A stretch of DNA of 64,000 bases from Candidatus Manganitrophus noduliformans (GTDB lineage Bacteria; Nitrospirota; Nitrospiria; SBBL01; Manganitrophaceae): contig NZ_VTOW01000001.1 of NCBI RefSeq assembly GCF_012184425.1, positions 744,001 through 808,000 on the forward strand. The letters are read 5' to 3'. Position 1 is the first letter of the stretch; every line of letters starts with the position of its first letter. Shown piece after piece: positions 1 through 64,000 of the stretch. Made by a program: the position numbers and the translations under genes. Below the pieces are notes generated by a model. It was not told where the DNA came from. It saw only the letters and a program-made list of their open reading frames with translations, and did not search any database.

Positions 1-1715
1 GGGTCGACTGCGCGAGCAACCCGATCCTGGAGCAGGATCAGGTCGTCGGCGCCGTCGTCACCCTCAAAGACGAAACCGACCGCAGACGCGCCGAGGAAAA
101 GCTGAAGAAGACCTTCTCCCTGCTCAGCGCGACGTTGGAGTCGACCGCCGACGGCATTCTCGTCGTCGATCAAGAGGGAAAAATTGAACGATTCAACCAA
201 AAGTTTATCCAGATGTGGAATGTTCCAGGCGACATCGTCGCCCTCCGAGAGGACGATCAGGCGCTGGCCCATCTGCTCGATCAGCTGAAGGACCCCGAAG
301 GATTCTTGAAAAAAGTGCGGGAGCTCTCTCAGCAATCGGACAAGGAGAGCGATGACTTGTTGGAATTCAAAGATGGAAGGGTCTTCGAGCGTTATTCGAA
401 ACCGCAGCGGATCGGAGGGGAGAATGTCGGGAGGGTCTGGAGCTTTCGAGACGTCACCGAGCGGAAGCAACTTGAAGCGCAGCTCCGACACGTCCACAAG
501 CTGGAGGCGGTCGGCCAGCTCACCGGCGGGGTCGCCCATGAATTCAACAACCTGCTGACGGCGATCACCGTCAGCCTGGAGCTGGCGCGCGAGCAGATTC
601 CTCCCGAGAGCGAAGCGTACAGCCTGCTTGACACGGCCCATGCGGCCGGCTGGCGGGCCGCCGGGCTGACGCAGCAGCTCCTCTCGTTCAGCCGGCGGAG
701 CCCGATCGACCGGCAGCCGCGGCATGTGGGGGAGGAGGTGGAGAAGGTCGCCCGCCTTTTCCGGCAAGCGATCGATCGCCGGATTCGGATGGAGACGGGG
801 GTGGACGACGATCTCTGGCCCGTATTGGCCGACGCGGGACAGATGAACCAGCTGATCATGAATCTCTGCGTCAACGCGCGCGACGCCCTGCTGGAGCGGA
901 TGGAGAAAAACAGCGGCTCCCCGGCGCCGGCCGACTGGGAGCCGCGCATTTCGATCCATGTCGGGAACGTTCAGGTCGATGGGGCGCACCGCCAGGTCCA
1001 CCCGAACGCCCGGACGGGGAAACATGTCTGTCTCCGCATCGCCGACAACGGCGTCGGAATCGATGAGGAGATCCGCCACCGGATCTTCGAGCCCTTCTTC
1101 ACCACCAAGAAGGTCGGGCGGGGGACCGGGTTGGGGCTGTCGGCCGTCTACGGAATCGTCGCCGCGCATCAAGGCTGGATCGAGATGCAGAGCGTCAAGG
1201 GGGAAGGAACCACCTTCTCTGTTTATTTTCCCCGGACCGAAAAAGGGGTCCGTTCGATCCCCGCTTCCCCCCTTGCCGAGAAGCCTCCCGCGGACGAAGG
1301 GAAAACCATTCTTGTCGTCGACGATGAGGAGGCGATTCGAACACTCGGACGCGCCGTTCTGGAACACGAAGGGTATCGGGTTCTGACGGCGGAAGACGGC
1401 CGGGAAGCGGTCGAGCTGTTCGTTCGAAAAAAGCAAGAGATCGATCTGGTGATCCTCGACCTGACGATGCCCTACCTCTCGGGGGGAGAGGTGTTGCACC
1501 AACTTCGCCAAATCGAACCGAATCTGAAAGTCATTATCTCCAGCGGCCATCGCGCCGATCACTCCTTGGATTTCACCGATGTCTCCTTTCTTCAGAAACC
1601 CTACCGACCGGCCGATCTCCTCCAAAAGGTGATCGACGCTTTGCGGCAGGCCGTTCAGGAGAGGCCTCCCGCGGCCTCCTCCGATTTCCCATCCTCTTTT
1701 CGTTCCAACGGTTGA
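1..1715 (+). CDS. hybrid sensor histidine kinase (PAS-HisKA-HATPase-REC), 5' truncated by the window
   Basis: The frame is open from base 3 with no stop, so the N-terminus lies upstream; the visible TTG at 135 is only the first start-like codon in view. In order I see the tail of one PAS domain, a second PAS domain ([16 protein letters not shown]), an H-box GGVAHEFNN (His codon near 537), the N and G boxes of a GHKL kinase (ADNGVG, GTGLGL) and a C-terminal receiver domain with VVDDEE and the phospho-acceptor in VILDLTMP (Asp near 1458). The receiver fused to the kinase suggests a phosphorelay or self-regulating hybrid kinase at the membrane or in the cytoplasm. The ligand cannot be inferred. 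Class certain, pathway unknown. Confidence 0.9.
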
Positions 1716-1792
1716 TATTCCGCCTCTGTGGTTTAACCGAAAATTGATCTGAATTTGATCCCGTTGTTGCCTGGAGATGGGATGCTGAGGGT

Positions 1793-1825
1793 GGCGAATC
1801 GATTCGCCCTCTCCCGGAGGGAGAG
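1793..1825. other. two adjacent hairpins (palindrome plus stem-loop)
   Basis: Bases 1793-1808 form a perfect 16-bp palindrome, GGCGAATC/GATTCGCC. It is followed at once by CTCTCCC-GGA-GGGAGAG (1809-1825). They lie between the kinase stop and the ribosome binding site of the next small gene. No T-run follows, so a terminator is not obvious; a protein-binding palindrome or a 5'-leader structure is equally possible. Confidence 0.45.
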
Positions 1826-1855
1826 ATCGGCCACTTTAAGAAAAGGGAGGAAAAG

Positions 1856-2086
1856 ATGAATCAGGGATTTCTGGAATATGGGCTTCCGACGTTGATTGCC
1901 CTGGTCTTTGTGAATTTCGTCTGGGCCTGGATTGTGGCGGCGGCGAAGCCGCCCGGGGGCTCGGAGGACGAACCTCTTTCGGGTGAGGGTCATCCGGATT
2001 GGAAGTATCTGGAGGATGCGGGGCCGGAGGGGGTTCGAAAGAGCCTCTCCGAAGAGATCCGGCCGAAGACCAAGGTGCCCGGGTGA
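1856..2086 (+). CDS. small single-pass membrane protein, unknown function
   Basis: A 76-residue protein with a good Shine-Dalgarno (GGGAGG six bases before the ATG). Residues 9-30 form one hydrophobic segment; the rest is a charged, Pro/Gly/Glu-rich cytoplasmic or periplasmic tail. The gene sits alone downstream of the hybrid kinase and converges on the TPR gene. I do not recognise a family. The clear start signal and sensible membrane topology support a real gene. Confidence 0.6.
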   Translation: MNQGFLEYGLPTLIALVFVNFVWAWIVAAAKPPGGSEDEPLSGEGHPDWKYLEDAGPEGVRKSLSEEIRPKTKVPG

Positions 2087-2110
2087 GATGGAGCTCAGGA
2101 GCGGTAGATC

Positions 2111-2131
2111 AAGCCGCGATTAAAGCGGCTT
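2111..2131. terminator. stem-loop between convergent genes
   Basis: AAGCCGC-GATTAAA-GCGGCTT is a perfect 7-bp stem with a 7-base loop between the converging genes ending at 2086 (+) and 2147 (-). There is no strong T-run on either side, so termination is inferred from position and stem only. Confidence 0.4.
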
Positions 2132-2146
2132 GGTCTCTCCTTGCCG

Positions 2147-4576
2147 TTATTGGATGCGCCGCTCCTGCGCGTTTGCCAATCCGAACGTCTGGACCTTCCG
2201 GAACGCTTCGACCGCTTCTCTGAAGCGGCCGAGTCTTTGAAGGATATGGCCTTTGTATTGCCAGGCTTTTTGAAAATCGGGCTTCAGGGAGAGGGCCTTC
2301 TCATACGCCTTCAACGCCGCGTCGTCCCGGCCCAACTCTTCCAGGGAGATCCCCGCGCTGACCCAGGATTCCGCGTTTTCAGGAAACAGTGCAAGGGCCT
2401 TCTCGTACGCCGCCAGCGCCGCTTCATGACGGCCTAATCTGGCAAGAACGAGCCCTTTCTGATACCAGGGACCGGAGAGGTTCTGATTGAGGGAGGCGGC
2501 CCGATCATACGCGGCGAGCGCTTCGTCATCTCTTTTTAGACGCTCCAGGAGAAGTCCTTTTCTAAACCAGGGATCGGGATCGTTGGGCGCAAAGGCAATC
2601 ATTTTTTCATACGCTTCCAGGGCTGTCTGGGTGCGTCCTAATTTTTCGAGGACAATCCCTTTGTTGTACCAGGCCTCTTGGAAGCCGGGCTTCAGCGTGA
2701 TCGCCTTCTCGTTCGCTTTCAACGCCTCTTCCAGACGGCCGAGCCGCTCCAGGGCAACCCCTTTCAACCGCCAGACCTCCGGCGTCTCCGGTGTGACGGC
2801 GGCGATCTTCTCTGTTAATTTCAGCGCCTCTTCAACCCGTCCCAATTTGATTAGTGTCGTTCCCTTTTGTTGCCAGAGCTCCGTTTCGTCCGGGTTGAGC
2901 TGGAGGAATGTTTCAAAGGAGGCGAGGCTCTTCCGGTGACGGCCGAGCCGCTCCAGGAGGGCCCCTTGACTGTACCAGATCTCCGAACGATCGGCGGCGT
3001 GTCTGAGGGCCTGCTCATAGGCCTTCAGCGCTTCCTCGAATAAATTTATTTTCTCAAGGACGAGTCCTTTCCGATGCCGGGCTTCCGCGTATTCACTTTT
3101 GAGCCGAATCGCCTCATCAAAAGCGGCCAGCGCTTCCGGGTCCCGGCCTAATCGTTCCAGCGCAACCCCTTTGCCGAACCACCCTTCGGGATGATCGGGT
3201 TTGAGCGCGATCGCCTTCTCGAAAGCGACCAGCGCTTCTTTCGCTTGATCCAAGTTGACGATGGAAAGGCCCTTCGCGTACCATCCCTCAAAAAAATCAG
3301 GTTTGAATGTGACGGCGTGATTGTAAGCGGCCGACGCTTCTTCATGCCGGCCTAATCTCGCGAGGACGTTTCCTTTGCTGAACCAGGCGTCTCCATGTTC
3401 GGGATCGAGATGAAGGGTTTTCTCAAGCGCGGTCAACGCTTCTTGATCCCGGCGTAATTGACTCAGCGTCACCCCTTTGTGATGCCAGGCCGAGACATGT
3501 TCGCCGTTTCGTTTGAGTGTTTCCTCTGCGGCGGCCAGGGCCTCCTCATGCCGGCCCAACCGTCCGAGGGAGACCCCTTTCCCGAACCAGGCTTCCGAAT
3601 GCGCCGGATTGAGTTGAAGCGCCTGCTCGAACGCGTCGAGCGCCGCTTGGTCCCGGCCCGATCGGCTGAGCGATCCTCCTTTCCCGAACCAGGCCCGGTC
3701 GAGCCGCGGATGGAGGGTGATCGCTTGATTAAATGCCTCCAGCGCTTCCGGCTCCCGGCCCATGCGGGCGAGCATATTTCCTTTTTCGAGCCACGCTTCG
3801 GGATCATCGGGCTTCAGCCTCAGGGTTTCTTCAAACGCTTTCAGCGCCTCTTCCTCCCGGCCCAATCGCGCCAGGGAGAGGGCTTTGTGGTACCAGGCCT
3901 CTACATTGAAGAGATTTACGATGAGGGCCTGTTCATGGGCGGCGAGCGCTTCGCTGTCCCGGCCCAACCTGTTGAGGGCGATCCCTTTCCGGAGCAGCGC
4001 TTCGGTGTAAAACGGGTTGAGCGCGAGGGCCTGCTCGAACGCGCTCACGGCCGCCTCATTTCCTCCCAGGCGGCTCAATGAGAGCCCTTTAAAATACCAG
4101 CCTTCCGGCGATTCGGGGGCGAGGCCGGCGGCCCGTTCAAACGATGCGGCCGCTTCTTCCTCCCGATCTAGACGGCCGAGGGAGATCCCTTTGCCATACC
4201 AGGCTTCAATGAAATGGGGTTTGATCTCGACCGCCTGCTCGAACGCGTCCAGCGCTTTTTGCTCGTCGCCTATTTTGTGGAGGAGAACCCCTTTGCTGCG
4301 CCAGGCCTCCGCATAGTCGTGTTTGTAGCGGATGGCCCGCTCGAACGCTCCGAGCGCCTCTTCATCCTGGCCGTTGTTTTCGAGGGCGGTTCCTTTCACA
4401 AGCCATTCGTAGGCGTCGCGGGAATGATCGGCCAGGGGGCGGCATGGATTTGAAAGGTCGGCGGGGTTGCAGGGGGTGGCGCAGCCGGGTAGGGTGGTTG
4501 CCGCGGAGAGGGCGAGGAGGATCAGCGTGATCGATAGTGGGACGGCTTTGCGGTTTTTAATTTTTTCCGGGGTCAT
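2147..4576 (-). CDS. TPR-repeat lipoprotein
   Basis: An 809-residue protein. The N-terminus is a lipoprotein signal (hydrophobic stretch then LPGC near residues 29-32), so it should be lipid-anchored on the periplasmic side. After about residue 50 come roughly 22 consecutive 34-residue tetratricopeptide repeats of the form W..KG..L..LGR.EEAL.A.E.A..L.P, nearly identical to each other. TPR solenoids bind proteins; partners cannot be inferred. The repeats also give a 102-bp periodicity in the DNA, which may permit expansion or contraction of the array. Upstream on the same strand is the small metal-domain-like gene, separated by a hairpin at 4699-4738. Family certain, specific role unknown. Confidence 0.9.
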   Translation of the reverse strand: MTPEKIKNRKAVPLSITLILLALSAATTLPGCATPCNPADLSNPCRPLADHSRDAYEWLVKGTALENNGQDEEALGAFERAIRYKHDYAEAWRSKGVLLHKIGDEQKALDAFEQAVEIKPHFIEAWYGKGISLGRLDREEEAAASFERAAGLAPESPEGWYFKGLSLSRLGGNEAAVSAFEQALALNPFYTEALLRKGIALNRLGRDSEALAAHEQALIVNLFNVEAWYHKALSLARLGREEEALKAFEETLRLKPDDPEAWLEKGNMLARMGREPEALEAFNQAITLHPRLDRAWFGKGGSLSRSGRDQAALDAFEQALQLNPAHSEAWFGKGVSLGRLGRHEEALAAAEETLKRNGEHVSAWHHKGVTLSQLRRDQEALTALEKTLHLDPEHGDAWFSKGNVLARLGRHEEASAAYNHAVTFKPDFFEGWYAKGLSIVNLDQAKEALVAFEKAIALKPDHPEGWFGKGVALERLGRDPEALAAFDEAIRLKSEYAEARHRKGLVLEKINLFEEALKAYEQALRHAADRSEIWYSQGALLERLGRHRKSLASFETFLQLNPDETELWQQKGTTLIKLGRVEEALKLTEKIAAVTPETPEVWRLKGVALERLGRLEEALKANEKAITLKPGFQEAWYNKGIVLEKLGRTQTALEAYEKMIAFAPNDPDPWFRKGLLLERLKRDDEALAAYDRAASLNQNLSGPWYQKGLVLARLGRHEAALAAYEKALALFPENAESWVSAGISLEELGRDDAALKAYEKALSLKPDFQKAWQYKGHILQRLGRFREAVEAFRKVQTFGLANAQERRIQ

Positions 4577-4698
4577 TTTGAATGCTTCATCAAAAACGGT
4601 GAAAGGAGTCCCTAAGGGTATCGCTTTTTTTAAATTGATTCAACGAAAATGTGGGGAGCCGGGCGCTTTGCTCTTGGATTTCAATTCCCAAAACATCA

Positions 4699-4738
4699 AG
4701 GCCCCGTGAGGAGTTTCACTCCTGGCACGGGGCCTTGA
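4699..4738 (-). terminator. rho-independent-like terminator after the 4772-5134 gene
   Basis: A 12-bp perfect inverted repeat (CAAGGCCCCGTG / CACGGGGCCTTG) with an internal AGGAGT-ttc-ACTCCT-like stem. On the minus strand the hairpin is followed by ATGTTTTGGG. It lies just past the stop of the minus-strand gene at 4772. Confidence 0.6.
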
Positions 4739-4771
4739 AATAAAATGGATCGTCGCTCGGCGTGAGACCGG

Positions 4772-5134
4772 TTATAGGGTCATAAACCCGGCTTGTTCAA
4801 TCGCGCTTTTTAGGGAGGACACAGGGACCGCTCCTTTCTCTACGGTCACCGCCGCCAGAAGCTGGTCCGGATCGACCGAGGCTTCCACCACGCCGGGGAC
4901 GGAGAGGAGGACTTGAAGGACTTTTTTCGACGCGGCCTTGGGGCAATCGCCGTCTTCTTTCATGAACTGGACGGAGACCTTTTCGATGGAGGCCGTCCGG
5001 GCCATCGCCGGATTGCTCCCCGAGTAAGCCATCTGCATCGCGTTGTCCGCGGCGGAGTTGAATAAACAACTCATTCCGATCCCGCCTGCGACAAGCACGC
5101 CCGCTCCGAGTGACATGAGAACCACTTTTTTCAT
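4772..5134 (-). CDS. small exported protein with a heavy-metal-associated-like fold
   Basis: About 120 residues starting MKKVVLMS; I chose this start because GGAGG lies at proper distance before the ATG at 5134 (the frame is open 11 codons further up). It has an N-terminal signal or anchor with a hydrophobic stretch, then a C-terminal region (VLQVLLSVPGVVEASVDP...VTVEKGAVPVSSLKSAIEQAGF) matching the beta-alpha-beta pattern of HMA domains such as MerP and CopZ. The family's CxxC metal site is absent: one Cys is seen in DGDCPKAASKK. So it may be a degenerate relative rather than a metal carrier. The domain call is moderate; function is not known. Confidence 0.65.
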   Translation of the reverse strand: MKKVVLMSLGAGVLVAGGIGMSCLFNSAADNAMQMAYSGSNPAMARTASIEKVSVQFMKEDGDCPKAASKKVLQVLLSVPGVVEASVDPDQLLAAVTVEKGAVPVSSLKSAIEQAGFMTL

Positions 5135-5262
5135 CGCTTGTTCCTCCAATGAGAAGTGATGAAACACCGGCTTTGTTGAAACATTAAAACTGGGAATTAA
5201 GGACAGGGTAGTCTTTTTTGTTTTTCTTTGTCAATGAAATTTTGATCGGCGGCAGCTTCCAA

Positions 5263-5814
5263 CTAAAAGTGATAGCCATATCCGAAGGAAATGATAAAAA
5301 ACCTATCGTTTTCAAAACCATACTTAGCTGGTGGTTCACCGGTGGCGTAAAACAGGTCGAGATCGAGGCTGTGACGCGAGAAGAATTTCCATTCGAATCC
5401 GCCCCCAAGGGCGAATCCTTCGAAAACATCAATTGTCCTCTTGGTGTTGTCCGTAGTTGTTGTTACCCTTCCGATCACGCCATAAAAGGCCGCCAGCCGG
5501 GGCCGGAACCTTTTTAGCTCTGGAAAGGGATAGATCCTTCCTCCGACGGCCCAGCCCTTAAATCCGTCGCCTGCAGAGCCGTATCCGCCGCTTGCCTCCA
5601 CCAAATCATTCACGCGGAAACTCAGATTAAATCCGAGCACGCCGTAGGGGACGCCCAGTCCCACGCCGAGCCGAAAGGGATATATTTTGCTCTGCGGCGG
5701 TTCCTCTGCAAAAGCGGTTTTGTTGATGATTAAAAGAAAGGTTCCGATGAGAATAAATCTGAATAACCAGCGACTTGCCCGACCATATACAATCATTTGT
5801 CTCCGCAGAAACAC
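5263..5814 (-). CDS. putative outer-membrane beta-barrel protein
   Basis: 183 residues from a GTG at 5814 (an internal ATG at 5796 is possible). A signal peptide ends near AFAEEPPQ (about residue 36). The mature part alternates aromatic and glycine-rich strands (FRLGVGLGVPYGVLGFNLSF, GWAVGGRIYPFPELK) and ends in a terminal Phe (SFGYGYHF), the usual outer-membrane insertion signature. The length suits an eight-stranded barrel of the OmpA/OprF-like superfamily, but no named family is recognised. It stands alone; its 5' leader runs into the tRNA-Gly remnant. Confidence 0.6.
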   Translation of the reverse strand: MFLRRQMIVYGRASRWLFRFILIGTFLLIINKTAFAEEPPQSKIYPFRLGVGLGVPYGVLGFNLSFRVNDLVEASGGYGSAGDGFKGWAVGGRIYPFPELKRFRPRLAAFYGVIGRVTTTTDNTKRTIDVFEGFALGGGFEWKFFSRHSLDLDLFYATGEPPAKYGFENDRFFIISFGYGYHF

Positions 5815-5859
5815 TTTTTTTATGAACTCCTCCTACATGAGCCAAGAGCAGACTTATCC

Positions 5860-5915
5860 CGACCGATCGAGAGCTTGGGAAGCTATTACGCTACCACCGC
5901 ACTACTCCCGTACCG
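5860..5915 (-). pseudogene. tRNA-Gly(CCC) remnant, 5' two thirds only
   Basis: Read on the minus strand, the sequence starts CGGGAGTAGTGCGGTGGTAG and continues through TAGCTTCCCAAGCT. This matches the acceptor 5' strand, D arm and anticodon arm (loop TTCCCAA, anticodon CCC) of bacterial tRNA-Gly in order and spacing. After the anticodon arm the match stops: no T arm (no GGTTCGA) and no 3' acceptor strand follow. CTCCCG immediately before the 5' end forms a hairpin with CGGGAG (5904-5918). I infer a truncated tRNA at a former recombination boundary; the exact limits are approximate. Confidence 0.45.
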
Positions 5916-5932
5916 GGAGCAAAAGGTCCCTT

Positions 5933-7429
5933 TTACTTCGGGCTCTCCTCTGTAACCTCGCTGTTCAAATCGCTTGCAATCAGCCTGAACTGCTCCAAGG
6001 CAGCTTCAAGATCTTCAACAATCTCTTGCGCAATCACGCCCGGTTCGGGGAGGTTTTCGGAGGCTTCGAGGGTTTCGTCTTTGAGCCAGAAGATGTCGAG
6101 GCTCGCCTTGTCGCGGCTGACGAGTTCGTCATAGCCGTAGGCGCGCCAGCGGCCGCTCGGATTCTTCTCGGACCAGGTTGGCTTGCGGTGATGGCGGTTC
6201 TTCGGGTTGTAGCAGGTGACGAATTCGTCTAGGTCTTCACGCTTCAGCGGATTGGTCTTGAGAGTGAAGTGCATGTTGGTCCGCAGATCATAGATCCAGA
6301 GCTTTTTTGTCCAGGGCGTTTCGCTTCCGGGCTTCTTGTCGAAGAAGAGGACGTTCGCTTTCACCCCTTGAGCATAGAAAAGACCGGTGGGGAGGCGCAG
6401 CAGCGTGTGGACCTCGCACTCGTGGAGCAGCTTGCGGCGGATCGTCTCACCGGCGCCCCCTTCGAACAACACGTTATCGGGAACGACGATTGCGGCGCGT
6501 CCGTTTTGCTTGAGAAGCGACTTCACATGCTGGAGGAAGTTGAGTTGCTTGTTGGAGGTCGTCGCCCAAAAGTCATCCCGCTCGTACGTTTCTTTTTCCT
6601 TGGAGACTTCCCCTTCCGCGCCGACCACGGTGATACTGCTTTTCTTTCCGAAAGGAGGATTGGTGAGGACGATATCGAAGCGTTCTCCCGGATCTTTCGC
6701 CAGGGCGTCACCGACAACAATCGGCATATTCTGCTCACTTCCGATGCCGTGAAGCAGCAGATTCATCGCGCAGACCCGCGCCGCGCCGTGGACGATTTCC
6801 CAGCCTTTGAAGATTTCTCCTTTGAGTCTTTTCTTCTCTGTCTTCGTGAGGTTGGGATTGTGATGAAGCAGGTAATCGTGCGCTGCCAGCAAAAACCCGC
6901 CCGTGCCGCAGGCCGGATCACAGACCGTTTCATCCGGTTCGGGAGCAACGGCATCGACCATCGCTTTGATTAATGGCCGCGGGGTAAAGTATTGACCAGC
7001 GCCCGATTTGATGTCTTGTGCATTCTTCTCCAGCAGCCCTTCGTAAGCATCTCCTTTCACATCGGCGCTCATCGCCGACCAGTTCTCCCGATCGATCAAA
7101 TCTTTAATGAGCCGCTCCAATCGCGCAGGTGTTTGGAACTTGTTTTGGGATTTTCCAAAGATCAGCCCCAGCAGGCCCTTTTCTTTGCCAAGCTCTTCAA
7201 GAACGTGGCGGTAGTGATCGAACAGTTGATCGCCGTCTTTCTTGAGCAGAGTCGGCCAGCTAAACTTCTCCGGGACGGAGCTCGGCTGATGGTAGGGAGG
7301 CTTCGTCCGCTCATCGGCCATTTTGAGGAAGAGCAGGTAGATCAACTGCTCGACATAATCGCCATAGCTCATTCCATCGTCGCGCAGGACATTGCAGTAG
7401 TTCCAGAGTTTTTGAACGATGGCACTCAT
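5933..7429 (-). CDS. hsdM: Type I restriction-modification methyltransferase subunit M
   Basis: 498 residues, normal length for HsdM. An N-terminal helical domain (WNYCNVLRDDGMSYGDYVEQLIYLLFLKMADE) is followed by an N6-adenine methyltransferase domain with SAM motif DPACGTGGFL and catalytic motif TNPPFG. It methylates adenine in the bipartite site chosen by HsdS, protecting DNA from HsdR. It is the last gene of the minus-strand locus; the GHKL ATPase gene ends 58 bases upstream of its start. Its GC-rich codon use matches hsdR but differs from the ATPase gene next door. Function is certain by family. Confidence 0.95.
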   Translation of the reverse strand: MSAIVQKLWNYCNVLRDDGMSYGDYVEQLIYLLFLKMADERTKPPYHQPSSVPEKFSWPTLLKKDGDQLFDHYRHVLEELGKEKGLLGLIFGKSQNKFQTPARLERLIKDLIDRENWSAMSADVKGDAYEGLLEKNAQDIKSGAGQYFTPRPLIKAMVDAVAPEPDETVCDPACGTGGFLLAAHDYLLHHNPNLTKTEKKRLKGEIFKGWEIVHGAARVCAMNLLLHGIGSEQNMPIVVGDALAKDPGERFDIVLTNPPFGKKSSITVVGAEGEVSKEKETYERDDFWATTSNKQLNFLQHVKSLLKQNGRAAIVVPDNVLFEGGAGETIRRKLLHECEVHTLLRLPTGLFYAQGVKANVLFFDKKPGSETPWTKKLWIYDLRTNMHFTLKTNPLKREDLDEFVTCYNPKNRHHRKPTWSEKNPSGRWRAYGYDELVSRDKASLDIFWLKDETLEASENLPEPGVIAQEIVEDLEAALEQFRLIASDLNSEVTEESPK

Positions 7430-7486
7430 TCATCCACCCTAGAAGCAATAGCTTGAACTGGTTTTAGAAACTTAAACATCGGCACC

Positions 7487-9082
7487 TCACAAATCCAAAT
7501 CAAAAAGGATTTTTAAAATTTCTCTAATCGTGCCGCTGTAGTTGGCAACATCCGTATTCGTGATTTCAACAGTAGCTCTCTCGTGGATAAGTTTATTCCT
7601 TAGACTATAATAGTGCTTCACCTTGACTAGGAGTGTTGCTGGTATGGTCACCTTCTTTGATACTTCAGAGATCACGTCCGGTCTGTAGGCAAATAATTGT
7701 TTTATTTTTGAATCTGTGTACTCCTTTGGAGGAAACAGGTCATCGCGATGTACAATGAATTCTTTTAAAGCTATCTCAAAGTTGCTATCGAGGAGTATCA
7801 GGGCAATTCGGTTTTTTGTTTCGAGCTTTTGGCGGAACAGAATAGTGACCGCAGCAACTGATTCTACCAAGCCTAATGTCCAAGGTTGATTGGCTATCTT
7901 CGTTTCATTTTTTGCTTTCAGGGCTTCGACATGGGGAGTGTTTACCTTAGGAAGGGGTGGTAAAATTAGTCTCTTTCCTTGGGGAACCAATGCCCCACTT
8001 ATTATCTGAACCTGACCTTGGGTAAACTTGAATACTGCCTCTTCCCAGTCGTTCTTAAGACGACGTGAGAGCGAGCTAAAGTGGCTTACTAATTGAATCA
8101 AGCAGGGTCGAATCGCTTGGAATAGAGGATGACTAAAATTAATACCAGTCTTACTACTATTCCATGGCATTAGCTTTGCTTTTCCATTCAGGCGTACGAT
8201 TACACGACAGAGGGAGGCATCCGGATGAGGCACACCTGCTTCCGACGCTACAAAGTAGCCAACCTCTCGAGCTTTAAGTTCCTTGACAATTAAACGTTGG
8301 TTACAGTAGAAGTACACGCCATAGTTGTCTAATACAGGATCGCGATCGGAAATTAATCCAGCAGTAATCGCAACTGCAACCTTTCCTAAGCCTGGCAACT
8401 CCACCTCGGAGGTAACTTGCTGAGGCGAGTACCCAGGTGGAAACGTCCAATTCTCAAAATCTATTGGCTTCACAGACTCGCCGTTAAGGGAAATGGAGCA
8501 GGTTTCCATTTGAAGAAACCATTTATACGTCTCGCCAAGGTGTTGTTTGAAAAGTTCGACATCTGAAGCGCTAAATGTTTTACGAAGCGCAGATAAGTCA
8601 ATTGAAGTTACACCTTCTTGGATATCGGGGATCTCATATGCTGGGATCTCCCAATCCGGCGATTCAAGCCAGTCCTTAGTAACGTCAATTTGATAAGTTT
8701 TATCTCCCTTTTTATGAGTCTTGATTATTGTGTTCTCGGCTAATGCTACAACCGCCCGCTTACTTCCAACTCCGAAAATACCAATTGTCTCAGAATCAGG
8801 ACTGTTACTACTGCTTCCTGGGGCAATGAGTACCCGCAAATTTTCTTTGGAGACCCCACCGGCATTATCTTTAACGCAAATTAGCTGCCGATCCGGATCA
8901 AGGGTAATGTCTATAATCAGTGCGTCACGTGGGCTGGTAGCTCTCCATAAATCAAGTGCATTGTCGATGAGCTCGCATAAGGCAGTTTGAATATCATAAT
9001 CACTAATGATTGACCAGAACAATCGTTTGTCTGGTGTGCCGTCGAGCATCGAGGATTCGCGTTTTTGAGTAACGTGATTCAT
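7487..9082 (-). CDS. GHKL (Hsp90/MutL/MORC-like) ATPase inside the Type I R-M locus
   Basis: 531 residues. The Bergerat ATP-binding fold is explicit: ELIDNALDLW (N box, residues 37-46), KDNAGGV (G1, about 71-77) and GIFGVGSKRAV (G2, about 101-111). A second beta-rich domain follows and then a helical C-terminus (SKKVTIPATLLVKVKHYYSLRNKLIHERATV). There is no His-kinase phospho-site or MutL endonuclease motif. It lies between hsdM and hsdS in the same orientation, with hsdS ending 10 bases upstream, so it is probably co-transcribed. MutL/MORC-type GHKL ATPases are known beside R-M genes; what this one does is inference. Its DNA is visibly more AT-rich than hsdM and hsdR, suggesting separate acquisition. 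Confidence 0.8.
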   Translation of the reverse strand: MNHVTQKRESSMLDGTPDKRLFWSIISDYDIQTALCELIDNALDLWRATSPRDALIIDITLDPDRQLICVKDNAGGVSKENLRVLIAPGSSSNSPDSETIGIFGVGSKRAVVALAENTIIKTHKKGDKTYQIDVTKDWLESPDWEIPAYEIPDIQEGVTSIDLSALRKTFSASDVELFKQHLGETYKWFLQMETCSISLNGESVKPIDFENWTFPPGYSPQQVTSEVELPGLGKVAVAITAGLISDRDPVLDNYGVYFYCNQRLIVKELKAREVGYFVASEAGVPHPDASLCRVIVRLNGKAKLMPWNSSKTGINFSHPLFQAIRPCLIQLVSHFSSLSRRLKNDWEEAVFKFTQGQVQIISGALVPQGKRLILPPLPKVNTPHVEALKAKNETKIANQPWTLGLVESVAAVTILFRQKLETKNRIALILLDSNFEIALKEFIVHRDDLFPPKEYTDSKIKQLFAYRPDVISEVSKKVTIPATLLVKVKHYYSLRNKLIHERATVEITNTDVANYSGTIREILKILFDLDL

Positions 9083-9091
9083 GGTTGCTCC

Positions 9092-10531
9092 TCAACTAGT
9101 CACATGTATGAGCCCACCCGAAAATACTTTCTTAAGGACGGATTGTCGAAGGCGATTGGACCGGGTTAGAGCCTGCTCCGTCTCCTTCTCAAACACATCG
9201 ATTGCAGATAATTGCCGTGCAGCCTCATTGACAATTTTCTTTATCTCCTCAGCTGGAGGGACGGGAAATTCAACTTTAGCAAAACGACCTGCGCTTAGAT
9301 GTGCAATATTCGTTGTAATTGTTCCTATCCGGGTAAACCGACCAGACCGCATATAAGACCGGAATACTAACATGGGGTATTCTGATCCCAACAAAATGTG
9401 AGGACGAAATCGAATGAGGGTATTCGTGAAGCATGCACCTGGAAGCTCTCCCCGATAAATTGCTGGTCTGCCAAGTAGCTCAGGGCTCTGGCCCTCGTTC
9501 AATAAAATATCTCCAGGTTCCAACTTAAATTTCTCGAAATCTCTAGGGGAGAAGTCCATTTCCATTACATCTTCTAGATCGATACGATCTTCGAATACAT
9601 TCTGTACTCGCAAATAAGGACGCATGTTGTGGCCTGAATGATATTTAGGCGCCCTCTGACGACCCAATTGGACATGCCCTATATCCCCTACTTGTGCCCA
9701 GCACCAATTTTCAGGAAGAGGACTAAAAGTTGAAACATCCGGAGGCTCCGTTCCGTCAAATTGCTCTTTCCATTCATTATTTGGTGATTCCTTCTTTTTG
9801 TCCTTCATGGTTAGCTGGTATTTTTTCACATAACTCTTTTCCGCAATAATCCGCTCCAAAAGCTTGCTTGCGGGTTCCACATCCGGGTGCTCTTTACGCC
9901 ACTGCTCGGTGAGTTTGCCTTCGACGGCGGCTTTGAGGACGGCGGCTTTGTAGCGCTTGAGGTTGGCCTTGACCCGCTTGAGGTTGGCGACGGCTTCATC
10001 GAGGCGAGAGAATTGCTTTTCGATCTCCGCGACGATGTACTTTTGTTGATCATAAGGTGCAATAGGAATTGGAATCTGTTTTGCTTTTGAGCCGGACAGT
10101 TCTAAGAATGTAGTTCCGCTTGCGAAACTCTCAGCAAGATCTTTATTCCCTTTTAACCACCAATAGACGTAATCAGGCAGAATATCCTTGGTCTTTAGAA
10201 CAAAGCTCTTAAAGCCCTGATTCGTAGAGACTTCATTACTTGCGATTGCGACGTACCCGACAGGTGCGCGTGACGTGAACAAGACGGTGCCTGAAGGCAC
10301 CATACGTGCGGAAGAAGATTTAAGACCCCTTTCTGTAATAAAGCGCTCTCCATGACTAATATATTTTGCCGTGTAGCCCGAAAGATCTGCGGGTGTAATC
10401 CAGGGGATTGCACCACCCTCGAAATTTTCCGGATTATTTGTCCGAGGCGTGCCCCCTCCAACGACGTCGGCAATATCTCCCATCGTTGCCCAAGTCCAAT
10501 TATTGGGAATACCAAAAGGAATTGTTTTCAC
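9092..10531 (-). CDS. hsdS: Type I restriction-modification specificity subunit S
   Basis: 479 residues with the standard two-TRD layout. The first target recognition domain begins IPNNWTWATMGDIADVVGGGTP. A central conserved helix follows (EIEKQFSRLDEAVANLKRVKANLKRYKAAVLKAAVEGKL), then the second domain (LPENWCWAQVGDIGHVQLGRQRAP) and a distal coiled helix. Each domain reads half of the bipartite recognition site. The start overlaps the hsdR stop by four bases, so the two are translationally coupled. The central helix (about 9860-10030) is GC-rich while both recognition domains are AT-rich, the mosaic pattern expected from domain exchange. Confidence 0.93.
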   Translation of the reverse strand: MKTIPFGIPNNWTWATMGDIADVVGGGTPRTNNPENFEGGAIPWITPADLSGYTAKYISHGERFITERGLKSSSARMVPSGTVLFTSRAPVGYVAIASNEVSTNQGFKSFVLKTKDILPDYVYWWLKGNKDLAESFASGTTFLELSGSKAKQIPIPIAPYDQQKYIVAEIEKQFSRLDEAVANLKRVKANLKRYKAAVLKAAVEGKLTEQWRKEHPDVEPASKLLERIIAEKSYVKKYQLTMKDKKKESPNNEWKEQFDGTEPPDVSTFSPLPENWCWAQVGDIGHVQLGRQRAPKYHSGHNMRPYLRVQNVFEDRIDLEDVMEMDFSPRDFEKFKLEPGDILLNEGQSPELLGRPAIYRGELPGACFTNTLIRFRPHILLGSEYPMLVFRSYMRSGRFTRIGTITTNIAHLSAGRFAKVEFPVPPAEEIKKIVNEAARQLSAIDVFEKETEQALTRSNRLRQSVLKKVFSGGLIHVTS

Positions 10532-13371
10532 GCTGCCAACGTCCCATTCAATTCTTCAATAATCGTATTCAATTCGTCACCAAACACCTGATAAACCTTC
10601 CCCAACCCGCCCTCCTGCGCAAAGGGCGCATAGTCGAAATCCTCCGCTTCGATGCTCAGGTTCGCAGCGATATGATCCCGAATCATCTCCAGCCAATGCC
10701 GCTGCTCCGCCGTGAACTTCTTCCCGCCACGCTCTTGACTAGCCATCCAGGCATTGAAGTTGGCATTGACCCGCTCCGGGAATGGAACGAGTTCTCGATC
10801 TTCATGGATAGCGAAGCGGACGAGGGAAACAAGATCGGTGAGAATGCGCTTGCCGCTCGCCCCTTTCACCTTTGATTTCTCCAACGCGGCATACGCCTGC
10901 CAGAGCTGCGATTCGTTCCAGAGATAGGGCGGCCTCTCAATCGCGGCGGCGAGTTCCTTGATCGCCTCGAAGGTAAGGCGCTGTTTGTACGGCTTGCTGT
11001 AGAGAATTTGCAGGGCGGTGATTTCGTCTTTGTGCTCTTGGATGAACTTCTCAAAACTCTGGACGATCCCTTTGGCCCGATCGAGCGCCGCCAGAGAAAA
11101 CCCGGCTTCAATCACTTTGTCCTGGCTGACGTGATCGATCGTGATCTCGTTTTTCTTTTTAATCTCAACCAGCAACCCCCGGAGCTTCGGATCATAGAAA
11201 GGTTGGACCGCCTCTTTGAGAAGCCGCTCCGCCGCCGCGCGAACCGCTTCTTCATCGGGCGGTTGGTCGGCGGAAAGACCGCAATCGATCCGCGCCTGTT
11301 CGATGTGGCGGTCGGGGTCGACCGCCTCGACCAGCCGGTGGCTGAGCGCTTGCGCCGTGAGGCCGCCGCTTGCTTGAGCGATCTGTTTTTGATCATCGAC
11401 GCTGAGGCGGTGCTCCATCCGCGCGAGGCGCGCGGCGATGCTGGTGAGAACATCCTCCTCGGTATTGCCGAAGGCGACCGCCTGGAGGAGCTTCTCGAAT
11501 GAGACGCTCGGCTTCTTCTCCATCGGACGCGAATCGGTTTTGTCCTGCTCGCAGACCCCGACCGCATCGACGATCACGAAGTGATCTTTGAGCGTCGCGT
11601 CCGGCGTGACCTGCTTCAGCTCGTCGGGCGAAATGATCCGGACGCCGCGCCCCTTCATCTGCTCGAAGAAGGAGCGGGACTTCACCGCGCGAAAGAAGAA
11701 GACGATCTCGACCGGCTTGATATCGGTGCCGGTGGCGATCATATCGACCGTCACGGCGATTCGAGGCTGATAGCTGTTCCGAAAAGCTTTGATGAGATTT
11801 TTCGGCGTCTCGCCGGTGGTCCGGTAAGTGATCTTCTGGGCGAATTCGTTCCCTTTGCCGAACTCTTCGCGGACGATCTTCACGATCTCCTCGGCGTGGT
11901 TGTCATCCTTGGCGAAGATCAGCGTCTTCGGAACTTCGGTCCGGCCGGGGAAGATGTCAGTGAAGAGCTTTTCCTTGAAGGCTTTGACGATCGTCCGGAT
12001 CTGATCGGGGGCGACCACATCGCGGTCGAGCTGGTCGGGGTTGTAGGCGAAGTCATCCTCCAACTGCTCCCACCGGGTCTTGCGCGTCTCGCGCTCGCGC
12101 TTCTCGACATAATAGCCCGCTTCCACCTTCGACCCCGCCGAGGAAATCGCGGTGCGGATGCGGTAGACATCGTAGTTGACGTTGACCCCATCGGCGACCG
12201 CCTGCTCGTGGGGATACTCCATCACGAGATTCTGGTGGAAGAAGCCGAAGGTCTGTTTGTTCGGCGTGGCGGTGAGGCCGATGAGGTAGGCGTCGAAATA
12301 TTCGAGCACCTGCGCCCAGAGGTTGTAGATCGACCGATGGCATTCGTCGGTGACGATGATGTCGAACGTCTCGATGGGGATCGCCGGATTGTATTCGATC
12401 GGCTCCGGTTTCTTGAAGATCCGCTCCAGTCCGGCGACCGAGGTTTCTTCATCCTCTTCCGAAAGCTCTCTTCCCTTGAGCATCGAGTAGAGGCGCTGGA
12501 TGGTGCTGATGCAGACTCGGGCGGTGGTGTCGAGGGTATTGTTGGCTAACCGCTGGACGATGAACTCTTCCGTAAATTTAAAGTTGTTGTAGGGCGAGAC
12601 ATACTGCTGGAACTCTTTGAGGGTCTGATCGCCGAGGTTGCCCCGATCGACCAGGAAGAGGATGCGCCGCGCCCCGGCAAACTTGATGAGGCGGTAGATA
12701 AAGGTGATGGCGGTGAAGGTCTTTCCGGAGCCGGTCGCCATCTGGATGAGGGCGCGGGGGCGATTTTCTTTGAGCGAGCGCTCCAGATTCTCAATCGCCT
12801 TGATCTGCGCGGGCCAGAGGCCGTCGGTGATCAGCGGCGGCATCTCCTGAACGCGCGAGAGAAATGTTTCAATCTGTTCGGCTGCAGCAGGTTCGGCGGC
12901 GAGACTGTTTCCATGCTGGTCAGCCCGTTTTTGAAATGGATCTTTTTTCTCCTGGGTCAACCATGCGGCGAGCGTCTCCGGCCGGTGAAAGGCAAAGATC
13001 GGGCGAGAGCGTGGCTGCGGGTCGAGGCCGTTCGTGAAGCGGGTCTCGATTCCGGTACTTTGGTAGAGAAATGGGAGCGGCCGACAATGCGCCGGGAGAC
13101 CGGCGGGAAGGCCCTCGCTGTACTTCGCCGATTGAATTTCGACGCCGGTGAGGGTGCTCCCTTCTTTCTTCGCCTCGATCACGCCGGCTGCTTTCCCGTC
13201 GACATACAGAAGATAATCGGCAAATCCATAACCCGAAGCCAAAGGGAATTCTCGGACCGCAATGCCCGGGCCCGCATACAAGTTGACCTGATCGCGGCGT
13301 TGCACCAACCATCCCGCGGCCCTCAAAGTGGCGTCGATCCGCTGACGCGCCTGCTCTTCAGGTTTCGTCAT
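10528..13371 (-). CDS. hsdR: Type I restriction-modification endonuclease/translocase subunit R
   Basis: About 947 residues from MTKPEEQARQR (ATG at 13371). The frame stays open to 13470, but the extra 33 residues are an unlikely hydrophobic leader. In order: an N-terminal nuclease domain with ADYLLYVDGKAAGVIEAKKEG (PD-ExK), Walker A ATGSGKTFT, the DECHRS box, GLTATP, the second helicase lobe with QMKGRGVRI, and a C-terminal helical domain. It translocates DNA by ATP hydrolysis and cuts unmodified DNA when bound to M2S. First gene of the leftward operon; its promoter should lie in 13372-13550. Identification is certain. Confidence 0.94.
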   Translation of the reverse strand: MTKPEEQARQRIDATLRAAGWLVQRRDQVNLYAGPGIAVREFPLASGYGFADYLLYVDGKAAGVIEAKKEGSTLTGVEIQSAKYSEGLPAGLPAHCRPLPFLYQSTGIETRFTNGLDPQPRSRPIFAFHRPETLAAWLTQEKKDPFQKRADQHGNSLAAEPAAAEQIETFLSRVQEMPPLITDGLWPAQIKAIENLERSLKENRPRALIQMATGSGKTFTAITFIYRLIKFAGARRILFLVDRGNLGDQTLKEFQQYVSPYNNFKFTEEFIVQRLANNTLDTTARVCISTIQRLYSMLKGRELSEEDEETSVAGLERIFKKPEPIEYNPAIPIETFDIIVTDECHRSIYNLWAQVLEYFDAYLIGLTATPNKQTFGFFHQNLVMEYPHEQAVADGVNVNYDVYRIRTAISSAGSKVEAGYYVEKRERETRKTRWEQLEDDFAYNPDQLDRDVVAPDQIRTIVKAFKEKLFTDIFPGRTEVPKTLIFAKDDNHAEEIVKIVREEFGKGNEFAQKITYRTTGETPKNLIKAFRNSYQPRIAVTVDMIATGTDIKPVEIVFFFRAVKSRSFFEQMKGRGVRIISPDELKQVTPDATLKDHFVIVDAVGVCEQDKTDSRPMEKKPSVSFEKLLQAVAFGNTEEDVLTSIAARLARMEHRLSVDDQKQIAQASGGLTAQALSHRLVEAVDPDRHIEQARIDCGLSADQPPDEEAVRAAAERLLKEAVQPFYDPKLRGLLVEIKKKNEITIDHVSQDKVIEAGFSLAALDRAKGIVQSFEKFIQEHKDEITALQILYSKPYKQRLTFEAIKELAAAIERPPYLWNESQLWQAYAALEKSKVKGASGKRILTDLVSLVRFAIHEDRELVPFPERVNANFNAWMASQERGGKKFTAEQRHWLEMIRDHIAANLSIEAEDFDYAPFAQEGGLGKVYQVFGDELNTIIEELNGTLAA

Positions 13372-13676
13372 AATGGGATTTGCCGCTCCTGGTATTTCTC
13401 TGGGGGATGAAACGAATGGTTTAATATAGAAAATCGGAAAGAAAAGCGCAAGGAAATAGATGGCACTCATTGTCCCTAAGCCTTAAATATTTCTAAAGCC
13501 GAGCGCCTATCAGTCAAAACCCGGAACATTTCACCCCGTCATGGCCCACTTTAAGAACAAAAAAACCTGGGGTATACTGGACCAATGATCAATTAGGAAT
13601 CGTTCAATTAGGAATCTGGAAGAGGCAATCAGTCGATTAGGAATGAAGAGTTAGGAACTGAAATAAAGGGGAAGGA
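13372..13676. promoter_or_regulatory. divergent intergenic region with four TTAGGAA repeats
   Basis: This 305-base gap separates hsdR (leftward) from dsbA-like (rightward). A -10-like TATACT lies at 13573-13578, without a convincing -35. Downstream of it, in the presumed leader, TTAGGAA occurs at 13593, 13608, 13637 and 13651, spaced 15, 29 and 14 bases apart. A GGGGAAGG ribosome site precedes the ATG at 13677. The repeats could bind a regulator. No gene is seen here. Confidence 0.4.
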
Positions 13677-14396
13677 ATGGCAAACAAAAAGCAAAAAGAA
13701 AAAGCGCGGGTGTCTAAAGAAGAACGCAAGGCGCAACGGGCCCGCTCCCGGATGGCGCTCTGGACATCGGTGATCGCCGGCGTGATGGCGGTGGTGATCG
13801 GCGTCGTCTGGATCGCGGCGCCGCCATCGGGCGAAGTGGCGGGCCGCCCCGATGCAACCCTCACCGAGATTTCACAAGACGAGTGGATCAAAGGGAATCC
13901 GAATGCCCCCGTGACGCTGGTCGAATACAGCGACTTTCAATGCCCCTCCTGCGGGACCTACTATCCTCTGCTCAAAGAGCTGAACAGCGAATTCAATGAC
14001 CGGCTCCGGATCGTCTACCGCCACTATCCGTTGGGCTTCCACGCCCATGCGGAGTTGGCCGCACAGGCGGCGGAGGCGGCCGGGAAGCAGGGAAAGTTCT
14101 GGCAGATGCACGACCTGATTTTCAATCAGCAGAAGGATTGGTCCGAGAAGGTCGGAAGCGCCCGGCCGCTCTTTGTCGGCTACGCGCGGGAGCTCGGACT
14201 CGACATGGAACGCTTTGAAGCCGATCTCGATTCGAAAGAGGTCCGGCAGGCGGTCGAAGCCGACCGACGCTCCGGCGACCGGCTGGGGGTCGATGGGACG
14301 CCGACCTTTTTTCTCAACGGGGTAAAAATCCAAAACCCGCGCGGCTACAATCCATTCAAGAATCTGATCGAGAAAGCGATGACCGATGCCTCCTAA
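13677..14396 (+). CDS. DsbA-family membrane-anchored thiol oxidoreductase
   Basis: 239 residues. A Lys/Arg-rich cytoplasmic start is followed by one membrane segment (about residues 28-46), placing the rest in the periplasm. The domain opens NPNAPVTLVEYSDFQCPSCGTYYP: the active-site CPSC is preceded by the usual thioredoxin-fold strand, and the cis-Pro loop is GVDGTPTFFLNG. Length and layout fit BdbD/DsbA-like proteins that form disulfides in exported proteins. The next gene, a VKOR homologue that would reoxidise it, overlaps its end by 11 bases, strongly supporting a coupled disulfide-forming pair. Confidence 0.88.
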   Translation: MANKKQKEKARVSKEERKAQRARSRMALWTSVIAGVMAVVIGVVWIAAPPSGEVAGRPDATLTEISQDEWIKGNPNAPVTLVEYSDFQCPSCGTYYPLLKELNSEFNDRLRIVYRHYPLGFHAHAELAAQAAEAAGKQGKFWQMHDLIFNQQKDWSEKVGSARPLFVGYARELGLDMERFEADLDSKEVRQAVEADRRSGDRLGVDGTPTFFLNGVKIQNPRGYNPFKNLIEKAMTDAS

Positions 14397-14829
14397 GCGG
14401 ATCATCGTCGCCCTGCTGCTGGCGGCGAGCCTGATCGGCTTTGTCGACGCCGCGTATCTGACCGCCAAGCATTATCTCGGCGCCCCGCCCCCCTGCGGGC
14501 GCTTCGGCGGGTGCGAGACGGTGACCACCAGCGAATACGCTACCATTGCCGGGGTCCCGCTCGCGCTGCTGGGGGCCGTCTACTATCTCGCCGTTTTTCT
14601 CTCGGTCATCGCCTACCTCGACACACGCCGCCCCGGAATCCTCCGGATGACCGCCGGCTTTACCGCCGTCGGCTTTGTCGCCTCGGTCTGGTTCGTCTAT
14701 CTTCAGCTCTTCGTGATCAAAGCAATCTGCCCCTACTGCATGCTTTCGGCCTTCGCCTCGACGGTCTTGTTCATCGCCGGGATGATGGCGCTTCGAGAAG
14801 GGGAGGGACAAATTATTTCTAATCCGTAA
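14386..14829 (+). CDS. vitamin K epoxide reductase (VKOR) family protein, DsbB-like
   Basis: 147 residues, four hydrophobic helices. Features of bacterial VKOR are present: a first loop cysteine pair (PPPCGRFGGCETV), a conserved Ser/Thr region (TTSEYATIAGVPLALLG) and the redox motif ICPYCMLSA in the last helices. It would pass electrons from the periplasmic thioredoxin-like partner to quinone. It overlaps the dsbA-like gene, so the two form an operon. It converges with the ankyrin gene, overlapping its 3' end by 11 bases. Confidence 0.88.
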   Translation: MPPKRIIVALLLAASLIGFVDAAYLTAKHYLGAPPPCGRFGGCETVTTSEYATIAGVPLALLGAVYYLAVFLSVIAYLDTRRPGILRMTAGFTAVGFVASVWFVYLQLFVIKAICPYCMLSAFASTVLFIAGMMALREGEGQIISNP

Positions 14830-16084
14830 TTGCCTTCTTCTTCTCCGCCTCCATCAGCAGCCTTACCACCTCCGCAAATCCCCGCTCTTTTGCATAGACC
14901 TGCGCGGTTCTCCCCATCTGGTCTTTGGCGCGGACATCGGCGCCCCCTTCAACAAGGGCCCGGGCGATCTCCAATTGCCCGCTGATCGCCGCCCACATCA
15001 GCGCGGTGCGCCCGTCTCTTCCCCGGACGTCGCGGTTCGCCCCCCCTTTGAGGAGCAGCCGGACCATCTCCGCCTCGCTCGATTGCGCGGCGAGAAGGAG
15101 CGGCGGCTCCACGAACCCGACGCCGGCGTTTAAATCGGCCCCCCGTTCGATCAACAACGGCAGCATGTTTGTTTTTCTTCCGGCGATCGCGGCGATCAAC
15201 GGTGTCTTGTCGGCGTCGACGGCGTTGACATCGACCCCTTTATCCAGCAACAACCGGGCGATCTCCAGATGCCCTCCTTGGGCCGCCGACCGAAGGGCCG
15301 TCGCCGTCGGCGTCGCCCCGCGCTCCAGCAGCAGCTTGGCGGTTTGCAGATGGCCCCCGCCCGCGGCGGCGCCGAGCGGGGCGCCGTAGACCGGGACCGG
15401 GCCGTTGGGATCGGCGCCGCGATCAAGGAAAAATTTCACGATCTCCGTGTGGCCCCGGAAGGCGGCGCTTCCGACCGGATTGAATTCAGGCGCCGTCTTC
15501 GCATCGGCGGCGACCCCGTGGTGGAGCAGCAGGTGAATGACGTCGAGATGGCCGTTGGCGGCGGCCCGCTCCAGCGCGGAGGTCTTCTCCGCCTCGGTGA
15601 CGTCGGCGGTTTCCTCCAGAAATAACTCGACCGTATCGACGTAGCCGTTCTGCGCGGCGGCCACCACCGAGGTCATCCGTGTTTTATCTTGCTCGCACGC
15701 CCGCGCGCCGGACCCGAGCAACGCCGCGACGGCCTCCCGCCGGCCGTTGGCGGCCGCCCAGAGCAAAGGGGATTGCGAGCCGCCGCCGCAAAGATCGGCC
15801 TTGTTTTGAAGCAGCAGCTTCACAATCGCCGCGTGTCCGTTTCCCGCCGCCCAAACCAGCGCCGACCGGCCGTTCGAATCAAGGACGTTCGGACCCATCC
15901 CCCCTTCCAGAAACAAGGAGACCGTTTCGGAATTTCCTTTCCGGACTTCTTCGAGGAACGCTTCCTCGGAAAAGGGGATCTTGAGCGCTTCCAGGAGCGA
16001 GCGGATCGACGGCTCCTCCCGGGCGTGCGCCGTCAGGGGAAAAGAGATCAGTGCGAGCAGGGCGAAGAACCATCTAAAAACCAT
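14819..16084 (-). CDS. exported ankyrin-repeat protein
   Basis: 421 residues from MVFRWFFALL; this start was chosen because GGAGG sits five bases before the ATG at 16084. The signal peptide ends near TAHAREEPS. The rest is about eleven ankyrin repeats (NGRSALVWAAGNGHAAIVKLLLQNKAD pattern), ending before a short Lys-rich tail. Ankyrin repeats mediate protein binding in the periplasm or outside; the partner is unknown. It stands alone, convergent with the VKOR gene. Confidence 0.88.
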   Translation of the reverse strand: MVFRWFFALLALISFPLTAHAREEPSIRSLLEALKIPFSEEAFLEEVRKGNSETVSLFLEGGMGPNVLDSNGRSALVWAAGNGHAAIVKLLLQNKADLCGGGSQSPLLWAAANGRREAVAALLGSGARACEQDKTRMTSVVAAAQNGYVDTVELFLEETADVTEAEKTSALERAAANGHLDVIHLLLHHGVAADAKTAPEFNPVGSAAFRGHTEIVKFFLDRGADPNGPVPVYGAPLGAAAGGGHLQTAKLLLERGATPTATALRSAAQGGHLEIARLLLDKGVDVNAVDADKTPLIAAIAGRKTNMLPLLIERGADLNAGVGFVEPPLLLAAQSSEAEMVRLLLKGGANRDVRGRDGRTALMWAAISGQLEIARALVEGGADVRAKDQMGRTAQVYAKERGFAEVVRLLMEAEKKKAITD

Positions 16085-16153
16085 CCTTACCTCCAAAGAT
16101 CAATGTTCGTTCCAGCGGTCCGAAACAGGAGGAAAACGGCCGGATCATAAAAT

Positions 16154-16190
16154 CGCCGGGCACCCTTATTATATGGAAGGATGCCCGGCG
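16154..16190 (-). terminator. terminator of the former tRNA-Lys transcription unit
   Basis: CGCCGGGCA (16154-16162) pairs with TGCCCGGCG (16182-16190), with an inner CCTT/AAGG stem. On the minus strand the hairpin follows the tRNA-Lys 3' end by 15 bases and is followed by ATTTTATG. This is the expected position for the host tRNA terminator. Confidence 0.6.
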
Positions 16191-16205
16191 AAGTAGTTTA
16201 AAATC

Positions 16206-16252
16206 TGGTGAGCCGTGAAGGACTTGAACCTTCGACCCGCTGATTAAGAGTC
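16206..16252 (-). other. attachment-site junction: 3' half of tRNA-Lys(CTT)
   Basis: On the minus strand this reads from the anticodon loop (GACTCTTAATCAGC, anticodon CTT) through a T arm GAAGGTTCAAGTCCTTC to acceptor ACGGCTCA and CCA. The 5' half is absent: beyond 16252 the sequence (TCTTCTTCG) no longer pairs as an anticodon stem. With the integrase gene 87 bases away, this is a prophage attachment junction, the left-behind 3' end of the target tRNA. The intact gene should be rebuilt at the far prophage end, outside this window. Confidence 0.85.
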
Positions 16253-16338
16253 TTCTTCGTCCAATTTTCTTTAAACCCTCGTACTACCTGTAGATTTTCA
16301 ATCAATTCGACCACAATATATCGAAAAACCTTTTGGGT

Positions 16339-17496
16339 TTATGGGTGTCTTTTATCGGGTTGTGGTGAACGGTTCACCACTTTTCCCAGGTCCGGCAGGA
16401 AGTGAAAGTAGTTTTTTAAGACTGTCTCGATCCGGTCCCCCATCGTTTGTGCGACCCAGGCCGGGGAGCGTCCCTGAGTGAGTGCGATGGTGGCGAAGGT
16501 GTGCCGGGTGGAATACATCTCCCGCCGGCGGAGATCCGCTTTCTTCATCCATTTGTGCCAGACGTGTTTTGAGAGATATTCCTGATCGAGGGGTAAACCG
16601 TTCGGCCGGCAGAAAAAAAGATCGTGGTCGGCTTTGATCTTCTTTCGAATCTTCATCCATCGAAAAAGGGCAGCTTCGACCCCCGGCTCCATGTCGATGG
16701 TTCGCTGTCCGCCGTCCGTTTTGGTCGGCCCCTCCTCGCCGCGGACGATCGCATTGTAAACCTCGATCCTCTTGTAAGCAAAATCGAAATTCTTCTCCCG
16801 GAGCGCAAGCTGCTCGGACGGCCGCATTCCGGTGTGAAACTGGATAAAGAACCAGGGTTCGTAAAACGGATCTACTGTACAAAGATACAGGTCTCTTTCG
16901 GCCTCGGTACAGAAGGCCAACGGACGGCGCCGGTTGGCCCCTGAGAAGCGGGGAATCGGGAAGTCGATCTTTGCCGTCTTCAACATCATTCGAAGAACGA
17001 CAAAGGTGTACTTCATCGTCCTGGGAGAAGCCTTCTGGTCAACGAGCTTTTTCTTGAGCGCTTCGGTAATCCGGTCGACACTCTCTGAAAACTGGAAAAG
17101 GGGGGAGTCTCCGAAGAGCGGAATCAGGTAAAAGTTTGTGATCGAGGTATAGGATTGATGGGTGGAGAGACGCAGCTCGGGCGGCGCTTTCTTTTTCAGC
17201 CACTCCTCGGCGTGATCCCGGAAGACCCGCGGGCCCCCCGGTTTAAACAGCTTTGCCTTGTTCCCCTGGGGGAAGTGGCGAAGATAGGAAAACTCCCCGG
17301 CATCGATCTCATGGGTGATATCGCGGACCCACTTCTCGAGCGCTTCGAACGCGCGAGGATCGTCGGGGATGAAGGTGTCGCCGGATTTCTTCGCGCGGAT
17401 CTTCGTTCCCTCGCAACACTGGATCAGCTTACCGGCGACCTTCACGCGGAAGCGGATCGAGAGAAAACCATGATGATTGAGGACGAGGTAGGCCAT
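16339..17496 (-). CDS. int: phage integrase, tyrosine recombinase family
   Basis: 385 residues. N-terminal arm- and core-binding domains (to about residue 175) precede the catalytic domain. Catalytic residues seen: R225 in HTGMRPSEQL, R331-H332 in STRHTFATIA, and nucleophile Y363 in LKNYFHF. The first His of the usual HxxR box is replaced by Tyr (YSTR). It would recombine the phage with the tRNA-Lys 3' end that lies next to it. Its start is preceded by the stop of the lipoprotein gene at 17501, suggesting co-transcription leftward with the lysogeny genes. Confidence 0.93.
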   Translation of the reverse strand: MAYLVLNHHGFLSIRFRVKVAGKLIQCCEGTKIRAKKSGDTFIPDDPRAFEALEKWVRDITHEIDAGEFSYLRHFPQGNKAKLFKPGGPRVFRDHAEEWLKKKAPPELRLSTHQSYTSITNFYLIPLFGDSPLFQFSESVDRITEALKKKLVDQKASPRTMKYTFVVLRMMLKTAKIDFPIPRFSGANRRRPLAFCTEAERDLYLCTVDPFYEPWFFIQFHTGMRPSEQLALREKNFDFAYKRIEVYNAIVRGEEGPTKTDGGQRTIDMEPGVEAALFRWMKIRKKIKADHDLFFCRPNGLPLDQEYLSKHVWHKWMKKADLRRREMYSTRHTFATIALTQGRSPAWVAQTMGDRIETVLKNYFHFLPDLGKVVNRSPQPDKRHP

Positions 17497-17500
17497 TTAC

Positions 17501-18019
17501 TCAGTCACAGGTTGTGTGAATTATGCCGTCTGGATGCCACTGCTTGGTATAGCAATTTATCGGCCCGCTTTCTCGGATGGAGCGATTTAAATCGTCGTAA
17601 GATCTTTGTTGTTGCTGCTGCATTTGGAGAAACATTCCAGATGCCTCCATGAGTGCCCGGCCATTGTCTCTGGTTGAATACCTATTACTTTCTTCCCTAA
17701 GTTCATATCTAGCATAAGCAATATCCCAAAAACGCTGGGCGAACCCATTTGCCAAAGCCTGGTCTTCTGAAAGAAATTTGCCGCCCTTTCCGCGTTCAGC
17801 AAAAGTGGTTAAAAGCTCGATATAGCCGGTCAGTGTTTCGTTGTGCTCCGGAAATTCCTCTTTAACTCTTTCCCAATACTTTATCTGCTTTACCGCTTCC
17901 GGTATACCAGAGGAAGCTAATTCATTATGGTAATTGCTGATTCTCTCTACCCTTGTATTCCATTCAGAGGTGACGCACCCAGTGATAATCGACACAAGAA
18001 TAAAAACCACTTTACGCAT
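17501..18019 (-). CDS. predicted lipoprotein in the lysogeny module
   Basis: 172 residues. Its N-terminus MRKVVFILVSIITGC is a short lipoprotein signal with lipobox ITGC. The mature part is helical and charged, with a Gln run (MQQQQQRS) and a C-terminal Cys pair. I recognise no family. It sits between int and the repressor genes, all leftward, so it is probably expressed in the lysogen. A lysogenic-conversion or superinfection-exclusion role is possible by position only. Confidence 0.65.
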   Translation of the reverse strand: MRKVVFILVSIITGCVTSEWNTRVERISNYHNELASSGIPEAVKQIKYWERVKEEFPEHNETLTGYIELLTTFAERGKGGKFLSEDQALANGFAQRFWDIAYARYELREESNRYSTRDNGRALMEASGMFLQMQQQQQRSYDDLNRSIRESGPINCYTKQWHPDGIIHTTCD

Positions 18020-18066
18020 ATCATCCTCCCCTTAGTAAAAGTTTGGATTCGCAAAAACCTGCCACC

Positions 18067-18549
18067 TCATCTTTTCCCTCCATGCGGCTCCCGCCGGCGG
18101 GCTCCCCGGATGATGTCGTAGGCTTCGAGCGTCATCCTACGTATATTTATGGGTTGCTTCATAATATCCACCATGAAAAAATCGGAGATTTCCGTAAGGC
18201 GATTGTACGGAGATTCTAGGAGTGCGTATTCTGCATCAGTATATTGTCTTTGTTTTTGAGTGTTTGGAAACTGGATAATTTTTGCTTCCGGACCGTATGA
18301 GAAAAACCTTGAAGAAATAAAGACTTTTCCGGAGTATGTATATGCCCTTAATAAATCTTGTCGAAGCTGGTCAACAGATAGGTCAAGCTCGTCTGCCTTT
18401 AGAAAGGAGGCCAATTCGATAAGTTGGTTTATCGAGCCTTCTTTTCGTTGTCTTTCTTCGGCTGATTCGATTTCTGAGGGGTGGGCTGTGGCTGTCCGAA
18501 ACCCCTCAAACGTAACGCTTCTTCTGCTCTTTTCGCTTGTTCTATCCAT
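18067..18549 (-). CDS. unknown protein overlapping the repressor gene end
   Basis: Up to 160 residues. The first 40 residues are encoded in the out-of-frame 3' end of the repressor gene (120-base overlap) and look like shadow sequence. The convincing part begins near KEGSINQLIELASFLKADELDLSVDQL. The protein has no Met after the first before that point, so the true start may be a non-ATG codon near 18430, or the frame may be reached by frameshifting. The rest is helical and charged with no recognised domain. Confidence 0.55.
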   Translation of the reverse strand: MDRTSEKSRRSVTFEGFRTATAHPSEIESAEERQRKEGSINQLIELASFLKADELDLSVDQLRQDLLRAYTYSGKVFISSRFFSYGPEAKIIQFPNTQKQRQYTDAEYALLESPYNRLTEISDFFMVDIMKQPINIRRMTLEAYDIIRGARRREPHGGKR

Positions 18550-18953
18550 CCGCTTATTACCTCCGGTCGCTGATTTGGTGGGACCTTCTCAAGCAACATC
18601 AAAAAATTCGGACTAAGCGTGATCTGTTTTTCACCTGTGGCGAGATATCGGCCGTAGGATAGCCACTCTTCCCGCCTTCCTTTTTCCGAGACGAGATCCG
18701 CGATCTCTTTGACCTCCGTGTCGATTGCCTCGGGCGTCACCTCCTTTCCAAGTAGAAGCCAATCAATCGAAACCCCTGATGCTTCGTGGATTTTAAAAAG
18801 AGTTTCCCCTCCTGGGATGCTGCTTCCATCGATATACCGCTGAAAAGTTCCTGGGCTTATCCCGGCAAGACGCGCGAGTCTACCCGGCTTTCCTTTGAAC
18901 TTTTCAGCGATAAGAAGTTTTAGCCTTTCTGTAAGCCCTTGAATAATCTGCAC
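18429..18953 (-). CDS. HTH-type (XRE/CI-like) phage repressor
   Basis: 174 residues from a GTG at 18953. The N-terminal helix-turn-helix is clear (GRLARLAGISPGTFQRYIDGSSIPGGETLFKIHEASGVSIDWLLLG). A linker helix region and a Pro/Gln/Lys-rich tail follow (QPQPTPQKSNQPKKDN). There is no LexA-like Ser/Lys peptidase, so induction by self-cleavage is not expected. It is transcribed away from a divergent early promoter that carries two matching inverted-repeat operators. The ribosome site before the GTG is weak. By position and domain this is the lysogeny repressor. Confidence 0.85.
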   Translation of the reverse strand: MQIIQGLTERLKLLIAEKFKGKPGRLARLAGISPGTFQRYIDGSSIPGGETLFKIHEASGVSIDWLLLGKEVTPEAIDTEVKEIADLVSEKGRREEWLSYGRYLATGEKQITLSPNFLMLLEKVPPNQRPEVISGWIEQAKRAEEALRLRGFGQPQPTPQKSNQPKKDNEKKAR

Positions 18954-18961
18954 AATAAAAA

Positions 18962-18979
18962 CTTTCTAAAAAAAGAAAG
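18962..18979. promoter_or_regulatory. operator 1 (TTCT-N6-AGAA type)
   Basis: CTTTCT (18962-18967) and AGAAAG (18974-18979) form a perfect inverted repeat with a six-base A-rich spacer. It lies just upstream of the repressor GTG and shares the TTCT-N6-AGAA core with the second site 32 bases away. It would overlap a possible leftward -10, giving repressor autoregulation. Confidence 0.55.
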
Positions 18980-18986
18980 ATTTTTG

Positions 18987-19015
18987 TTGACAACATTCTC
19001 AATTTAGAATATAGT
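18987..19015 (+). promoter_or_regulatory. rightward early sigma70 promoter with operator 2
   Basis: TTGACA (18987-18992), a 17-base spacer and TATAGT (19010-19015) form a near-consensus sigma70 promoter reading into the early genes. The spacer holds ATTCT-N6-AGAAT (18995-19010), the same operator core as at 18962. A repressor bound here would block polymerase. This is the expected lytic/lysogenic switch. Confidence 0.75.
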
Positions 19016-19070
19016 CAGTTCATCAAACAGTTTTATCTACAAAATAGAGAAATAGATGGAGGGTAGCAAA

Positions 19071-19340
19071 TTGGGAAAGTCTTTGCAAACCAAAAAGACA
19101 AAAACCTCGAACGAAAGAGTATTTAAGGCGATGGTGGCTGTCGAAATATTCGAATACAAGCAGCTGCACGAAGCCGTCGAGAAAAAGCTGAAAATGACGG
19201 TCAAGTATCAGACCTTCATGAAAGTGATCTCCGGCAAACTTCTTTCCGGCCCAAAAGCGGAAGCGATCATGAACACGGTCGCCGAGCTTGTAGGAAAGAA
19301 GGTCAAGACCCTCTGGCCGGAATTGGAGGAGGCCGCCTAA
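19071..19340 (+). CDS. small Cro-like early regulator (putative)
   Basis: I chose the TTG at 19071 because GGAGGG lies seven bases before it; the ATG at 19056 is in frame but has a poor ribosome site. The 89-residue product is basic and helical. Its centre (VAVEIFEYKQLHEAVEKKLKMTVKYQTFMKVISGK) resembles a phage helix-turn-helix, and VGKKVKTLWPE follows. First gene from the early promoter and divergent from the repressor, the usual place for a Cro protein. Assignment rests mainly on position. Confidence 0.6.
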   Translation: MGKSLQTKKTKTSNERVFKAMVAVEIFEYKQLHEAVEKKLKMTVKYQTFMKVISGKLLSGPKAEAIMNTVAELVGKKVKTLWPELEEAA

Positions 19341-19679
19341 ATGCACTCCAACGATGAAATCTACGGACCCCGCGAGACGGCGCGCTTCAATGGCGCTGAA
19401 CAACAAATTCTCGCCAACGCCTGTAAAGCGCTGTCCATCCAAAAATCTGATGCGCTTCGAAAGGGTCCCGAAGCGCTGATACTTCTTCCTGAACTTCAAT
19501 CCAAAATCACCGAAGCCGAATACGTTTTATCCGAAATGAAAAAAATGCTTCAAGGGTTTATCTCTAACATGCACGTTCGATCCACGTCGAGTAAGACATT
19601 TTCGGACGAGCGTCTGACACCTATGGAGCGGCGCCGTGGTTTTGTCGGACAGGTGGCATACGAGAGGCGACGAGCGTGA
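19341..19679 (+). CDS. early phage protein, unknown function
   Basis: 112 residues, starting directly at the previous stop. It is mostly helical with a basic C-terminal tail (MERRRGFVGQVAYERRRA). No domain recognised. Likely co-translated with the preceding regulator. Confidence 0.6.
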   Translation: MHSNDEIYGPRETARFNGAEQQILANACKALSIQKSDALRKGPEALILLPELQSKITEAEYVLSEMKKMLQGFISNMHVRSTSSKTFSDERLTPMERRRGFVGQVAYERRRA

Positions 19680-19721
19680 AAAAGATAACAACCGATACGC
19701 GGTGAGTGGGGGATAGAGGCA

Positions 19722-20501
19722 ATGAAATTCGAGATTAAATCACGATGGGACGGCTCGGTACTATTTTCGATTGAAACGGAATCATGGAGGCTGGCTGTTG
19801 AGGCGGCCCTTAAAGCAAGGGCGAACCTCCGCTATGCGGACCTCCGCTCTGCGAACCTCCGCTATGCGGACCTCCGCTATGCGAACCTCAGCTATGCGAA
19901 CCTCCGCTCTGCGGACCTCAGCTCTGCGGACCTCAGCTATGCGGACCTCCGCTCTGCGGACCTCAGCTCTGCGGACCTCAGCTATGCGGACCTCAGCTCT
20001 GCGGACCTCAGCTCTGCGGACCTCCGCTCTGCGGACCTCAGCTCTGCGGACCTCAGCTCTGCGGACCTCAGCTCTGCGGACCTCAGCTCTGCGGACCTCA
20101 GCTATGCGAAAAACCTTTCCCCGTTTCTTTGTACTCCTCTTTTGATGTTGTTGGATCAACCCGGAAAGATTAGGGCCTACAAACTCGTTAATGCCGATGG
20201 TGAGGGGCCATACAACGGCGGGATCAAATACGAGATGGACGGTGAATATTCAGAGAAAAAAGCGAACACAGATCCGAACAAGCATTGCGGAGCCGGGATT
20301 AATCTTGCCACGCTCGATTGGTGCATGAAGGAATGGAGAGAAGGGTACAAGATTCTAATAGCCGAATTTACAGCAAAAGATATCGCCGCGATTCCGACCG
20401 GAACAGACGGGAAGTTCCGATGTAAGAAAGTCAAAATTGTCGGAGAAGTGGATTTAAAAAAGATCGGTCTGGTTAAAGAAGCGGAAAAGGTGCGGCCATG
20501 A
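19722..20501 (+). CDS. pentapeptide-repeat protein with a conserved C-terminal domain
   Basis: 259 residues. After a 33-residue start come 19 uninterrupted pentapeptides of the A(D/N)LxX type (residues about 34-128). These should form about five coils of a right-handed quadrilateral beta helix. A C-terminal domain of about 125 residues follows (GKIRAYKLVNADGEGPYNGGIKYE...CGAGINLATLDWCMKEW), of the kind found after pentapeptide repeats in phage proteins. Some pentapeptide proteins mimic DNA and protect gyrase; whether this one does is unknown. The repeats are almost identical at DNA level. The next gene overlaps its stop by four bases. Confidence 0.8.
   Translation: MKFEIKSRWDGSVLFSIETESWRLAVEAALKARANLRYADLRSANLRYADLRYANLSYANLRSADLSSADLSYADLRSADLSSADLSYADLSSADLSSADLRSADLSSADLSSADLSSADLSSADLSYAKNLSPFLCTPLLMLLDQPGKIRAYKLVNADGEGPYNGGIKYEMDGEYSEKKANTDPNKHCGAGINLATLDWCMKEWREGYKILIAEFTAKDIAAIPTGTDGKFRCKKVKIVGEVDLKKIGLVKEAEKVRP
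19821..20105 (+). repeat. 19 tandem 15-bp repeats encoding the pentapeptides
   Basis: The unit is GCG(G/A)ACCTC(C/A)GCT(A/C)T, repeated 19 times without a gap. Only three of 15 positions vary across all copies, giving D/N, R/S and Y/S choices. Because 15 is a multiple of three, other frames are open too, but they code only for the repeat shadow. Confidence 0.95.
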
Positions 20502-20764
20502 AGAAATTGACAATCGAGGAGGCGGCTGAACTAACTGACGGGCTTTATAAACCCGCCACTCTTCGGTACTTCATCAAGCGCAAGATTCTTCGCCGGATCA
20601 CCGTTCCTGGGGGTGAGGGGGAGTTTATAAAAGTTGGCACCGGGAAGTCTTCCCCGGTCCGGATCATCGAAGAACGGTTTCGAATTTGGCTGCACAAGAG
20701 AACGTATCCGGGGGATGAAGCCGATCGGCGCGGTGTGCCGATGGCAGCGGTGGGACGAAGATGA
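20498..20764 (+). CDS. small excisionase/MerR-like DNA-binding protein (putative)
   Basis: 88 residues. The start LTIEEAAELTDGLYKPATLRYFIKRKIL has the spacing of an excisionase-type winged helix-turn-helix. A Gly-rich wing and a basic C-terminus follow. It overlaps the pentapeptide gene by four bases. An excisionase role is possible but not shown; the structured RNA element begins right after its stop. Confidence 0.5.
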   Translation: MKKLTIEEAAELTDGLYKPATLRYFIKRKILRRITVPGGEGEFIKVGTGKSSPVRIIEERFRIWLHKRTYPGDEADRRGVPMAAVGRR

Positions 20765-20769
20765 AAAGT

Positions 20770-20942
20770 GTTTTGCGGATTGAGGGGGGAGATAACCACA
20801 TGGACCCGTCATCCAGATGTGGAAACCTGAACCTCATAGGGCTACCTGGCTCCCACAGTGAGGTCAACAATAGCCCAGGGACACGAGAAGGGAAGGGGAG
20901 TGACGACCTCGCCCGACTCGTGCCCCGCTCAATCCGCAAAAC
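20770..20942 (+). ncRNA. candidate structured RNA, family unknown
   Basis: A 15-bp perfect stem encloses the whole element: GTTTTGCGGATTGAG (20770-20784) with CTCAATCCGCAAAAC (20928-20942). Inside are CCACAT/ATGTGG (20796-20801 with 20817-20822), ACCTCA/TGAGGT (20831-20836 with 20859-20864), and CACGAG/CTCGTG (20882-20887 with 20917-20922, extended by GGG/CCC around a bulged A). The loop of the second hairpin holds GGGCTA (20839-20844), complementary to TAGCCC (20871-20876), so a pseudoknot can form. It sits between two genes and just before the J-domain gene. No known class is recognised. Strand is assumed from the operon. Confidence 0.65.
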
Positions 20943-20963
20943 CTTCTTTCTGTGGAAATAACC

Positions 20964-21599
20964 ATGACCCTCTACGAAGAGCTCGAAGTGGAAAAAACAG
21001 CGACCCCGGAAGAGATCAAAAAAGCCTATCGGAAGAAGTCGAAGCAGGTTCATCCGGATCATAACCCGGACGATCCGAAGGCGGCGGAGAAGTTTGGCGA
21101 GTTAACAAAAGCCTACGACATCCTCATTGATGAAGAGAAGCGGAAGCGGTACGACGCCGGCGAAGATCCGGACGCCATGAGGAACATGAAGACGCCGCGG
21201 GATATGGCGGTTCATGCGGTGATGAACCTCTTCTCTCAGGTGATCGAGCAGGTAGACGAGAATCACACCGACATTTTCAGCGTGATGAAAGAGAGGGTCC
21301 ATAACAACATTTCGAAATTCAAGGGTGAGATTAAGAGAGGGGAAAATCAGATCAGAAAATACCAATCTGCCATGAAGCGAATTTCCCACAAGAAGAAATC
21401 CCAGGAGAACATTTTTATTCAGTCGCTCGAAGCGCAGATCCGGAGCGTTGAGGGTGGGAAGGCTCAATTCGAAGAGCAGATCAAGATTGCCGAAATCGCC
21501 CTGACGATCATCGATGACTACAAGTATCAGGTGGATGAGGATCTGCCGACCTATGGGCAGCCCATGAACCGCTTCACCATCGGAGGAATCTGGCGATGA
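20964..21599 (+). CDS. J-domain (DnaJ-like) phage protein
   Basis: 211 residues from the ATG at 20964 (an in-frame GTG at 20952 is less likely). Residues 1-65 are a complete J domain ([25 protein letters not shown] at 30-32, [15 protein letters not shown]). A long charged, coiled-coil-rich C-terminus follows instead of Gly/Phe and zinc domains. J domains stimulate Hsp70 ATPase, so the protein may recruit host DnaK to a phage process such as replication or assembly. It lies directly downstream of the structured RNA element. Confidence 0.85.
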
Positions 21600-21841
21600 A
21601 AAAACAACCGTTCTTCCTAGGTGCTCATGTAACACGGTACCAGCTTCGGATGTCTCCGATTGAGATATTCGCTTTCTGGCTGGCGGTCGTGTTCATCTTC
21701 ACCGGTATCTCTCTGATGGTCTGGCCGGTCATGCGGACCTACTTTGTTTTTCTCGCGGGGATGATTGCAGGAATGTTGTTGATGATCGGGATCGATTGGT
21801 TGATGGAAAAACTTGAAGACGGTCCGGGAGGAAATTCATGA
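21596..21841 (+). CDS. small two-helix membrane protein
   Basis: 81 residues, overlapping the previous stop (ATGA). Two hydrophobic helices (about 26-43 and 50-67) are separated by a short loop, with a charged C-terminus. No family recognised. Translational coupling to the J-domain and nucleotidyltransferase genes suggests a shared transcript only. Confidence 0.6.
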
Positions 21842-22428
21842 TTCCACAATTCGAACAAGCGGTGTCTTACTTCAAGGCCGTCATTCTCGATGATCTTGGG
21901 GTTTACTGTTGGGTCGCCGGCGGAGCGGTGCGGGATTACTTCTCGATCGGAAGAACAACTTCGGACATTGACGTGTTTTTCCCGGATCATCTCGCTTTTG
22001 ATATCGCCGTCTTGGTCATGAAGGCGAAGGCCGGGAATCCCACATTCGATGATGGCCGGGTGATGAATTTTAACTTTAAGGGCCACACGATTCAGCTTAT
22101 CTCTTCTCATTACTTCGAAGATCCCGCAAAAACGATTGAAGCCTTCGATTTTACCGTCGCGTGTGCGGCGGTCGATCACGAGAAGGTCTACCACCATCCA
22201 ACTTTCTTTATGGATTTGGCTTCCAAAAAACTGGTGATCAACAAGCTTCCCTATCCCCTCTCCACCCTGCAACGGGTTCAGAAGTACGTCAAGAAGGGAT
22301 ACACCATTTGCAATGGTGGGCTTTTGGAATTATCGAGGGCGATCCAGGTGGTGAACCTTCAAGATCCATCTCAGAATGTTTTCGAGTTTTATCCGAATGG
22401 GACACCTAAATTTGTGAGGTTTGATTGA
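21838..22428 (+). CDS. nucleotidyltransferase-fold protein (Pol beta superfamily)
   Basis: 196 residues. WVAGGAVRDYF (residues 25-35) and TTSDIDVFF (40-48) give the GG...DxD signature of the DNA polymerase beta nucleotidyltransferase fold, as in poly(A) polymerase/CCA-adding enzymes. It lacks the RNA-binding helical domains of those enzymes, so the substrate is open. Start overlaps the previous stop by four bases. Confidence 0.75.
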   Translation: MIPQFEQAVSYFKAVILDDLGVYCWVAGGAVRDYFSIGRTTSDIDVFFPDHLAFDIAVLVMKAKAGNPTFDDGRVMNFNFKGHTIQLISSHYFEDPAKTIEAFDFTVACAAVDHEKVYHHPTFFMDLASKKLVINKLPYPLSTLQRVQKYVKKGYTICNGGLLELSRAIQVVNLQDPSQNVFEFYPNGTPKFVRFD

Positions 22429-22432
22429 ACCA

Positions 22433-22603
22433 TGCCACGAAATCTTGACGGTAACAATGCGCTCCGGTTTGTCGATGCGGTCGCCCAAGGGAAGGTGAAC
22501 CACGAGAATGCTTCCGAGTTTGTTAAGGGGCTTCTCGGGATGAGCGGAGATCCGGCGGAGGTGAACGAAACTTTTATGGAAAAGGGAAAACCAGATGAGT
22601 GAA
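22433..22603 (+). CDS. 56-residue unknown protein
   Basis: Short ORF MPRNLDGNNALRFVDAVAQG onward, acidic, ending KGKPDE. It begins four bases after the nucleotidyltransferase stop and overlaps the next start by nine bases. Tight packing and coding-like composition support it. Confidence 0.5.
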
Positions 22604-22819
22604 ACATCTTTTCAAATGGAACCGGTTGAATCGACCAATATCGCGGCGCGTGGGTACGATCCGGAGACACAAACGCTTCGCATTGAGCTTAAAGGCGGTG
22701 GTGTTTACGACTATCCCGATTTTACTCCCCAGGAGTATGAAGATTTCAAGTCGTCGCCGTCGGCCGGGAAATTTTTCTTTTCAAAAATCAAGGGAAAGTT
22801 GTTCAAGAAAATCAAATAG
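22595..22819 (+). CDS. KTSC-domain protein
   Basis: 74 residues. The sequence ARGYDPETQTLRIELKGGGVYDYPDFTPQEYEDFKSSPSAGKFFFSKIKGK fits the KTSC domain, named for its Lys-Thr-Ser-Cys-type residues and common in phage early regions and beside nucleases. Here Gly-Lys-Phe-Phe occupies the usual segment and the Cys is absent. Function unknown. Confidence 0.7.
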   Translation: MSETSFQMEPVESTNIAARGYDPETQTLRIELKGGGVYDYPDFTPQEYEDFKSSPSAGKFFFSKIKGKLFKKIK

Positions 22820-22829
22820 GAGGGGGGCA

Positions 22830-23012
22830 ATGCCAAGAAAGAAACGGGGAAAATGTCCGATCTGTGTAGATGGGAAAGGAAAATATTTTGTGATTGTTGA
22901 GGGGGCTCCGGCTTTGATCGAAAAGGAATGTCCGATCGACGGCAGGAAGAAAGCGCCGAAGCCTGTCGTGATGGAGCCCGTTCAGACTTCTTTGGTCGGG
23001 TCACCGACATGA
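22830..23012 (+). CDS. small zinc-ribbon-like protein
   Basis: 60 residues with an excellent ribosome site (AGGAGGGG). Two Cys groups (KCPICVDG and KECPIDG) could bind zinc. It overlaps the next ORF by four bases (ATGA). One of many tiny Cys-rich proteins in this early region. Confidence 0.6.
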   Translation: MPRKKRGKCPICVDGKGKYFVIVEGAPALIEKECPIDGRKKAPKPVVMEPVQTSLVGSPT

Positions 23013-23215
23013 AGATTCCGGCCGCTTGGATGGTCAGCAAGGGGGTTTCCTACGCGATTGTTCGACTGGCCGGAGGCACGTCCGAGCCGCTTTACTGTGG
23101 AACGGACGTGTACGAGGCAGCAATGGAGTTTAGCCTGCAAGCTGGATTGCTCGAATCCGGAGAGATCGAATTGGTCGATTCGAACGGAGAATGGCTGGAG
23201 AAGTTTAGCAGGTAA
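23009..23215 (+). CDS. 68-residue unknown protein
   Basis: MKIPAAWMVSKGVSYAIVRL onward; starts in an ATGA overlap with the zinc-ribbon gene. Compact alpha/beta composition, no motif recognised. Confidence 0.55.
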   Translation: MKIPAAWMVSKGVSYAIVRLAGGTSEPLYCGTDVYEAAMEFSLQAGLLESGEIELVDSNGEWLEKFSR

Positions 23216-23237
23216 ACAACCAAAAGGAGGAATGAAA

Positions 23238-23852
23238 ATGTCAACAGCAAGCACAGTCAGTATTGATGATAGCGGAGATTTCGAACATCCGCCGGTGTGT
23301 ACAACCCTTGGACGGTGTTTCAAGATTGTAGACATTGGAACACAACGCGGAGAATACATGGGGGAACCAACGAAAAAACGGAAGATGATCGTGTCTTTTG
23401 AACTTCCCACAAAACTGATGCAGGACGGTCGGCCGTTTGTTGTAAGTAAATTTTGGACGCGATCTCTTCACAAAAATGCCGATTTTCGAAAGGACCTGGA
23501 AACCTGGCGCGGAATCGCTTTTACCGAAGAAGAGCTTAAGGCATTCGATATTAATCGGCTTCTCACGAAACCTTGCATGCTTTCCATTGTCGCAAAAGGC
23601 GGTGGAAAAGAGGGGGTGAAGGTTGGGGCGATTACCGGCGTTCCCGACGGCATCACTATTCCCGCGCAAGTCAACCCGTCTTTCTCCTTCTGGATCGGCG
23701 ATTGGAATCAGGAGAAATTTGAATCGCTGACGGACGGAGTGAAAGCCTTAATCATGCGTTCAGATGAGTATAAGGCGATGGTCGGAGGCGGTGCTCAGGT
23801 TCCGGCCGCGGCGGCCGCTGGTGGTTCAAGCGCTGCGAAGGTTCCATTCTAA
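23238..23852 (+). CDS. phage early protein, possible ssDNA-binding/recombination partner
   Basis: 204 residues from the second ATG (23238), which has AAGGAGG seven bases upstream; the first ATG at 23232 is too close. The body is beta-rich (KMIVSFELPTKLMQDGRPFVVSKFWTRSLHKNADFRKDLETWRG) and ends in an Ala/Gly-rich tail KVPF. The flexible tail with a terminal hydrophobic residue recalls SSB-like proteins, and the next gene is a RecB-like nuclease. No firm family match, so the role is inferred from context. Confidence 0.55.
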   Translation: MSTASTVSIDDSGDFEHPPVCTTLGRCFKIVDIGTQRGEYMGEPTKKRKMIVSFELPTKLMQDGRPFVVSKFWTRSLHKNADFRKDLETWRGIAFTEEELKAFDINRLLTKPCMLSIVAKGGGKEGVKVGAITGVPDGITIPAQVNPSFSFWIGDWNQEKFESLTDGVKALIMRSDEYKAMVGGGAQVPAAAAAGGSSAAKVPF

Positions 23853-23860
23853 GGAGTCCC

Positions 23861-24508
23861 ATGCCGACCACGGCACTCGAACCAACAATCGATGAACTCC
23901 ATCGGTATTGGCTGGGGAATAAGCAAAAAGCCGGTGTCTCTCAGATTTTAGAGGGCACCGGCTTTATCCAGCCGAACTCGTTCTGGACCGACGAAGGAAG
24001 AGAGAAAGGAATCCGCCTTCATGCTGCTTGTTTCGAAATCAACATGGAGACCTTCGATTTCGATGATACCGACCTGGATGTCTATCTGGAAGCCGTCTCC
24101 TATGCGGAATGGAAGGTACTCAAAGGGTTCAAGATCCTCTTCGATTTGGAGGGGAAGCCGCTTGCGGAAAGACGGTTTTACTCCAGTATCCACGATTTTT
24201 GCGGCACACTCGATGCCTTCGGCACCTTCGGCGATAACGCCTATGTTGTGGTCGATTTTAAACGCGGGAAGGCCATGGCGTGTGCCAAGTATCAGACCGC
24301 CCTTTACGTTCAACTGATTTGTGAGAATTCCGAACGACTTTTAGGAAAGAAAATTTATCCCTTCCAGGTAAAGCGGTTCGCTCTTGATGGGATTGGACGC
24401 GAACGTCCACATATGGAGCCGTTTGAGGATAAAACCGATTTAAACATTGCCCTCGCCGCGGTGACCTGCTTCAACCGGCAGGTCCGCGACGGCATTCGAA
24501 AACTATGA
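23861..24508 (+). CDS. PD-(D/E)XK nuclease, RecB/Cas4-like
   Basis: 215 residues. Motifs in order: RLHAACFE (His at 54), GTLDA (D118), VVDFKRGK (D132-F-K134) and QTALY (Q145-Y149, the QxxxY motif). This set defines the RecB/Cas4-type exonuclease family. Likely a phage recombination or DNA-end-processing nuclease. It does not show the three Cys after the nuclease core that mark the Cas4 iron-sulfur cluster, so I favour a plain exonuclease. Confidence 0.8.
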   Translation: MPTTALEPTIDELHRYWLGNKQKAGVSQILEGTGFIQPNSFWTDEGREKGIRLHAACFEINMETFDFDDTDLDVYLEAVSYAEWKVLKGFKILFDLEGKPLAERRFYSSIHDFCGTLDAFGTFGDNAYVVVDFKRGKAMACAKYQTALYVQLICENSERLLGKKIYPFQVKRFALDGIGRERPHMEPFEDKTDLNIALAAVTCFNRQVRDGIRKL

Positions 24509-24517
24509 GGTATGAAA

Positions 24518-25312
24518 ATGACAATGGAATTGATTGCACAGGAAGTCAGAACAGAAATCAGCGGAATCGTTGAAGCGGCGAAAGCGCTTCAAGTGGTTGA
24601 TCATCACGCCCTCGTTTTTGCCGATCAAGAGTTTAACCGGATTCGGGAAAAAAAGAAAATCATTCTCTCGAAGCTTGACCCGATCCGAGACGGATTTGAG
24701 CAAGAGAAAAAGAAGGTGATCGCAGTTATCAAAGAATTGACTGCCCCATGCGATCAAGCGACAGAGATTTACGAAGCGAAGATCCTCACCTACAAAGCCT
24801 GGGTCAAGAAAAAGGAAGAGGAGGAACGGAACCGACTTCAAGCACTCAAAGATCAGCAGGCGAAGGAGGCGAAACAGAAAGAGGCCGAAGAGCTTTTGAG
24901 GTTGGCTGAAACCGTCGAAAAGGGGGGAGATCCGGAGCAAGCGGCGGCGCTCATGGAAGAGGCGATAAAGATCGAGTCGAAGCCGGTTCAATCGGTTCAC
25001 GTCGAAATTGCGCCGACACTGCCGAAGCTGCAAAGCGTTGAGAAGCAGACGTACCATGCCGAAGTGGTCGATTTGGAGGCGCTTATCAAGGCGGTCTTCG
25101 AGGGGAAGGTTCCGCGCGCGGCGATCAAGATCGAAGCGAACATGACCTATCTGAACAATCGAGCGAAGATGGAAGAGGCGTCTTTGAACATCCCGGGCGT
25201 GGAGTCAAAGCCGAAGGACACCCTCGCCAAGGGGCGGTCGAAGCCGGCGACCGATATTTTCGGATCGAACAACGGCGCCGCGAAGGGAACGGCGGTGGTT
25301 CCACTGTTTTAG
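24518..25312 (+). CDS. coiled-coil phage early protein
   Basis: 264 residues. I use the ATG at 24518, since GAGGT lies six bases before it. Residues about 40-170 form a long charged coiled coil (KKKEEEERNRLQALKDQQAK). A compact C-terminal part (EVVDLEALIKAVFEGKVPRAAIKIEANMTYLNNRAKME) and a tail ending in TAVVPLF follow. Adjacent to a RecB-like exonuclease, this is the usual place for a recombination-associated protein, but I cannot name a family. Confidence 0.6.
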   Translation: MTMELIAQEVRTEISGIVEAAKALQVVDHHALVFADQEFNRIREKKKIILSKLDPIRDGFEQEKKKVIAVIKELTAPCDQATEIYEAKILTYKAWVKKKEEEERNRLQALKDQQAKEAKQKEAEELLRLAETVEKGGDPEQAAALMEEAIKIESKPVQSVHVEIAPTLPKLQSVEKQTYHAEVVDLEALIKAVFEGKVPRAAIKIEANMTYLNNRAKMEEASLNIPGVESKPKDTLAKGRSKPATDIFGSNNGAAKGTAVVPLF

Positions 25313-25322
25313 GGGATGCTGA

Positions 25323-26162
25323 ATGAAACACATCGTCGGATTTTCAGGGGGAATCGACTCACAAGCAACCGCGCGGTGGGTGCTCAATCGTTATCCCGCG
25401 GAAGACGTGATTCTTCTCTTCTCCAATGCTGGCGGGTGGGAAGATCCAATCACCCCCGCCTTTGTGGCGGAGTATTCGATGACAGTTCATCCGGTGATTA
25501 CGGTCGAATCAAAAGTCTCCGATATGTGGGAAACCCCAGGATGGGCCGAGAAACGCGGATATGACGGAAACGCGAAATTGACCTATAAGCTGATGTGCGA
25601 GATCAAGGGCCGGGCACCTTCCAGGAAGGCTCAATTTTGCACTGAAAAATTAAAGCTTATTCCACAAAAACGATGGGTGGAAGAAAACCTTCCCGACGGC
25701 GACTATGAGCGATATACCGGCGTTCGGCGCGATGAAAGCGAGAAGCGGAAAAACACTCCGCTTAGAGAATGGGACACTTATTTTGACTGTTACGTGAATC
25801 ATCCAATCTGCCATTGGCCTAAGAATATGTGCTTTGAATTCGTAAAGCGCCATGACGGGATATTTAATCCGCTCTATCAGATGGGATTCTCCCGCGTCGG
25901 CTGCGCGCCGTGCGTCAATTCCGGCAAGGACGATATTCTCCTGTGGCTTCAACGGCGGCCGGAAATGATCGAGAAGATCCGTGATTTCGAGAAGGAACTC
26001 GGCTTTACCTATTTTGCTCCAATCGTTCCTGGAATGAAAATCAATTTTATCGATGATGTGATTCTGTGGGCGCAGACATCCAGGGGCGGGCGTCAAACCG
26101 ATCTCCTTCGGGTGCTCAATGATCATCCGGCTTGTGAATCTAAGTATGGATTATGTGAATGA
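25323..26162 (+). CDS. PAPS-reductase-family PP-loop protein
   Basis: 279 residues. SGGIDSQATA (8-17) is the PP-loop ATP-pyrophosphatase motif. Later elements typical of the PAPS reductase/DndC-like superfamily are YTGVRRDESEKR and a CxxC in VGCAPCVNSGKDDI. True assimilatory enzymes reduce PAPS; phage members are often linked to nucleic-acid modification, for which sulfur transfer or adenylation is plausible. Its start signals and operon position are good. The next ORF overlaps its stop by four bases. Confidence 0.8.
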   Translation: MKHIVGFSGGIDSQATARWVLNRYPAEDVILLFSNAGGWEDPITPAFVAEYSMTVHPVITVESKVSDMWETPGWAEKRGYDGNAKLTYKLMCEIKGRAPSRKAQFCTEKLKLIPQKRWVEENLPDGDYERYTGVRRDESEKRKNTPLREWDTYFDCYVNHPICHWPKNMCFEFVKRHDGIFNPLYQMGFSRVGCAPCVNSGKDDILLWLQRRPEMIEKIRDFEKELGFTYFAPIVPGMKINFIDDVILWAQTSRGGRQTDLLRVLNDHPACESKYGLCE

Positions 26163-26305
26163 TCTCTTCCGCTCGTCACTGTCCGAAATGTTGGGAGCAC
26201 TTTCTCGAAGAGGTTTACGAGCTTGGCCTGTGGGTCGCCTTCTTCCTCGGAGTGATTTATCTCTACGCGGTGATCGGGAAATTCCTTTTTAAAATTCTGT
26301 CGTGA
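26159..26305 (+). CDS. 48-residue CxxC membrane micro-protein
   Basis: Starts in an ATGA overlap with the PP-loop gene. An N-terminal RHCPKCW holds a CxxC; residues 24-45 form one hydrophobic helix (LWVAFFLGVIYLYAVIGKFLF). Overlap, composition and topology support a real gene. Function unknown. Confidence 0.55.
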   Translation: MISSARHCPKCWEHFLEEVYELGLWVAFFLGVIYLYAVIGKFLFKILS

Positions 26306-26315
26306 GGAAAAACAA

Positions 26316-26774
26316 ATGCCCGAAGAAAAATTGATCGTTCACCCGCTTCCTGAAAAGTTTTTAGAGCCGCTTCCTCTCTTCCCGGCGGTCCTTCTCTTCG
26401 AGGTTCCCTATCGCAGCCTGAAAATCATGGCGACAATGGAGCGACCGAAAGAGGGAACGCTCTGGCGAAAAGTTCAGGTCGGCCATGACAACGGATCTCA
26501 ACCGAGCTGGTACGAAATTCTGGATATCCGGAAGCGGTTTTTCCAGAAAGAGTCTCGCGTGTTTATGGAGATCCCCTTGGTGGCCGATCCCAGGCGGGTA
26601 AAGATTCAGTACATCAGTTTGATCGAGGCGATGGAGGAGACGCCGAATGAAAGCGATCAGCATCAAAGAGCCGTGGGCGACTCGGATTCTAAACGAGGGG
26701 AAGACGATCGAAACCCGGACGTGGGCGACAAAGTACCGGGGCCCGTTGATCCTGTGCGCGTCGGCGAGTCCTAA
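26316..26774 (+). CDS. unknown early protein whose 3' end overlaps the ASCH gene
   Basis: Up to 152 residues. Residues 1-108 look coding (FPAVLLFEVPYRSLKIMATMERPKEGTLW). The last 44 residues lie in the 128-base overlap with the next gene and are a low-complexity acidic run that looks out of frame. Either the tail is genuinely translated or an original stop has been lost. No domain recognised. Confidence 0.55.
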   Translation: MPEEKLIVHPLPEKFLEPLPLFPAVLLFEVPYRSLKIMATMERPKEGTLWRKVQVGHDNGSQPSWYEILDIRKRFFQKESRVFMEIPLVADPRRVKIQYISLIEAMEETPNESDQHQRAVGDSDSKRGEDDRNPDVGDKVPGPVDPVRVGES

Positions 26775-27129
26775 AGGGCCGCTTGCCGGTCACTCCTTCG
26801 CCATTACCAACCTGGTGGAGTGCCGGCCGATGGTCCCGGAAGACGAAGCGGAGGCTCAATGTATCTACCTCCCCGGCCTGTACTCGTGGATTTTCAAGGA
26901 TGTGAAATCGATCCATCGCGTTCCGGTCAAGGGCAAGTTGGGCTTCTTCGATCTGGAATTCAACGGGACGAAGGTGTTAAGCCGCACAGCCTGTTCAAAG
27001 CGCTTTTTCAGGGATGAGGTCGAAGCGGCGGTGGGGCTCATGGCTGCACAAAAAAGAAAGAACGCAAGAGAGAAGCGTTATTACCGTTGTTCCGGCTGCA
27101 ATGGGTATCACTTGACGTCACAGGGATAA
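26647..27129 (+). CDS. ASCH-domain protein with a C-terminal zinc-ribbon-like tail
   Basis: 160 residues. MKAISIKEPWATRILNEGKTIETRTWATKYRGPLILCAS is the classic ASCH start, a beta-barrel fold related to PUA that binds RNA or nucleosides. After about residue 110 comes a basic tail with YRCSGCNGYHLTSQG, a possible metal-binding ribbon. GGAGG precedes the ATG. Some ASCH proteins are nucleases or amidohydrolases for modified cytidine; the activity here is not shown. Confidence 0.8.
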   Translation: MKAISIKEPWATRILNEGKTIETRTWATKYRGPLILCASASPKGPLAGHSFAITNLVECRPMVPEDEAEAQCIYLPGLYSWIFKDVKSIHRVPVKGKLGFFDLEFNGTKVLSRTACSKRFFRDEVEAAVGLMAAQKRKNAREKRYYRCSGCNGYHLTSQG

Positions 27130-27147
27130 AAATCGGGAGTTTCACCA

Positions 27148-28095
27148 ATGGGCGAGAAAACTGGAATTGAGTTTGCGGATAAAACGTGGAACCCCTGGCA
27201 GGGATGCAACAAAGTGAGTCCTGGTTGTGACAATTGTTATATGTACCGGGAGAAGATTCGGTACGGACAGGAGCCAGACGTTGTCGTTCGCTCTAAGCCG
27301 CCAACCTTCAACGCCCCTCTCAAGTGGACCGAGCCGGAGATTGTCTTCACCGCCAGCTGGTCCGACTGGTTCATCCGGGAGGCAGACGACTGGAGAGCGG
27401 AGGCCTGGGACATCATCCGGCGCACCCCTCACCTCTTCTATTTGATCTTCACGAAGCGGCCGCAGAACATCCCCGATCGGCTTCCGTCCGATTGGGGGAG
27501 CGGCTATCCAAACGTCATGCTCGTCGTCACCACAGAGAATCAGGAGGAGGCCGATCGGCGCATTCCGAAGATCCTGCGAATCCCCGCGGCCTATCGCGGG
27601 ATCAGCGCGGAGCCGCTCTTGGGGCCGATCGACCTTGAGCCTCACCTTTGGCCCCAGTGCATTGCCACCAAAGAAGAGCACGATCGAGACCATGACCACG
27701 GTCTCTGGTGCGATGAACGATCGCTCGATTGGGTCGTCGCCGGCGGAGAATCCGGCCCCGGTGCCCGGCCCTGTCATCCGGGTTGGGTTCGATCGCTCCG
27801 GGATCAGTGCGTCGCCGCAGGGGTGCCGTTCTTTTTTAAGCAATGGGGGGAGTGGATAGGCGGCAAGTTCGATTGTCGCAAATCAAAAATGGTCTGCCAA
27901 CCGACTCTGGACGATATCAATGCCGAACGGGTCGGGCGCATCTTCTGGACGAACCCGGGCGAGCCCAAGGTCCACCTATGGGACGAGGCGGATCACTACT
28001 GGACGAACGCCAGCGCTCGCGTCGGCAAGAAAGACGCCGGCCGCCTCCTCGATGGCCGGGAGTGGAGCGAGTTTCCAGAAGGCGTGAAACGATGA
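27148..28095 (+). CDS. DUF5131 (phage Gp37/Gp68) family protein
   Basis: 315 residues. The hallmark start TWNPWQGCNKVSPGCDNCYM holds C20, C27 and C30 (CX6CX2C), suggestive of a radical-SAM-like iron-sulfur site. Later family blocks are FTASWSDWFIREADDWRAEAWDIIRRTPHLFYLIFTKRP and DWVVAGGESGPGARPCHPGWVRSLRDQC. The family is widespread in phages and near defence genes; its reaction is not established. The structured RNA at 28111 starts 15 bases after the stop. Confidence 0.85.
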   Translation: MGEKTGIEFADKTWNPWQGCNKVSPGCDNCYMYREKIRYGQEPDVVVRSKPPTFNAPLKWTEPEIVFTASWSDWFIREADDWRAEAWDIIRRTPHLFYLIFTKRPQNIPDRLPSDWGSGYPNVMLVVTTENQEEADRRIPKILRIPAAYRGISAEPLLGPIDLEPHLWPQCIATKEEHDRDHDHGLWCDERSLDWVVAGGESGPGARPCHPGWVRSLRDQCVAAGVPFFFKQWGEWIGGKFDCRKSKMVCQPTLDDINAERVGRIFWTNPGEPKVHLWDEADHYWTNASARVGKKDAGRLLDGREWSEFPEGVKR

Positions 28096-28110
28096 TTTTG
28101 CAAATCAAAA

Positions 28111-28244
28111 TCGGGGACGAGGTGCCCCCAAGAGGGCCGAATCCGGGATAGGCCTTAGCGCGGCCGGAATGGGCCGGCCAAGCGGAGTAGCTCTTGGTTC
28201 TCGGCAGGTTTCACAGCTACCTGCGCGCGTCCGGCGCTCCCCGA
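28111..28244 (+). ncRNA. candidate structured RNA in a 171-base gene gap
   Basis: The gap between the DUF5131 gene and 28267 holds nested pairing. TCGGGGA (28111-28117) pairs with TCCCCGA (28238-28244) as closing stem. AGGGCC/GGCCTT (28133-28138 with 28151-28156) and GGCCGG/CCGGCC (28162-28167 with 28174-28179) form two hairpins. AGCGC/GCGCT (28157-28161 with 28234-28238) closes an inner domain. Inside it two exclusive helices compete: GTAGCT/AGCTAC (28187-28192 with 28215-28220) and GCAGGT/ACCTGC (28204-28209 with 28219-28224). The region is GC-rich, so some pairing is expected by chance. Family unknown. Confidence 0.5.
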
Positions 28245-28266
28245 GGAAATTTAAAGGAAGATAGAA

Positions 28267-28485
28267 ATGGAAACAGAAAAAACCAGCCTCAGAAAACGGA
28301 AGGCCGCAAGGCTGGAAGCGCTGTTAAAAGATATTATCGAATATCTTGAAACAAATCCCCACATGGTACTTGCTCTTCACGGTGAATTGGAAGAGGCGCA
28401 CCGGGTTCTCATTCCAGAAGAAAAAGAGATGATTGTCATGCTTTTAATGTTTCGCAAGCATTTAAATAGGGCGAATAAAAAGTAA
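28267..28485 (+). CDS. 72-residue helical unknown protein
   Basis: Good ribosome site (AAAGGAAG). Helical and charged (RKRKAARLEALLKDIIEYLE), no motif recognised. It follows the structured RNA. Confidence 0.55.
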   Translation: METEKTSLRKRKAARLEALLKDIIEYLETNPHMVLALHGELEEAHRVLIPEEKEMIVMLLMFRKHLNRANKK

Positions 28486-28501
28486 TGGAGTGGCGCCATA
28501 A

Positions 28502-28864
28502 ATGCTCTGTCCAAAATGCGGATCGGATAATTGGTGCGTTGAAGAGGATTTTGACTGGATCTGGAAGCATTGCCGGTGCGGAAAAGAGTGGGACCACCAG
28601 AAGAAGGTTGTTGAGGTCCGCTCCGAAATTCCAATCGTGAAAAAGGAGATCTCCGTGAAGAAAACATCTGAACCGAAATCGAAAGAAGAGGTGATTCCGT
28701 CTGAGCCGATGGCGGAAACACCGAAAGCAAACGGCCGGCCGAAACACCTGGTCGAATCGGCTGCGTATCTTCGCGCGACGGCAAAACGATTGAGGGCGGA
28801 AGTTAAGATCCTCGAAGACGCTGCCAATGCTTTGGATCATATTTATCAATTGGGCGAGAAATAG
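28502..28864 (+). CDS. zinc-ribbon protein with helical C-terminus
   Basis: 120 residues. MLCPKCGSDNW...HCRCGKEW supplies two CxxC/CxC pairs for a zinc ribbon. A Lys/Glu/Pro linker and a C-terminal helix (LVESAAYLRATAKRLRAEVKILEDAANALD) follow. Small adaptor-like architecture; function unknown. Confidence 0.65.
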   Translation: MLCPKCGSDNWCVEEDFDWIWKHCRCGKEWDHQKKVVEVRSEIPIVKKEISVKKTSEPKSKEEVIPSEPMAETPKANGRPKHLVESAAYLRATAKRLRAEVKILEDAANALDHIYQLGEK

Positions 28865-28888
28865 CAAACCAACGGGGGGAGGGTCGCT

Positions 28889-29077
28889 ATGCTGTGTCCA
28901 AGATGCAAGAAAGATCTTTTGAATCCTGTCACAATTTATACCGACGATGGATCGTTGACGATGCTCAACTGTCTTTGTTGCGGAGAGTCGATCGATCCGG
29001 TGGTTCTCTATAATCGTGCGCATATTCCGACAACCTCGGACCTGCGGCGAATTCCGATGAAGGGTGTAAAGCGTTGA
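28889..29077 (+). CDS. small zinc-ribbon protein
   Basis: 62 residues. MLCPRCKKDLLNP and LNCLCCGES give two CxxC knuckles. GGGGAGGG precedes the ATG. Its N-terminus resembles that of the previous zinc-ribbon gene, suggesting common descent. Confidence 0.6.
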   Translation: MLCPRCKKDLLNPVTIYTDDGSLTMLNCLCCGESIDPVVLYNRAHIPTTSDLRRIPMKGVKR

Positions 29078-29199
29078 TCGTCTATAAAAAGTGGTACTCG
29101 AAGCCAAACGATAAAGGGCTGCGGTGTTTGATGGAGGGATGGTACCTGTTCGGCATTCTTCCGCTCTACATCAGACAAAGAACCCATTATTACTATTAG
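29074..29199 (+). CDS. 41-residue unknown protein (putative)
   Basis: TTG start overlapping the previous stop (TTGA). The product is aromatic-rich (KKWYSKPNDKGLRCLMEGWYLFG...YYY). Overlap and composition suggest translation, but no homologous family is recognised. It ends just before the stem-loop element at 29206. Confidence 0.4.
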   Translation: MIVYKKWYSKPNDKGLRCLMEGWYLFGILPLYIRQRTHYYY

Positions 29200-29205
29200 A
29201 AGGTT

Positions 29206-29281
29206 CCGGCGGGGCCGTCCATAAGGGACAACGGTGGTCGAGTGTGGTGATGACAATCAATACACCGTTAGGCCCCGCCGG
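29206..29281 (+). ncRNA. candidate three-way-junction RNA element
   Basis: An 11-bp perfect stem CCGGCGGGGCC/GGCCCCGCCGG (29206-29216 with 29271-29281) encloses two stacked hairpins with no unpaired base at the first two junctions. They are GTCC-ATAAG-GGAC (29217-29229) and AACGGTG/CACCGTT (29230-29236 with 29263-29269). One A closes the junction. The element lies in a 118-base gap and ends 36 bases before the next start. No T-run follows, so it is not a normal terminator. Strand is assumed from the operon. Confidence 0.55.
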
Positions 29282-29317
29282 GAGAGAGTTGAAGAGAGTT
29301 GAGTGGAGATCACGCAA

Positions 29318-29563
29318 ATGGAAAAGCACGAGCAAATTGTGAAGATCAAGACGAACGAAGAGAATCCGGAGCCGATTGAGTTGGTCGTCGAGGAAATCAT
29401 TAAGGTCTCGGAGGCTTTTCAGCGAATCGGGAAATCCCGCGCTAAAAAAGAACTTATCGTTCTCCTTTTGCATGATGCAGTTACGGGGGTCAGGAAGACT
29501 GACATTCGCAAGATCCTCGACGTTGCTCCGTGTCTGGCTGAAATTTATCTGAAGCCGAAATAA
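29318..29563 (+). CDS. 81-residue helical unknown protein
   Basis: The ATG at 29318 has GGAG about nine bases upstream. The sequence is helical (IIKVSEAFQRIGKSRAKKELIVLLLHDAV...TDIRKILDVAPCLAEIYL) and could hold a helix-turn-helix, but this is weak. No family recognised. Confidence 0.55.
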   Translation: MEKHEQIVKIKTNEENPEPIELVVEEIIKVSEAFQRIGKSRAKKELIVLLLHDAVTGVRKTDIRKILDVAPCLAEIYLKPK

Positions 29564-29567
29564 AAAA

Positions 29568-29732
29568 ATGAGCGAAAACGAGGACGCCATAGAAATCCTT
29601 CTCTCCCGTTGCGATGAGAAGTTGACCGAGTGGGAGGTTAACTTTTTGGAAAGCATTCAAGATCATCCGGATCAGCTTTCTAAAAAGCAGCAGGAAACGC
29701 TCGACAATATTTGGGCGAGGTGCATGGGATGA
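29568..29732 (+). CDS. 54-residue unknown protein
   Basis: MSENEDAIEILLSRCDEKLT onward; helical and acidic. It overlaps the next start by four bases (ATGA). Confidence 0.5.
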   Translation: MSENEDAIEILLSRCDEKLTEWEVNFLESIQDHPDQLSKKQQETLDNIWARCMG

Positions 29733-29998
29733 GCCTTTGTGAATACAACCCCGAAAAGAAAGCGCCGGCAACCACTCCTCCTTCTGAGGGTGATTGCAAA
29801 AACGAAGCAACGGTCAGCGTCGGGGCGTCCGGCAAGTGGCATCTCTGCGATTCGTGCGCGGCGCTTCCGGAGTTTAAGCGGCTTTGGAGGCGGACCCCTC
29901 TTTCGAGAATGACGGGATCGTGCGATCACAGATGGAAGCCGTCGGACGAAGATATTTGGGTTTGTACGCGATGCGGGCGGGAGGCTGGCTGCTTATGA
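29729..29998 (+). CDS. Cys-rich zinc-binding protein, paralogue A
   Basis: 89 residues from the ATG at 29729. Cys/His ligands: MSLCEYNP, DCKNEA, HLCDSCAALPEFKRL, CDHRWKP and WVCTRCGREAGCL. It closely matches the protein at 30946-31203 along its whole length, so the two are duplicates. Two or more zinc sites are likely. Confidence 0.65.
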   Translation: MSLCEYNPEKKAPATTPPSEGDCKNEATVSVGASGKWHLCDSCAALPEFKRLWRRTPLSRMTGSCDHRWKPSDEDIWVCTRCGREAGCL

Positions 29999-30345
29999 TC
30001 AAATTTAATCGGCGAGCCCGCGGAAGGCAAAAGGTCGGCAAGAGAAACAAGGCCGAAGCGGCATACGAAAACTTTCTGGAGCTGCGGAAGAATGCGGGGG
30101 AAATCTTATGGCATCGCTTCGAAGCAATCAAATTGCGATTGGCCGACAGGACTTTTTACGAACCTGATTTTGCGGTGATGCTCTCTGACGGGCAGATTGA
30201 AATTCATGAAGTGAAGGGCCACTGGGAAGATGACGCGAGGGTAAAAATAAAGGTGGCCGCGGAGATGTACCCGTTTCGATTCATCGCAATTATGTGCGAG
30301 AAAAATGTGCCGGCAGACCGATGGAAAATTGAGGTGTTTGAATAA
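29995..30345 (+). CDS. DUF1064-like PD-(D/E)XK phage nuclease
   Basis: 116 residues from the ATG at 29995, overlapping the previous stop. NKAEAAYENFLELRKNAGEILWHRFEAIKLRLADRTFYEPDFAVMLSDGQIEIHEVKGHWEDDARVKIKVAAE carries PDF and EVKG, the catalytic pattern of restriction-endonuclease-fold proteins of the DUF1064 type common in phages. Exact substrate unknown. Confidence 0.75.
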   Translation: MIKFNRRARGRQKVGKRNKAEAAYENFLELRKNAGEILWHRFEAIKLRLADRTFYEPDFAVMLSDGQIEIHEVKGHWEDDARVKIKVAAEMYPFRFIAIMCEKNVPADRWKIEVFE

Positions 30346-30372
30346 GTAACCCATAGGCGGGGAGGAGAGGGG

Positions 30373-30603
30373 ATGAGAGGCCTAGAGACAATAAAAAGGT
30401 TGAGGGATCAGCAAAGATCGGCGGATAGGGATCTTTATGATGCAATCGAAAAGTACTTTCCCATCGGCGCTTCGATATCATGGAAAAGGGGCGGCTACAG
30501 GCAAGAGGGAAAGGTCATTAGAACATACGACGAGAGGATCAAGGTTAGAAATAACAGGACTAAAAAGGAGTTCTGGATTCACATTTACGATGTTTTGCAA
30601 TAA
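30373..30603 (+). CDS. 76-residue unknown protein
   Basis: Strong ribosome site (GGAGGAGAGGGG). Helical start then a small beta-barrel-like part (GASISWKRGGYRQEGKVIRTYDERIKVRNNRTKKEFWIHIYDVL). No family recognised. Confidence 0.6.
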   Translation: MRGLETIKRLRDQQRSADRDLYDAIEKYFPIGASISWKRGGYRQEGKVIRTYDERIKVRNNRTKKEFWIHIYDVLQ

Positions 30604-30619
30604 CCCCAGTGAGGTGAGC

Positions 30620-30949
30620 ATGAAGCCGGAGATTGAGGAGATTAGAAAAATTCTGTCAGATCCTTTCGCAAAATACCGCGCCCACCCTGTCTCGTTGGGA
30701 CAGGTTAGAACCCTCCTCTCCGCCCTCGCTGCGGCTCAGGAGGAAAATAAGGGGCTGGGGGAGAGGTTGGCGCAAAAGGGGATGGAATATCTTGAGCTTC
30801 ACAAAAAGAGTCAATCGCTGTGGGGGGCGCTGAGAAAGTACGGCAGGCACTTGCCGAGCTGCCGAGCCTATGGACAGCAGACGCGGCCCCAAAGATGCGA
30901 TTGTGGGTTTATTTCTGCCCTCTCCCGGACCGAGAAGGAGGGGGGATGA
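30620..30949 (+). CDS. phage early protein with C-terminal Cys/His cluster
   Basis: 109 residues from the ATG at 30620. Helical, with a short coiled coil (LSALAAAQEENKGLGERLAQ), then KYGRHLPSCRAYGQQTRPQRCDCGFISAL. The HLPSC...CDCGF ending is common in phage early proteins of unknown function and may bind a metal. It overlaps the next start by four bases. Confidence 0.6.
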   Translation: MKPEIEEIRKILSDPFAKYRAHPVSLGQVRTLLSALAAAQEENKGLGERLAQKGMEYLELHKKSQSLWGALRKYGRHLPSCRAYGQQTRPQRCDCGFISALSRTEKEGG

Positions 30950-31203
30950 GTCTCTGTGAATGGAACCCAACCCTAAACGAGGATGCCTTTACAAACCCAA
31001 GGCCGACCGATTGTAAAAATCAGGCAGAGGTAAGGGCTGGTAGGCATCATCTTTGCGGAACATGCTCAAAGCTTCCGAAGTTTAAGCGGTTCAAAAAGTG
31101 GCCTCTCAGGGAAAGGCGAACATGCTCCCACAACTTTAAGCCAGCAGACGAGGAAGATATTTGGTACTGCACAAGATGCGGCATGGAGGCGGGGTGTTTA
31201 TGA
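30946..31203 (+). CDS. Cys-rich zinc-binding protein, paralogue B
   Basis: 85 residues. MSLCEWNP, DCKNQAEV, HLCGTCSKLPKFKRF, CSHNFKPADEEDIWYCTRCGMEAGCL match paralogue A almost position by position. It begins in an ATGA overlap and its stop overlaps the next start. Confidence 0.65.
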   Translation: MSLCEWNPTLNEDAFTNPRPTDCKNQAEVRAGRHHLCGTCSKLPKFKRFKKWPLRERRTCSHNFKPADEEDIWYCTRCGMEAGCL

Positions 31204-31529
31204 AAAAGGTCAGACTATTAAGGGAGATCGTGATTTCTCCGATTGGAAACTGCCTATCTGAAATTGTTTATCCGGTCGGAACAATTCTTTGGGACTACCC
31301 GGAAGACGGCTTTGTGAATCTTGAAATCAGCGATTCGACATGGCTTGACCTGAAGCCGGAAGACTATGAAGAGATTAAGGGCCTTCTAGGGGGGAGAAGG
31401 TCAACAGGTCAGTACAGCGATGAATGGGCGCGTGGATGCCTTGACGTTACGCGACTGCTCGAAGAGCACCCCGAAGGATGGGATGGCCCATGCGAATGTC
31501 AACTCTGCTTAAGTTATGGAGATGAATAA
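31200..31529 (+). CDS. unknown early protein
   Basis: 109 residues from the ATG at 31200. A beta-rich N-terminus (VRLLREIVISPIGNCLSEIVYPVGTILWDYPEDGFVNLEI) is followed by an acidic tail with CECQLC. The N-terminal half may be a small SH3-like barrel; no named family. Confidence 0.55.
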   Translation: MKKVRLLREIVISPIGNCLSEIVYPVGTILWDYPEDGFVNLEISDSTWLDLKPEDYEEIKGLLGGRRSTGQYSDEWARGCLDVTRLLEEHPEGWDGPCECQLCLSYGDE

Positions 31530-31803
31530 TAACAAAAGCTTCACAGAAGAGCGAGAAGAAGGAGGCGGGGGAGTGATACCAGCAGACTTTAATCCACCCT
31601 GGAAGATGAAGCCGCTTGACGAGTGGAATGTCATCACCATGACCCATCTGAATGTAGCCGGAGAGAAGCATCTTTATGTGGCTATGACGAAAGATGGTGT
31701 TCTGATCGAGGAAGGCGGCCCGGATGATGTCTACCTCTGGAATCGGCTTTGGCATAAAGCAGTAGGGACCTCTGAGAAGAAGGAGGCAGGGGAGAAATGT
31801 TAA
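31516..31803 (+). CDS. unknown early protein
   Basis: 95 residues; ATG at 31516 or 31522. Its 5' end overlaps the previous gene by 14 bases and its 3' end overlaps the next by seven. The middle (KHLYVAMTKDGVLIEEGGPDDVYLWNRLWHKA) looks like a small beta sheet. No family recognised. Confidence 0.5.
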   Translation: MEMNNNKSFTEEREEGGGGVIPADFNPPWKMKPLDEWNVITMTHLNVAGEKHLYVAMTKDGVLIEEGGPDDVYLWNRLWHKAVGTSEKKEAGEKC

Positions 31804-32192
31804 CAAACCAATGCAGCTGCGGATCTTCTCCCCAAATGACCAGATACCTTGACGGAGACGATACGGTCACTCGGGCCGTGGTCAGATGCAAACGCTGCAA
31901 GATTCAGACGGAAGGGAATACCGAAGAGGCTGCAACCGAAAGGTGGAACCGCCTACACCCGAAACACTTCTGTCATTGGCCTGGGTGCAAGATCAAGGTG
32001 CCCCCGAAGTTTTGGGGTTGTAAGGCTCACTGGTTCGCGCTTCCAAAGACGTTGCGCGATCGGATATGGGCGACCTATCGGCCGGGGCAGGAAATCACGA
32101 AAGACCCATCGCCTGAATACATCGCGGCGGCGCGGGACGTCCGGGAGTGGATTTTAAAGAAAGAGGCGGGGGCGATTGAAAAAGGCGCTTGA
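31797..32192 (+). CDS. zinc-ribbon (Lar-like N-terminus) phage protein
   Basis: 131 residues. The N-terminal CSCGSSP...VRCKRCKIQTEGNTEEAATERWNRL resembles Lar-type restriction-alleviation zinc ribbons. The C-terminal part (HFCHWPGCKIKVPPKFWGCKAHWFALPKTLRDRIWATYRPGQE) is a phage-specific block with its own Cys/His set. Anti-restriction function is possible from the Lar resemblance but unproven; it directly precedes two DNA methyltransferase genes. Confidence 0.65.
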   Translation: MLTNQCSCGSSPQMTRYLDGDDTVTRAVVRCKRCKIQTEGNTEEAATERWNRLHPKHFCHWPGCKIKVPPKFWGCKAHWFALPKTLRDRIWATYRPGQEITKDPSPEYIAAARDVREWILKKEAGAIEKGA

Positions 32193-32832
32193 TCTTTTCT
32201 GTGGGGCTGGCGGCGCATCAATGGGATTGCATCGCGCGGGGTTCGAGGTGACAGGGGTCGATGTCAAACCTCAGCCGCGATATCCGTTTCGGTTCATTCA
32301 GGCCGACGCGCTCACCTTTCCGCTGGAGGGATACGACTTTATTTGGGCGAGCCCGCCATGTCAGGCGTTTTCCGCGATGAAGTCTCTTCCGGGCGCCAGG
32401 AAAGATCACCCTAATTTGATTCCGCCTATTCGGGAGCGGCTTATAAAATCGGGTGCTTTATATTGCATCGAGAATGTTCCTGGAGCACCGCTCATAAATT
32501 ATTTCATGCTCTGTGGGTCAATGTTTGGACTTAAGAGTCATAGTGACAGATATCTCCGCCGGCATCGCATCTTTGAGACTAATTTCAATTCATTCCTCGT
32601 TCCATCCTGCAATCACTGGGGGAAGGCGGTCGGTGTTTACGGTCACGGATCGTCCGGACGTCTCGGCCAAAGAATTAGAACAGCAAGTGCAAGCGAGGCA
32701 AGGATCTTAATGGAGATGGAATGGGCGCCGCTATCCTCAATGACCCAGGCGGTCCCCCCGGCTTATTCAGAATTCATCGGCCGCCAGGCGATGGCGATGC
32801 TCACTCGGGAGGCGGGGGCGGATGCTCGGTAA
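32176..32832 (+). CDS. DNA cytosine-5 methyltransferase
   Basis: 218 residues from a TTG that overlaps the previous gene by 17 bases. Motif I LDLFCGAGGASMG, motif IV SPPCQAFS with catalytic C62, motif VI CIENVPG, motif VIII RRHRIFE and motif X PPAYSEFIGRQ are all seen. It is short compared with bacterial enzymes, leaving a small target recognition region. It would methylate phage DNA, protecting it from host restriction. Overlaps the next methyltransferase gene by 11 bases. Confidence 0.88.
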   Translation: MKKALDLFCGAGGASMGLHRAGFEVTGVDVKPQPRYPFRFIQADALTFPLEGYDFIWASPPCQAFSAMKSLPGARKDHPNLIPPIRERLIKSGALYCIENVPGAPLINYFMLCGSMFGLKSHSDRYLRRHRIFETNFNSFLVPSCNHWGKAVGVYGHGSSGRLGQRIRTASASEARILMEMEWAPLSSMTQAVPPAYSEFIGRQAMAMLTREAGADAR

Positions 32833-33505
32833 GTATCTCTACTACGAAGAGCCGGGGATTCAGATTTATTGCGGGGATTGCCGGGAGATCCTTCCCTTGA
32901 TCGATCCGGCGACCGTCGATCTGGTGTTGACCGATCCTCCTTATGGGATGGGGGCGGTTTTCGACCGAAAGGGGATACGCCGGCCGTCGCTGGAATCGAA
33001 AACAGCAACTTCCAGGGGATGGGGTTCGATTGTAGGAGACGACGAGCCGTTTGATCCATCTTCGCTACTCTTTTTTCGAAGGCTGGCGCTCTTCGGGGCG
33101 AATCACTACGCCGATCGGCTGCCTCGATCGAGCAAGTGGCTGGTGTGGGATAAGCGCTGCGGCACTCCCCCCGACAATAATTCGGACGCGGAGCTGATTT
33201 GGACGAACCTGGAGGGAGCGGTGAGGATTCACCGGCAAAAATGGCGGGGTTTGATCCGCGAGGGGGAGGAGAATCTCTCGAGGGGCTGGAAGCTGCATCC
33301 GGCGCAGAAGCCGATCGCCCTAATTAAATGGATTATCGGCCTGTTCGATCTAAAACCTGGATCGTTGATTTTTGATCCTTATATGGGCTCCGGCATGACG
33401 TTGAGGGCAGCGAAAGACATGGGGTATCGGGCCATCGGAATTGAGATCAAAGAGAAATTCTGCAAGGTCACCGTCGACCGGCTTCGCCAGGAGGTTTTAC
33501 TTTGA
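32822..33505 (+). CDS. DNA adenine-N6/cytosine-N4 methyltransferase
   Basis: 227 residues. Catalytic TDPPYGMG (D38-Y41) comes before the SAM-binding FDPYMGSGMTL near the C-terminus, the beta-class order. Adjacent to the C5 enzyme, so the phage can add two types of DNA mark. No cognate restriction enzyme is linked. Confidence 0.88.
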   Translation: MLGKYLYYEEPGIQIYCGDCREILPLIDPATVDLVLTDPPYGMGAVFDRKGIRRPSLESKTATSRGWGSIVGDDEPFDPSSLLFFRRLALFGANHYADRLPRSSKWLVWDKRCGTPPDNNSDAELIWTNLEGAVRIHRQKWRGLIREGEENLSRGWKLHPAQKPIALIKWIIGLFDLKPGSLIFDPYMGSGMTLRAAKDMGYRAIGIEIKEKFCKVTVDRLRQEVLL

Positions 33506-33750
33506 CTCTCAAATTTGGTGATCCAGAATCGATCGCGGAGCGAGATCGGGGCCGGAAGGAAGCCATTTTAAAAACTTTGCGTTGCCCCAATCCGCTTTGC
33601 GCGACACGGAAAAAACAAGAGTTATTAGCGGATGCTCAGTATGCCGATCATATTGATTGGGTGTGCGGTCTCTGCGGCGAGGAATTTGAGACGGACATCG
33701 AAGGAAAGGTTACTTGGTCGGAAAACGGATGGGAGGAAGACGCGGAATGA
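33502..33750 (+). CDS. small zinc-ribbon protein
   Basis: 82 residues from TTG (33502), overlapping the previous stop. LRCPNPLCATRKKQEL and WVCGLCGEEFE provide four Cys in a ribbon spacing. Overlaps the helicase start by four bases. Function unknown. Confidence 0.6.
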   Translation: MTLKFGDPESIAERDRGRKEAILKTLRCPNPLCATRKKQELLADAQYADHIDWVCGLCGEEFETDIEGKVTWSENGWEEDAE

Positions 33751-35444
33751 ATCTATCCCTATTCGAAAACCCGTCTCCGCCGAAACTGCCTCTGCGCCCC
33801 TATCAGGAAGAATGTCTCCAAGCCATTAGGAAGGCCAAAGAGGAGGGGAAAAACCGGTTACTGGTGTCTTTGCCTACCGGCGGGGGTAAAACGGTCATAT
33901 TTTCGCGTCTCCCTTCGCATTTGGAGGAGAAACGAAAGACACTCGTCCTGGCCCATCGTGATGAGCTTATCGGGCAGGCCCGGAGGAAATTCATCGCCAG
34001 CAATCCGGAGATGTTCGTTGAGATCGAACAGGCTGATCACTACTCCACCCCGTTCGCGCAAGCGGTGATCGCCTCGGTCGCCACCCTGGGCCCGGAGCGC
34101 GCCGCCAAGCGCCGGGGGCGTTTCTGGCCCGAACAGTACGGCATCATCATCACCGATGAATGCCACCATGCAGCTGCGAAGACGTATCAGAACATCTACG
34201 AGCATTTTGGTCTTCCCGATCGCAAAGACATTCTTCATGTTGGATTCACGGCCACCCCGAAGCGGGGCGACGGCGCCGGCCTGGGCGGTATTTACGAGGA
34301 GATCGTTTACCACAAAGACATCGGCGAGATGATCGATGAGGGGTGGTTGGTCGAGATTAAGGGTCGGCGGGTGTCGACCAGCACCGACCTCTCCCGGGTC
34401 CGATCGAGCATGGGCGATTTCCAAGAGAACGAGCTCGCCGAAGCAGTGAACAACGACAATCGAAACGCTCTTGTCGTCAAAAGTTATTTGGAATTTGCCG
34501 AAGGAAAGCGCTGCCTGGTCTTCGCCGTTGACACGGCGCACACGATCGCTTTAAGGGACACTTTTCTTGCTGCCGGAATCCCGACCGCGGCGGTGATTGG
34601 AACGACCGACGTGGAGAAAGAGCGCCCTCAAATTTACGCCGATTTTGCGGCCGGCCGGATCAAGGTCATCGTCAACTGCATGGTGTTGACCGAAGGGTAC
34701 GACGAGCCGACCGTGGAGGCGATTATCCAGGCGCGGCCGACCAAATCCTCCCTGCTCTACACCCAAATCATCGGCCGCGGCCTTCGTCTCTCCCCGGAAA
34801 CCGGAAAGACTCATTGCCTGGTGATCGATCTGGTCGACAACTCCACAAAGAATTCGGTCAAGACGATCCCCTCCCTCTTTGGGCTTCCGGCCAATCTGGA
34901 TTTAAAAGGGGGAGAGGTTCGCGCTGCAGAAAAGAAGATCAAGGCGTTTATCAAAGAGCACCCGATGAGCAAAACCGCGGTGGATCCGGAATCGTTGACC
35001 GACCTCGATCAACTCGAAATTCAATCCCAGGAGATCGATTTCTTTGCGCCTCCGAAACTCTCCGACGAGGTATTGGAAAACTCGAAACTGACATGGATTT
35101 CACGATACGGCGGTTGGACGATGAGCTGCGGCGCGGGCCGGGAGGCAAAGATCGAAAAAGACATCCTGGGGCATTATACGGTCACAATTCACGATGAGGG
35201 CCGTCTGATGGTCGACCAGAAGGAAAAGTCCATGGGATGCGCCTTCCAGGCGGCCGATCGATACGTTCGGGAGTTCTGGCCGGACGCGCTGAACCTGCTG
35301 CGTCAAAATGCGGGGTGGAAGTCGGCGCCGGCGACGGACGCGCAATTGAATATTCTTCGTCGGATGAGGATCCCTTTTCCGGCGAATATCACCAAAGGAG
35401 CGGCATCGCTTTTAATCGGGCAAAAAATCGCATCACGAGGATAG
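33747..35444 (+). CDS. superfamily 2 DEAD/DEAH-box helicase
   Basis: 565 residues from MNLSLFENP (ATG 33747). LRPYQEECL (Q motif), LPTGGGKT (Walker A, K48), TDECHHA (residues 136-142), GFTATPKR, and the second lobe with QIIGRGLRL. The layout matches phage RecG/UvrB-like or RapA-independent SF2 helicases used in replication or recombination. The C-terminal about 170 residues are phage-specific, with a beta-rich part (TWISRYGGWTMSCGAG). Nucleic-acid unwinding or translocation is certain by family; the exact role is not. Confidence 0.88.
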   Translation: MNLSLFENPSPPKLPLRPYQEECLQAIRKAKEEGKNRLLVSLPTGGGKTVIFSRLPSHLEEKRKTLVLAHRDELIGQARRKFIASNPEMFVEIEQADHYSTPFAQAVIASVATLGPERAAKRRGRFWPEQYGIIITDECHHAAAKTYQNIYEHFGLPDRKDILHVGFTATPKRGDGAGLGGIYEEIVYHKDIGEMIDEGWLVEIKGRRVSTSTDLSRVRSSMGDFQENELAEAVNNDNRNALVVKSYLEFAEGKRCLVFAVDTAHTIALRDTFLAAGIPTAAVIGTTDVEKERPQIYADFAAGRIKVIVNCMVLTEGYDEPTVEAIIQARPTKSSLLYTQIIGRGLRLSPETGKTHCLVIDLVDNSTKNSVKTIPSLFGLPANLDLKGGEVRAAEKKIKAFIKEHPMSKTAVDPESLTDLDQLEIQSQEIDFFAPPKLSDEVLENSKLTWISRYGGWTMSCGAGREAKIEKDILGHYTVTIHDEGRLMVDQKEKSMGCAFQAADRYVREFWPDALNLLRQNAGWKSAPATDAQLNILRRMRIPFPANITKGAASLLIGQKIASRG

Positions 35445-35457
35445 GGGGGGGAGATTC

Positions 35458-36213
35458 ATGTCGGAGAACGGCAAGGTGTCGCCGGTTGGAAAGACTGGCC
35501 GTGGGGTTACTTTTGGAGTCGTAAATTTCGAAAAATTTCAGCATTACAAAGATAGGAATCCGCCTTGGATCAAGCTTCACAACACACTGCTAGACAGCTA
35601 CGAATTTGGATGCTTGCAAGATGCTAGCAAAGCGCACCTGCTTTTAATTTGGTTGCTAGCGAGTCGCCACAATAACCGTTTACCCCTAGATGAAAAATGG
35701 ATATCAGAACGCATTCAAGCAAAGAAAAATGTTGACCTCGACGAACTAATAAAACTCAAATTTATCGAATGCTACGATGAATGTGGCATGTTGCTAGCAG
35801 ATAGCTTGCAACATGATAGCAATCCGCTTGACCAGAGGAGAGGAGAGACAGAGGAGAGAATAAGTATAGGCAGCCAGTCTCTTTCACCTCTTTCAGAACT
35901 CTGGAACCAAACCTTCAAAGACATCCTCCCTCAAGTCAAGCAATCTGGTTCAAGAAAGAAAAGGGAGGCGGCGCTGCTTAAGCAATACACCTTAGAGCAA
36001 ATTAAAGAAGTGTTTTTGAGGATCGGTAAATCTGATTTTCTTTTGGGGAAATGTCCACCTCGAGATCCAGGTGGGAAAGTATTCATGGCGGACTACGATT
36101 GGTTTTTGGGGAAAGATAAAAACGGGACCGAGAACATCGTGAAGGTGATCGAGGGTAAATACGACAATCGGCCTGTTCAGCGGGAGCTCACGGAGGATCG
36201 GGTGATTTTATGA
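35458..36213 (+). CDS. replication initiator/helicase-loader-like protein
   Basis: 251 residues. The N-terminal domain (FEKFQHYKDRNPPWIKLHNTLLDSYEFGCLQDASKAHLLLIWLLASRHNNRLP) resembles the winged-helix start of phage replisome organiser proteins. A low-complexity hinge and a C-terminal domain with LLKQYTLEQIKEVFLRIGKSDFLLG...FMADYDWFLGKDKN are typical of the DnaD/loader-type C-terminus. The ORF's DNA is AT-richer than its neighbours. It precedes the primase-helicase gene, consistent with replication initiation. Confidence 0.7.
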   Translation: MSENGKVSPVGKTGRGVTFGVVNFEKFQHYKDRNPPWIKLHNTLLDSYEFGCLQDASKAHLLLIWLLASRHNNRLPLDEKWISERIQAKKNVDLDELIKLKFIECYDECGMLLADSLQHDSNPLDQRRGETEERISIGSQSLSPLSELWNQTFKDILPQVKQSGSRKKREAALLKQYTLEQIKEVFLRIGKSDFLLGKCPPRDPGGKVFMADYDWFLGKDKNGTENIVKVIEGKYDNRPVQRELTEDRVIL

Positions 36214-36512
36214 GCGAAGTGGAAGAATTAACTTGTTCGAGGTGCGGCGCGATCTTTTCTGAATTAAAAGCGAAGCTGGCTTTATCCGGTCCGCACGTCA
36301 AGGCCTCTTGCCCCGAGTGTGGCGGATACGTGAAATTCATCTCACAGGGTGGAGATCCGATGTTGTGGTTTGGAAAGTATCGAGGCAAGAAGCTGACCGA
36401 TGTCGTGGCGAATGATCGGCAGTATTTGGAATGGTTGGTTTGTCAACATATCCAGCCGTCGTTGAGAAAGAAAATTAAAGGGGTGCTCCGTGGCGTTTCT
36501 GGAAGAGGCTAA
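36210..36512 (+). CDS. zinc-ribbon plus DUF3820-like protein
   Basis: 100 residues. CSRCGAIF...CPECGGYV is a zinc ribbon; FGKYRGKKLTDVVANDRQYLEWLVCQ matches the short conserved block of DUF3820-like proteins, seen in exonuclease-associated and phage proteins. It overlaps the primase gene start by 23 bases. Confidence 0.65.
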   Translation: MSEVEELTCSRCGAIFSELKAKLALSGPHVKASCPECGGYVKFISQGGDPMLWFGKYRGKKLTDVVANDRQYLEWLVCQHIQPSLRKKIKGVLRGVSGRG

Positions 36513-38121
36513 AAAATACCTACTCCGCGGTTGGTCTGTGGTCCCCCTGGAGGCGAAGGGGAAGAAGCCGTTGATCTCCTGGAAGGAATATCAGGAGCGG
36601 CAGGCGACCGTAAACGAAATTGAATCCTGGTTTAAATGGGAAAACAACATCGGCATTGTCACCGGGAAGATATCCGGAATTACAGTGATCGATTGTGACT
36701 CGCCGGCCGCGATCGATCTTGCGAGCAAAAAGGGATTGCCGACCTGTCCGACCGTGAAGACCGGAAAGGGGTACCATTTTTACTACGCCTATGAACCCGG
36801 CGTTGGAAACTTCCAAAAGCGGGATGATCTTCCCGGGATCGATCTTCGAGGGGATGGGGGCTTTGTTGTGGCGCCTCCGTCGATTCATCCGTCTGGCGCG
36901 GTGTATTCCTGGGAAGGCGAAACGAGAGATCTTCCTCCGCTTCCGAAGTGGATTCTCCGAGATGGCGAGCGGAAATCTTCTCCTGGAACGTTCACAGATT
37001 ATTTCCAGGGGGCCCAGCTGGGGAGCCGAAACGATACGCTGGCGAGAATGACGGGCTTCTTGGCGAAGAACATCCCGTATCAAGATGCGTTGGAATTCGC
37101 TCTTGTTTGGAACACGAAAAACAATCCCCCTCTTCCGCATGATGAGATCGAGCGGACCGTGTTGAGCATCTACCGGCTGGAAGGGATTGCTCGCGCGAAG
37201 AAAGCGGAAGAGCCGGCGGCGCCAACGGCCGGCCCTGTTATCGAAGACGAAGAAGAGAACGCCAAGGAGGTTTTGGAGATCGATGATTTATCCGATGGGA
37301 TCGATTCCATGTACGAGGAAGGACTCCCCCCGGGAGAGTCAACGGGGTGGAAGACTCTCGATCCGCACTACACGGTTCATCCAGGTCAAATAACCATCGT
37401 TACGGGCATCCCAGGTCACGGCAAGAGCGAGTTTATCGATGCGTTGATGGTGAATCTTGTCACGGCCAAGCAATGGAAATTTGCTATTTTCTCCGCAGAG
37501 AGTAAACCAGATCGTCATTCGGTCGGCCTTATCGAGAAGTTTGTCGGAATGCCGTTCGGGAAGGGGCCGAGCCAACGAATGGATAAACTTCGGGTTGAGG
37601 CCGGGAAAGAATTCTTAAGGGGCAGGTTTTTTTTCTTGGAGCCCTCCGAGAAGCATACGACGTTGGATTGGATCATCGAGCAAGCCGGCATTTTGGTCGC
37701 TCAAAAAGGAATCAATGGGCTTTTGATTGATCCGTGGAACGAGTTGGAGCACAAGCGATCGAACGGGGTTTCTGAGACTGAATACATTTCACAGAGTTTG
37801 TCGAAGCTGCGACGTTTTAGGAGACGAACAAACGTTCATGTCTTTCTCGTCGCTCATCCGCAAAAACTCAATCGGGACTCGAAGGGGAATTATCCGGTTC
37901 CGACGCTTTACGATATTTCAGGGTCGGCTCATTGGAGAAATAAGGCCGATAGCGGGGTGTGCGTTTGGCGCGACGTCGCTCAAGAGCGGTCGACTCAGAT
38001 AACGAAAATATACATTCAGAAGATCAAAACGAAGGAAACCGGAAAGGTCGGCGTGGTCGATTTGATTTACGATCGTGTGACCGGCCGGTATTCGGATAAG
38101 CCGTGGGATCATGGGTTATAG
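36490..38121 (+). CDS. primase-polymerase/replicative helicase fusion
   Basis: 543 residues from GTG. Residues 1-155 are a bifunctional primase-polymerase domain: IDCD (D68, D70), KGYHF (H96) and GIDLRGDGG. A linker of about 100 residues leads to a RecA/DnaB-type ATPase: TGIPGHGKSEF (K312) and the later LLIDPWNEL and VFLVAHPQK blocks. It would prime and unwind phage DNA at the fork. Fusion of the two activities is common in phages and plasmids. Confidence 0.88.
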   Translation: MAFLEEAKKYLLRGWSVVPLEAKGKKPLISWKEYQERQATVNEIESWFKWENNIGIVTGKISGITVIDCDSPAAIDLASKKGLPTCPTVKTGKGYHFYYAYEPGVGNFQKRDDLPGIDLRGDGGFVVAPPSIHPSGAVYSWEGETRDLPPLPKWILRDGERKSSPGTFTDYFQGAQLGSRNDTLARMTGFLAKNIPYQDALEFALVWNTKNNPPLPHDEIERTVLSIYRLEGIARAKKAEEPAAPTAGPVIEDEEENAKEVLEIDDLSDGIDSMYEEGLPPGESTGWKTLDPHYTVHPGQITIVTGIPGHGKSEFIDALMVNLVTAKQWKFAIFSAESKPDRHSVGLIEKFVGMPFGKGPSQRMDKLRVEAGKEFLRGRFFFLEPSEKHTTLDWIIEQAGILVAQKGINGLLIDPWNELEHKRSNGVSETEYISQSLSKLRRFRRRTNVHVFLVAHPQKLNRDSKGNYPVPTLYDISGSAHWRNKADSGVCVWRDVAQERSTQITKIYIQKIKTKETGKVGVVDLIYDRVTGRYSDKPWDHGL

Positions 38122-38158
38122 AAAAAGCCCGATAATAAACCAAAAAAGGAGGAATAAA

Positions 38159-38500
38159 ATGCCGAAAGCGAAGGGAAGCAAGAATAAAACAAAAGTCACC
38201 GTTCATGTTTCGAAGAACGTGAAGAAGGAAACAATCAAAGCCATTGATGGGATGGCGGAGATGGTCGCCAATCGGCCGAGTTCTTCTCGATGGCCGAGCT
38301 CGCCTGAGCTTGAAGAAATGGCGAGAACTCACGAGAATCCAACTGTTCGCGGGATTTGCGAGGAGGTGTTGTCGCTGAGGAATCATGTGAAATCTCAGCG
38401 TCAAACGATTGCGCGCCTGGAATCTCGCCAAGAGGGGTTTCTTTGTCTCATGGAGGCCCAAGGGTATGCGCGGGGGTTCGTCGGCCGATCTCCTGAGTAA
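38159..38500 (+). CDS. 113-residue unknown basic protein
   Basis: ATG at 38159 preceded by AAGGAGG. Lys-rich start (MPKAKGSKNKTKVTVHVSKNVKKE), then a helical part with MARTHENPTVRGICEEVLSLRNHVKSQRQTIARLE. It may bind nucleic acid; no family. Last rightward gene before the leftward operon, with which it converges. Confidence 0.55.
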   Translation: MPKAKGSKNKTKVTVHVSKNVKKETIKAIDGMAEMVANRPSSSRWPSSPELEEMARTHENPTVRGICEEVLSLRNHVKSQRQTIARLESRQEGFLCLMEAQGYARGFVGRSPE

Positions 38501-38507
38501 TTATGTG

Positions 38508-38747
38508 TTATGCGTCCAGCGTGACATGAATAAAATCGTCTTTGTCGTTGCATTGTGCTCGTACTGGATCTCCAGCGAGGAGCCGCTTGTCTGTGCGGAT
38601 AGTCCATCCTGCTTTTGTGCCACAGGGGCTTTCGCGTTCGGCGAATTCAGTTATTTTTTTGTTGCTCCAATTTTTAGGGACGCAGACCTGGCAATCAAAG
38701 ACTCCATTGCGAATCATTTCAGGTGTTTTGTGGGATTGAGTTACCAT
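38508..38747 (-). CDS. unknown protein of the leftward accessory operon
   Basis: 79 residues, AGGAGA eight bases before the ATG. It carries two Cys near FDCQVCV and one each in SPCGTK and AQCND. The start is one base after the RHH stop, so translation is coupled. No family recognised. Confidence 0.55.
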   Translation of the reverse strand: MVTQSHKTPEMIRNGVFDCQVCVPKNWSNKKITEFAERESPCGTKAGWTIRTDKRLLAGDPVRAQCNDKDDFIHVTLDA

Positions 38748-38748
38748 T

Positions 38749-38940
38749 TCATTCTCCTGTTTTTTTCGGAATGAGGTTTAAATCTTTCAGTAGCTTTCGA
38801 ACGGCATCGTTGGTGATTTCATTGATGGACTTATCGGAATCGATCGAGTAAATCCGAAGTGGTCGCGAGATGTCGTCATCGAAGCGAATGTTGATCGCGT
38901 AGGGTTTTGGTTGGGTCTCTTTTTTCTTGCCATTTTTCAA
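38749..38940 (-). CDS. ribbon-helix-helix regulator of the leftward operon
   Basis: 63 residues from a TTG at 38940, selected because GGAGG lies five to six bases before it; the frame is open further up but unconvincing. YAINIRFDDDISRPLRIYSIDSDKSINEITNDAVRKLLKDL has a strand followed by two helices as in Arc/CopG-type RHH dimers. It likely autoregulates the operon; AT-rich repeats with AATTATCG/CGATAATT lie just upstream (38997-39025). Confidence 0.6.
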   Translation of the reverse strand: MKNGKKKETQPKPYAINIRFDDDISRPLRIYSIDSDKSINEITNDAVRKLLKDLNLIPKKTGE

Positions 38941-38996
38941 GTTTACCTCCGTTTCTCCCCCGCCCCTACGATGAGAGACGGGGATTTGATTTGGCA

Positions 38997-39025
38997 AATT
39001 ATCGGATATCGATAATTCGATAATT
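38997..39025. promoter_or_regulatory. AATTATCG repeat cluster upstream of the RHH gene
   Basis: AATTATCG (38997-39004) is followed by CGATAATT at 39010-39017 and again at 39018-39025, in an inverted-plus-direct arrangement. They overlap the 3' coding end of the gene at 39029. The 13-mer TAATTCGATAATT recurs exactly at 53806-53818. Candidate binding sites for the RHH protein. Confidence 0.35.
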
Positions 39026-39028
39026 ACT

Positions 39029-39268
39029 CTAAGTGAAGTATCGCTGGAGGACGACGGGGAAGTCCTCATCCGACCACGACAGCCCCCGATTCGCGTTTAC
39101 TATCGCCGCCACCTCCGCCTTAGAAAGCCGTCCATGTAGAGTCCCATCGGCGTCGATCTCCGCAACGATTTTTCCATCCGCGTCTGTGATGTACGCGGCC
39201 CCCGTATCCGGGTAGCCGTACGATGTGCTGTGGCATTCATATTTTTCCCATTTCTTCGTCTTCTTCAT
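39029..39268 (-). CDS. 79-residue unknown protein
   Basis: Preceded by GGAGGGGGAG. Sequence CHSTSYGYPDTGAAYITDADGKIVAEIDADGTLHGRLSKAEVAAIVNANRG suggests a small beta sheet plus helix. Member of the leftward operon. No family recognised. Confidence 0.55.
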   Translation of the reverse strand: MKKTKKWEKYECHSTSYGYPDTGAAYITDADGKIVAEIDADGTLHGRLSKAEVAAIVNANRGLSWSDEDFPVVLQRYFT

Positions 39269-39336
39269 CTCCCCCTCCCTCGTTTGGTTGATCCCTCAAG
39301 CCTGCCCCCGATCGAGATCAGGAGCAGGGGGAAGGA

Positions 39337-39510
39337 TCAAGCTTTGCACGCTCTCCCGGCGAATTTCTCGGGATTGCTGGTGCGGACCGAAAAGCCACAT
39401 TCCATGCAGGTCACGACATGACGGTCTGTCTCCATAGTATGTGCGGTGACGTGGTCGATCACGTGCGTTTCCAGGAATTCTTTCTGCGTCATCGTCTCTG
39501 TATTTTTCAT
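39337..39510 (-). CDS. 57-residue zinc-knuckle protein
   Basis: I use the ATG at 39510, with GGAGGAG upstream. HVIDHVTAHTMETDRHVVTCMECGFSVRTSNPEKFAGRACKA has a CxxC and several His that may bind zinc. First gene of the leftward operon. Confidence 0.55.
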   Translation of the reverse strand: MKNTETMTQKEFLETHVIDHVTAHTMETDRHVVTCMECGFSVRTSNPEKFAGRACKA

Positions 39511-39552
39511 TTTCTCCTCCTCCATTGTTGGTTGCTCACTCTCTATGATGTA

Positions 39553-39582
39553 TTTATACCATTGCACTACAATATAAGTCAA
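39553..39582 (-). promoter_or_regulatory. sigma70 promoter of the leftward operon
   Basis: On the minus strand TTGACT (39582-39577), an 18-base spacer and TATAAA (39558-39553) read toward the gene starting at 39510. This supports independent expression of the four-gene operon. Confidence 0.6.
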
Positions 39583-39656
39583 TAAAAAAGATTGGTAAAA
39601 AAGTAAGGTCGTGTTTTTGTTGCGCATCGACTGTGGATTTTGTACGCTGTGTGAGT

Positions 39657-40262
39657 ATGGGGAAAGCGAAGGTTGAGAAGCCGAAAGAAAAGCCGAAAAA
39701 GCGAAGAACGCGCGCGCAACGGATCGAGGACATTCTTGGGAAGTTGTCGATTAAGGAGCGCCGCTTGATCGAAGCGAGACTGGCGGGGAAGACGAAAACG
39801 GAAGCGGCCGACTATGCGGGGTACGTTGTTGCGCCGAAAACGAAAACGAAAAACCTCTGTACGCTTGCCACTCGCCGGCTGGAGCGGCCCGAAGTAAAGC
39901 AGGCGCTCACGGTTCTTCTCGAACAATACAACCTTGGTATAGATCGATTGCTCAGAAAGATTTCGGAGGGAACGGACGCAACGAAGGTTGTTGCGCTGGT
40001 TGCGATTCCGATCCAGAAAACCGGAGAAGAGTCGAAAAGCGGGAACGAGTTGCAGGATGCGAGCGAGCAAACTCAGAACTATGCCGAAGTCCCGGACATG
40101 CCGACGCGCTTAAATTATATCAAGACGGCGCTGGCGCTTCATGGGTTGCCGGATAAAGACAAAGGTGAGGGAGAAGGCGAAACGTATGCTGAACGCATTC
40201 GCGCGTTTTGGAGGCGGCAAGAAGAGATGGCGATCGATACGACCGCGACGGAGGTGAAGTGA
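39657..40262 (+). CDS. terminase small subunit (putative)
   Basis: 201 residues from MGKAKVEK (an in-frame GTG eight codons up is possible). KKRRTRAQRIEDILGKLSIKERRLIEARLAGKTKTEAADYAGY is a basic start followed by a helix-turn-helix, then LATRRLERPEVKQALTVLLEQY, the usual terminase-small pattern. It recognises phage DNA for packaging. The large subunit lies 3.7 kb downstream, an unusual separation. Confidence 0.7.
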   Translation: MGKAKVEKPKEKPKKRRTRAQRIEDILGKLSIKERRLIEARLAGKTKTEAADYAGYVVAPKTKTKNLCTLATRRLERPEVKQALTVLLEQYNLGIDRLLRKISEGTDATKVVALVAIPIQKTGEESKSGNELQDASEQTQNYAEVPDMPTRLNYIKTALALHGLPDKDKGEGEGETYAERIRAFWRRQEEMAIDTTATEVK

Positions 40263-40492
40263 TCCTCTTCCCAGGCGACAAAATTTATTTTGACTCTCCG
40301 CTCCTCGGCAAAGTTGGTCCGGCGTCCGTGGTTTCTTTGACCGTCGACGGAATCCTCGTTGATCATCCGATCGTCGGCACGATCGTTTCGATTCCGCGTG
40401 AGTGGGTGATCGAGGGGGCCAAAGAGGTTAAGCCAAAAGAGGTATTATTTAAGCTTGATGGTGTCAATATTCAGGTGAAGCCGATTTTTTGA
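40259..40492 (+). CDS. 77-residue unknown protein
   Basis: GTG at 40259 preceded by GGAGG, overlapping the terminase-small stop. A beta-rich fold with SVVSLTVDGILVDHPIVGTIVSIPREWVIEGA could be an SH3-like barrel. No family. Confidence 0.55.
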   Translation: MILFPGDKIYFDSPLLGKVGPASVVSLTVDGILVDHPIVGTIVSIPREWVIEGAKEVKPKEVLFKLDGVNIQVKPIF

Positions 40493-40504
40493 GGGGGGGC
40501 GATC

Positions 40505-40747
40505 GTGCCAAAGGTTTGTGAAAAGGTTGTGGGGGCCGAGTTAAAACCCATCACTGGAATGTCCGAGATCGAGGCGTGGCGGTGGCTGGAGAAGCGGCCG
40601 GCCGGTCTCGAATACGTTTTCGAGAATGATAAGTTTAAGTGTGTCGGTCTTCATCTTGGGCATTCCTCTTTTTTTGCGGACAGCGTTTTAAGTGTCGTTC
40701 TTGTGGCTCGCGCGGAGCTTCGAAAGCGGGGGCTGCCGGATGAGTAG
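40505..40747 (+). CDS. 80-residue unknown protein
   Basis: GTG start after GGGGGGGC. Mixed alpha/beta, no motif. Overlaps the next start by eight bases. Confidence 0.5.
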   Translation: MPKVCEKVVGAELKPITGMSEIEAWRWLEKRPAGLEYVFENDKFKCVGLHLGHSSFFADSVLSVVLVARAELRKRGLPDE

Positions 40748-41996
40748 CGGAAATTGGGATGGCGGGGTGGTCAGTGAATGGTTTAGGAGGCTTTGCGAAA
40801 TGCGTATTTCACAGGTCTTCCCTTATTTGATCATCACGAAAACGACCGTCGCGCCGGATTGTAAGGTGAGCATAGGGGTCGGCAATCCTGGGGAAGGTGA
40901 AATTCAGGTTGATGTCAATGCGTCGGGGATTGTCGATTGGAGCCATAATCCAACGGAGGTTAACTCGGTGAGTTCAGCGATGGATCACTACATCCAGGAA
41001 CGCGCGCGACTTGAGGCGGAGCGACGGGAGCGGGAAATCCGGGAAGAGTTGTTTGCCGGAGAAACTCCGAACGGGAATATCATGGATTATGATGTGATTC
41101 GCGTTCCGGAGCATCAACGGGTTGTGTGCGCGCATTATGATTCGATCGGGAGAGGGATCGCTCCTGGCGTTAACGCGAATAGCCATACCGTTCAGTTTCG
41201 ACCGATTGTTCGCTTTCATGGGTGTTATGTCGGGTTCTGTCATGAAAAAAGAAAAATCTACGTGGTTGAGAGGCGCTATCGTACCTGTGAGGTGGAGGTT
41301 TCGGAGCAGGATATAGAATTCGAGCCCCATATTCAACCTTCTCCGGATCTCTTGGTAATGGCGAAATGCTCGGTCCATAATTTGGGGTTTAGTTTTAGGT
41401 TACATTGGTCTGAACGTACCAGTGGTGTGGGTGTTGTCGTGAGTAGAGTGAAGAAGCGCCTTAAAAGGCTTTGCGATGAGCAAAGCAGGCCGCGGCCATC
41501 CTTCGAGCAAGAGTATCCGGCGGTGGTATCTGAGGCGTTTGAAGCCCGAAGACTTCTCGATGAGCAGCCGATCCCGGAAGAGGGTAGGGTGGTTTGGCCC
41601 GCTACGTCTATTTCGCGGGAAGAGGCGAGACGGGTAAACGAAGTGCTGAACGAACACTACCGAAGAATGGTCGATCGTCTCAGCCGTCAGGAGATGCCGA
41701 GATTTTATGGGGCTGATCGTTCTGACCGTGAATCCCTCCCCCAAACCTCAAAGCCGCCGATCTCCGCGTCTACCTGTTCATCCTGCAAAGCTGAAAACCT
41801 CGAAAACTTCCTGCGCGCCGGCGGAAAGGTTTACTGTCATGCCTGCTTCGAGAAGTTTCCGTCGTGTTGCTTCTGTGGGAACAAGGTTCCTTGGGAATCT
41901 TCGTACACGTCGAAGCGCGATGATAAGCGGCTTGCGTGTCCTCCGTGTATCGAGGAGAGAAAGGGTCAGAAGTTGGTCAAGGAGGTGGCTGAGTGA
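40740..41996 (+). CDS. large unknown protein with C-terminal zinc fingers
   Basis: 418 residues from the ATG at 40740. The N-terminal part contains a short beta domain and then a long unrecognised central region (KRKIYVVERRYRTCEVEVSEQDIEFEP). Residues about 350-405 hold paired Cys: CSSCKAENL, YCHACFEKFPSCCFCGNKVP and ACPPCIEE, forming two or three zinc ribbons. It sits inside the packaging module between terminase subunits. No family recognised. Confidence 0.6.
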   Translation: MSSGNWDGGVVSEWFRRLCEMRISQVFPYLIITKTTVAPDCKVSIGVGNPGEGEIQVDVNASGIVDWSHNPTEVNSVSSAMDHYIQERARLEAERREREIREELFAGETPNGNIMDYDVIRVPEHQRVVCAHYDSIGRGIAPGVNANSHTVQFRPIVRFHGCYVGFCHEKRKIYVVERRYRTCEVEVSEQDIEFEPHIQPSPDLLVMAKCSVHNLGFSFRLHWSERTSGVGVVVSRVKKRLKRLCDEQSRPRPSFEQEYPAVVSEAFEARRLLDEQPIPEEGRVVWPATSISREEARRVNEVLNEHYRRMVDRLSRQEMPRFYGADRSDRESLPQTSKPPISASTCSSCKAENLENFLRAGGKVYCHACFEKFPSCCFCGNKVPWESSYTSKRDDKRLACPPCIEERKGQKLVKEVAE

Positions 41997-42205
41997 CGCC
42001 GTGCGTCTTCACCGATCCGGTCAATGTTGGAGCGACCCAAGTTAAGATTATTTCTGTTACCTGCACAAAGCATGGGACCAGGGCACATGCGACCGTTTAT
42101 TCCGATTATGACGGAGTGGTAAGCGAGATGCGTAACATGATCGAAGCGCATTGCTTCGAGAAGTTTATGAGAAAGCAAATGGGTGTTGAAGAGAGGGCCG
42201 GATGA
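41993..42205 (+). CDS. 70-residue unknown protein
   Basis: GTG start overlapping the previous stop. Holds TCTKHGTRAHATVYSDYDGVVSEMRNMIEAHCFEKFM. Overlaps the next start (ATGA). Confidence 0.5.
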   Translation: MTPCVFTDPVNVGATQVKIISVTCTKHGTRAHATVYSDYDGVVSEMRNMIEAHCFEKFMRKQMGVEERAG

Positions 42206-42537
42206 ACGAGCATATCAGGTTTCAGGCGAACAGGAGCTTTTCGATTTTTGGAATTGATCTGCTGGTTGGTCTGGAAGATTTTAATGGGCAGATCGTGGCC
42301 ACTGGAAAGCCAATCGAGTTTAATTCTTATGTTGCTGGAAGAAGAGTCGAAGCGCCTACGCTCAGCCTCAAGGACGGAGAGGCGCAACTGCTTATGGATG
42401 AGCTTTGGAAGGTTGGTATTCGCCCGTCCAGTGGGCAAGGATCGGTGGGCCAGCTTGCTGCGACTGAACGCCATTTATCCGATATGAGGACGATTGTTTT
42501 TGATAAACTAAAAATCCCACAAAAGGAGAATCCATGA
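42202..42537 (+). CDS. 111-residue unknown protein
   Basis: MNEHIRFQANRSFSIFGIDL onward; alpha/beta, ending KIPQKENP. Overlaps neighbours at both ends by four bases. The C-terminal LAATERHLSDMRTIVFDKLKI looks like a dimer helix. No family recognised. Confidence 0.55.
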   Translation: MNEHIRFQANRSFSIFGIDLLVGLEDFNGQIVATGKPIEFNSYVAGRRVEAPTLSLKDGEAQLLMDELWKVGIRPSSGQGSVGQLAATERHLSDMRTIVFDKLKIPQKENP

Positions 42538-42893
42538 AAAGAATTCTGTTCGTCTTGACCGTGTTGATCTTTCTCGCCGCGCTTCCTGTTTTCGCCGAAG
42601 AAAAAGTAGCTGAGGAAAAGAAGCCTGAGACTGTTAAAGAAACCCGAATTTGCTGGAGTGTCGGATCGACCATGCGGACGTTTCCGGCCGACAAGCATCC
42701 GACCGGGGAAGAGCTCGTAAAGTTTTTAAACAATCAGCCTCCGGGCCCATTCTGGACGTTGAAGTCGATCACAGAGCCGACCGTCAACGATCCGAAGTAT
42801 CGTGTGACGATCGAGTGGGCGCTGGCTGGATTTCCGAGTATTTGCGAGGTGGACGCTCCGAAGCCCGCGGCGAAGAAGGAGGAAAAGAAGTGA
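42534..42893 (+). CDS. small exported protein
   Basis: 119 residues. Signal peptide MKRILFVLTVLIFLAALPVFA with cleavage near AFA/EEK, then Lys/Glu-rich linkers flanking a compact domain with two Cys (RICWSVGS, SICEVDAP). It is expressed in the phage packaging module but exported, so it may act on the cell envelope. Function unknown. Confidence 0.6.
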   Translation: MKRILFVLTVLIFLAALPVFAEEKVAEEKKPETVKETRICWSVGSTMRTFPADKHPTGEELVKFLNNQPPGPFWTLKSITEPTVNDPKYRVTIEWALAGFPSICEVDAPKPAAKKEEKK

Positions 42894-43075
42894 GGGTTTT
42901 CGTTTTCTCTTTAATCTCATTCATCTGCGGGATCGTCTTGACCGTTCTCTTTCTTCGGGCGATTGAGGCGGTGCATGAGCACAAGATAGAATTTTTCTAC
43001 GATACTGAAATGAAAAAGCTTGGTATGAGGGTTGGGTTAAAGAACCCTATGCCGGATCGAGAGGTTGATAGGTGA
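42890..43075 (+). CDS. 61-residue membrane protein
   Basis: GTG overlapping the previous stop. One membrane helix (VFVFSLISFICGIVLTVLFL) then an acidic/basic tail. Coupled to the exported protein gene. Confidence 0.55.
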   Translation: MRVFVFSLISFICGIVLTVLFLRAIEAVHEHKIEFFYDTEMKKLGMRVGLKNPMPDREVDR

Positions 43076-43320
43076 TCTATGTCGTCGCCGGTTGTCATAA
43101 TCAGTACCTGAGTTTTCTACGAGAAAACAATCTAACTCCTCGCCAAGCAAAGTTTGTTTGTATGGCTGAGGATGTTCACGGCATCGTAGGCGGGGATCTG
43201 GCTTTTTATGGAACACCGGAAAACAATAAGATGTTCGGGGATTCATACCTTCGCCACCTTTTGAAGGTTGGAGTGTTGAGGACATATGAACCAAAAGCCG
43301 CTGCTTCCAAAAAGCCTTGA
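43072..43320 (+). CDS. 82-residue unknown protein
   Basis: GTG start overlapping the previous stop. MIYVVAGCHNQYLSFLRENNLTPRQAKFVCMAEDVHGIVGGD has the beginning of a Rossmann-like fold. No family recognised. Confidence 0.5.
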   Translation: MIYVVAGCHNQYLSFLRENNLTPRQAKFVCMAEDVHGIVGGDLAFYGTPENNKMFGDSYLRHLLKVGVLRTYEPKAAASKKP

Positions 43321-43438
43321 AAAGGCGTTTGATGAGATTTTTAAGGTTCATATGTATCAACGGTATATTTTGAAAATTAAACCAGGTCAAAAGGTTATTA
43401 TTCCGAAGCTCAGAACGAGACTGAGCGATATAAAGTAA
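43286..43438 (+). CDS. 50-residue unknown protein
   Basis: MNQKPLLPKSLEKAFDEIFK onward, basic, overlapping the previous gene by 35 bases. It precedes the terminator cassette. Coding status is moderate. Confidence 0.4.
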   Translation: MNQKPLLPKSLEKAFDEIFKVHMYQRYILKIKPGQKVIIPKLRTRLSDIK

Positions 43439-43446
43439 GTTTACGA

Positions 43447-43510
43447 GGGTACCCCCACAAAGGCCCCTTGAATGTCCGGTCGCATGATCGGTGTTCAAGG
43501 GGCCTTTTTT
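43447..43510 (+). terminator. leader-terminator cassette T1
   Basis: GGGTACCCCCACAA (43447-43460) runs into AAGGCCCCTTGAA (43460-43472), which pairs with TTCAAGGGGCCTT (43494-43506) and ends in a T-run. A textbook rho-independent terminator preceded by a short conserved leader shared with three other cassettes. Confidence 0.85.
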
Positions 43511-43527
43511 AGTTTAAAGGAGAAAAA

Positions 43528-43719
43528 ATGGAACATCAGATAACCGAACCAAAGCACCCGATCGAGATTAGCGACGATCTGACCAACATCAGAGTCATCA
43601 TCAAGGAAATGGTCTCTGCCCTTTCTAAGAGCCAGAAGAAGTCGCGCGAACGGTCTCTTGTCATCACGAAGCTCGAAGAGGCAGAAATGTGGGCCGTGAA
43701 TGCTCAGAGCAAGGAGTAA
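43528..43719 (+). CDS. 63-residue unknown protein
   Basis: AAAGGAG precedes the ATG. Helical (DDLTNIRVIIKEMVSALSKSQKKSRERS), no motif. First gene after cassette T1. Confidence 0.55.
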   Translation: MEHQITEPKHPIEISDDLTNIRVIIKEMVSALSKSQKKSRERSLVITKLEEAEMWAVNAQSKE

Positions 43720-43722
43720 TTG

Positions 43723-43971
43723 ATGAAGTGCAACATCGAGCTTTATCAGTATGCGTCTGAAACCTGCTTTTCGTATGTCGTTCGGGTTGCGTGTTTTGAG
43801 CATCTTGCGGTGGCATATGTGAAGGCTGAGAAAGTTGACCGTAAAATTATTCAGCGTTTAAGAAAAAGTCTTTCGTCTGGATGCCATGAAAGGCGGTTCA
43901 TTCTTGGGACCGAGTATTGTGCCAAGCGGCTTCAACGGCTGAAAGAAGAAATGAAAAGGGTGGCTGCTTAA
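43723..43971 (+). CDS. 82-residue unknown protein
   Basis: ATG at 43723. Begins MKCNIELYQYASETCFSYVVRVACFEHLAVAYVK; Cys-containing alpha/beta. Its stop is one base into the terminase-large start, so coupled translation. No family recognised. Confidence 0.55.
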   Translation: MKCNIELYQYASETCFSYVVRVACFEHLAVAYVKAEKVDRKIIQRLRKSLSSGCHERRFILGTEYCAKRLQRLKEEMKRVAA

Positions 43972-45707
43972 TGACCGTTCAAGTCAAAGAATCCGAGCCG
44001 ACCCCCGAAGAAATCGAGCGGGAGCTTTTTACGGTCTTCCGAACCTACGCGGTGAAGTGTCTTAAGGTTCAAACGAAGAAGGGAAAGCTCATTTCCTTCA
44101 AGTTTAACGTCGCCCAAGACCTTCTCGATCGGATCGTCAATGAAATCATCGCTGCGGGGCGCCTGGTTCGTGTGGTGGTCCTAAAAGCCCGCCGCGAAGG
44201 AGTGTCGACGTATGTCGAGGGGCGGTTTTACTGGAAAGTCTCCCTTCGAGAAAACCGGTATGCTGCGACGGTGACCCATGAACCGGAAGCGACCGAAACG
44301 CTTTTCAACATGACGAAGCGGTTTCACGATCATGTCGATCCACTCTTTCAGCCTCCCGAGAAGTACAACAACAAGGGGCTGCTTCAATTCGATGGGCTGG
44401 ATTCAGCGTTTCGCGTCGGCACCGCGGAGAAGGAGCACTTCGGGTCCGGCCAAGGGATTCACTATCTGCATCTTTCCGAGGTGTCAAAGTGGCCGGCGCA
44501 CACCCAGGTCAATCTGTTAACCTCGGCGCTGCAGGCCGTTCCGGACGATTTGGACACCGAGATTTATTACGAGTCGACCGCCTATGGCATCGGCGGCGCT
44601 TTCCATCATCGCTATTTGACGGCGCGCTACCGGTATTATGCGGTTCTCGAGAATGGCAAGCCGGTCCTAAAATTCGAGATCAACGAAGACGCCGATCCGA
44701 ACGATGTTTATACCTCCGTCTTCTTCCCCTGGTTCATCTTCCCGGAATACCGGATGAAGGCGCCGGCCGATTTCGTTCGAACGAAAGAAGAGGTCGAATA
44801 CGCGAAGCTTCATGGGGTCGATAATGATCAGCTTTACTGGCGCCGATATACGATCGCCAACAAATGTAATCCGACCGGGGAGAATTTAGGAAAGACGCCG
44901 GAGATGATCTTCTGGCAAGAGTATCCTTCAACGCCGGAAGAAGCGTTCTTGGCGACCGGTCGAACGATATTCGACTCGATCAAGATCAATGCGCTTAAGA
45001 AGGCTGCGCCGAAGCCGATCGCGCGATACGATTGTCTGGTTTCAACCGGCCAATGGATCACGAAGCCGGACGGGATGCTGCGCGTTTGGGAAGAGCCGAT
45101 CCCGGGCCGGCGATACGTCATCGGTGCTGACGTCGCGGAAGGATTGATTCATGGGGATTTTTCTTCTGCCGATGTGGTTGACCATCTCACCGGAAAGCAG
45201 GTTGCGCAATGGCACGGCCGGGTCGATCCGGATCTTTTTGGCAACATTCTCTACTGGCTGGGGGTCCGCTATTGTACCGCATGGATCGCGCCGGAGCGCA
45301 ACAATCACGGTTATACAACCGTTAAGAAGCTGGTCGATCTTCGATACCCTCAGATTTATGTCGAACTGATTCCGGAGCCGCCTGGTAAGCCCAGGAAGAG
45401 ATACGGGTGGTTGACAGGAAAGGCAACAAAACACTTGTGCATCGACTTTCTGGTAACTATACTGCGAGAAGGTAGGCATGGAATTCAGTGCGCCGAGACG
45501 TTCGGGGAGATGCTGAGTTTCGTGTTGAAAGACGATGGAACGATGGGGGCCCAGGAAGGATTGAACGACGACCGCTGTATGTCGATTGCCATCGCACAAT
45601 ACGTTCGGACGGTGCTTCCGCTCCCCTCGATGGCTCAAACGATGGTTCCTGCAGGTGGCGCGGTGCAATCGGTGAGGACTCCGCCGCCGCCGGGAGCGTT
45701 TACGTAG
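43971..45707 (+). CDS. terL: terminase large subunit
   Basis: 578 residues from the ATG at 43971. The ATPase half shows LKARREGVST (Walker A position), then YLHLSEVSKWP (Walker B region). The nuclease half has YVIGADVAEGL, HGRVDPD and an RNase-H-like ending with GLNDDRCMSIAIAQY. It pumps DNA into the capsid and cuts concatemers. Length and layout are standard. Confidence 0.88.
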   Translation: MTVQVKESEPTPEEIERELFTVFRTYAVKCLKVQTKKGKLISFKFNVAQDLLDRIVNEIIAAGRLVRVVVLKARREGVSTYVEGRFYWKVSLRENRYAATVTHEPEATETLFNMTKRFHDHVDPLFQPPEKYNNKGLLQFDGLDSAFRVGTAEKEHFGSGQGIHYLHLSEVSKWPAHTQVNLLTSALQAVPDDLDTEIYYESTAYGIGGAFHHRYLTARYRYYAVLENGKPVLKFEINEDADPNDVYTSVFFPWFIFPEYRMKAPADFVRTKEEVEYAKLHGVDNDQLYWRRYTIANKCNPTGENLGKTPEMIFWQEYPSTPEEAFLATGRTIFDSIKINALKKAAPKPIARYDCLVSTGQWITKPDGMLRVWEEPIPGRRYVIGADVAEGLIHGDFSSADVVDHLTGKQVAQWHGRVDPDLFGNILYWLGVRYCTAWIAPERNNHGYTTVKKLVDLRYPQIYVELIPEPPGKPRKRYGWLTGKATKHLCIDFLVTILREGRHGIQCAETFGEMLSFVLKDDGTMGAQEGLNDDRCMSIAIAQYVRTVLPLPSMAQTMVPAGGAVQSVRTPPPPGAFT

Positions 45708-45719
45708 AGTGAGGTTGAC

Positions 45720-45950
45720 ATGCCTTCTTTAAACGAAAAAGGCCCGAGCATCGGCATTTGTTTACAATGCGAGGAGATGGTTTCGAATTTAACGTATGGC
45801 CTTTGTTTGTCGTGCAAAACCAAAGAGGATGAGCGACAAAAGCGTCTGCTTATGGATGTCTCAGCGAAGCTTGAAGATCTGGAAAGTTTAAGGATTGAAC
45901 GTATACCCCCGCGACGAGATGGGGTGAATCAGGGCGAAGCGGCGCAATGA
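45720..45950 (+). CDS. 76-residue zinc-knuckle protein
   Basis: GICLQCEEM and LCLSCKTKEDERQK supply four Cys. A helical tail follows. Small protein downstream of terminase. Confidence 0.55.
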   Translation: MPSLNEKGPSIGICLQCEEMVSNLTYGLCLSCKTKEDERQKRLLMDVSAKLEDLESLRIERIPPRRDGVNQGEAAQ

Positions 45951-45972
45951 TTCAGTAATCCCCGACGATGAG

Positions 45973-46001
45973 GGGCCGGATACTCCGCAGGTGTCCGGCC
46001 C
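45973..46001 (+). other. intercistronic hairpin
   Basis: GGGCCGGATAC (45973-45983) pairs with GTGTCCGGCCC (45991-46001) through 11 bp (one G-U) around a seven-base loop. It is not followed by a T-run and may stabilise or separate messages. Confidence 0.5.
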
Positions 46002-46015
46002 GCTTGAGGTACGGG

Positions 46016-46216
46016 ATGATTGGCGAACGGGATCGGATCGAAAAGGAGTTTTCTCGGCGCAGGGAGGAAAGATGTCGTTGTGGGTGTTTGGTAGAAGCTC
46101 ATAACGAAGATGAAGATTGTCTTAAATCTAGAAAATCGAGGAGAGCTATCATGTCAAAAACATGCGCGAAGTGCGGCAAGCGACACGCCGGGAAGTGTAG
46201 CCGGAAGGGGTATTGA
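46016..46216 (+). CDS. small zinc-binding protein
   Basis: 66 residues from the ATG at 46016, which has GAGG upstream and lies just past the hairpin (the frame is open to 45968). ERCRCGCLVEAH and SKTCAKCGKRHAGKCSRKGY are Cys/His clusters. Function unknown. Confidence 0.5.
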   Translation: MIGERDRIEKEFSRRREERCRCGCLVEAHNEDEDCLKSRKSRRAIMSKTCAKCGKRHAGKCSRKGY

Positions 46217-46371
46217 TGGAAGAAGACAAAATTATTCCATGGGATCACATGATCACAGTAAAATTTTATGAGTCCCATATTTCGATGACGCTCGAAGAGC
46301 TATATCAGGTATTCAAGAAAAGGTTTTTACTTGAGTCGGATGAGAATCCTCAGGTGCTTCGTGGACTTTAA
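46216..46371 (+). CDS. 51-residue unknown protein
   Basis: MEEDKIIPWDHMITVKFYES onward. The ATG overlaps the previous stop by one base. Helical and acidic; no motif. Confidence 0.5.
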   Translation: MEEDKIIPWDHMITVKFYESHISMTLEELYQVFKKRFLLESDENPQVLRGL

Positions 46372-46383
46372 AAGGGGTGTAGA

Positions 46384-46602
46384 GTGACCTTCACCGTTTC
46401 GTATTCTGGCGCTTACTGCGAAGATCCGAAAAGGCTGATCGGGGTCGTTCTTCAATTCCTCGAAGAAGTGGCAAAAGATCCCAAAAGAGCAAGGCAGTTG
46501 CGCATCGCCGCGCGGCAGGGTAAGATTACGGGTGTTAAACAGGAAATAGATGAACCCTGGGGAGGTGAGCCCGATGCCCATGTAAAATCGAAACCAAAAT
46601 AA
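46384..46602 (+). CDS. 72-residue unknown protein
   Basis: GTG start. Helical core (GVVLQFLEEVAKDPKRARQLRIAARQGKI). Last gene before cassette T2. Confidence 0.5.
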   Translation: MTFTVSYSGAYCEDPKRLIGVVLQFLEEVAKDPKRARQLRIAARQGKITGVKQEIDEPWGGEPDAHVKSKPK

Positions 46603-46641
46603 AATCCTCGAAGAGATTGCAGCAGATAAAATTTAATTAAA

Positions 46642-46695
46642 GAGCACCCTCACAAAAGGCCTCTGAACAGAACAGCGTTCAGGGGCCTTTTTCTT
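46642..46695 (+). terminator. leader-terminator cassette T2
   Basis: GAGCACCCTCACAAA leads into AAAGGCCTCTGAAC (46655-46668), pairing with GTTCAGGGGCCTTT (46677-46690), then a T-rich run. Same architecture as T1, T3 and T4, with a few changes. Confidence 0.8.
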
Positions 46696-46709
46696 TTTCG
46701 GAGGCATCA

Positions 46710-48434
46710 ATGCGGAAAATCTTGTTTCTGGCGCTACTCCTGGCGCTGATTCCAATTCAGGCGCTCTCCCAGTCGCCGGAACGAGAAGCGCGGGGTTATT
46801 TCGGCATCGTCGGCGGGGACACTGACGACAAAGGGCCGACGCTGGTGATCAATCCGGATGGGTCGATCAACGCTGCGGTGACCGGCGCGGGCGGGGGAAC
46901 GCAATTCGCCGAAGATTCCGCGCTCGGATCGACCCCGACCGGAACGCTGGCGATGTGTCGGCGCGACGACGCCCTTGCTACGTTGACTCCGGTGGAAGAC
47001 GATGCGATCGGCTGCCGGGTGGATTCCAGGGGAGCTCTTTGGGTGGCCTGGTCTAATCCTCTGACGCCGACGATCGATGGCGTTTATGTGACTGGAAACA
47101 CGGACCATGATGCTTCGGCCTCCGGGATTGATCCTGTCCTTGTTGGTGGTTTCGCCTCGGCCGCGGCGCCGACCTCGGTAAGCGCTGACGGCGATGCGGT
47201 TAACGCCTGGTTTCTTAGAAATGGCGCTCAGGCGACCGTTCTGACGGCCGCGGGTGCCTTGATCGGTGGGGATGCGACCAACGGGCTTGACGTCGATGTG
47301 ACTCGTTTGCCGGCCATTCCAGCCGGTAACAACAACATCGGCGACGTTGATATCGCTTCAATTGCGGCCGGAAATAACAATATCGGGGATGTGGATGTAG
47401 CCTCGATTGTTCCGGGAACGGGGGCAACAAACCTCGGAAAAGCGGTTGACGGCGCTTCCGGCGGGACCGATACAGGTGTGGCGATCCTGGCGATTCGAGA
47501 CGATTCTCTTTCAGCCTTAACACCCGTTGAAGGCGATTACGTTCAGCTTCGTGTCAATTCGACCGGGGCTCTGCATGTGACCGGGGGAGGCGGGGGTACT
47601 CAGTACAACATCGATGATGTTGCTTCTGCGACGGCGACCGGGACGTTCGCGCTGGTTGTTCGAAAGGATTCTGCGGCCTCTCTTGCGGGGACGGATGGCG
47701 ATGTGACCGGCCTTCAAGTGGATGCCAACGGGGCTCTCCGGGTGACCGGGGGCGGGGGTGGCACCGAGTATACCGTCAATGGGGTGGCTCCGGCCGATCC
47801 GACCGGCGCGACCTTCGTTATGGAACGGGACGATGCTCTTTCAGCTCTGACCGAGGTTGAAGGGGATTGGACAAATCCGCGATCGACCGCCGAAGGCGCT
47901 TTGTGGACCCAGGATTTCAACTCCGACACGATGGTCACCCATCTTGCGACCGTGGCCGGGGCGGTTTCCGGTACGGAAATGCAGGTTGATATCGTTTCCT
48001 CCGCGCTTCCGACTGGGGCGTCTACCTCCGCAAACCAATCAACCATGATCACCGCGCTCCAATTGATCGATGACGATCAAACCGGGGCCTCGGTCAATTA
48101 CAAAACCTCCGCCGGAACGACTGAGGATGAGACGGAAATTAAGGCCACGGCTGGCCGGCTCTTCTCGATCACGGCGACGAACACGAATGCCGCGGCGCGC
48201 TATATCCGATGTGCGAATCTGACGGCGGCCAATACGACCCCGGGAACATCGACCGTCTTTCTCGGGCTGGCCATTCCGGGGAACACGGCCGGGTCCGGAT
48301 TTACGACGAACTTTGGGCCGGCCGGTATTGCCTTCTCGACCGCGTTGACCTGCTGGACGGTCACCGGGGCGGCGGATTCCGATGTCGCGGAAGTCGCGGC
48401 AAACGAAATTAAATGGATTATCACCTACAAATGA
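46710..48434 (+). CDS. exported repeat protein, probable tail/head fibre-like
   Basis: 574 residues. Signal peptide MRKILFLALLLALIPIQALSQ. Four imperfect repeats of about 50 residues carry RDDALATLTPVEDDAIGCRVDSRGAL-type blocks, several preceded by Gly-rich GGGGGTEY. The C-terminus is a beta domain. The repeats resemble phage structural repeats with a beta sandwich, but a signal peptide on a virion protein is unusual. It could be exported to the periplasm or outer surface. First of three exported proteins in a row after cassette T2. Confidence 0.65.
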   Translation: MRKILFLALLLALIPIQALSQSPEREARGYFGIVGGDTDDKGPTLVINPDGSINAAVTGAGGGTQFAEDSALGSTPTGTLAMCRRDDALATLTPVEDDAIGCRVDSRGALWVAWSNPLTPTIDGVYVTGNTDHDASASGIDPVLVGGFASAAAPTSVSADGDAVNAWFLRNGAQATVLTAAGALIGGDATNGLDVDVTRLPAIPAGNNNIGDVDIASIAAGNNNIGDVDVASIVPGTGATNLGKAVDGASGGTDTGVAILAIRDDSLSALTPVEGDYVQLRVNSTGALHVTGGGGGTQYNIDDVASATATGTFALVVRKDSAASLAGTDGDVTGLQVDANGALRVTGGGGGTEYTVNGVAPADPTGATFVMERDDALSALTEVEGDWTNPRSTAEGALWTQDFNSDTMVTHLATVAGAVSGTEMQVDIVSSALPTGASTSANQSTMITALQLIDDDQTGASVNYKTSAGTTEDETEIKATAGRLFSITATNTNAAARYIRCANLTAANTTPGTSTVFLGLAIPGNTAGSGFTTNFGPAGIAFSTALTCWTVTGAADSDVAEVAANEIKWIITYK

Positions 48435-49147
48435 AAAATCTTTTCATCCTCATAGCGCTTCTCTCGATCGGCTGCATCGCGCGGGCCGACATGCTTTTGC
48501 TCGGGGCCGGGAGTCTTCCGGCGGCGGGCGGCGGCGCATCTTACGTGGCCGTGTACAGCAACACAGGTACGGGCACCTCAATTACAGTATCGAGCGTTAA
48601 CGCCGGCGCTGGCGATCTTATCCTCGTATTGGCCGGATGGCGCAATAACGGCGGGCAGACGATATCGTCAGTCACGTATAACGGGGCTGGAATCACGCAT
48701 ATTAGGACTGAGGCCCCTGGCGCTGGATTCGTTGCCGCAACCTCCTACTATGCAATCAATCCTGGGGGTACGGCGGACGTGGTGGTGACATGGAGCGCTG
48801 CAATCGATGGCGGCGGTCACGTCGTTGTGTATGTGATTTCTGGCGCACACCAAACGACCCCTATTCAAGATCATCAATCCACTTCCGACACAACGGCTAG
48901 TGCAACATCCATATCTACAAATGTGACCTCGCAATCAGGCGGTTTGGTTTTCGATCTGGTAAATCGACAGTCAGTTACTGAGGCTCTTACTGTAGGCGCA
49001 GATCAAACGGAACGATATCAGGGGTCCGTTGGGGATGTGAGGGATGGCTCCAGCACAGAACCCGGCGCGGCAACGACCACAATGTCATGGTCCTGGACAG
49101 GCGGGTCGCGGGTATCTCATATCGCGATAGCGGTGGCACCACAATGA
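48431..49147 (+). CDS. exported beta-sandwich protein
   Basis: 238 residues from MKNLFILIALLS, with a signal peptide ending near ARA. The mature part is low in charged residues and rich in Thr, Ser, Gly and Val, typical of beta sandwich domains in secreted or fibre proteins. Starts in an ATGA overlap. No named family. Confidence 0.6.
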   Translation: MKNLFILIALLSIGCIARADMLLLGAGSLPAAGGGASYVAVYSNTGTGTSITVSSVNAGAGDLILVLAGWRNNGGQTISSVTYNGAGITHIRTEAPGAGFVAATSYYAINPGGTADVVVTWSAAIDGGGHVVVYVISGAHQTTPIQDHQSTSDTTASATSISTNVTSQSGGLVFDLVNRQSVTEALTVGADQTERYQGSVGDVRDGSSTEPGAATTTMSWSWTGGSRVSHIAIAVAPQ

Positions 49148-50301
49148 TTGTTTTTCTTTTAATGGCGATCTTGCTGTTCGCTCAGAGCGTGATGGCACAG
49201 CCGTCCATCTCATCTACTTCTGGAGGCTGGTCGCACGGTGCTAGCGTTACGATTTCGGGGAGCGGCTTTGGGACAAAGGCCACGGCGCCGCCGCTACTCT
49301 ACGATGATTTCGAGAGCGGCACTAATGGCTCGAATATAAAACCAAATAACCCTGTAGTGGGTACAGCGTGGGATGATTTTGTCGGCGGTGGCACTCAAGT
49401 TCCAAGATATTCAAACACGATCTCTCGCGGCGTTTCAGTGCTATCGAGTCTTCATGATTTTGAAACAGATGGGACATACAATTCATCGCTGGAATATTTC
49501 AATTCAACAGCTACCACAGTGTACTTCACCTTTTGGTGGAGGCACGAGAAAACCTCAGTGAATTGGAGACGGCAAAACAAGCCTTGGATTCAGTACGGTT
49601 CCAACGGTACATACCCTGAAATGTATACAGGGTTTGGAAGCCCTTCTGATACTGATGGTGGGATTAGAAACAGTATCCAAGATGATCCCGCTCCTGGAAA
49701 TGCAACACTTTACGGCTCGACAAACATTTCCGACATAGATGGGACTTGGGTTAGGCTGGAGGTGTATTTGGTCCAAAGCGATGTCGATGTTGCAAATGGC
49801 ACGTTTTGTTACTGGACCTACAGGTCTTATTTAGGCACACCATCATTTGTAGAAGAAGCCTGCTCCACAACTCAGAAAATGCGAACACAGGATCGTACAT
49901 GGAATCAATGGCATTTTGGCTCCTACTTTACGAACGACGACCCTGCGGGAGCGAAGGGGCGAGTGTATGTTGATGACATATATTTTGATAATACCCGTGC
50001 CAGAGTTGAAATTTGCAATGCTTCCACATGGGCTGCGCGGACGCATTGCGAGATTCAGCGTCCTACGGCCTGGTCCGACACAGAGGTGACTATCGTGACG
50101 AATCAGGGCGATCTCGGCGCGTTGGCTGGTGACTATCTCTATGTTTGCGATTCGGATAATTCATGTAACTCAAACGGATTTGCCTTGTCTGCTTCAGAGG
50201 AAGGAGGGAGCCGCTCAGTGATCACCTCTCCCCGCTCTGGTGTCTCACGAAGCGTAATCACGGCCCCAAGAAGCGGAGCAACTCGGAGCCCGATTCAATG
50301 A
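49144..50301 (+). CDS. exported protein with IPT-like start and lectin-like domain
   Basis: 385 residues from MIVFLLMAILLFAQSVMAQ (signal peptide). PSISSTSGGWSHGASVTISGSGFG resembles an IPT/TIG immunoglobulin-like domain. A large domain with LLYDDFESG, RLEVYLVQSDVD and VYVDDIYFDN follows, in the manner of concanavalin-like glycan-binding folds. Three short RSVIT-type repeats end the protein (SRSVITSPRSGVSRSVITAPRSG). A surface-binding or receptor-binding role is plausible. Confidence 0.6.
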   Translation: MIVFLLMAILLFAQSVMAQPSISSTSGGWSHGASVTISGSGFGTKATAPPLLYDDFESGTNGSNIKPNNPVVGTAWDDFVGGGTQVPRYSNTISRGVSVLSSLHDFETDGTYNSSLEYFNSTATTVYFTFWWRHEKTSVNWRRQNKPWIQYGSNGTYPEMYTGFGSPSDTDGGIRNSIQDDPAPGNATLYGSTNISDIDGTWVRLEVYLVQSDVDVANGTFCYWTYRSYLGTPSFVEEACSTTQKMRTQDRTWNQWHFGSYFTNDDPAGAKGRVYVDDIYFDNTRARVEICNASTWAARTHCEIQRPTAWSDTEVTIVTNQGDLGALAGDYLYVCDSDNSCNSNGFALSASEEGGSRSVITSPRSGVSRSVITAPRSGATRSPIQ

Positions 50302-50489
50302 AGCGCGATTGGGGGAGCTTAGAGAAGTCGTTTGCCATTCTAATCCTTGGATTGACCCTCAGTGCTGTTGTAAGCCAAGTGGCGGCGCACCGTCTCGATA
50401 CGGTCGATGTGTTGGACAAGATCACGATTTTAGAAATGAGAATCACGCACTTGGAAGCCGAAGTAAAACAACTAAAGGAGGGTCAATAA
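50298..50489 (+). CDS. 63-residue membrane-anchored coiled-coil protein
   Basis: One membrane helix (FAILILGLTLSAVVSQVAA) then a leucine-rich coiled coil (VLDKITILEMRITHLEAEVKQLKEG). Layout resembles an inner-membrane spanin or Rz-like protein but is short. Starts in an overlap with the previous stop. Lies next to the holin-like gene. Confidence 0.5.
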   Translation: MKRDWGSLEKSFAILILGLTLSAVVSQVAAHRLDTVDVLDKITILEMRITHLEAEVKQLKEGQ

Positions 50490-50490
50490 A

Positions 50491-50940
50491 ATGAATGATT
50501 TCAAAAAGCAGTTTTCGATGTTCACCGCCATGCTCTTTCTCTTCGGAGCGTTTCTCTTGCTCCCGGTTTTTCATGCTCATGCAGCTGATTTCTCTCTCGG
50601 CGGGCTGAAAATCTCCGTCGGTGAATCGTTTACCAAAACCTCCGACGTTCAGTTTGTCGGGCGCTCCGGGGGTCGGGCCTTCGTCGGCGGCGGCGTCTGC
50701 ACAGGATACGCCTACGGAATCAACGTGGCCGACACGTTCAGCATCGACGCGCTTTCTCTGTGCGCGATTCTCTCCGGCACTTACGACGACGGCGGAGATG
50801 CCAAGTTCGGCGGCGCCGTGGGGATCTCCCCGCTCTCCCTCTTCGGTGGAATGGCGAAGACATTTATCGGGTACGACCTCGCCAATAATCGAGCGGTGCG
50901 CGGCGGGATGACGACGCTTTCTGCTGTGGTGAGTTTCTGA
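50491..50940 (+). CDS. 149-residue exported protein
   Basis: AAGGAGGG before the ATG. A signal peptide ends near HAHA/ADF. The mature domain is Gly-rich and amphipathic with a terminal Phe (LSAVVSF), as in small outer-membrane barrels. A phage-encoded outer-membrane protein could alter receptors. Family unknown. Confidence 0.55.
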   Translation: MNDFKKQFSMFTAMLFLFGAFLLLPVFHAHAADFSLGGLKISVGESFTKTSDVQFVGRSGGRAFVGGGVCTGYAYGINVADTFSIDALSLCAILSGTYDDGGDAKFGGAVGISPLSLFGGMAKTFIGYDLANNRAVRGGMTTLSAVVSF

Positions 50941-51125
50941 TGGCCGAAAAACTCAAAAGCCGGAAGCTGTGGGCGACGGTTTTGACCTCGGTGATCGTGG
51001 CGATGAATTCGCAATTGGAGTTTATCCCGGCCGATTCGGTCGATACGGTCGTGAACCTCATCATGATTTACATCGGTGGTCAAGCCGTGGTCGATGCGGC
51101 GGCAGCGGTGAAAAAGCAGGGGTAA
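50940..51125 (+). CDS. holin-like protein
   Basis: 61 residues. KSRKLWATVLTSVIVAMNSQLEFIPADSVDTVVNLIMIYIGGQAVVDAAAAVKK has a basic start and two hydrophobic helices, as in small phage holins. Holins form pores for lysis. No endolysin lies beside it in this window. Confidence 0.6.
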   Translation: MAEKLKSRKLWATVLTSVIVAMNSQLEFIPADSVDTVVNLIMIYIGGQAVVDAAAAVKKQG

Positions 51126-51126
51126 A

Positions 51127-53178
51127 GTGGCCGGACGTGGGCTCCTTGTAGTCAAAACCAATAACGAGCTGGCTGCCGAAGAGCAGGCCTCGGCGAATAC
51201 TGCGGCGCTGCTCTCGGCGCGGCCTCAGTTGACCGGGCTGTCCGGATACCTCTACGGTTTATGGGAAGAGGCAAAACGGGCGAAACAGCCGATCGAGACG
51301 CAGATTCTAAAGAACATGCGTCAAGTAAACGGGCAGTATGAGCCCGATAAGCTGGCGGCGATTCGTTCGATCCGGGGGCCTGAAATCTACGCCATGCTCA
51401 CGGCTGCGAAGTGTCGGGCGGCGAAAGCCTGGGTTTCCGACATCCTCAAGCCGGCCGGGGATCGTCCCTGGTCCTTGGAGCCAACACCGGTTCCCGAGAT
51501 GCCCCCGGAAGTTGAGGAGGAGATTCGGCAGGGGCTTAAAGAGCAGATCATTCAAAACGCGGCGATGGCTGCTGCAGAGACGGGCTCCCCGGTCGATGTT
51601 TCGATGGTCATCGGCATGATCGAGGAGAAAGCGGCCGAGATCAAGGATGTCATTCGAAGGGCGCTGACCGAGAAAGCCAAGGAAGCGCTCAAGCGCATGT
51701 CCGATAAGATCGCCGATCAATTGGTGGAAGGAAAGTGGCAGAAGGCGTTTGACGCGGTAATCGGCGACGTCATCAAGTTTCCGGCCGGGATTCTAAAAGG
51801 GCCGATCATTCGCCGGCGGAAGGTCAAAAAGTGGGTCGCCGGTCCGGACGGATGGAAGTATCAATCGTCCGAAGAGTTGGTGCTCGAATTCGAGCGGGTC
51901 CACCCGCTTGACGCATATCCGGAAGGCGATTCGACCGGGCCGAACGACGGTTATTTCTTCCAGCGGCACCGGATGAGCCGGAAGGATATCGTCGCTTTAA
52001 TCGGCGTTCCCGGCTACAACGAGGCGGAAATCCGGATCGTCCTCGAAGAGTTCGGAAAAGGCGGCCTCAAAGAGTGGTTGGTTCCCGACTCCGATCGGGC
52101 GATGCAGGAGAATCGTGATTCATCGTCTGAATGGTCTTCGACTAAGATCGAAGCGCTGGAATTTTGGGGATCGTGTCAGGGGCGGCTGCTTTTAGAGCAT
52201 GGCGTTCCGGAGAAGTTTATCCCGGACCCGATTCTGGAATACGAAATAAACGCCTGGATGATCGGCGGCCATGTGATCAAGGCGGTGGTCAATCCGGATC
52301 AAACAGGAAGTCACCCCTATTCGGTCACCTCCTACGAGAAGATCGACGGTTCTTGGTGGGGGAAGGGTGTTCCCGAAGTCATGGCCGATTCCCAGGAGGC
52401 GATCAATGCCGCTTCCCGCGCTCTGGTTCAGAACGTGGCGATGGCGAGCGGGCCCCTGACGGAGATTGATATTGACCGGTTGGCTCCCGGCGAGAACGGC
52501 GAGGTGATCTGGCCATGGCGGACCTTCAAAGTCACAAGCACCGTGATGAAAGAAGGCAAGGCGGTCAACTTTTACCAGCCGCGTTTGATCGCGCGGGATT
52601 TGATCGAAGTTTGCGACAAGTATGAGCGTCAGGCGGACGAAGAAACAGGCATTCCGCGGTACGCTCATGGTGACCCAAATATCGAGGGCGCGGGGAACAC
52701 CGCCTCGGGGCTTTCAATGCTGATGACGGCGGCGGCGCGCGGGATTAAGGATCTGGTCGGCTCCATTGACATGGATCTGATTTCTCCGACGATTGAGCGA
52801 GTTTATGAATTCAACATGCGGTTCGATCTGGATCAGTCGATGAAGGGGGATGCTCGGGTGGTTGCCCGCGGGGTGTCTTCTCTGATGGCGAAAGAACAGC
52901 GGACGCTTCGGGTCAACGAAACGCTCGAGAAAACGAACAACCCGATCGACTTCGCGCTCATGGGGCCGGACGGCCGCAAGGAGCTTTTGAAAGAGTCGAT
53001 CAAGGCGCTTGATGGCGTCGAGGTCGACAAAGTTGTTCCGGAAGGTCCGGCGATGACAACGGCGGTTGCTCCGGTCGGTCCTGGGCCTGGGGGCGATAAA
53101 AAGCAGCAGAAGTTGAATCCGGCTGGACAGCCGGCAGGCGGGAAAGAGACCCAGGTTGTAGCGGCGGGAGGGAAGTGA
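51127..53178 (+). CDS. portal protein
   Basis: 683 residues from GTG. Long helical protein with YEPDKLAAIRSIRGPEIYAMLTAAKCRAAKAWVSDILKPAGDRPW near the start and WWGKGVPEVMADSQEAINAASRALVQNVAMASGP in the middle, followed by a Pro/Gly tail. The pattern and length fit podovirus-type portals, and the following scaffold and coat genes support it. Confidence 0.8.
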   Translation: MAGRGLLVVKTNNELAAEEQASANTAALLSARPQLTGLSGYLYGLWEEAKRAKQPIETQILKNMRQVNGQYEPDKLAAIRSIRGPEIYAMLTAAKCRAAKAWVSDILKPAGDRPWSLEPTPVPEMPPEVEEEIRQGLKEQIIQNAAMAAAETGSPVDVSMVIGMIEEKAAEIKDVIRRALTEKAKEALKRMSDKIADQLVEGKWQKAFDAVIGDVIKFPAGILKGPIIRRRKVKKWVAGPDGWKYQSSEELVLEFERVHPLDAYPEGDSTGPNDGYFFQRHRMSRKDIVALIGVPGYNEAEIRIVLEEFGKGGLKEWLVPDSDRAMQENRDSSSEWSSTKIEALEFWGSCQGRLLLEHGVPEKFIPDPILEYEINAWMIGGHVIKAVVNPDQTGSHPYSVTSYEKIDGSWWGKGVPEVMADSQEAINAASRALVQNVAMASGPLTEIDIDRLAPGENGEVIWPWRTFKVTSTVMKEGKAVNFYQPRLIARDLIEVCDKYERQADEETGIPRYAHGDPNIEGAGNTASGLSMLMTAAARGIKDLVGSIDMDLISPTIERVYEFNMRFDLDQSMKGDARVVARGVSSLMAKEQRTLRVNETLEKTNNPIDFALMGPDGRKELLKESIKALDGVEVDKVVPEGPAMTTAVAPVGPGPGGDKKQQKLNPAGQPAGGKETQVVAAGGK

Positions 53179-53456
53179 TGTTGATGGAACCGTCACAAAG
53201 CGTTTTGCGGGCGATGGCGACCTTAAAAGCCGACCCCAGGATTGCACCCAACTTGATTACCTGGCTGAAAGAAAGCCTTCGGTTGACGGACGAGTTGAAT
53301 CGTCGGGCGAAGGGCGAGCTCCTTTTGCAGAGTCAGGGCGCAGCGCAAACGCTTGAAGAGATGATTAATTATATCGACAAGGCGGAAACGATTTTGAAAG
53401 CTTTGGAAGGACAGCCGGAGAAGCATGCTCCGCGCGTTGTTCCGAGTGTTTACTAA
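53178..53456 (+). CDS. 92-residue unknown protein
   Basis: GGAGGG precedes the start; GTG at 53175 is also possible. Helical (LITWLKESLRLTDELNRRAKGELLLQSQGAAQTLEEMI). Lies between portal and scaffold genes, so perhaps a small head-assembly protein. Confidence 0.55.
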   Translation: MLMEPSQSVLRAMATLKADPRIAPNLITWLKESLRLTDELNRRAKGELLLQSQGAAQTLEEMINYIDKAETILKALEGQPEKHAPRVVPSVY

Positions 53457-53470
53457 CGGAGGGATATTAC

Positions 53471-53791
53471 ATGGGTTCTCTTGAAAAAGGCTCTTCTGTG
53501 AAGTCTCAGATTGTTGGAAATGGTCCATTTGTGAACCCATTGGGTGGCGTTGGTGCCATGGGGATGCCAAGGTATCAATGCCATAAGAAGGTATGGGCGT
53601 TGAAAATCCGTTCAGTTGAGGGAAACAGAATTACGCCGGAAGAAAGTGGTTATGCCTCTTTTGTTGTGCCTGATGAATTTATTCAGAAACACAATCCTCA
53701 GATCGGTGGTTATTTCGTGGTTTACGAGGATGGCTATCATTCGTATTCTCCGGCAAAAGCTTTTGAGGAAGGCTATACGTTAATCAGGTAA
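53471..53791 (+). CDS. 106-residue unknown protein
   Basis: Good ribosome site. RYQCHKKVWALKIRSVEGNRITPEESGYASFVVPDEFIQKH and GYHSYSPAKAFEEGYTLI form a compact beta-rich block common in phage accessory proteins. Function unknown. Ends near cassette T3. Confidence 0.6.
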   Translation: MGSLEKGSSVKSQIVGNGPFVNPLGGVGAMGMPRYQCHKKVWALKIRSVEGNRITPEESGYASFVVPDEFIQKHNPQIGGYFVVYEDGYHSYSPAKAFEEGYTLIR

Positions 53792-53805
53792 TTATCGCAT
53801 TACAG

Positions 53806-53888
53806 TAATTCGATAATTTAACAGGGTACCCACACAACGGCCCCTTGGAAACACCGAGAAATCGGCTTCCAAGGGGCTTTTTTATTTT
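53806..53888 (+). terminator. leader-terminator cassette T3 with upstream AATTATCG repeats
   Basis: AATTATCG (53790-53797) and CGATAATT (53811-53818) flank the entry. GGGTACCCACACAA (53824-53837) leads to GCCCCTTGGAA (53840-53850), pairing with TTCCAAGGGGC (53867-53877), then a T-run. A CCGA/TCGG mini-stem lies inside. Same family as T1, T2 and T4. Confidence 0.8.
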
Positions 53889-53993
53889 GGCCGAAGACCG
53901 GAACGGCTCGGCAATTACAAACGCACAGAACACCGCTTCATCGGCGGCTCTGTCACGCGAAGACGCTTCGGCGCTCGCACAAAGGAGAGATCC

Positions 53994-54998
53994 ATGGCGA
54001 TACCAGCAGCAGTAAGAGCACAGGAAGAGAGGGCAATACAGGCTCACCGAGAGGCCTATCAAAAGCCGGCTGATCCTCAACCGGCCCAGGTCGAAACCCC
54101 GACGGCGACACCGCCGGCACCGCCTCATGTTCCAGGGAATACCGCGCCCGCGGCTCCCCAGGCGCCACAGGCTGGGGGACTTCCGACCGGACCAGCAGGT
54201 GAAGACCACAAACAGAAATTCGAGGTGTTGCAGGGGAAGTATAACGCTGAGGTGCCAAGGCTTCACGCGGAGTTAAGGGAGGTACGCGCTCTTTTGGCCG
54301 CAGCCCAGGCGCAAATTTCCGCGCTGCAAAACCAGCCCCCTTCCAATCAGGTTCAGGGAAAAACAGGTGATAGCGACGTTCTCAAGAAGGTTCGAGATGA
54401 GTTTGGGGATGAGCTCGCCGACGGCTTGCTCGCCTTAATCGAGTCGAAATCCGAAGAGAAGGCCGCGAAGATCCGGCAGGAATTCGCTCCGATCGCGGAG
54501 CGGGTCAATACCGTCGAGACACGTCAGGTCAAGTCGGCTGGCCAACGATTTTTTGAGGATCTCCGGAAAGAGGTTCCCAAATTCGATCAGTTGAACGGAA
54601 CTGGAAATGGGGACGGTCATCCTGAATTTCTCACCTGGCTTGGTTCCTTTGAACCGTATGCCGGGAAAACCTACCAAGCGTTGCTGGAAGACGCCTACTC
54701 CGCATTGGACGCACAACGGGCCGCGCGGATCGTTAAAGGGTGGCCGGGATATGCCGTTTATGCGGCTCCACCGGCTGCACCCGCTTTGAATCCGCAGGTT
54801 GAGTCGTTGATCGACCCGGGTCCGTCTCGTCCGAACACACAACCGACAGGTCAAACGAAGCCAACTTACACCCAAGATCAGATTCGGATCTTCTATGACG
54901 AGGTGCGGCGCGGTTTATGGCGAACCAGGGAAAAGGAACGTGCTGCGAAAGATGCAGATATCGCGCTTGCTTCTAAGGAGGGCCGAATCGTCGGGTGA
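53994..54998 (+). CDS. scaffolding protein
   Basis: 334 residues. A Pro/Ala-rich disordered N-terminal third, then a coiled coil (VPRLHAELREVRALLAAAQAQISALQNQ), then helical segments and an acidic-basic C-terminus. Position directly before the coat gene and composition fit a head scaffold, which guides coat assembly and is lost from mature heads. Confidence 0.75.
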   Translation: MAIPAAVRAQEERAIQAHREAYQKPADPQPAQVETPTATPPAPPHVPGNTAPAAPQAPQAGGLPTGPAGEDHKQKFEVLQGKYNAEVPRLHAELREVRALLAAAQAQISALQNQPPSNQVQGKTGDSDVLKKVRDEFGDELADGLLALIESKSEEKAAKIRQEFAPIAERVNTVETRQVKSAGQRFFEDLRKEVPKFDQLNGTGNGDGHPEFLTWLGSFEPYAGKTYQALLEDAYSALDAQRAARIVKGWPGYAVYAAPPAAPALNPQVESLIDPGPSRPNTQPTGQTKPTYTQDQIRIFYDEVRRGLWRTREKERAAKDADIALASKEGRIVG

Positions 54999-55021
54999 CA
55001 ACCGATGAGGAGGAATAAAAG

Positions 55022-55951
55022 ATGTTTCCAGCAGCGACAGGAATGCCCAACTACTCTCCCACAGGGACGAGTAAATTTATCCCGGAGATTTGGTCCGGAA
55101 AGCTCGTTGTGAAGTTCTACGACGCCTGCGTTCTCGCCGATATCAGCAACACCGATTACGAAGGCGAGATCAAAAAGCATGGGGATACCGTAAACATCCG
55201 GACCATTCCCAACATGACCATCCGGCCCTATAAGAAGGGTCAGATTCTCCAGACCGAGCGGCCTGAGAGCCCGGCGCTCTCCCTGCTGATCGACAAGGGG
55301 CAGTATTTCGCCATTGTCATCGACAACGTGGACAAGTATCAGAGCGATATCCCTCTGATGGATCGGTGGGCGGAAGACGCTTCCGAGCAGATGAAAATCG
55401 TGGTCGATACCGATGTGCTCGGAAACATCTATGTCGACGTCCATGCGTCGAACAAGGGGTTAACGGCCGGGAGAAAGTCCGCGAGCTTTAACCTGGGCGC
55501 CACCGGATCTCCTGTCACCCTCACCAAGGTCAACATCGTCGATTATTTGGTCGACATGGGGACCGTGCTCGATGAGCAGAATATCCCTGAGCAGGGTCGG
55601 TTTGTCATTCTTCCGGCCTGGGCGATCGGAATGCTCAAGAAGTCCGATATCCGGGATGCTTCTCTGACCGGGGACACCATCTCTCCGATGCGAAACGGTA
55701 AGGTCGGCATGGTCGACCGCTTCACGGTTTACCTCTCGAACAACCTGAGCACCGCCTCCGATGGTGGATCGACCTGCTACAACATCCTCTTCGGGCACAA
55801 ACTGGCGACCACCTTCGCGGCTCAGATGACTGAGATGGACACCTTGAAAGTGGAATCGACCTTCGGGCAGCTCGTTCGAGGCCTGAAAGTCTACGGCTAC
55901 AAGGTGGTCAAACCGGAAGCCCTGGGCCATTTCTACGCGAAGAAGGGATAG
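55022..55951 (+). CDS. major capsid (coat) protein
   Basis: 309 residues. The start FIPEIWSGKLVVKFYDACVLADISNTDYEGEIKKHGDTVNI is typical of HK97-fold P22-type coat proteins. IVIDNVDKYQSDIPLMDRWAEDASEQMKI and the C-terminal LVRGLKVYGYKVVKPEAL complete the family pattern. Forms the icosahedral head. GGAGGAAT precedes the ATG. A strong hairpin follows at 55983. Confidence 0.88.
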   Translation: MFPAATGMPNYSPTGTSKFIPEIWSGKLVVKFYDACVLADISNTDYEGEIKKHGDTVNIRTIPNMTIRPYKKGQILQTERPESPALSLLIDKGQYFAIVIDNVDKYQSDIPLMDRWAEDASEQMKIVVDTDVLGNIYVDVHASNKGLTAGRKSASFNLGATGSPVTLTKVNIVDYLVDMGTVLDEQNIPEQGRFVILPAWAIGMLKKSDIRDASLTGDTISPMRNGKVGMVDRFTVYLSNNLSTASDGGSTCYNILFGHKLATTFAAQMTEMDTLKVESTFGQLVRGLKVYGYKVVKPEALGHFYAKKG

Positions 55952-55982
55952 TCCCGACTGCGTGAGAGCTGATTAAAAACGT

Positions 55983-56010
55983 GTCCCCGCCTCGTTCATG
56001 GGGCGGGGAC
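55983..56010 (+). other. hairpin after the coat gene
   Basis: GTCCCCGCC (55983-55991) pairs with GGCGGGGAC (56002-56010) around a ten-base loop. There is no following T-run. It may protect the abundant coat message. Confidence 0.55.
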
Positions 56011-56035
56011 CATCAGAGGAAAAGGAGATACCAAA

Positions 56036-56470
56036 ATGGCAACACTCGATAAGACTGGCGGGGCTTCCGTATCGGCGGCACAGCCCTGGGATGGGAAAGA
56101 CCGGTATGGTGTCATCGAAAAAGAGATCGACCTTGCCGGAGTGGCGACCGGGGACGTTCTTCAGTGTCTCAAGGTTAAGGACGGGTTTCTTGTCCACAAC
56201 GTTACGACCAAGATCGTGACCGCCTCCGATAAGGTCACCACGGCCGACGTCGGAGACGGCGCGGACCCGAACGGGTTCGACAATCAGATTGACCTTGCGG
56301 CGGCTGCCGGCACTCGAACAAAGGGTCTCGGTGGAACAGATCAATTCGTGACAGATGACGGGAAGCTTTACAGCGCGGACGACACGATTGATCTGACGGT
56401 GACGGTGACCTCTGGCCCAATCACGGTCGGAAAAGTCCTGGTCTCGGCGCTCTACACCCGGGTCGGTTGA
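56036..56470 (+). CDS. head decoration or auxiliary protein
   Basis: 144 residues, beta-rich (KVTTADVGDGADPNGFDNQIDLAAAAGT), no charge clusters. It lies directly after the coat gene with a good ribosome site. Structural role inferred from position and composition. Confidence 0.65.
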   Translation: MATLDKTGGASVSAAQPWDGKDRYGVIEKEIDLAGVATGDVLQCLKVKDGFLVHNVTTKIVTASDKVTTADVGDGADPNGFDNQIDLAAAAGTRTKGLGGTDQFVTDDGKLYSADDTIDLTVTVTSGPITVGKVLVSALYTRVG

Positions 56471-56527
56471 TCCGTTTTTGATGCGGGAGGAGTGAACAGT
56501 TAACCCAATTCAGAAAAGGAGAATCCC

Positions 56528-56983
56528 ATGTCAGGACGTGTAACCCATGAAATAGATTTGGAGAAGCCCCTGATTCGCGGGGTGGAGTTGACCCCGGATG
56601 CGGCTGAACTGAATAAGTTCAACCTCTTAACCGGGGAGAAAGTGGTCAAGGCGGTGACCGGAGAGATTAATTTCAACGTCGCCTCTCCGTTCGACGTGTC
56701 CTTGGGGGTCATTCCCAAGGGCGCGATCATCATCGAGACGATCGTCAATGTTATCACGGTCTTCAACGCCGGGACCACGAACGTCTTGGTTGTTGGCAAA
56801 GCCGGGACCGCGAATGAGCTGGTGGCCGAGGGGGATGTCAACGAAGCGTCTGCAACGCTTCAAAGGGTTGCGAAGAATATCGCGGCGCTTGCCGCCGACA
56901 CCGAGTATCTTGCAAATTACACCCAAACCGGTGGGGCGGCGACCACAGGAAAGGCAAGAGTTACCATCGTGTATCTCATCTAG
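56528..56983 (+). CDS. second head decoration-like protein
   Basis: 151 residues. Contains VASPFDVSLGVIPKGAIIIETIVNVITVFNAGTTNVLVVGKAGTANELV, a beta-barrel-like repeat resembling the preceding protein in style. AAAGGAG precedes the ATG. Followed by another hairpin. Confidence 0.65.
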   Translation: MSGRVTHEIDLEKPLIRGVELTPDAAELNKFNLLTGEKVVKAVTGEINFNVASPFDVSLGVIPKGAIIIETIVNVITVFNAGTTNVLVVGKAGTANELVAEGDVNEASATLQRVAKNIAALAADTEYLANYTQTGGAATTGKARVTIVYLI

Positions 56984-56990
56984 TCAAATG

Positions 56991-57015
56991 GGCGGGGGGC
57001 TTCGCGCTCCCCGCC
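56991..57015 (+). other. hairpin between head genes
   Basis: GGCGGGG (56991-56997) pairs with CCCCGCC (57009-57015), with a short GGCTTCGCGCT loop region. It lies between the decoration protein and the next gene and has no T-run. Confidence 0.5.
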
Positions 57016-57031
57016 TGAATAGGAGGGTGGT

Positions 57032-57469
57032 ATGGCGGAAGCAACTTATCTTAAGAAAAAGAGTGATCCGCGGCCGATCATTCCGGTCGAAGATCTCTAT
57101 ATTTGGAATCCCATCTTGGCAGAGCGGGAAGACATGGAGGTTTACGTGCCTGGTCAGGTTTCGGTGTCTCCTGTTGGGTTGCAGCCTCCGAGTCAGGAGA
57201 ATGCAATCGTTATCGATCCGTCTGATTTTCAGCCGGGTGATAGCGTGAAGCTCTCTCCAGAAGACGAGCTTAATACGATGACCGTCGATCCGAATCGAAT
57301 CAAGGCGATTGTCGAAGCGATCGGAAAACTTGATCCGAAAAAGGATTATACCAAGAAGACCCCGCAGCGGGAGGCCATGCCTCGGGTGGAATCGATTGAG
57401 CGGTTGACCGGGTTTAAATTGGAGCCCGGAGAGCGTGATATCGCCTTAGAGGCAATGAAGGCCGCCTAA
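57032..57469 (+). CDS. 145-residue head/neck-region protein
   Basis: Pro-rich N-terminus with beta content (PRPIIPVEDLYIWNPILAEREDMEVYVPGQVSVSPVG), helical C-terminus. Family unknown; position suggests a head-completion role. Confidence 0.55.
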   Translation: MAEATYLKKKSDPRPIIPVEDLYIWNPILAEREDMEVYVPGQVSVSPVGLQPPSQENAIVIDPSDFQPGDSVKLSPEDELNTMTVDPNRIKAIVEAIGKLDPKKDYTKKTPQREAMPRVESIERLTGFKLEPGERDIALEAMKAA

Positions 57470-57479
57470 AGGAGCGTCG

Positions 57480-58460
57480 ATGCTGCTTTCTGAAATCGTC
57501 GGTGAATGCCGGGGAAAGATCGATGACGCGGAGCAATCCACCTGGTCCGATGAGGAAATGGTCGGATACCTCAACGAAGCGATCGAGGAGTTGTGCCGGG
57601 AGGCGGAGCTAATCACCGATTCTCGAACGGTCGGGGAAGTTCTATCTTCCGGGGCGATCACCTTGGCGGCCGCCGGCGGGTCCATCGCCCATGTGAAGGT
57701 CAACGGGATCACGATCACTTCCGGGGCGGTGGCCTACGATACCAGCTTGTCGGTTACTGCAGCGGCGCTGGCGGCGAACATCAACGCGCATACTTCCAGC
57801 CCGGATTACACGGCCGAAGCGAGCGGGGCGACTGTGACGATCAAAGCGAAGGCTGGAACGGGTGCGAATCCCAACGGCTTCGCGGTGACCGTCTCGATTT
57901 CCGGGATGACGGCGACGGTCACCGATATGGCCGGGGGAACCTCTCTTTGTCAAATCTACCTTCTTCCCGGGGTGGTCTGGTACTCGCTTGATCCCAGGGT
58001 GATCCAGGTGCAGCGGGTGAAGCCGGCCCTTCTGACCCATCCTATTTCGAAGCAAACCGAAGACATTCTTGATATGTGCTGGCCGAATTGGGAAGCGTCG
58101 GAGGGACCGCCTCGGCATTGGGTTTCTGCCACTGGTGCCGTTCGAATCGTGCCGATTCCGGAAGCGGCCGACACGGTGACATTGAAAGTCTCTCGTCTTC
58201 CTTTAACCAGCCTGACGCACACAAAGTTGAATGCGTCGCCGGAGATCCCGGCGATTTACCATCGTCGGCTCTTTCCGGGGGTGATCTACCGGGCCTACGA
58301 GAAGCAACGGCATGGGAACATGATCAACGCGCAAAAGGCCGGGGAGCGGCGCGCGGAATGGCGCGGGGTGATCAATTGGATCAAAGGTGATCAGTTGAAG
58401 CGAAATTCAGCGATTGACACGGCGGCCTCGCCGGTGCCGATCGGAGGGAGACAGCGATGA
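57480..58460 (+). CDS. head-tail connector (gp4/gp6-like) with inserted beta domain
   Basis: 326 residues. The helical start LSEIVGECRGKIDDAEQSTWSDEEMVGYLNEAIEELCREA and the end PAIYHRRLFPGVIYRAYEKQRHGNMINAQKAGERRAEWRGVINWIKGDQ match connector proteins that add to the portal. Between them is a Gly/Ala/Thr beta domain (about residues 50-155) that looks like an insertion. Confidence 0.7.
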   Translation: MLLSEIVGECRGKIDDAEQSTWSDEEMVGYLNEAIEELCREAELITDSRTVGEVLSSGAITLAAAGGSIAHVKVNGITITSGAVAYDTSLSVTAAALAANINAHTSSPDYTAEASGATVTIKAKAGTGANPNGFAVTVSISGMTATVTDMAGGTSLCQIYLLPGVVWYSLDPRVIQVQRVKPALLTHPISKQTEDILDMCWPNWEASEGPPRHWVSATGAVRIVPIPEAADTVTLKVSRLPLTSLTHTKLNASPEIPAIYHRRLFPGVIYRAYEKQRHGNMINAQKAGERRAEWRGVINWIKGDQLKRNSAIDTAASPVPIGGRQR

Positions 58461-59452
58461 TGCAGGAAAGTCGTCCGGCGCACAGTCTTTTGAAGAAGCT
58501 TTTCGATAACTCGGCGAATTTTGTAACAACCGGGGGGAGTGCGAACGCCTACACCGCGACCTTTGTCCCGGCGCATGTCCTGGCGTCCGATTTTGTCGGC
58601 TACCTGAGAATTCATGCGACAAATACCGGAGCCTCGACGTTAAACGCCAACGGAACCGGCGCCAAGAATTTAATGAAGATTCAGGGTGCGTATATTGTTG
58701 CGCTGGCCCCTCGAGATCTACTTGTAGGCGGTATCTACCAAGTCATCCGGGATCAGACAGGGGATCGGTATCTTGCAATATCGGCAAGTTTTGATGGATT
58801 TTCGGCCGATGTTACGGTGATGAAAAATGATTTCCATCATCCGGTCTCTCTCAATTCCATCGACAGCTTCGGATATTTTTGCAATGTCAACGGAACGCTT
58901 GACTTGTCACGGTCAGCGACCGCAGCGGGGGGTATATGGATTTTTCAGTCGGTTGGTTCGACTTCAGGTTCTCTGTGGGTCACGAAAAGCGCTTTTCAGA
59001 ACGCTGCCCCATATATTCCCGCCTCCGGAAGAAGGATGTCGTGCAGGGTTGCCCCCGTCACCGGTGCAAGCGGTGGGAATAAATACTGGGGATTATCCGA
59101 TACGGCAGACCCGGCGAGCGGAGCGCTTGATTCCGGCGGGGCGGCGAAAGGGTGTTTCTTTCGGCGGGCAACGACTGGGAATGTTTTTGCGGTGACAAAA
59201 AACGGCGCTGCCACGGAAACGACCACCGACTTGGGATCTGCATTTGAAGGTGAATGGGATGATTACGAGGTGGCTCCAACCCCCACAGAAGTAAATTATT
59301 ACAAGGGGGGTGTTTTGGTTGCAACGCACACGACAAACATCCCGACCGTGGGCCTTCGATCTATCGTATCGGTTTATCAGCCCGATCCTATTGCGGTAAC
59401 TGTGTATCTTATGCTTGATCGAATTAAAGAGAGAATCCCAGGGAGGGAATAA
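58457..59452 (+). CDS. tail- or head-fibre-like beta protein
   Basis: 331 residues. Rich in Gly, Thr, Ser, Val; segments such as TTGGSANAYTATFVPAHVLA and TEVNYYKGGVLVATHTTN suggest beta-sandwich or lectin-like folds. Starts in an ATGATG overlap with the connector stop. Structural by position; exact role unknown. Confidence 0.6.
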   Translation: MMQESRPAHSLLKKLFDNSANFVTTGGSANAYTATFVPAHVLASDFVGYLRIHATNTGASTLNANGTGAKNLMKIQGAYIVALAPRDLLVGGIYQVIRDQTGDRYLAISASFDGFSADVTVMKNDFHHPVSLNSIDSFGYFCNVNGTLDLSRSATAAGGIWIFQSVGSTSGSLWVTKSAFQNAAPYIPASGRRMSCRVAPVTGASGGNKYWGLSDTADPASGALDSGGAAKGCFFRRATTGNVFAVTKNGAATETTTDLGSAFEGEWDDYEVAPTPTEVNYYKGGVLVATHTTNIPTVGLRSIVSVYQPDPIAVTVYLMLDRIKERIPGRE

Positions 59453-59454
59453 TC

Positions 59455-59904
59455 ATGGAAGACCTTAACGCGACTCCAAAAATCGAATTCAGGACCGAAG
59501 AAGAACAGAACTTTCCTGGATATTATACGAATTATTTTTCCATGCTGAAGACGTTGAATCGTGATCGGCTGCAAACGCTTTCTCTCGAACGAAGGGGATT
59601 TGAAGAAATTAATCCAGCGCTCGGCCCCAACCCAAGCAAGGAAAAGATCAATACTTTTTTCGCGCTGAGGGCTGCGGTTCTCTCTCCGGCATATCTTGGC
59701 CTGATGGAAGCGCCGGATTGGGTGAAATCGTCTGTGGCGGATTCAGCGAAGATGATGGGGGAAATGGTGACGGATCAGAACGCGAGGTTATTCCGTGGCG
59801 AGAAAATAAATGCGCGTCTTCCCATTGCAGCGAAGTTTACCTATCACGGCGATTGGGATCGGTTTATTGAAGACAAGTATCGTATTTTCACTGGAGATAA
59901 ATAG
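59455..59904 (+). CDS. 149-residue structural-region protein
   Basis: Helical (LRAAVLSPAYLGLMEAPDWVKSSVADSAKMMGEMVTDQNARLF) with charged ends. It lies among connector and fibre genes. No family recognised. Confidence 0.5.
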   Translation: MEDLNATPKIEFRTEEEQNFPGYYTNYFSMLKTLNRDRLQTLSLERRGFEEINPALGPNPSKEKINTFFALRAAVLSPAYLGLMEAPDWVKSSVADSAKMMGEMVTDQNARLFRGEKINARLPIAAKFTYHGDWDRFIEDKYRIFTGDK

Positions 59905-60522
59905 ATGCCTCAACCTAAAAAAAATCAGACCTTCACCTTCATCGTCCAGTTGGAAGACTCGAACAATCCCGGCCAGTTTAAGGCGAACCCGACGATCGCG
60001 GCGGGGGATTTCAAGGTGTCAACGGACGGCGGCGCGCGAACGAACCTGACAAACCTCCCGACCGTGGAGCCGGCCGGGTCAATCGACGTGAAGATCATTC
60101 TTTCGGCCGCTGAGATGAACGGGGATCGGGTTGTGGTTGAGATCAAAGATCAAACCAGTCCTTCCGAGTGGGAGCCGCTGGTTAGAACGATCTATCCGGA
60201 GGTGAACCCCCTCGTTGATGTTTATGCGAAGGTTGGACCGCTTCAATACGATGCTTCGAACAACGTGAAATCGGTCCAGCAGTTTCCGACCGGAACGGTG
60301 GTCGCCGACGCTGGAAACACGGCGCTCGCGTTTAAGAGTGACCGGACGGAGGGAACCGACAACTTCTGGCGAGGGTATGTGAAATTTAAACCACCTTCTG
60401 CGTTGGCTGGGCAACACGCGCGGATTTTGAGTTATATCGGCGCGACCAAGTTTTTCAATGTGAGTTCATCGTTTACCGGCATTCCGGCGAATGGAGACCC
60501 GTTCGACATCGTAAACGAGTAA
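59905..60522 (+). CDS. 205-residue beta-rich tail protein
   Basis: Two beta regions (QTFTFIVQLEDSNNPGQFKANPTI and NTALAFKSDRTEGTDNFWRGYVKFKPPSALAGQHARIL), typical of baseplate- or fibre-attached domains. Starts directly after the previous stop. Ends before cassette T4. Confidence 0.55.
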   Translation: MPQPKKNQTFTFIVQLEDSNNPGQFKANPTIAAGDFKVSTDGGARTNLTNLPTVEPAGSIDVKIILSAAEMNGDRVVVEIKDQTSPSEWEPLVRTIYPEVNPLVDVYAKVGPLQYDASNNVKSVQQFPTGTVVADAGNTALAFKSDRTEGTDNFWRGYVKFKPPSALAGQHARILSYIGATKFFNVSSSFTGIPANGDPFDIVNE

Positions 60523-60598
60523 TTCGATAGACCGATAAAAAGGGCACCCCCACCAAGGCCCCTTGAGACCGAGAGATCCGGAATCAAGGGGCCTTTTT
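60520..60598 (+). terminator. leader-terminator cassette T4
   Basis: TAATTCGATA (60520-60529) lies upstream. GGGCACCCCCACCAA (60542-60556) leads to AAGGCCCCTTGA (60555-60566), pairing with TCAAGGGGCCTT (60584-60595) and a T-run. The best-matched partner of T1. Confidence 0.85.
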
Positions 60599-60612
60599 AT
60601 TTGGAGTGAGAC

Positions 60613-61104
60613 ATGGCGATTACACCGAGCGATTTACTGTACTTCCTCACAGGGGGGGCGGCCAACGCCGATCCGAATCTTTCTCTCGGTGGGGTCACCT
60701 CGAACACCCAGGTCGGCACCTCGCTTCATTCCCTTTTCGATGCGGTGTCTTCGGCTGAGGGAGCGGCGGGGGATACCGAATATCGAGCGATCGACATCAA
60801 AAACAATCACGGCAGCGAGACGATGGTTGCGGCCGGGGTTTACATCTCGCAAGAGACGGTTTCGGTTCACACGACCGTGGCGCTGGCTTACGATTCGACC
60901 GGGACTCAGAGCGTGGTCAATGAATCGACCGCACCGACCGCGGTAACGTTCAGTACGCCGCTTACAAAGCCGGCTGGGATTGCGCTGGGGAACATCGCTC
61001 CTGGGGCGACTCGCCGGATATGGGTAAGGCGAACAGTTACCGCGGGGGCTGTGCCTGCGAACGACTCCGGCAGCTTGAGCGCGTATTGGGATACTGGTCC
61101 TTAA
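60613..61104 (+). CDS. 163-residue tail-region protein
   Basis: Beta-rich (LSLGGVTSNTQVGTSLHSLFDAVS, ALAYDSTGTQSVVNESTAPTAVTFSTPL), ending in YWDTGP. First gene after cassette T4. Family unknown; structural by position. Confidence 0.55.
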   Translation: MAITPSDLLYFLTGGAANADPNLSLGGVTSNTQVGTSLHSLFDAVSSAEGAAGDTEYRAIDIKNNHGSETMVAAGVYISQETVSVHTTVALAYDSTGTQSVVNESTAPTAVTFSTPLTKPAGIALGNIAPGATRRIWVRRTVTAGAVPANDSGSLSAYWDTGP

Positions 61105-61118
61105 TTGGAGGGTAAAGA

Positions 61119-61451
61119 TTGAGCCTTCTTTTACTTGACGGTGAATTTTCAGTCGAAAAACAGCTTCCCTACAGTTGGGATGTCGGCGGCGCGGTAGAAA
61201 AAACGCTCCCTTATTCCTGGACGGTTTATCAGAGCGTCGAGAAAACGCTTCCGTACTCCTGGCATGTCATCGCCACTCTAGAGAAGGCGCTTTCTTATTC
61301 ATGGACGATTTACCAGGGTATTGAAAAGCCGCTCCCGTACTCTTGGCGGATCATCCGGTTTTATACAAGCTCTTTGGCGCTTCGTGTTTTTAGATCGATC
61401 AAGCGGAAAAAGGTGTTCCGACGGCCACCTCCCCAACGTGAGGACTTTTGA
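61119..61451 (+). CDS. protein with five EKxLPYSW repeats
   Basis: 110 residues from TTG with GGAGGG upstream. Five copies of a 16-residue unit, EK(T/A/P/Q)L(P/S)YSW-x-V/I, run from residue about 12 to 85, followed by a basic tail (RSIKRKKVFRRPPPQRED). The repeat suggests a short beta-hairpin string or ligand-binding ladder. No family recognised. Confidence 0.6.
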   Translation: MSLLLLDGEFSVEKQLPYSWDVGGAVEKTLPYSWTVYQSVEKTLPYSWHVIATLEKALSYSWTIYQGIEKPLPYSWRIIRFYTSSLALRVFRSIKRKKVFRRPPPQREDF

Positions 61452-62063
61452 GTGAGACTGGATGACATCTCGAAGCTTCCATATGAGGAATTCCCGATCT
61501 ACTTCCGGTTTTCTTCCGACATGGTTCCCGATGAGGAAATCATTGAAGAGGATACCGTTGTTACCTGCATCAATGTGGAGACCGGTGTTGATACGAAGGC
61601 GGAGGTTATTTCCAGCGAGGAGTTATCCGGGCAAAACATCAAAGTCGTTTTGAGGGATGGGGTGCTCGGTCAGGCTCACAAAATAGAAACGAAGATTCAT
61701 ACCACCCTTGATAACGTTTTAGAGCAAGAACTTATTCTTTATATTCGAAGAAATCCAGTCGATCAAGACAGATTCGAGAAGCAACCCAGCGAAGAATATT
61801 CGATCGGAAACAATTTCGCCGACGAGCTCGAACCCGGCGATTCCATTGTCTCCCACTCTACCTTGGCAACAAAGGAAGCCGACGGATCTGACGCCACGGC
61901 GACGGTGATCAAAGGGGACGGCCTTGCCGACACCCAAGTTCATCTCCATGTCGGAGTTTTTTCTTCTTTCGACGGAGAATATCACCTACTGGAAATGCGA
62001 GTTGTGACGGCCATGGGCTACAAATACGCAAAGCAGGTCACGATGATAACGAAGGAACGATGA
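61452..62063 (+). CDS. 203-residue tail-region protein
   Basis: GTG start. Beta-rich acidic protein (DEEIIEEDTVVTCINVETGVDTKAEVISSEEL, DNFADELEPGDSIVSHST-like blocks). Overlaps the next start by four bases. Family unknown. Confidence 0.55.
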   Translation: MRLDDISKLPYEEFPIYFRFSSDMVPDEEIIEEDTVVTCINVETGVDTKAEVISSEELSGQNIKVVLRDGVLGQAHKIETKIHTTLDNVLEQELILYIRRNPVDQDRFEKQPSEEYSIGNNFADELEPGDSIVSHSTLATKEADGSDATATVIKGDGLADTQVHLHVGVFSSFDGEYHLLEMRVVTAMGYKYAKQVTMITKER

Positions 62064-63586
62064 AGAGAATCGCCGTCAAAAGGGTCGATACAGGCATTGT
62101 CTCGAACAGTTCGGCGAGCAAGGTGGTCTGGTCGCGCGGGCGGAATGTGCGTTTCCGGCCTGGAAGCGTTTACAAAACACCTGGAAAAACCCTCCTTACG
62201 ACCGTTCCTGCGGCCTTGTCGATCCGGGCGATGAAAACCTTCAAGGGCCATGACGGCGTGGTCAGAACGGTTGTAGCATGCGACAACAAGATATTTTCTT
62301 ACACAGGCGGGTTCACAGAGCATGTAGAGATCACGCCGACGCCGGCGCCGACCGGAACGTCCTACGTGTGGCATTTCGAATTGATCGGGGGGATGTTGAT
62401 CGTCTCGAACGGGTTTTCTCGCTGGAAGTGGCCGAATTATGCGGCGCCGTTGCAGGCTATGACCGGCGCGCCTGAGAAATTCGGAATGATGACCGTTTCG
62501 AACAACCGGTTGATCGTCGGAAATATCACCGATGGGGGGAACGCTTATCCGGCTCGGGTGAAGTGGTCTCAGATCGGAAAGCCGGAAATCTTCACGATCG
62601 ACAAAACCGGGAAGGGAGGCCGTCATGACCTGCTCGATCCCAACGGGAAGTCGGACGCGATCGAGATCCCGAAGGCGGCGACCCATCGCGGAAAGCGGAC
62701 CATCATTTACACCGAGAGAAACATTTGGGCGCTGGATCCGGTTGAGTTCCCCCTGGACTACCGGCCTGAAATCATTGTTCCCGGCCTGGGGCTGCTGGCG
62801 CCGAAAGCGCTCGTATCCTGGAAGGGGATCGATTACATCATGGGCCCGGACGATTTTTACATGATGGGATCGGGTGCGCCGGTTCCGTTCGGCTTCGATA
62901 TTCGGCCGCTTTGCTTTAACAACTTGAACAAAGAAGTTGGTGTGATCAATACGGCGTTCGGGTTCGTGCTTCCTGAAACCCAGGAGATCGGCTTTGCCGT
63001 GCCGTCGAAGAATGCCACTGAGCCGGATACGATTTATCTCTACCACCTCGAATTGAAAAAATGGACACCGTTGAGCTGCAACTTTCTCTGCGTGAATGAC
63101 TCCCGGCAAGATCCGAATTACGGTGGCGCGTTCGGCGGCGGCGGATTTGGAGAGGGGGCGTTTGGTGGGGCCAATGACGTCAATCTTCTTCCCTACACCG
63201 TGGTCGGGAATATCCACGGCCAGATCCTCAAATTCGATGAGGGTTTCAACGACAACGGGGAGCCGATTACCGGCTATATCGAGTCGGGCGACATGGAAGG
63301 GGATTCCGCGTTTGTCTCAAAGGTCACTCATTCCGTAGCCGTTTATTTGAAAGAGCAAAGCGGAACGACTGAGCCGTTGATGATTCAGATCGGGGTAAGG
63401 GATTCGCTTTCGAAGCCTCTGAAATGGTCGATTCCGAAACCGTTTGCGGCCGGCATCGATGAACAGGCGGATATCACCGCGCGCGGAAAGTGGATGCGGA
63501 TTCGGTTTTACAGTGATCAAATGGATAGTCCATGGGAGCTTGAAGGGTACGAGCTTTTATATTCAAATGAGGAGGAGATCCGATGA
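62060..63586 (+). CDS. tail stabilisation or hub-like beta-propeller protein
   Basis: 508 residues. Repeated beta blades (VVRTVVACDNKIFSYTGGFTEHVEI, LVSWKGIDYIMGPDDFYMMGSG, NLLPYTVVGNIHGQILKFDEGF) recall P22 gp10-like tail proteins. It would plug or extend the portal. Starts in an ATGA overlap. A Gly-rich loop (AFGGGGFGEGAFGG) lies near residue 360. Confidence 0.7.
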   Translation: MKRIAVKRVDTGIVSNSSASKVVWSRGRNVRFRPGSVYKTPGKTLLTTVPAALSIRAMKTFKGHDGVVRTVVACDNKIFSYTGGFTEHVEITPTPAPTGTSYVWHFELIGGMLIVSNGFSRWKWPNYAAPLQAMTGAPEKFGMMTVSNNRLIVGNITDGGNAYPARVKWSQIGKPEIFTIDKTGKGGRHDLLDPNGKSDAIEIPKAATHRGKRTIIYTERNIWALDPVEFPLDYRPEIIVPGLGLLAPKALVSWKGIDYIMGPDDFYMMGSGAPVPFGFDIRPLCFNNLNKEVGVINTAFGFVLPETQEIGFAVPSKNATEPDTIYLYHLELKKWTPLSCNFLCVNDSRQDPNYGGAFGGGGFGEGAFGGANDVNLLPYTVVGNIHGQILKFDEGFNDNGEPITGYIESGDMEGDSAFVSKVTHSVAVYLKEQSGTTEPLMIQIGVRDSLSKPLKWSIPKPFAAGIDEQADITARGKWMRIRFYSDQMDSPWELEGYELLYSNEEEIR

Positions 63587-64000
63587 GACGATTAAAAACT
63601 TTAACTCTGATTGGTCTTCTGCTGGTTGCCTCCACGGTGGGCGCGGCGGTCTTTCCGACCCCCTGCAGTGCGACGAATCCGACGAACTGTAGCCGGGGAA
63701 CGTGGGGGCAGGAGCTTCGGGATTTCTTCGATGACACGTTTGATCTTCTGACTGGAAAGCTGGTCACCCCTTATACCGACACGGTGAACGTGGAGAAGTA
63801 TGCTTCGCTTGCGGCGGCGGTGACCGACATTGGATCGGCGACAAAGACATTGCTTATTCCGTCGAATCAGGCTTGTTCGACGGCGATTACCTTTCCATCT
63901 ACGTTGACAGTGGAGGTTACTGGGTCCGGCAAGATCACGAAATCTACCGGTTGTACGCTCACCTTCAACGCCCCGTTCGAGGCCCCGCTTAAGCAGGTGT
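63583..64000 (+). CDS. tail-spike-like protein, 3' truncated by the window
   Basis: At least 139 residues; the gene continues past the window. It starts in an ATGA overlap with GGAGG upstream. MRRLKTLTLIGLLLVASTVGAAVF is a signal peptide, odd for a virion protein. YASLAAAVTDIGSATKTLLIPSNQACSTAITFPSTLTVEVTGSGKIT matches the start of a right-handed beta-helix (pectate-lyase-like) spike domain. It may cut or bind surface glycans. Confidence 0.65.
   Translation, partial: MRRLKTLTLIGLLLVASTVGAAVFPTPCSATNPTNCSRGTWGQELRDFFDDTFDLLTGKLVTPYTDTVNVEKYASLAAAVTDIGSATKTLLIPSNQACSTAITFPSTLTVEVTGSGKITKSTGCTLTFNAPFEAPLKQV

Follow-up and report, generated by a model that had tools for sequence, protein, structure and literature searches.

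In bacteriophage T7, the early RNAs are cut from a large precursor by RNase III (Dunn and Studier 1973, as cited in PMC5371410). A second precedent is provided by the intervening sequences (IVS) of rRNA, in which RNase III cuts helices of the kind described here that frame an insert; the IVS of Coxiella is 428 nt long, and its helix comprises 28 bp with one mismatch and one bulge (PMC4990558). The element that we describe in a prophage operon of Candidatus Manganitrophus noduliformans resembles each of these systems in part. Like the T7 early-gene sites, it is a double-helical element between probably co-transcribed phage genes in a host that possesses RNase III (one gene), whereas the T7 sites are short hairpins and the helix of the element is predicted to close a branched interior of 143 nt. 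To our knowledge, the RNase III sites of phage mRNAs are simple hairpins, and never a helix around an interior of that size. As in the bacterial 23S rRNA IVS, terminal inverted repeats frame an insert and form one long helix, which in the IVS is cut by RNase III. However, the IVS are found within 23S rRNA genes, that of Coxiella exceeding the element in length, whereas the element lies in a phage operon.

The window, that is, the whole stretch of 64,000 nucleotides that was analysed, contains the element at positions 20770-20942 (173 nt), and these coordinates were confirmed. Its 5' arm (GTTTTGCGGATTGAG, 20770-20784) and 3' arm (CTCAATCCGCAAAAC, 20928-20942), both read on the + strand, are fully complementary and form the perfect 15-bp closing stem reported in a preliminary description of this DNA. 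In the predicted fold, the closing helix consists of 15 + 4 bp with a single G.G mismatch between them, the four inner pairs joining GGGG (20786-20789) to CCCC (20923-20926). When the wider mRNA context is folded, AAG (20766-20768) and CTT (20943-20945) add three pairs past a bulge. The closing helix is the only 15-bp inverted repeat within 220 nt in the entire window, and 29 of 30 dinucleotide-shuffled windows had no such repeat. The 15-bp closing stem exceeds chance, in agreement with the earlier judgement that a chance origin was very unlikely.

The whole element folds with a predicted energy of -80.5 kcal/mol (z = -6.04), and none of 200 shuffles was equally stable. When 1064 + strand windows of 180 nt are ranked by fold extremity, the element comes second, after one at 43.4-43.5 kb that contains an ordinary terminator hairpin. 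Folds of similar quality are obtained for the minus strand (z = -5.50) and for single-stranded DNA (z = -6.13); the fold alone is therefore silent on the acting strand and on whether RNA or DNA is concerned. The closing helix and hairpin 3 (20882-20922) account for the excess stability, and the remaining interior is near chance. Without the closing helix, the interior has z values of -1.59 (133 nt) and -2.19 (143 nt), to which hairpin 3, pairing CACGAG with CTCGTG, contributes most (z = -3.71 over 20878-20926). Hairpin 1 (20796-20822, z = -1.16) is by itself within chance, and the region of hairpin 2 (20839-20876), in which GGGCTA pairs with TAGCCC, has z = -1.85. The three internal stems of the preliminary description were thus recovered on the + strand, but the z values show that its many nested stems are mostly expected of a sequence of this kind, hairpin 3 excepted.

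The element belongs to a genuine prophage, which comprises an integrase (16339-17496), a repressor on the minus strand (18429-18953) and, from 19056, a rightward gene series with replication genes, a terminase, a head-tail adaptor, a portal-family protein and a major head protein. It sits in the densely packed, co-oriented rightward operon between an 88-aa gene (20498-20764, + strand) with no family match and a 211-aa J-domain gene (20964-21599, + strand; DnaJ, PF00226, E 2.8e-24) whose Shine-Dalgarno sequence is weak. The phage context and the J-domain neighbour were correctly recognised in the initial reading. A 66-aa frame crosses the element on the + strand (20761-20961, internal ATG at 20800), its start ATG overlapping the upstream stop codon and its TAA lying 2 nt ahead of the J-domain ATG. 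Its codon use (-0.11 to -0.16 bits/codon) is that of non-coding frames (-0.18 for wrong frames, versus +0.21 for the phage genes); a coding gene was rejected on this ground, and the element is taken as non-coding.

Two further features of the same prophage were observed. The gene at 19722-20501, in which a 15-nt unit occurs 19 times, encodes a pentapeptide-repeat protein (PF00805), and the C-terminal part of this protein resembles DUF7666 and PHROGs proteins annotated as RIIB lysis inhibitor. Terminator-like hairpins at 43447-43515, 53824-53880 and 60542-60600 have the common upstream motif GGGTACCCNCACAANGGCCCCTTG and are each followed by a T-run. The third copy of the motif has 2 mismatches, and the chance expectation is 0; the three hairpins form a terminator cassette that recurs between modules of the prophage.

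Relatives of the element were sought at several levels. The Rfam 15 families, searched over the whole window at gathering and lax thresholds, gave nothing above gathering and only chance-level matches (E 2-10). DNA similarity searches in the same genome and 197 relatives returned the element itself only, and blastn against phages and plasmids found nothing beyond it. A single-sequence covariance model likewise retrieved only the element from 247 and 396 genomes, in scans with stricter filters, which lose weak matches. Since no homologue was found, no covariation is available. Related phages, sought through the neighbouring proteins, gave distant or isolated matches, none of them demonstrably syntenic, and copies of the closing-helix arms elsewhere in the window, as expected of a repeated operator, were not above chance. 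A scan for the repeat-arm pattern matched one chance-like stretch in viral contigs and 54 stretches in genome contigs, which were chance matches or unrelated long palindromes from Bacteroidetes, Bdellovibrionaceae and a coding region in a Nitrospira. The element stands alone, without relatives, as a genuine and well-bounded inverted repeat whose interior is modestly structured.

Two groups of inverted repeats met in these scans deserve a separate mention. In the Bacteroidetes MAG JAIUPL01, long near-perfect palindromes that start TTTTGCGGAT..GCGGAT occur on several contigs (L081, 4694-4860; L066, 3843-4005; L084; L090) and constitute a separate repeat family unrelated to the element. The Bdellovibrionaceae MAG JABJQG01 (L051, L071 and L080) carries repeated inverted-repeat elements with ends GTGCCAGGCATCTTTTGCGGATGC, arms of 24-28 bp and differing interiors.

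We tentatively favour, with a probability of about one in three, the reading in which the operon mRNA would carry the element as a cis-acting double-stranded processing site of the RNase III type. In this view, the folded segment between two genes of the rightward operon would remain untranslated, and a polycistronic mRNA would be transcribed across it. The host RNase III would recognise the closing helix, and the cleavage would detach the message for the J-domain gene from that of the upstream genes and release a short folded RNA, the element serving in cis as a signal for processing or stability. This proposal rests on the helix and fold beyond chance, the extended helix in the mRNA context, the position in the operon, the non-coding codon use, the RNase III of the host and the precedents in T7 early RNAs and rRNA intervening sequences. 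A double helix of about two turns, as is sought in an RNase III site, is present in the predicted fold (15 + 4 bp and three further pairs). The proposal is weakened by the lack of a homologue, by the simple-hairpin form of the known phage sites and by the unchanged accessibility of the J-domain start, for which the computed values were 0.476 in the native sequence and 0.482 in shuffled ones, with no occlusion effect from the element. The same observations bear on the earlier suggestion of a functional or regulatory phage RNA: the phage setting stands, but the function finds no support in homology, in the near-chance interior or in start accessibility. An intrinsic terminator was rejected, as previously argued, because no G+C hairpin followed by a T-run is found at the element.

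Nearly as likely, and placed slightly lower, is the insertion of a small DNA element bounded by terminal inverted repeats of 15 bp, either MITE-like or similar to the 23S rRNA IVS, that would be neutral between the genes, the fold being a by-product. The perfect terminal repeats are as expected of a MITE, and the codon use is atypical. Moreover, the gap around the element amounts to about 200 nt in an operon where adjacent genes overlap or almost do, and a mostly near-chance interior also suits an insert. However, a MITE is expected to have several copies or a related transposon in the genome, whereas the element is present in a single copy, with none elsewhere in the genome, the 197 relatives, the phages or the plasmids. 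No target-site duplication is seen either, as the flanks AAAAGT and CTTCTT have no direct repeat in common, and the collection scan for the repeats yielded just chance matches and palindromes unrelated to the element.

It is unlikely that the element has no function and arose in the spacer by chance or by a recent inverted duplication. The single occurrence without relatives and the near-chance interior would fit such an origin, but perfect 15-bp arms are rare by chance, as seen in the shuffled windows (1 of 30).

We consider somewhat less probable still two readings of equal standing. In one of them, a short leader ORF would run from the ATG at 20800, behind GGGGGGAG, or from that at 20761, to the TAA at 20961, and the ribosome would melt the fold and couple the translation of the J-domain gene. 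The frame is open throughout and the J-domain gene has a weak Shine-Dalgarno sequence of its own; in addition, a Shine-Dalgarno-like motif (GGAG, 20788-20791), overlapped by the GGGG of the inner helix, and the internal ATG are partly paired. The short spacing to the J-domain ATG would also favour coupling, as short spacing does (PMC12548453). Against this, the codon use is non-coding, no protein relative of the 66-aa frame was found, and a frame open across the element, which occurs in 8.5% of shuffles, is unremarkable.

In the other, the element would be a self-standing phage non-coding RNA of an undescribed class that acts in trans and may contain an H-type pseudoknot. The z value of the whole fold and the lack of an Rfam match speak for it. 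The preliminary description had proposed a pseudoknot from a loop-to-downstream complement, and the complement between GGGCTA (20839-20844) and TAGCCC (20871-20876) does exist, but taken alone it corresponds to a nested hairpin of the minimum-energy fold. An H-type pseudoknot requires a second stem, for which ACCTCA (20831-20836) and TGAGGT (20859-20864) are available; with loops of 2, 14 and 6 nt, the geometry of the candidate is good, and of 2000 shuffled interiors only 15 contained a 6+6 bp pseudoknot as good as this one. The energy of the subregion was -16.7 kcal/mol with nested pairing and -14.6 kcal/mol with ACCTCA/TGAGGT forced and no second stem, the latter value describing the forced stem without the pseudoknot and hence not a pseudoknot energy. 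The pseudoknot is sterically possible, but the computed energies do not prefer it over nested pairing. A scan for the pseudoknot-core pattern matched six viral contigs, all unrelated. A trans-acting RNA is further disfavoured by the failure to find a promoter-like site or terminator at the element and by the covariance-model scans, which retrieved no relatives.

The most specific form of this idea, in which an undescribed phage RNA class that combines an H-type pseudoknot with three hairpins and a long closing helix would be excised from the operon mRNA to act in trans, is quite improbable. The phage c4 antisense RNA is excised from the transcript of an operon. It is listed among the structured RNAs of phages (PMC2864571), and the element would resemble it as a structured phage RNA, but the Rfam model of c4 (RF01695) gives no match here.

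Other known classes fared worse. A type III toxin-antitoxin RNA (ToxI) was rejected, as there is no tandem repeat and the neighbours are the 88-aa orphan and the J-domain gene, not an endoribonuclease toxin. The core boxes at the ends of an integron attC site read RYYYAAC ... GTTRRRY, and attC was rejected because the ends of the element read GTTTTGC ... GCAAAAC. A retron msr-msd RNA, or another reverse-transcriptase or transposon guide RNA, is scarcely credible: the ends are complementary over 15 bases with hairpins inside, as in retrons, and at the inner end of the a1 stem, where retrons have the priming G in an AGC-like site, the minus strand reads GAGC, a known variant (PMC6868368), and the + strand GAGG, but no Rfam model matches, the window lacks a reverse transcriptase, and the three PF00078 reverse transcriptases of the genome lie on other contigs (C4, C7 and C9) and are group II intron-like. 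The initial view that the element resembles no riboswitch, retron, tmRNA or CRISPR element and has no reverse transcriptase or nuclease gene beside it is borne out by the empty Rfam result and the identity of the two neighbours.

Ordinary explanations suffice for the element. Most probably it is a small insertion or a local structure for processing of the mRNA, and not a recognisable new class of RNA. As an RNA acting in trans, it would represent an additional class missed by sequence libraries. If it is a processing site, it would constitute an uncharacterised example of phage mRNA processing in a little-studied bacterial lineage.
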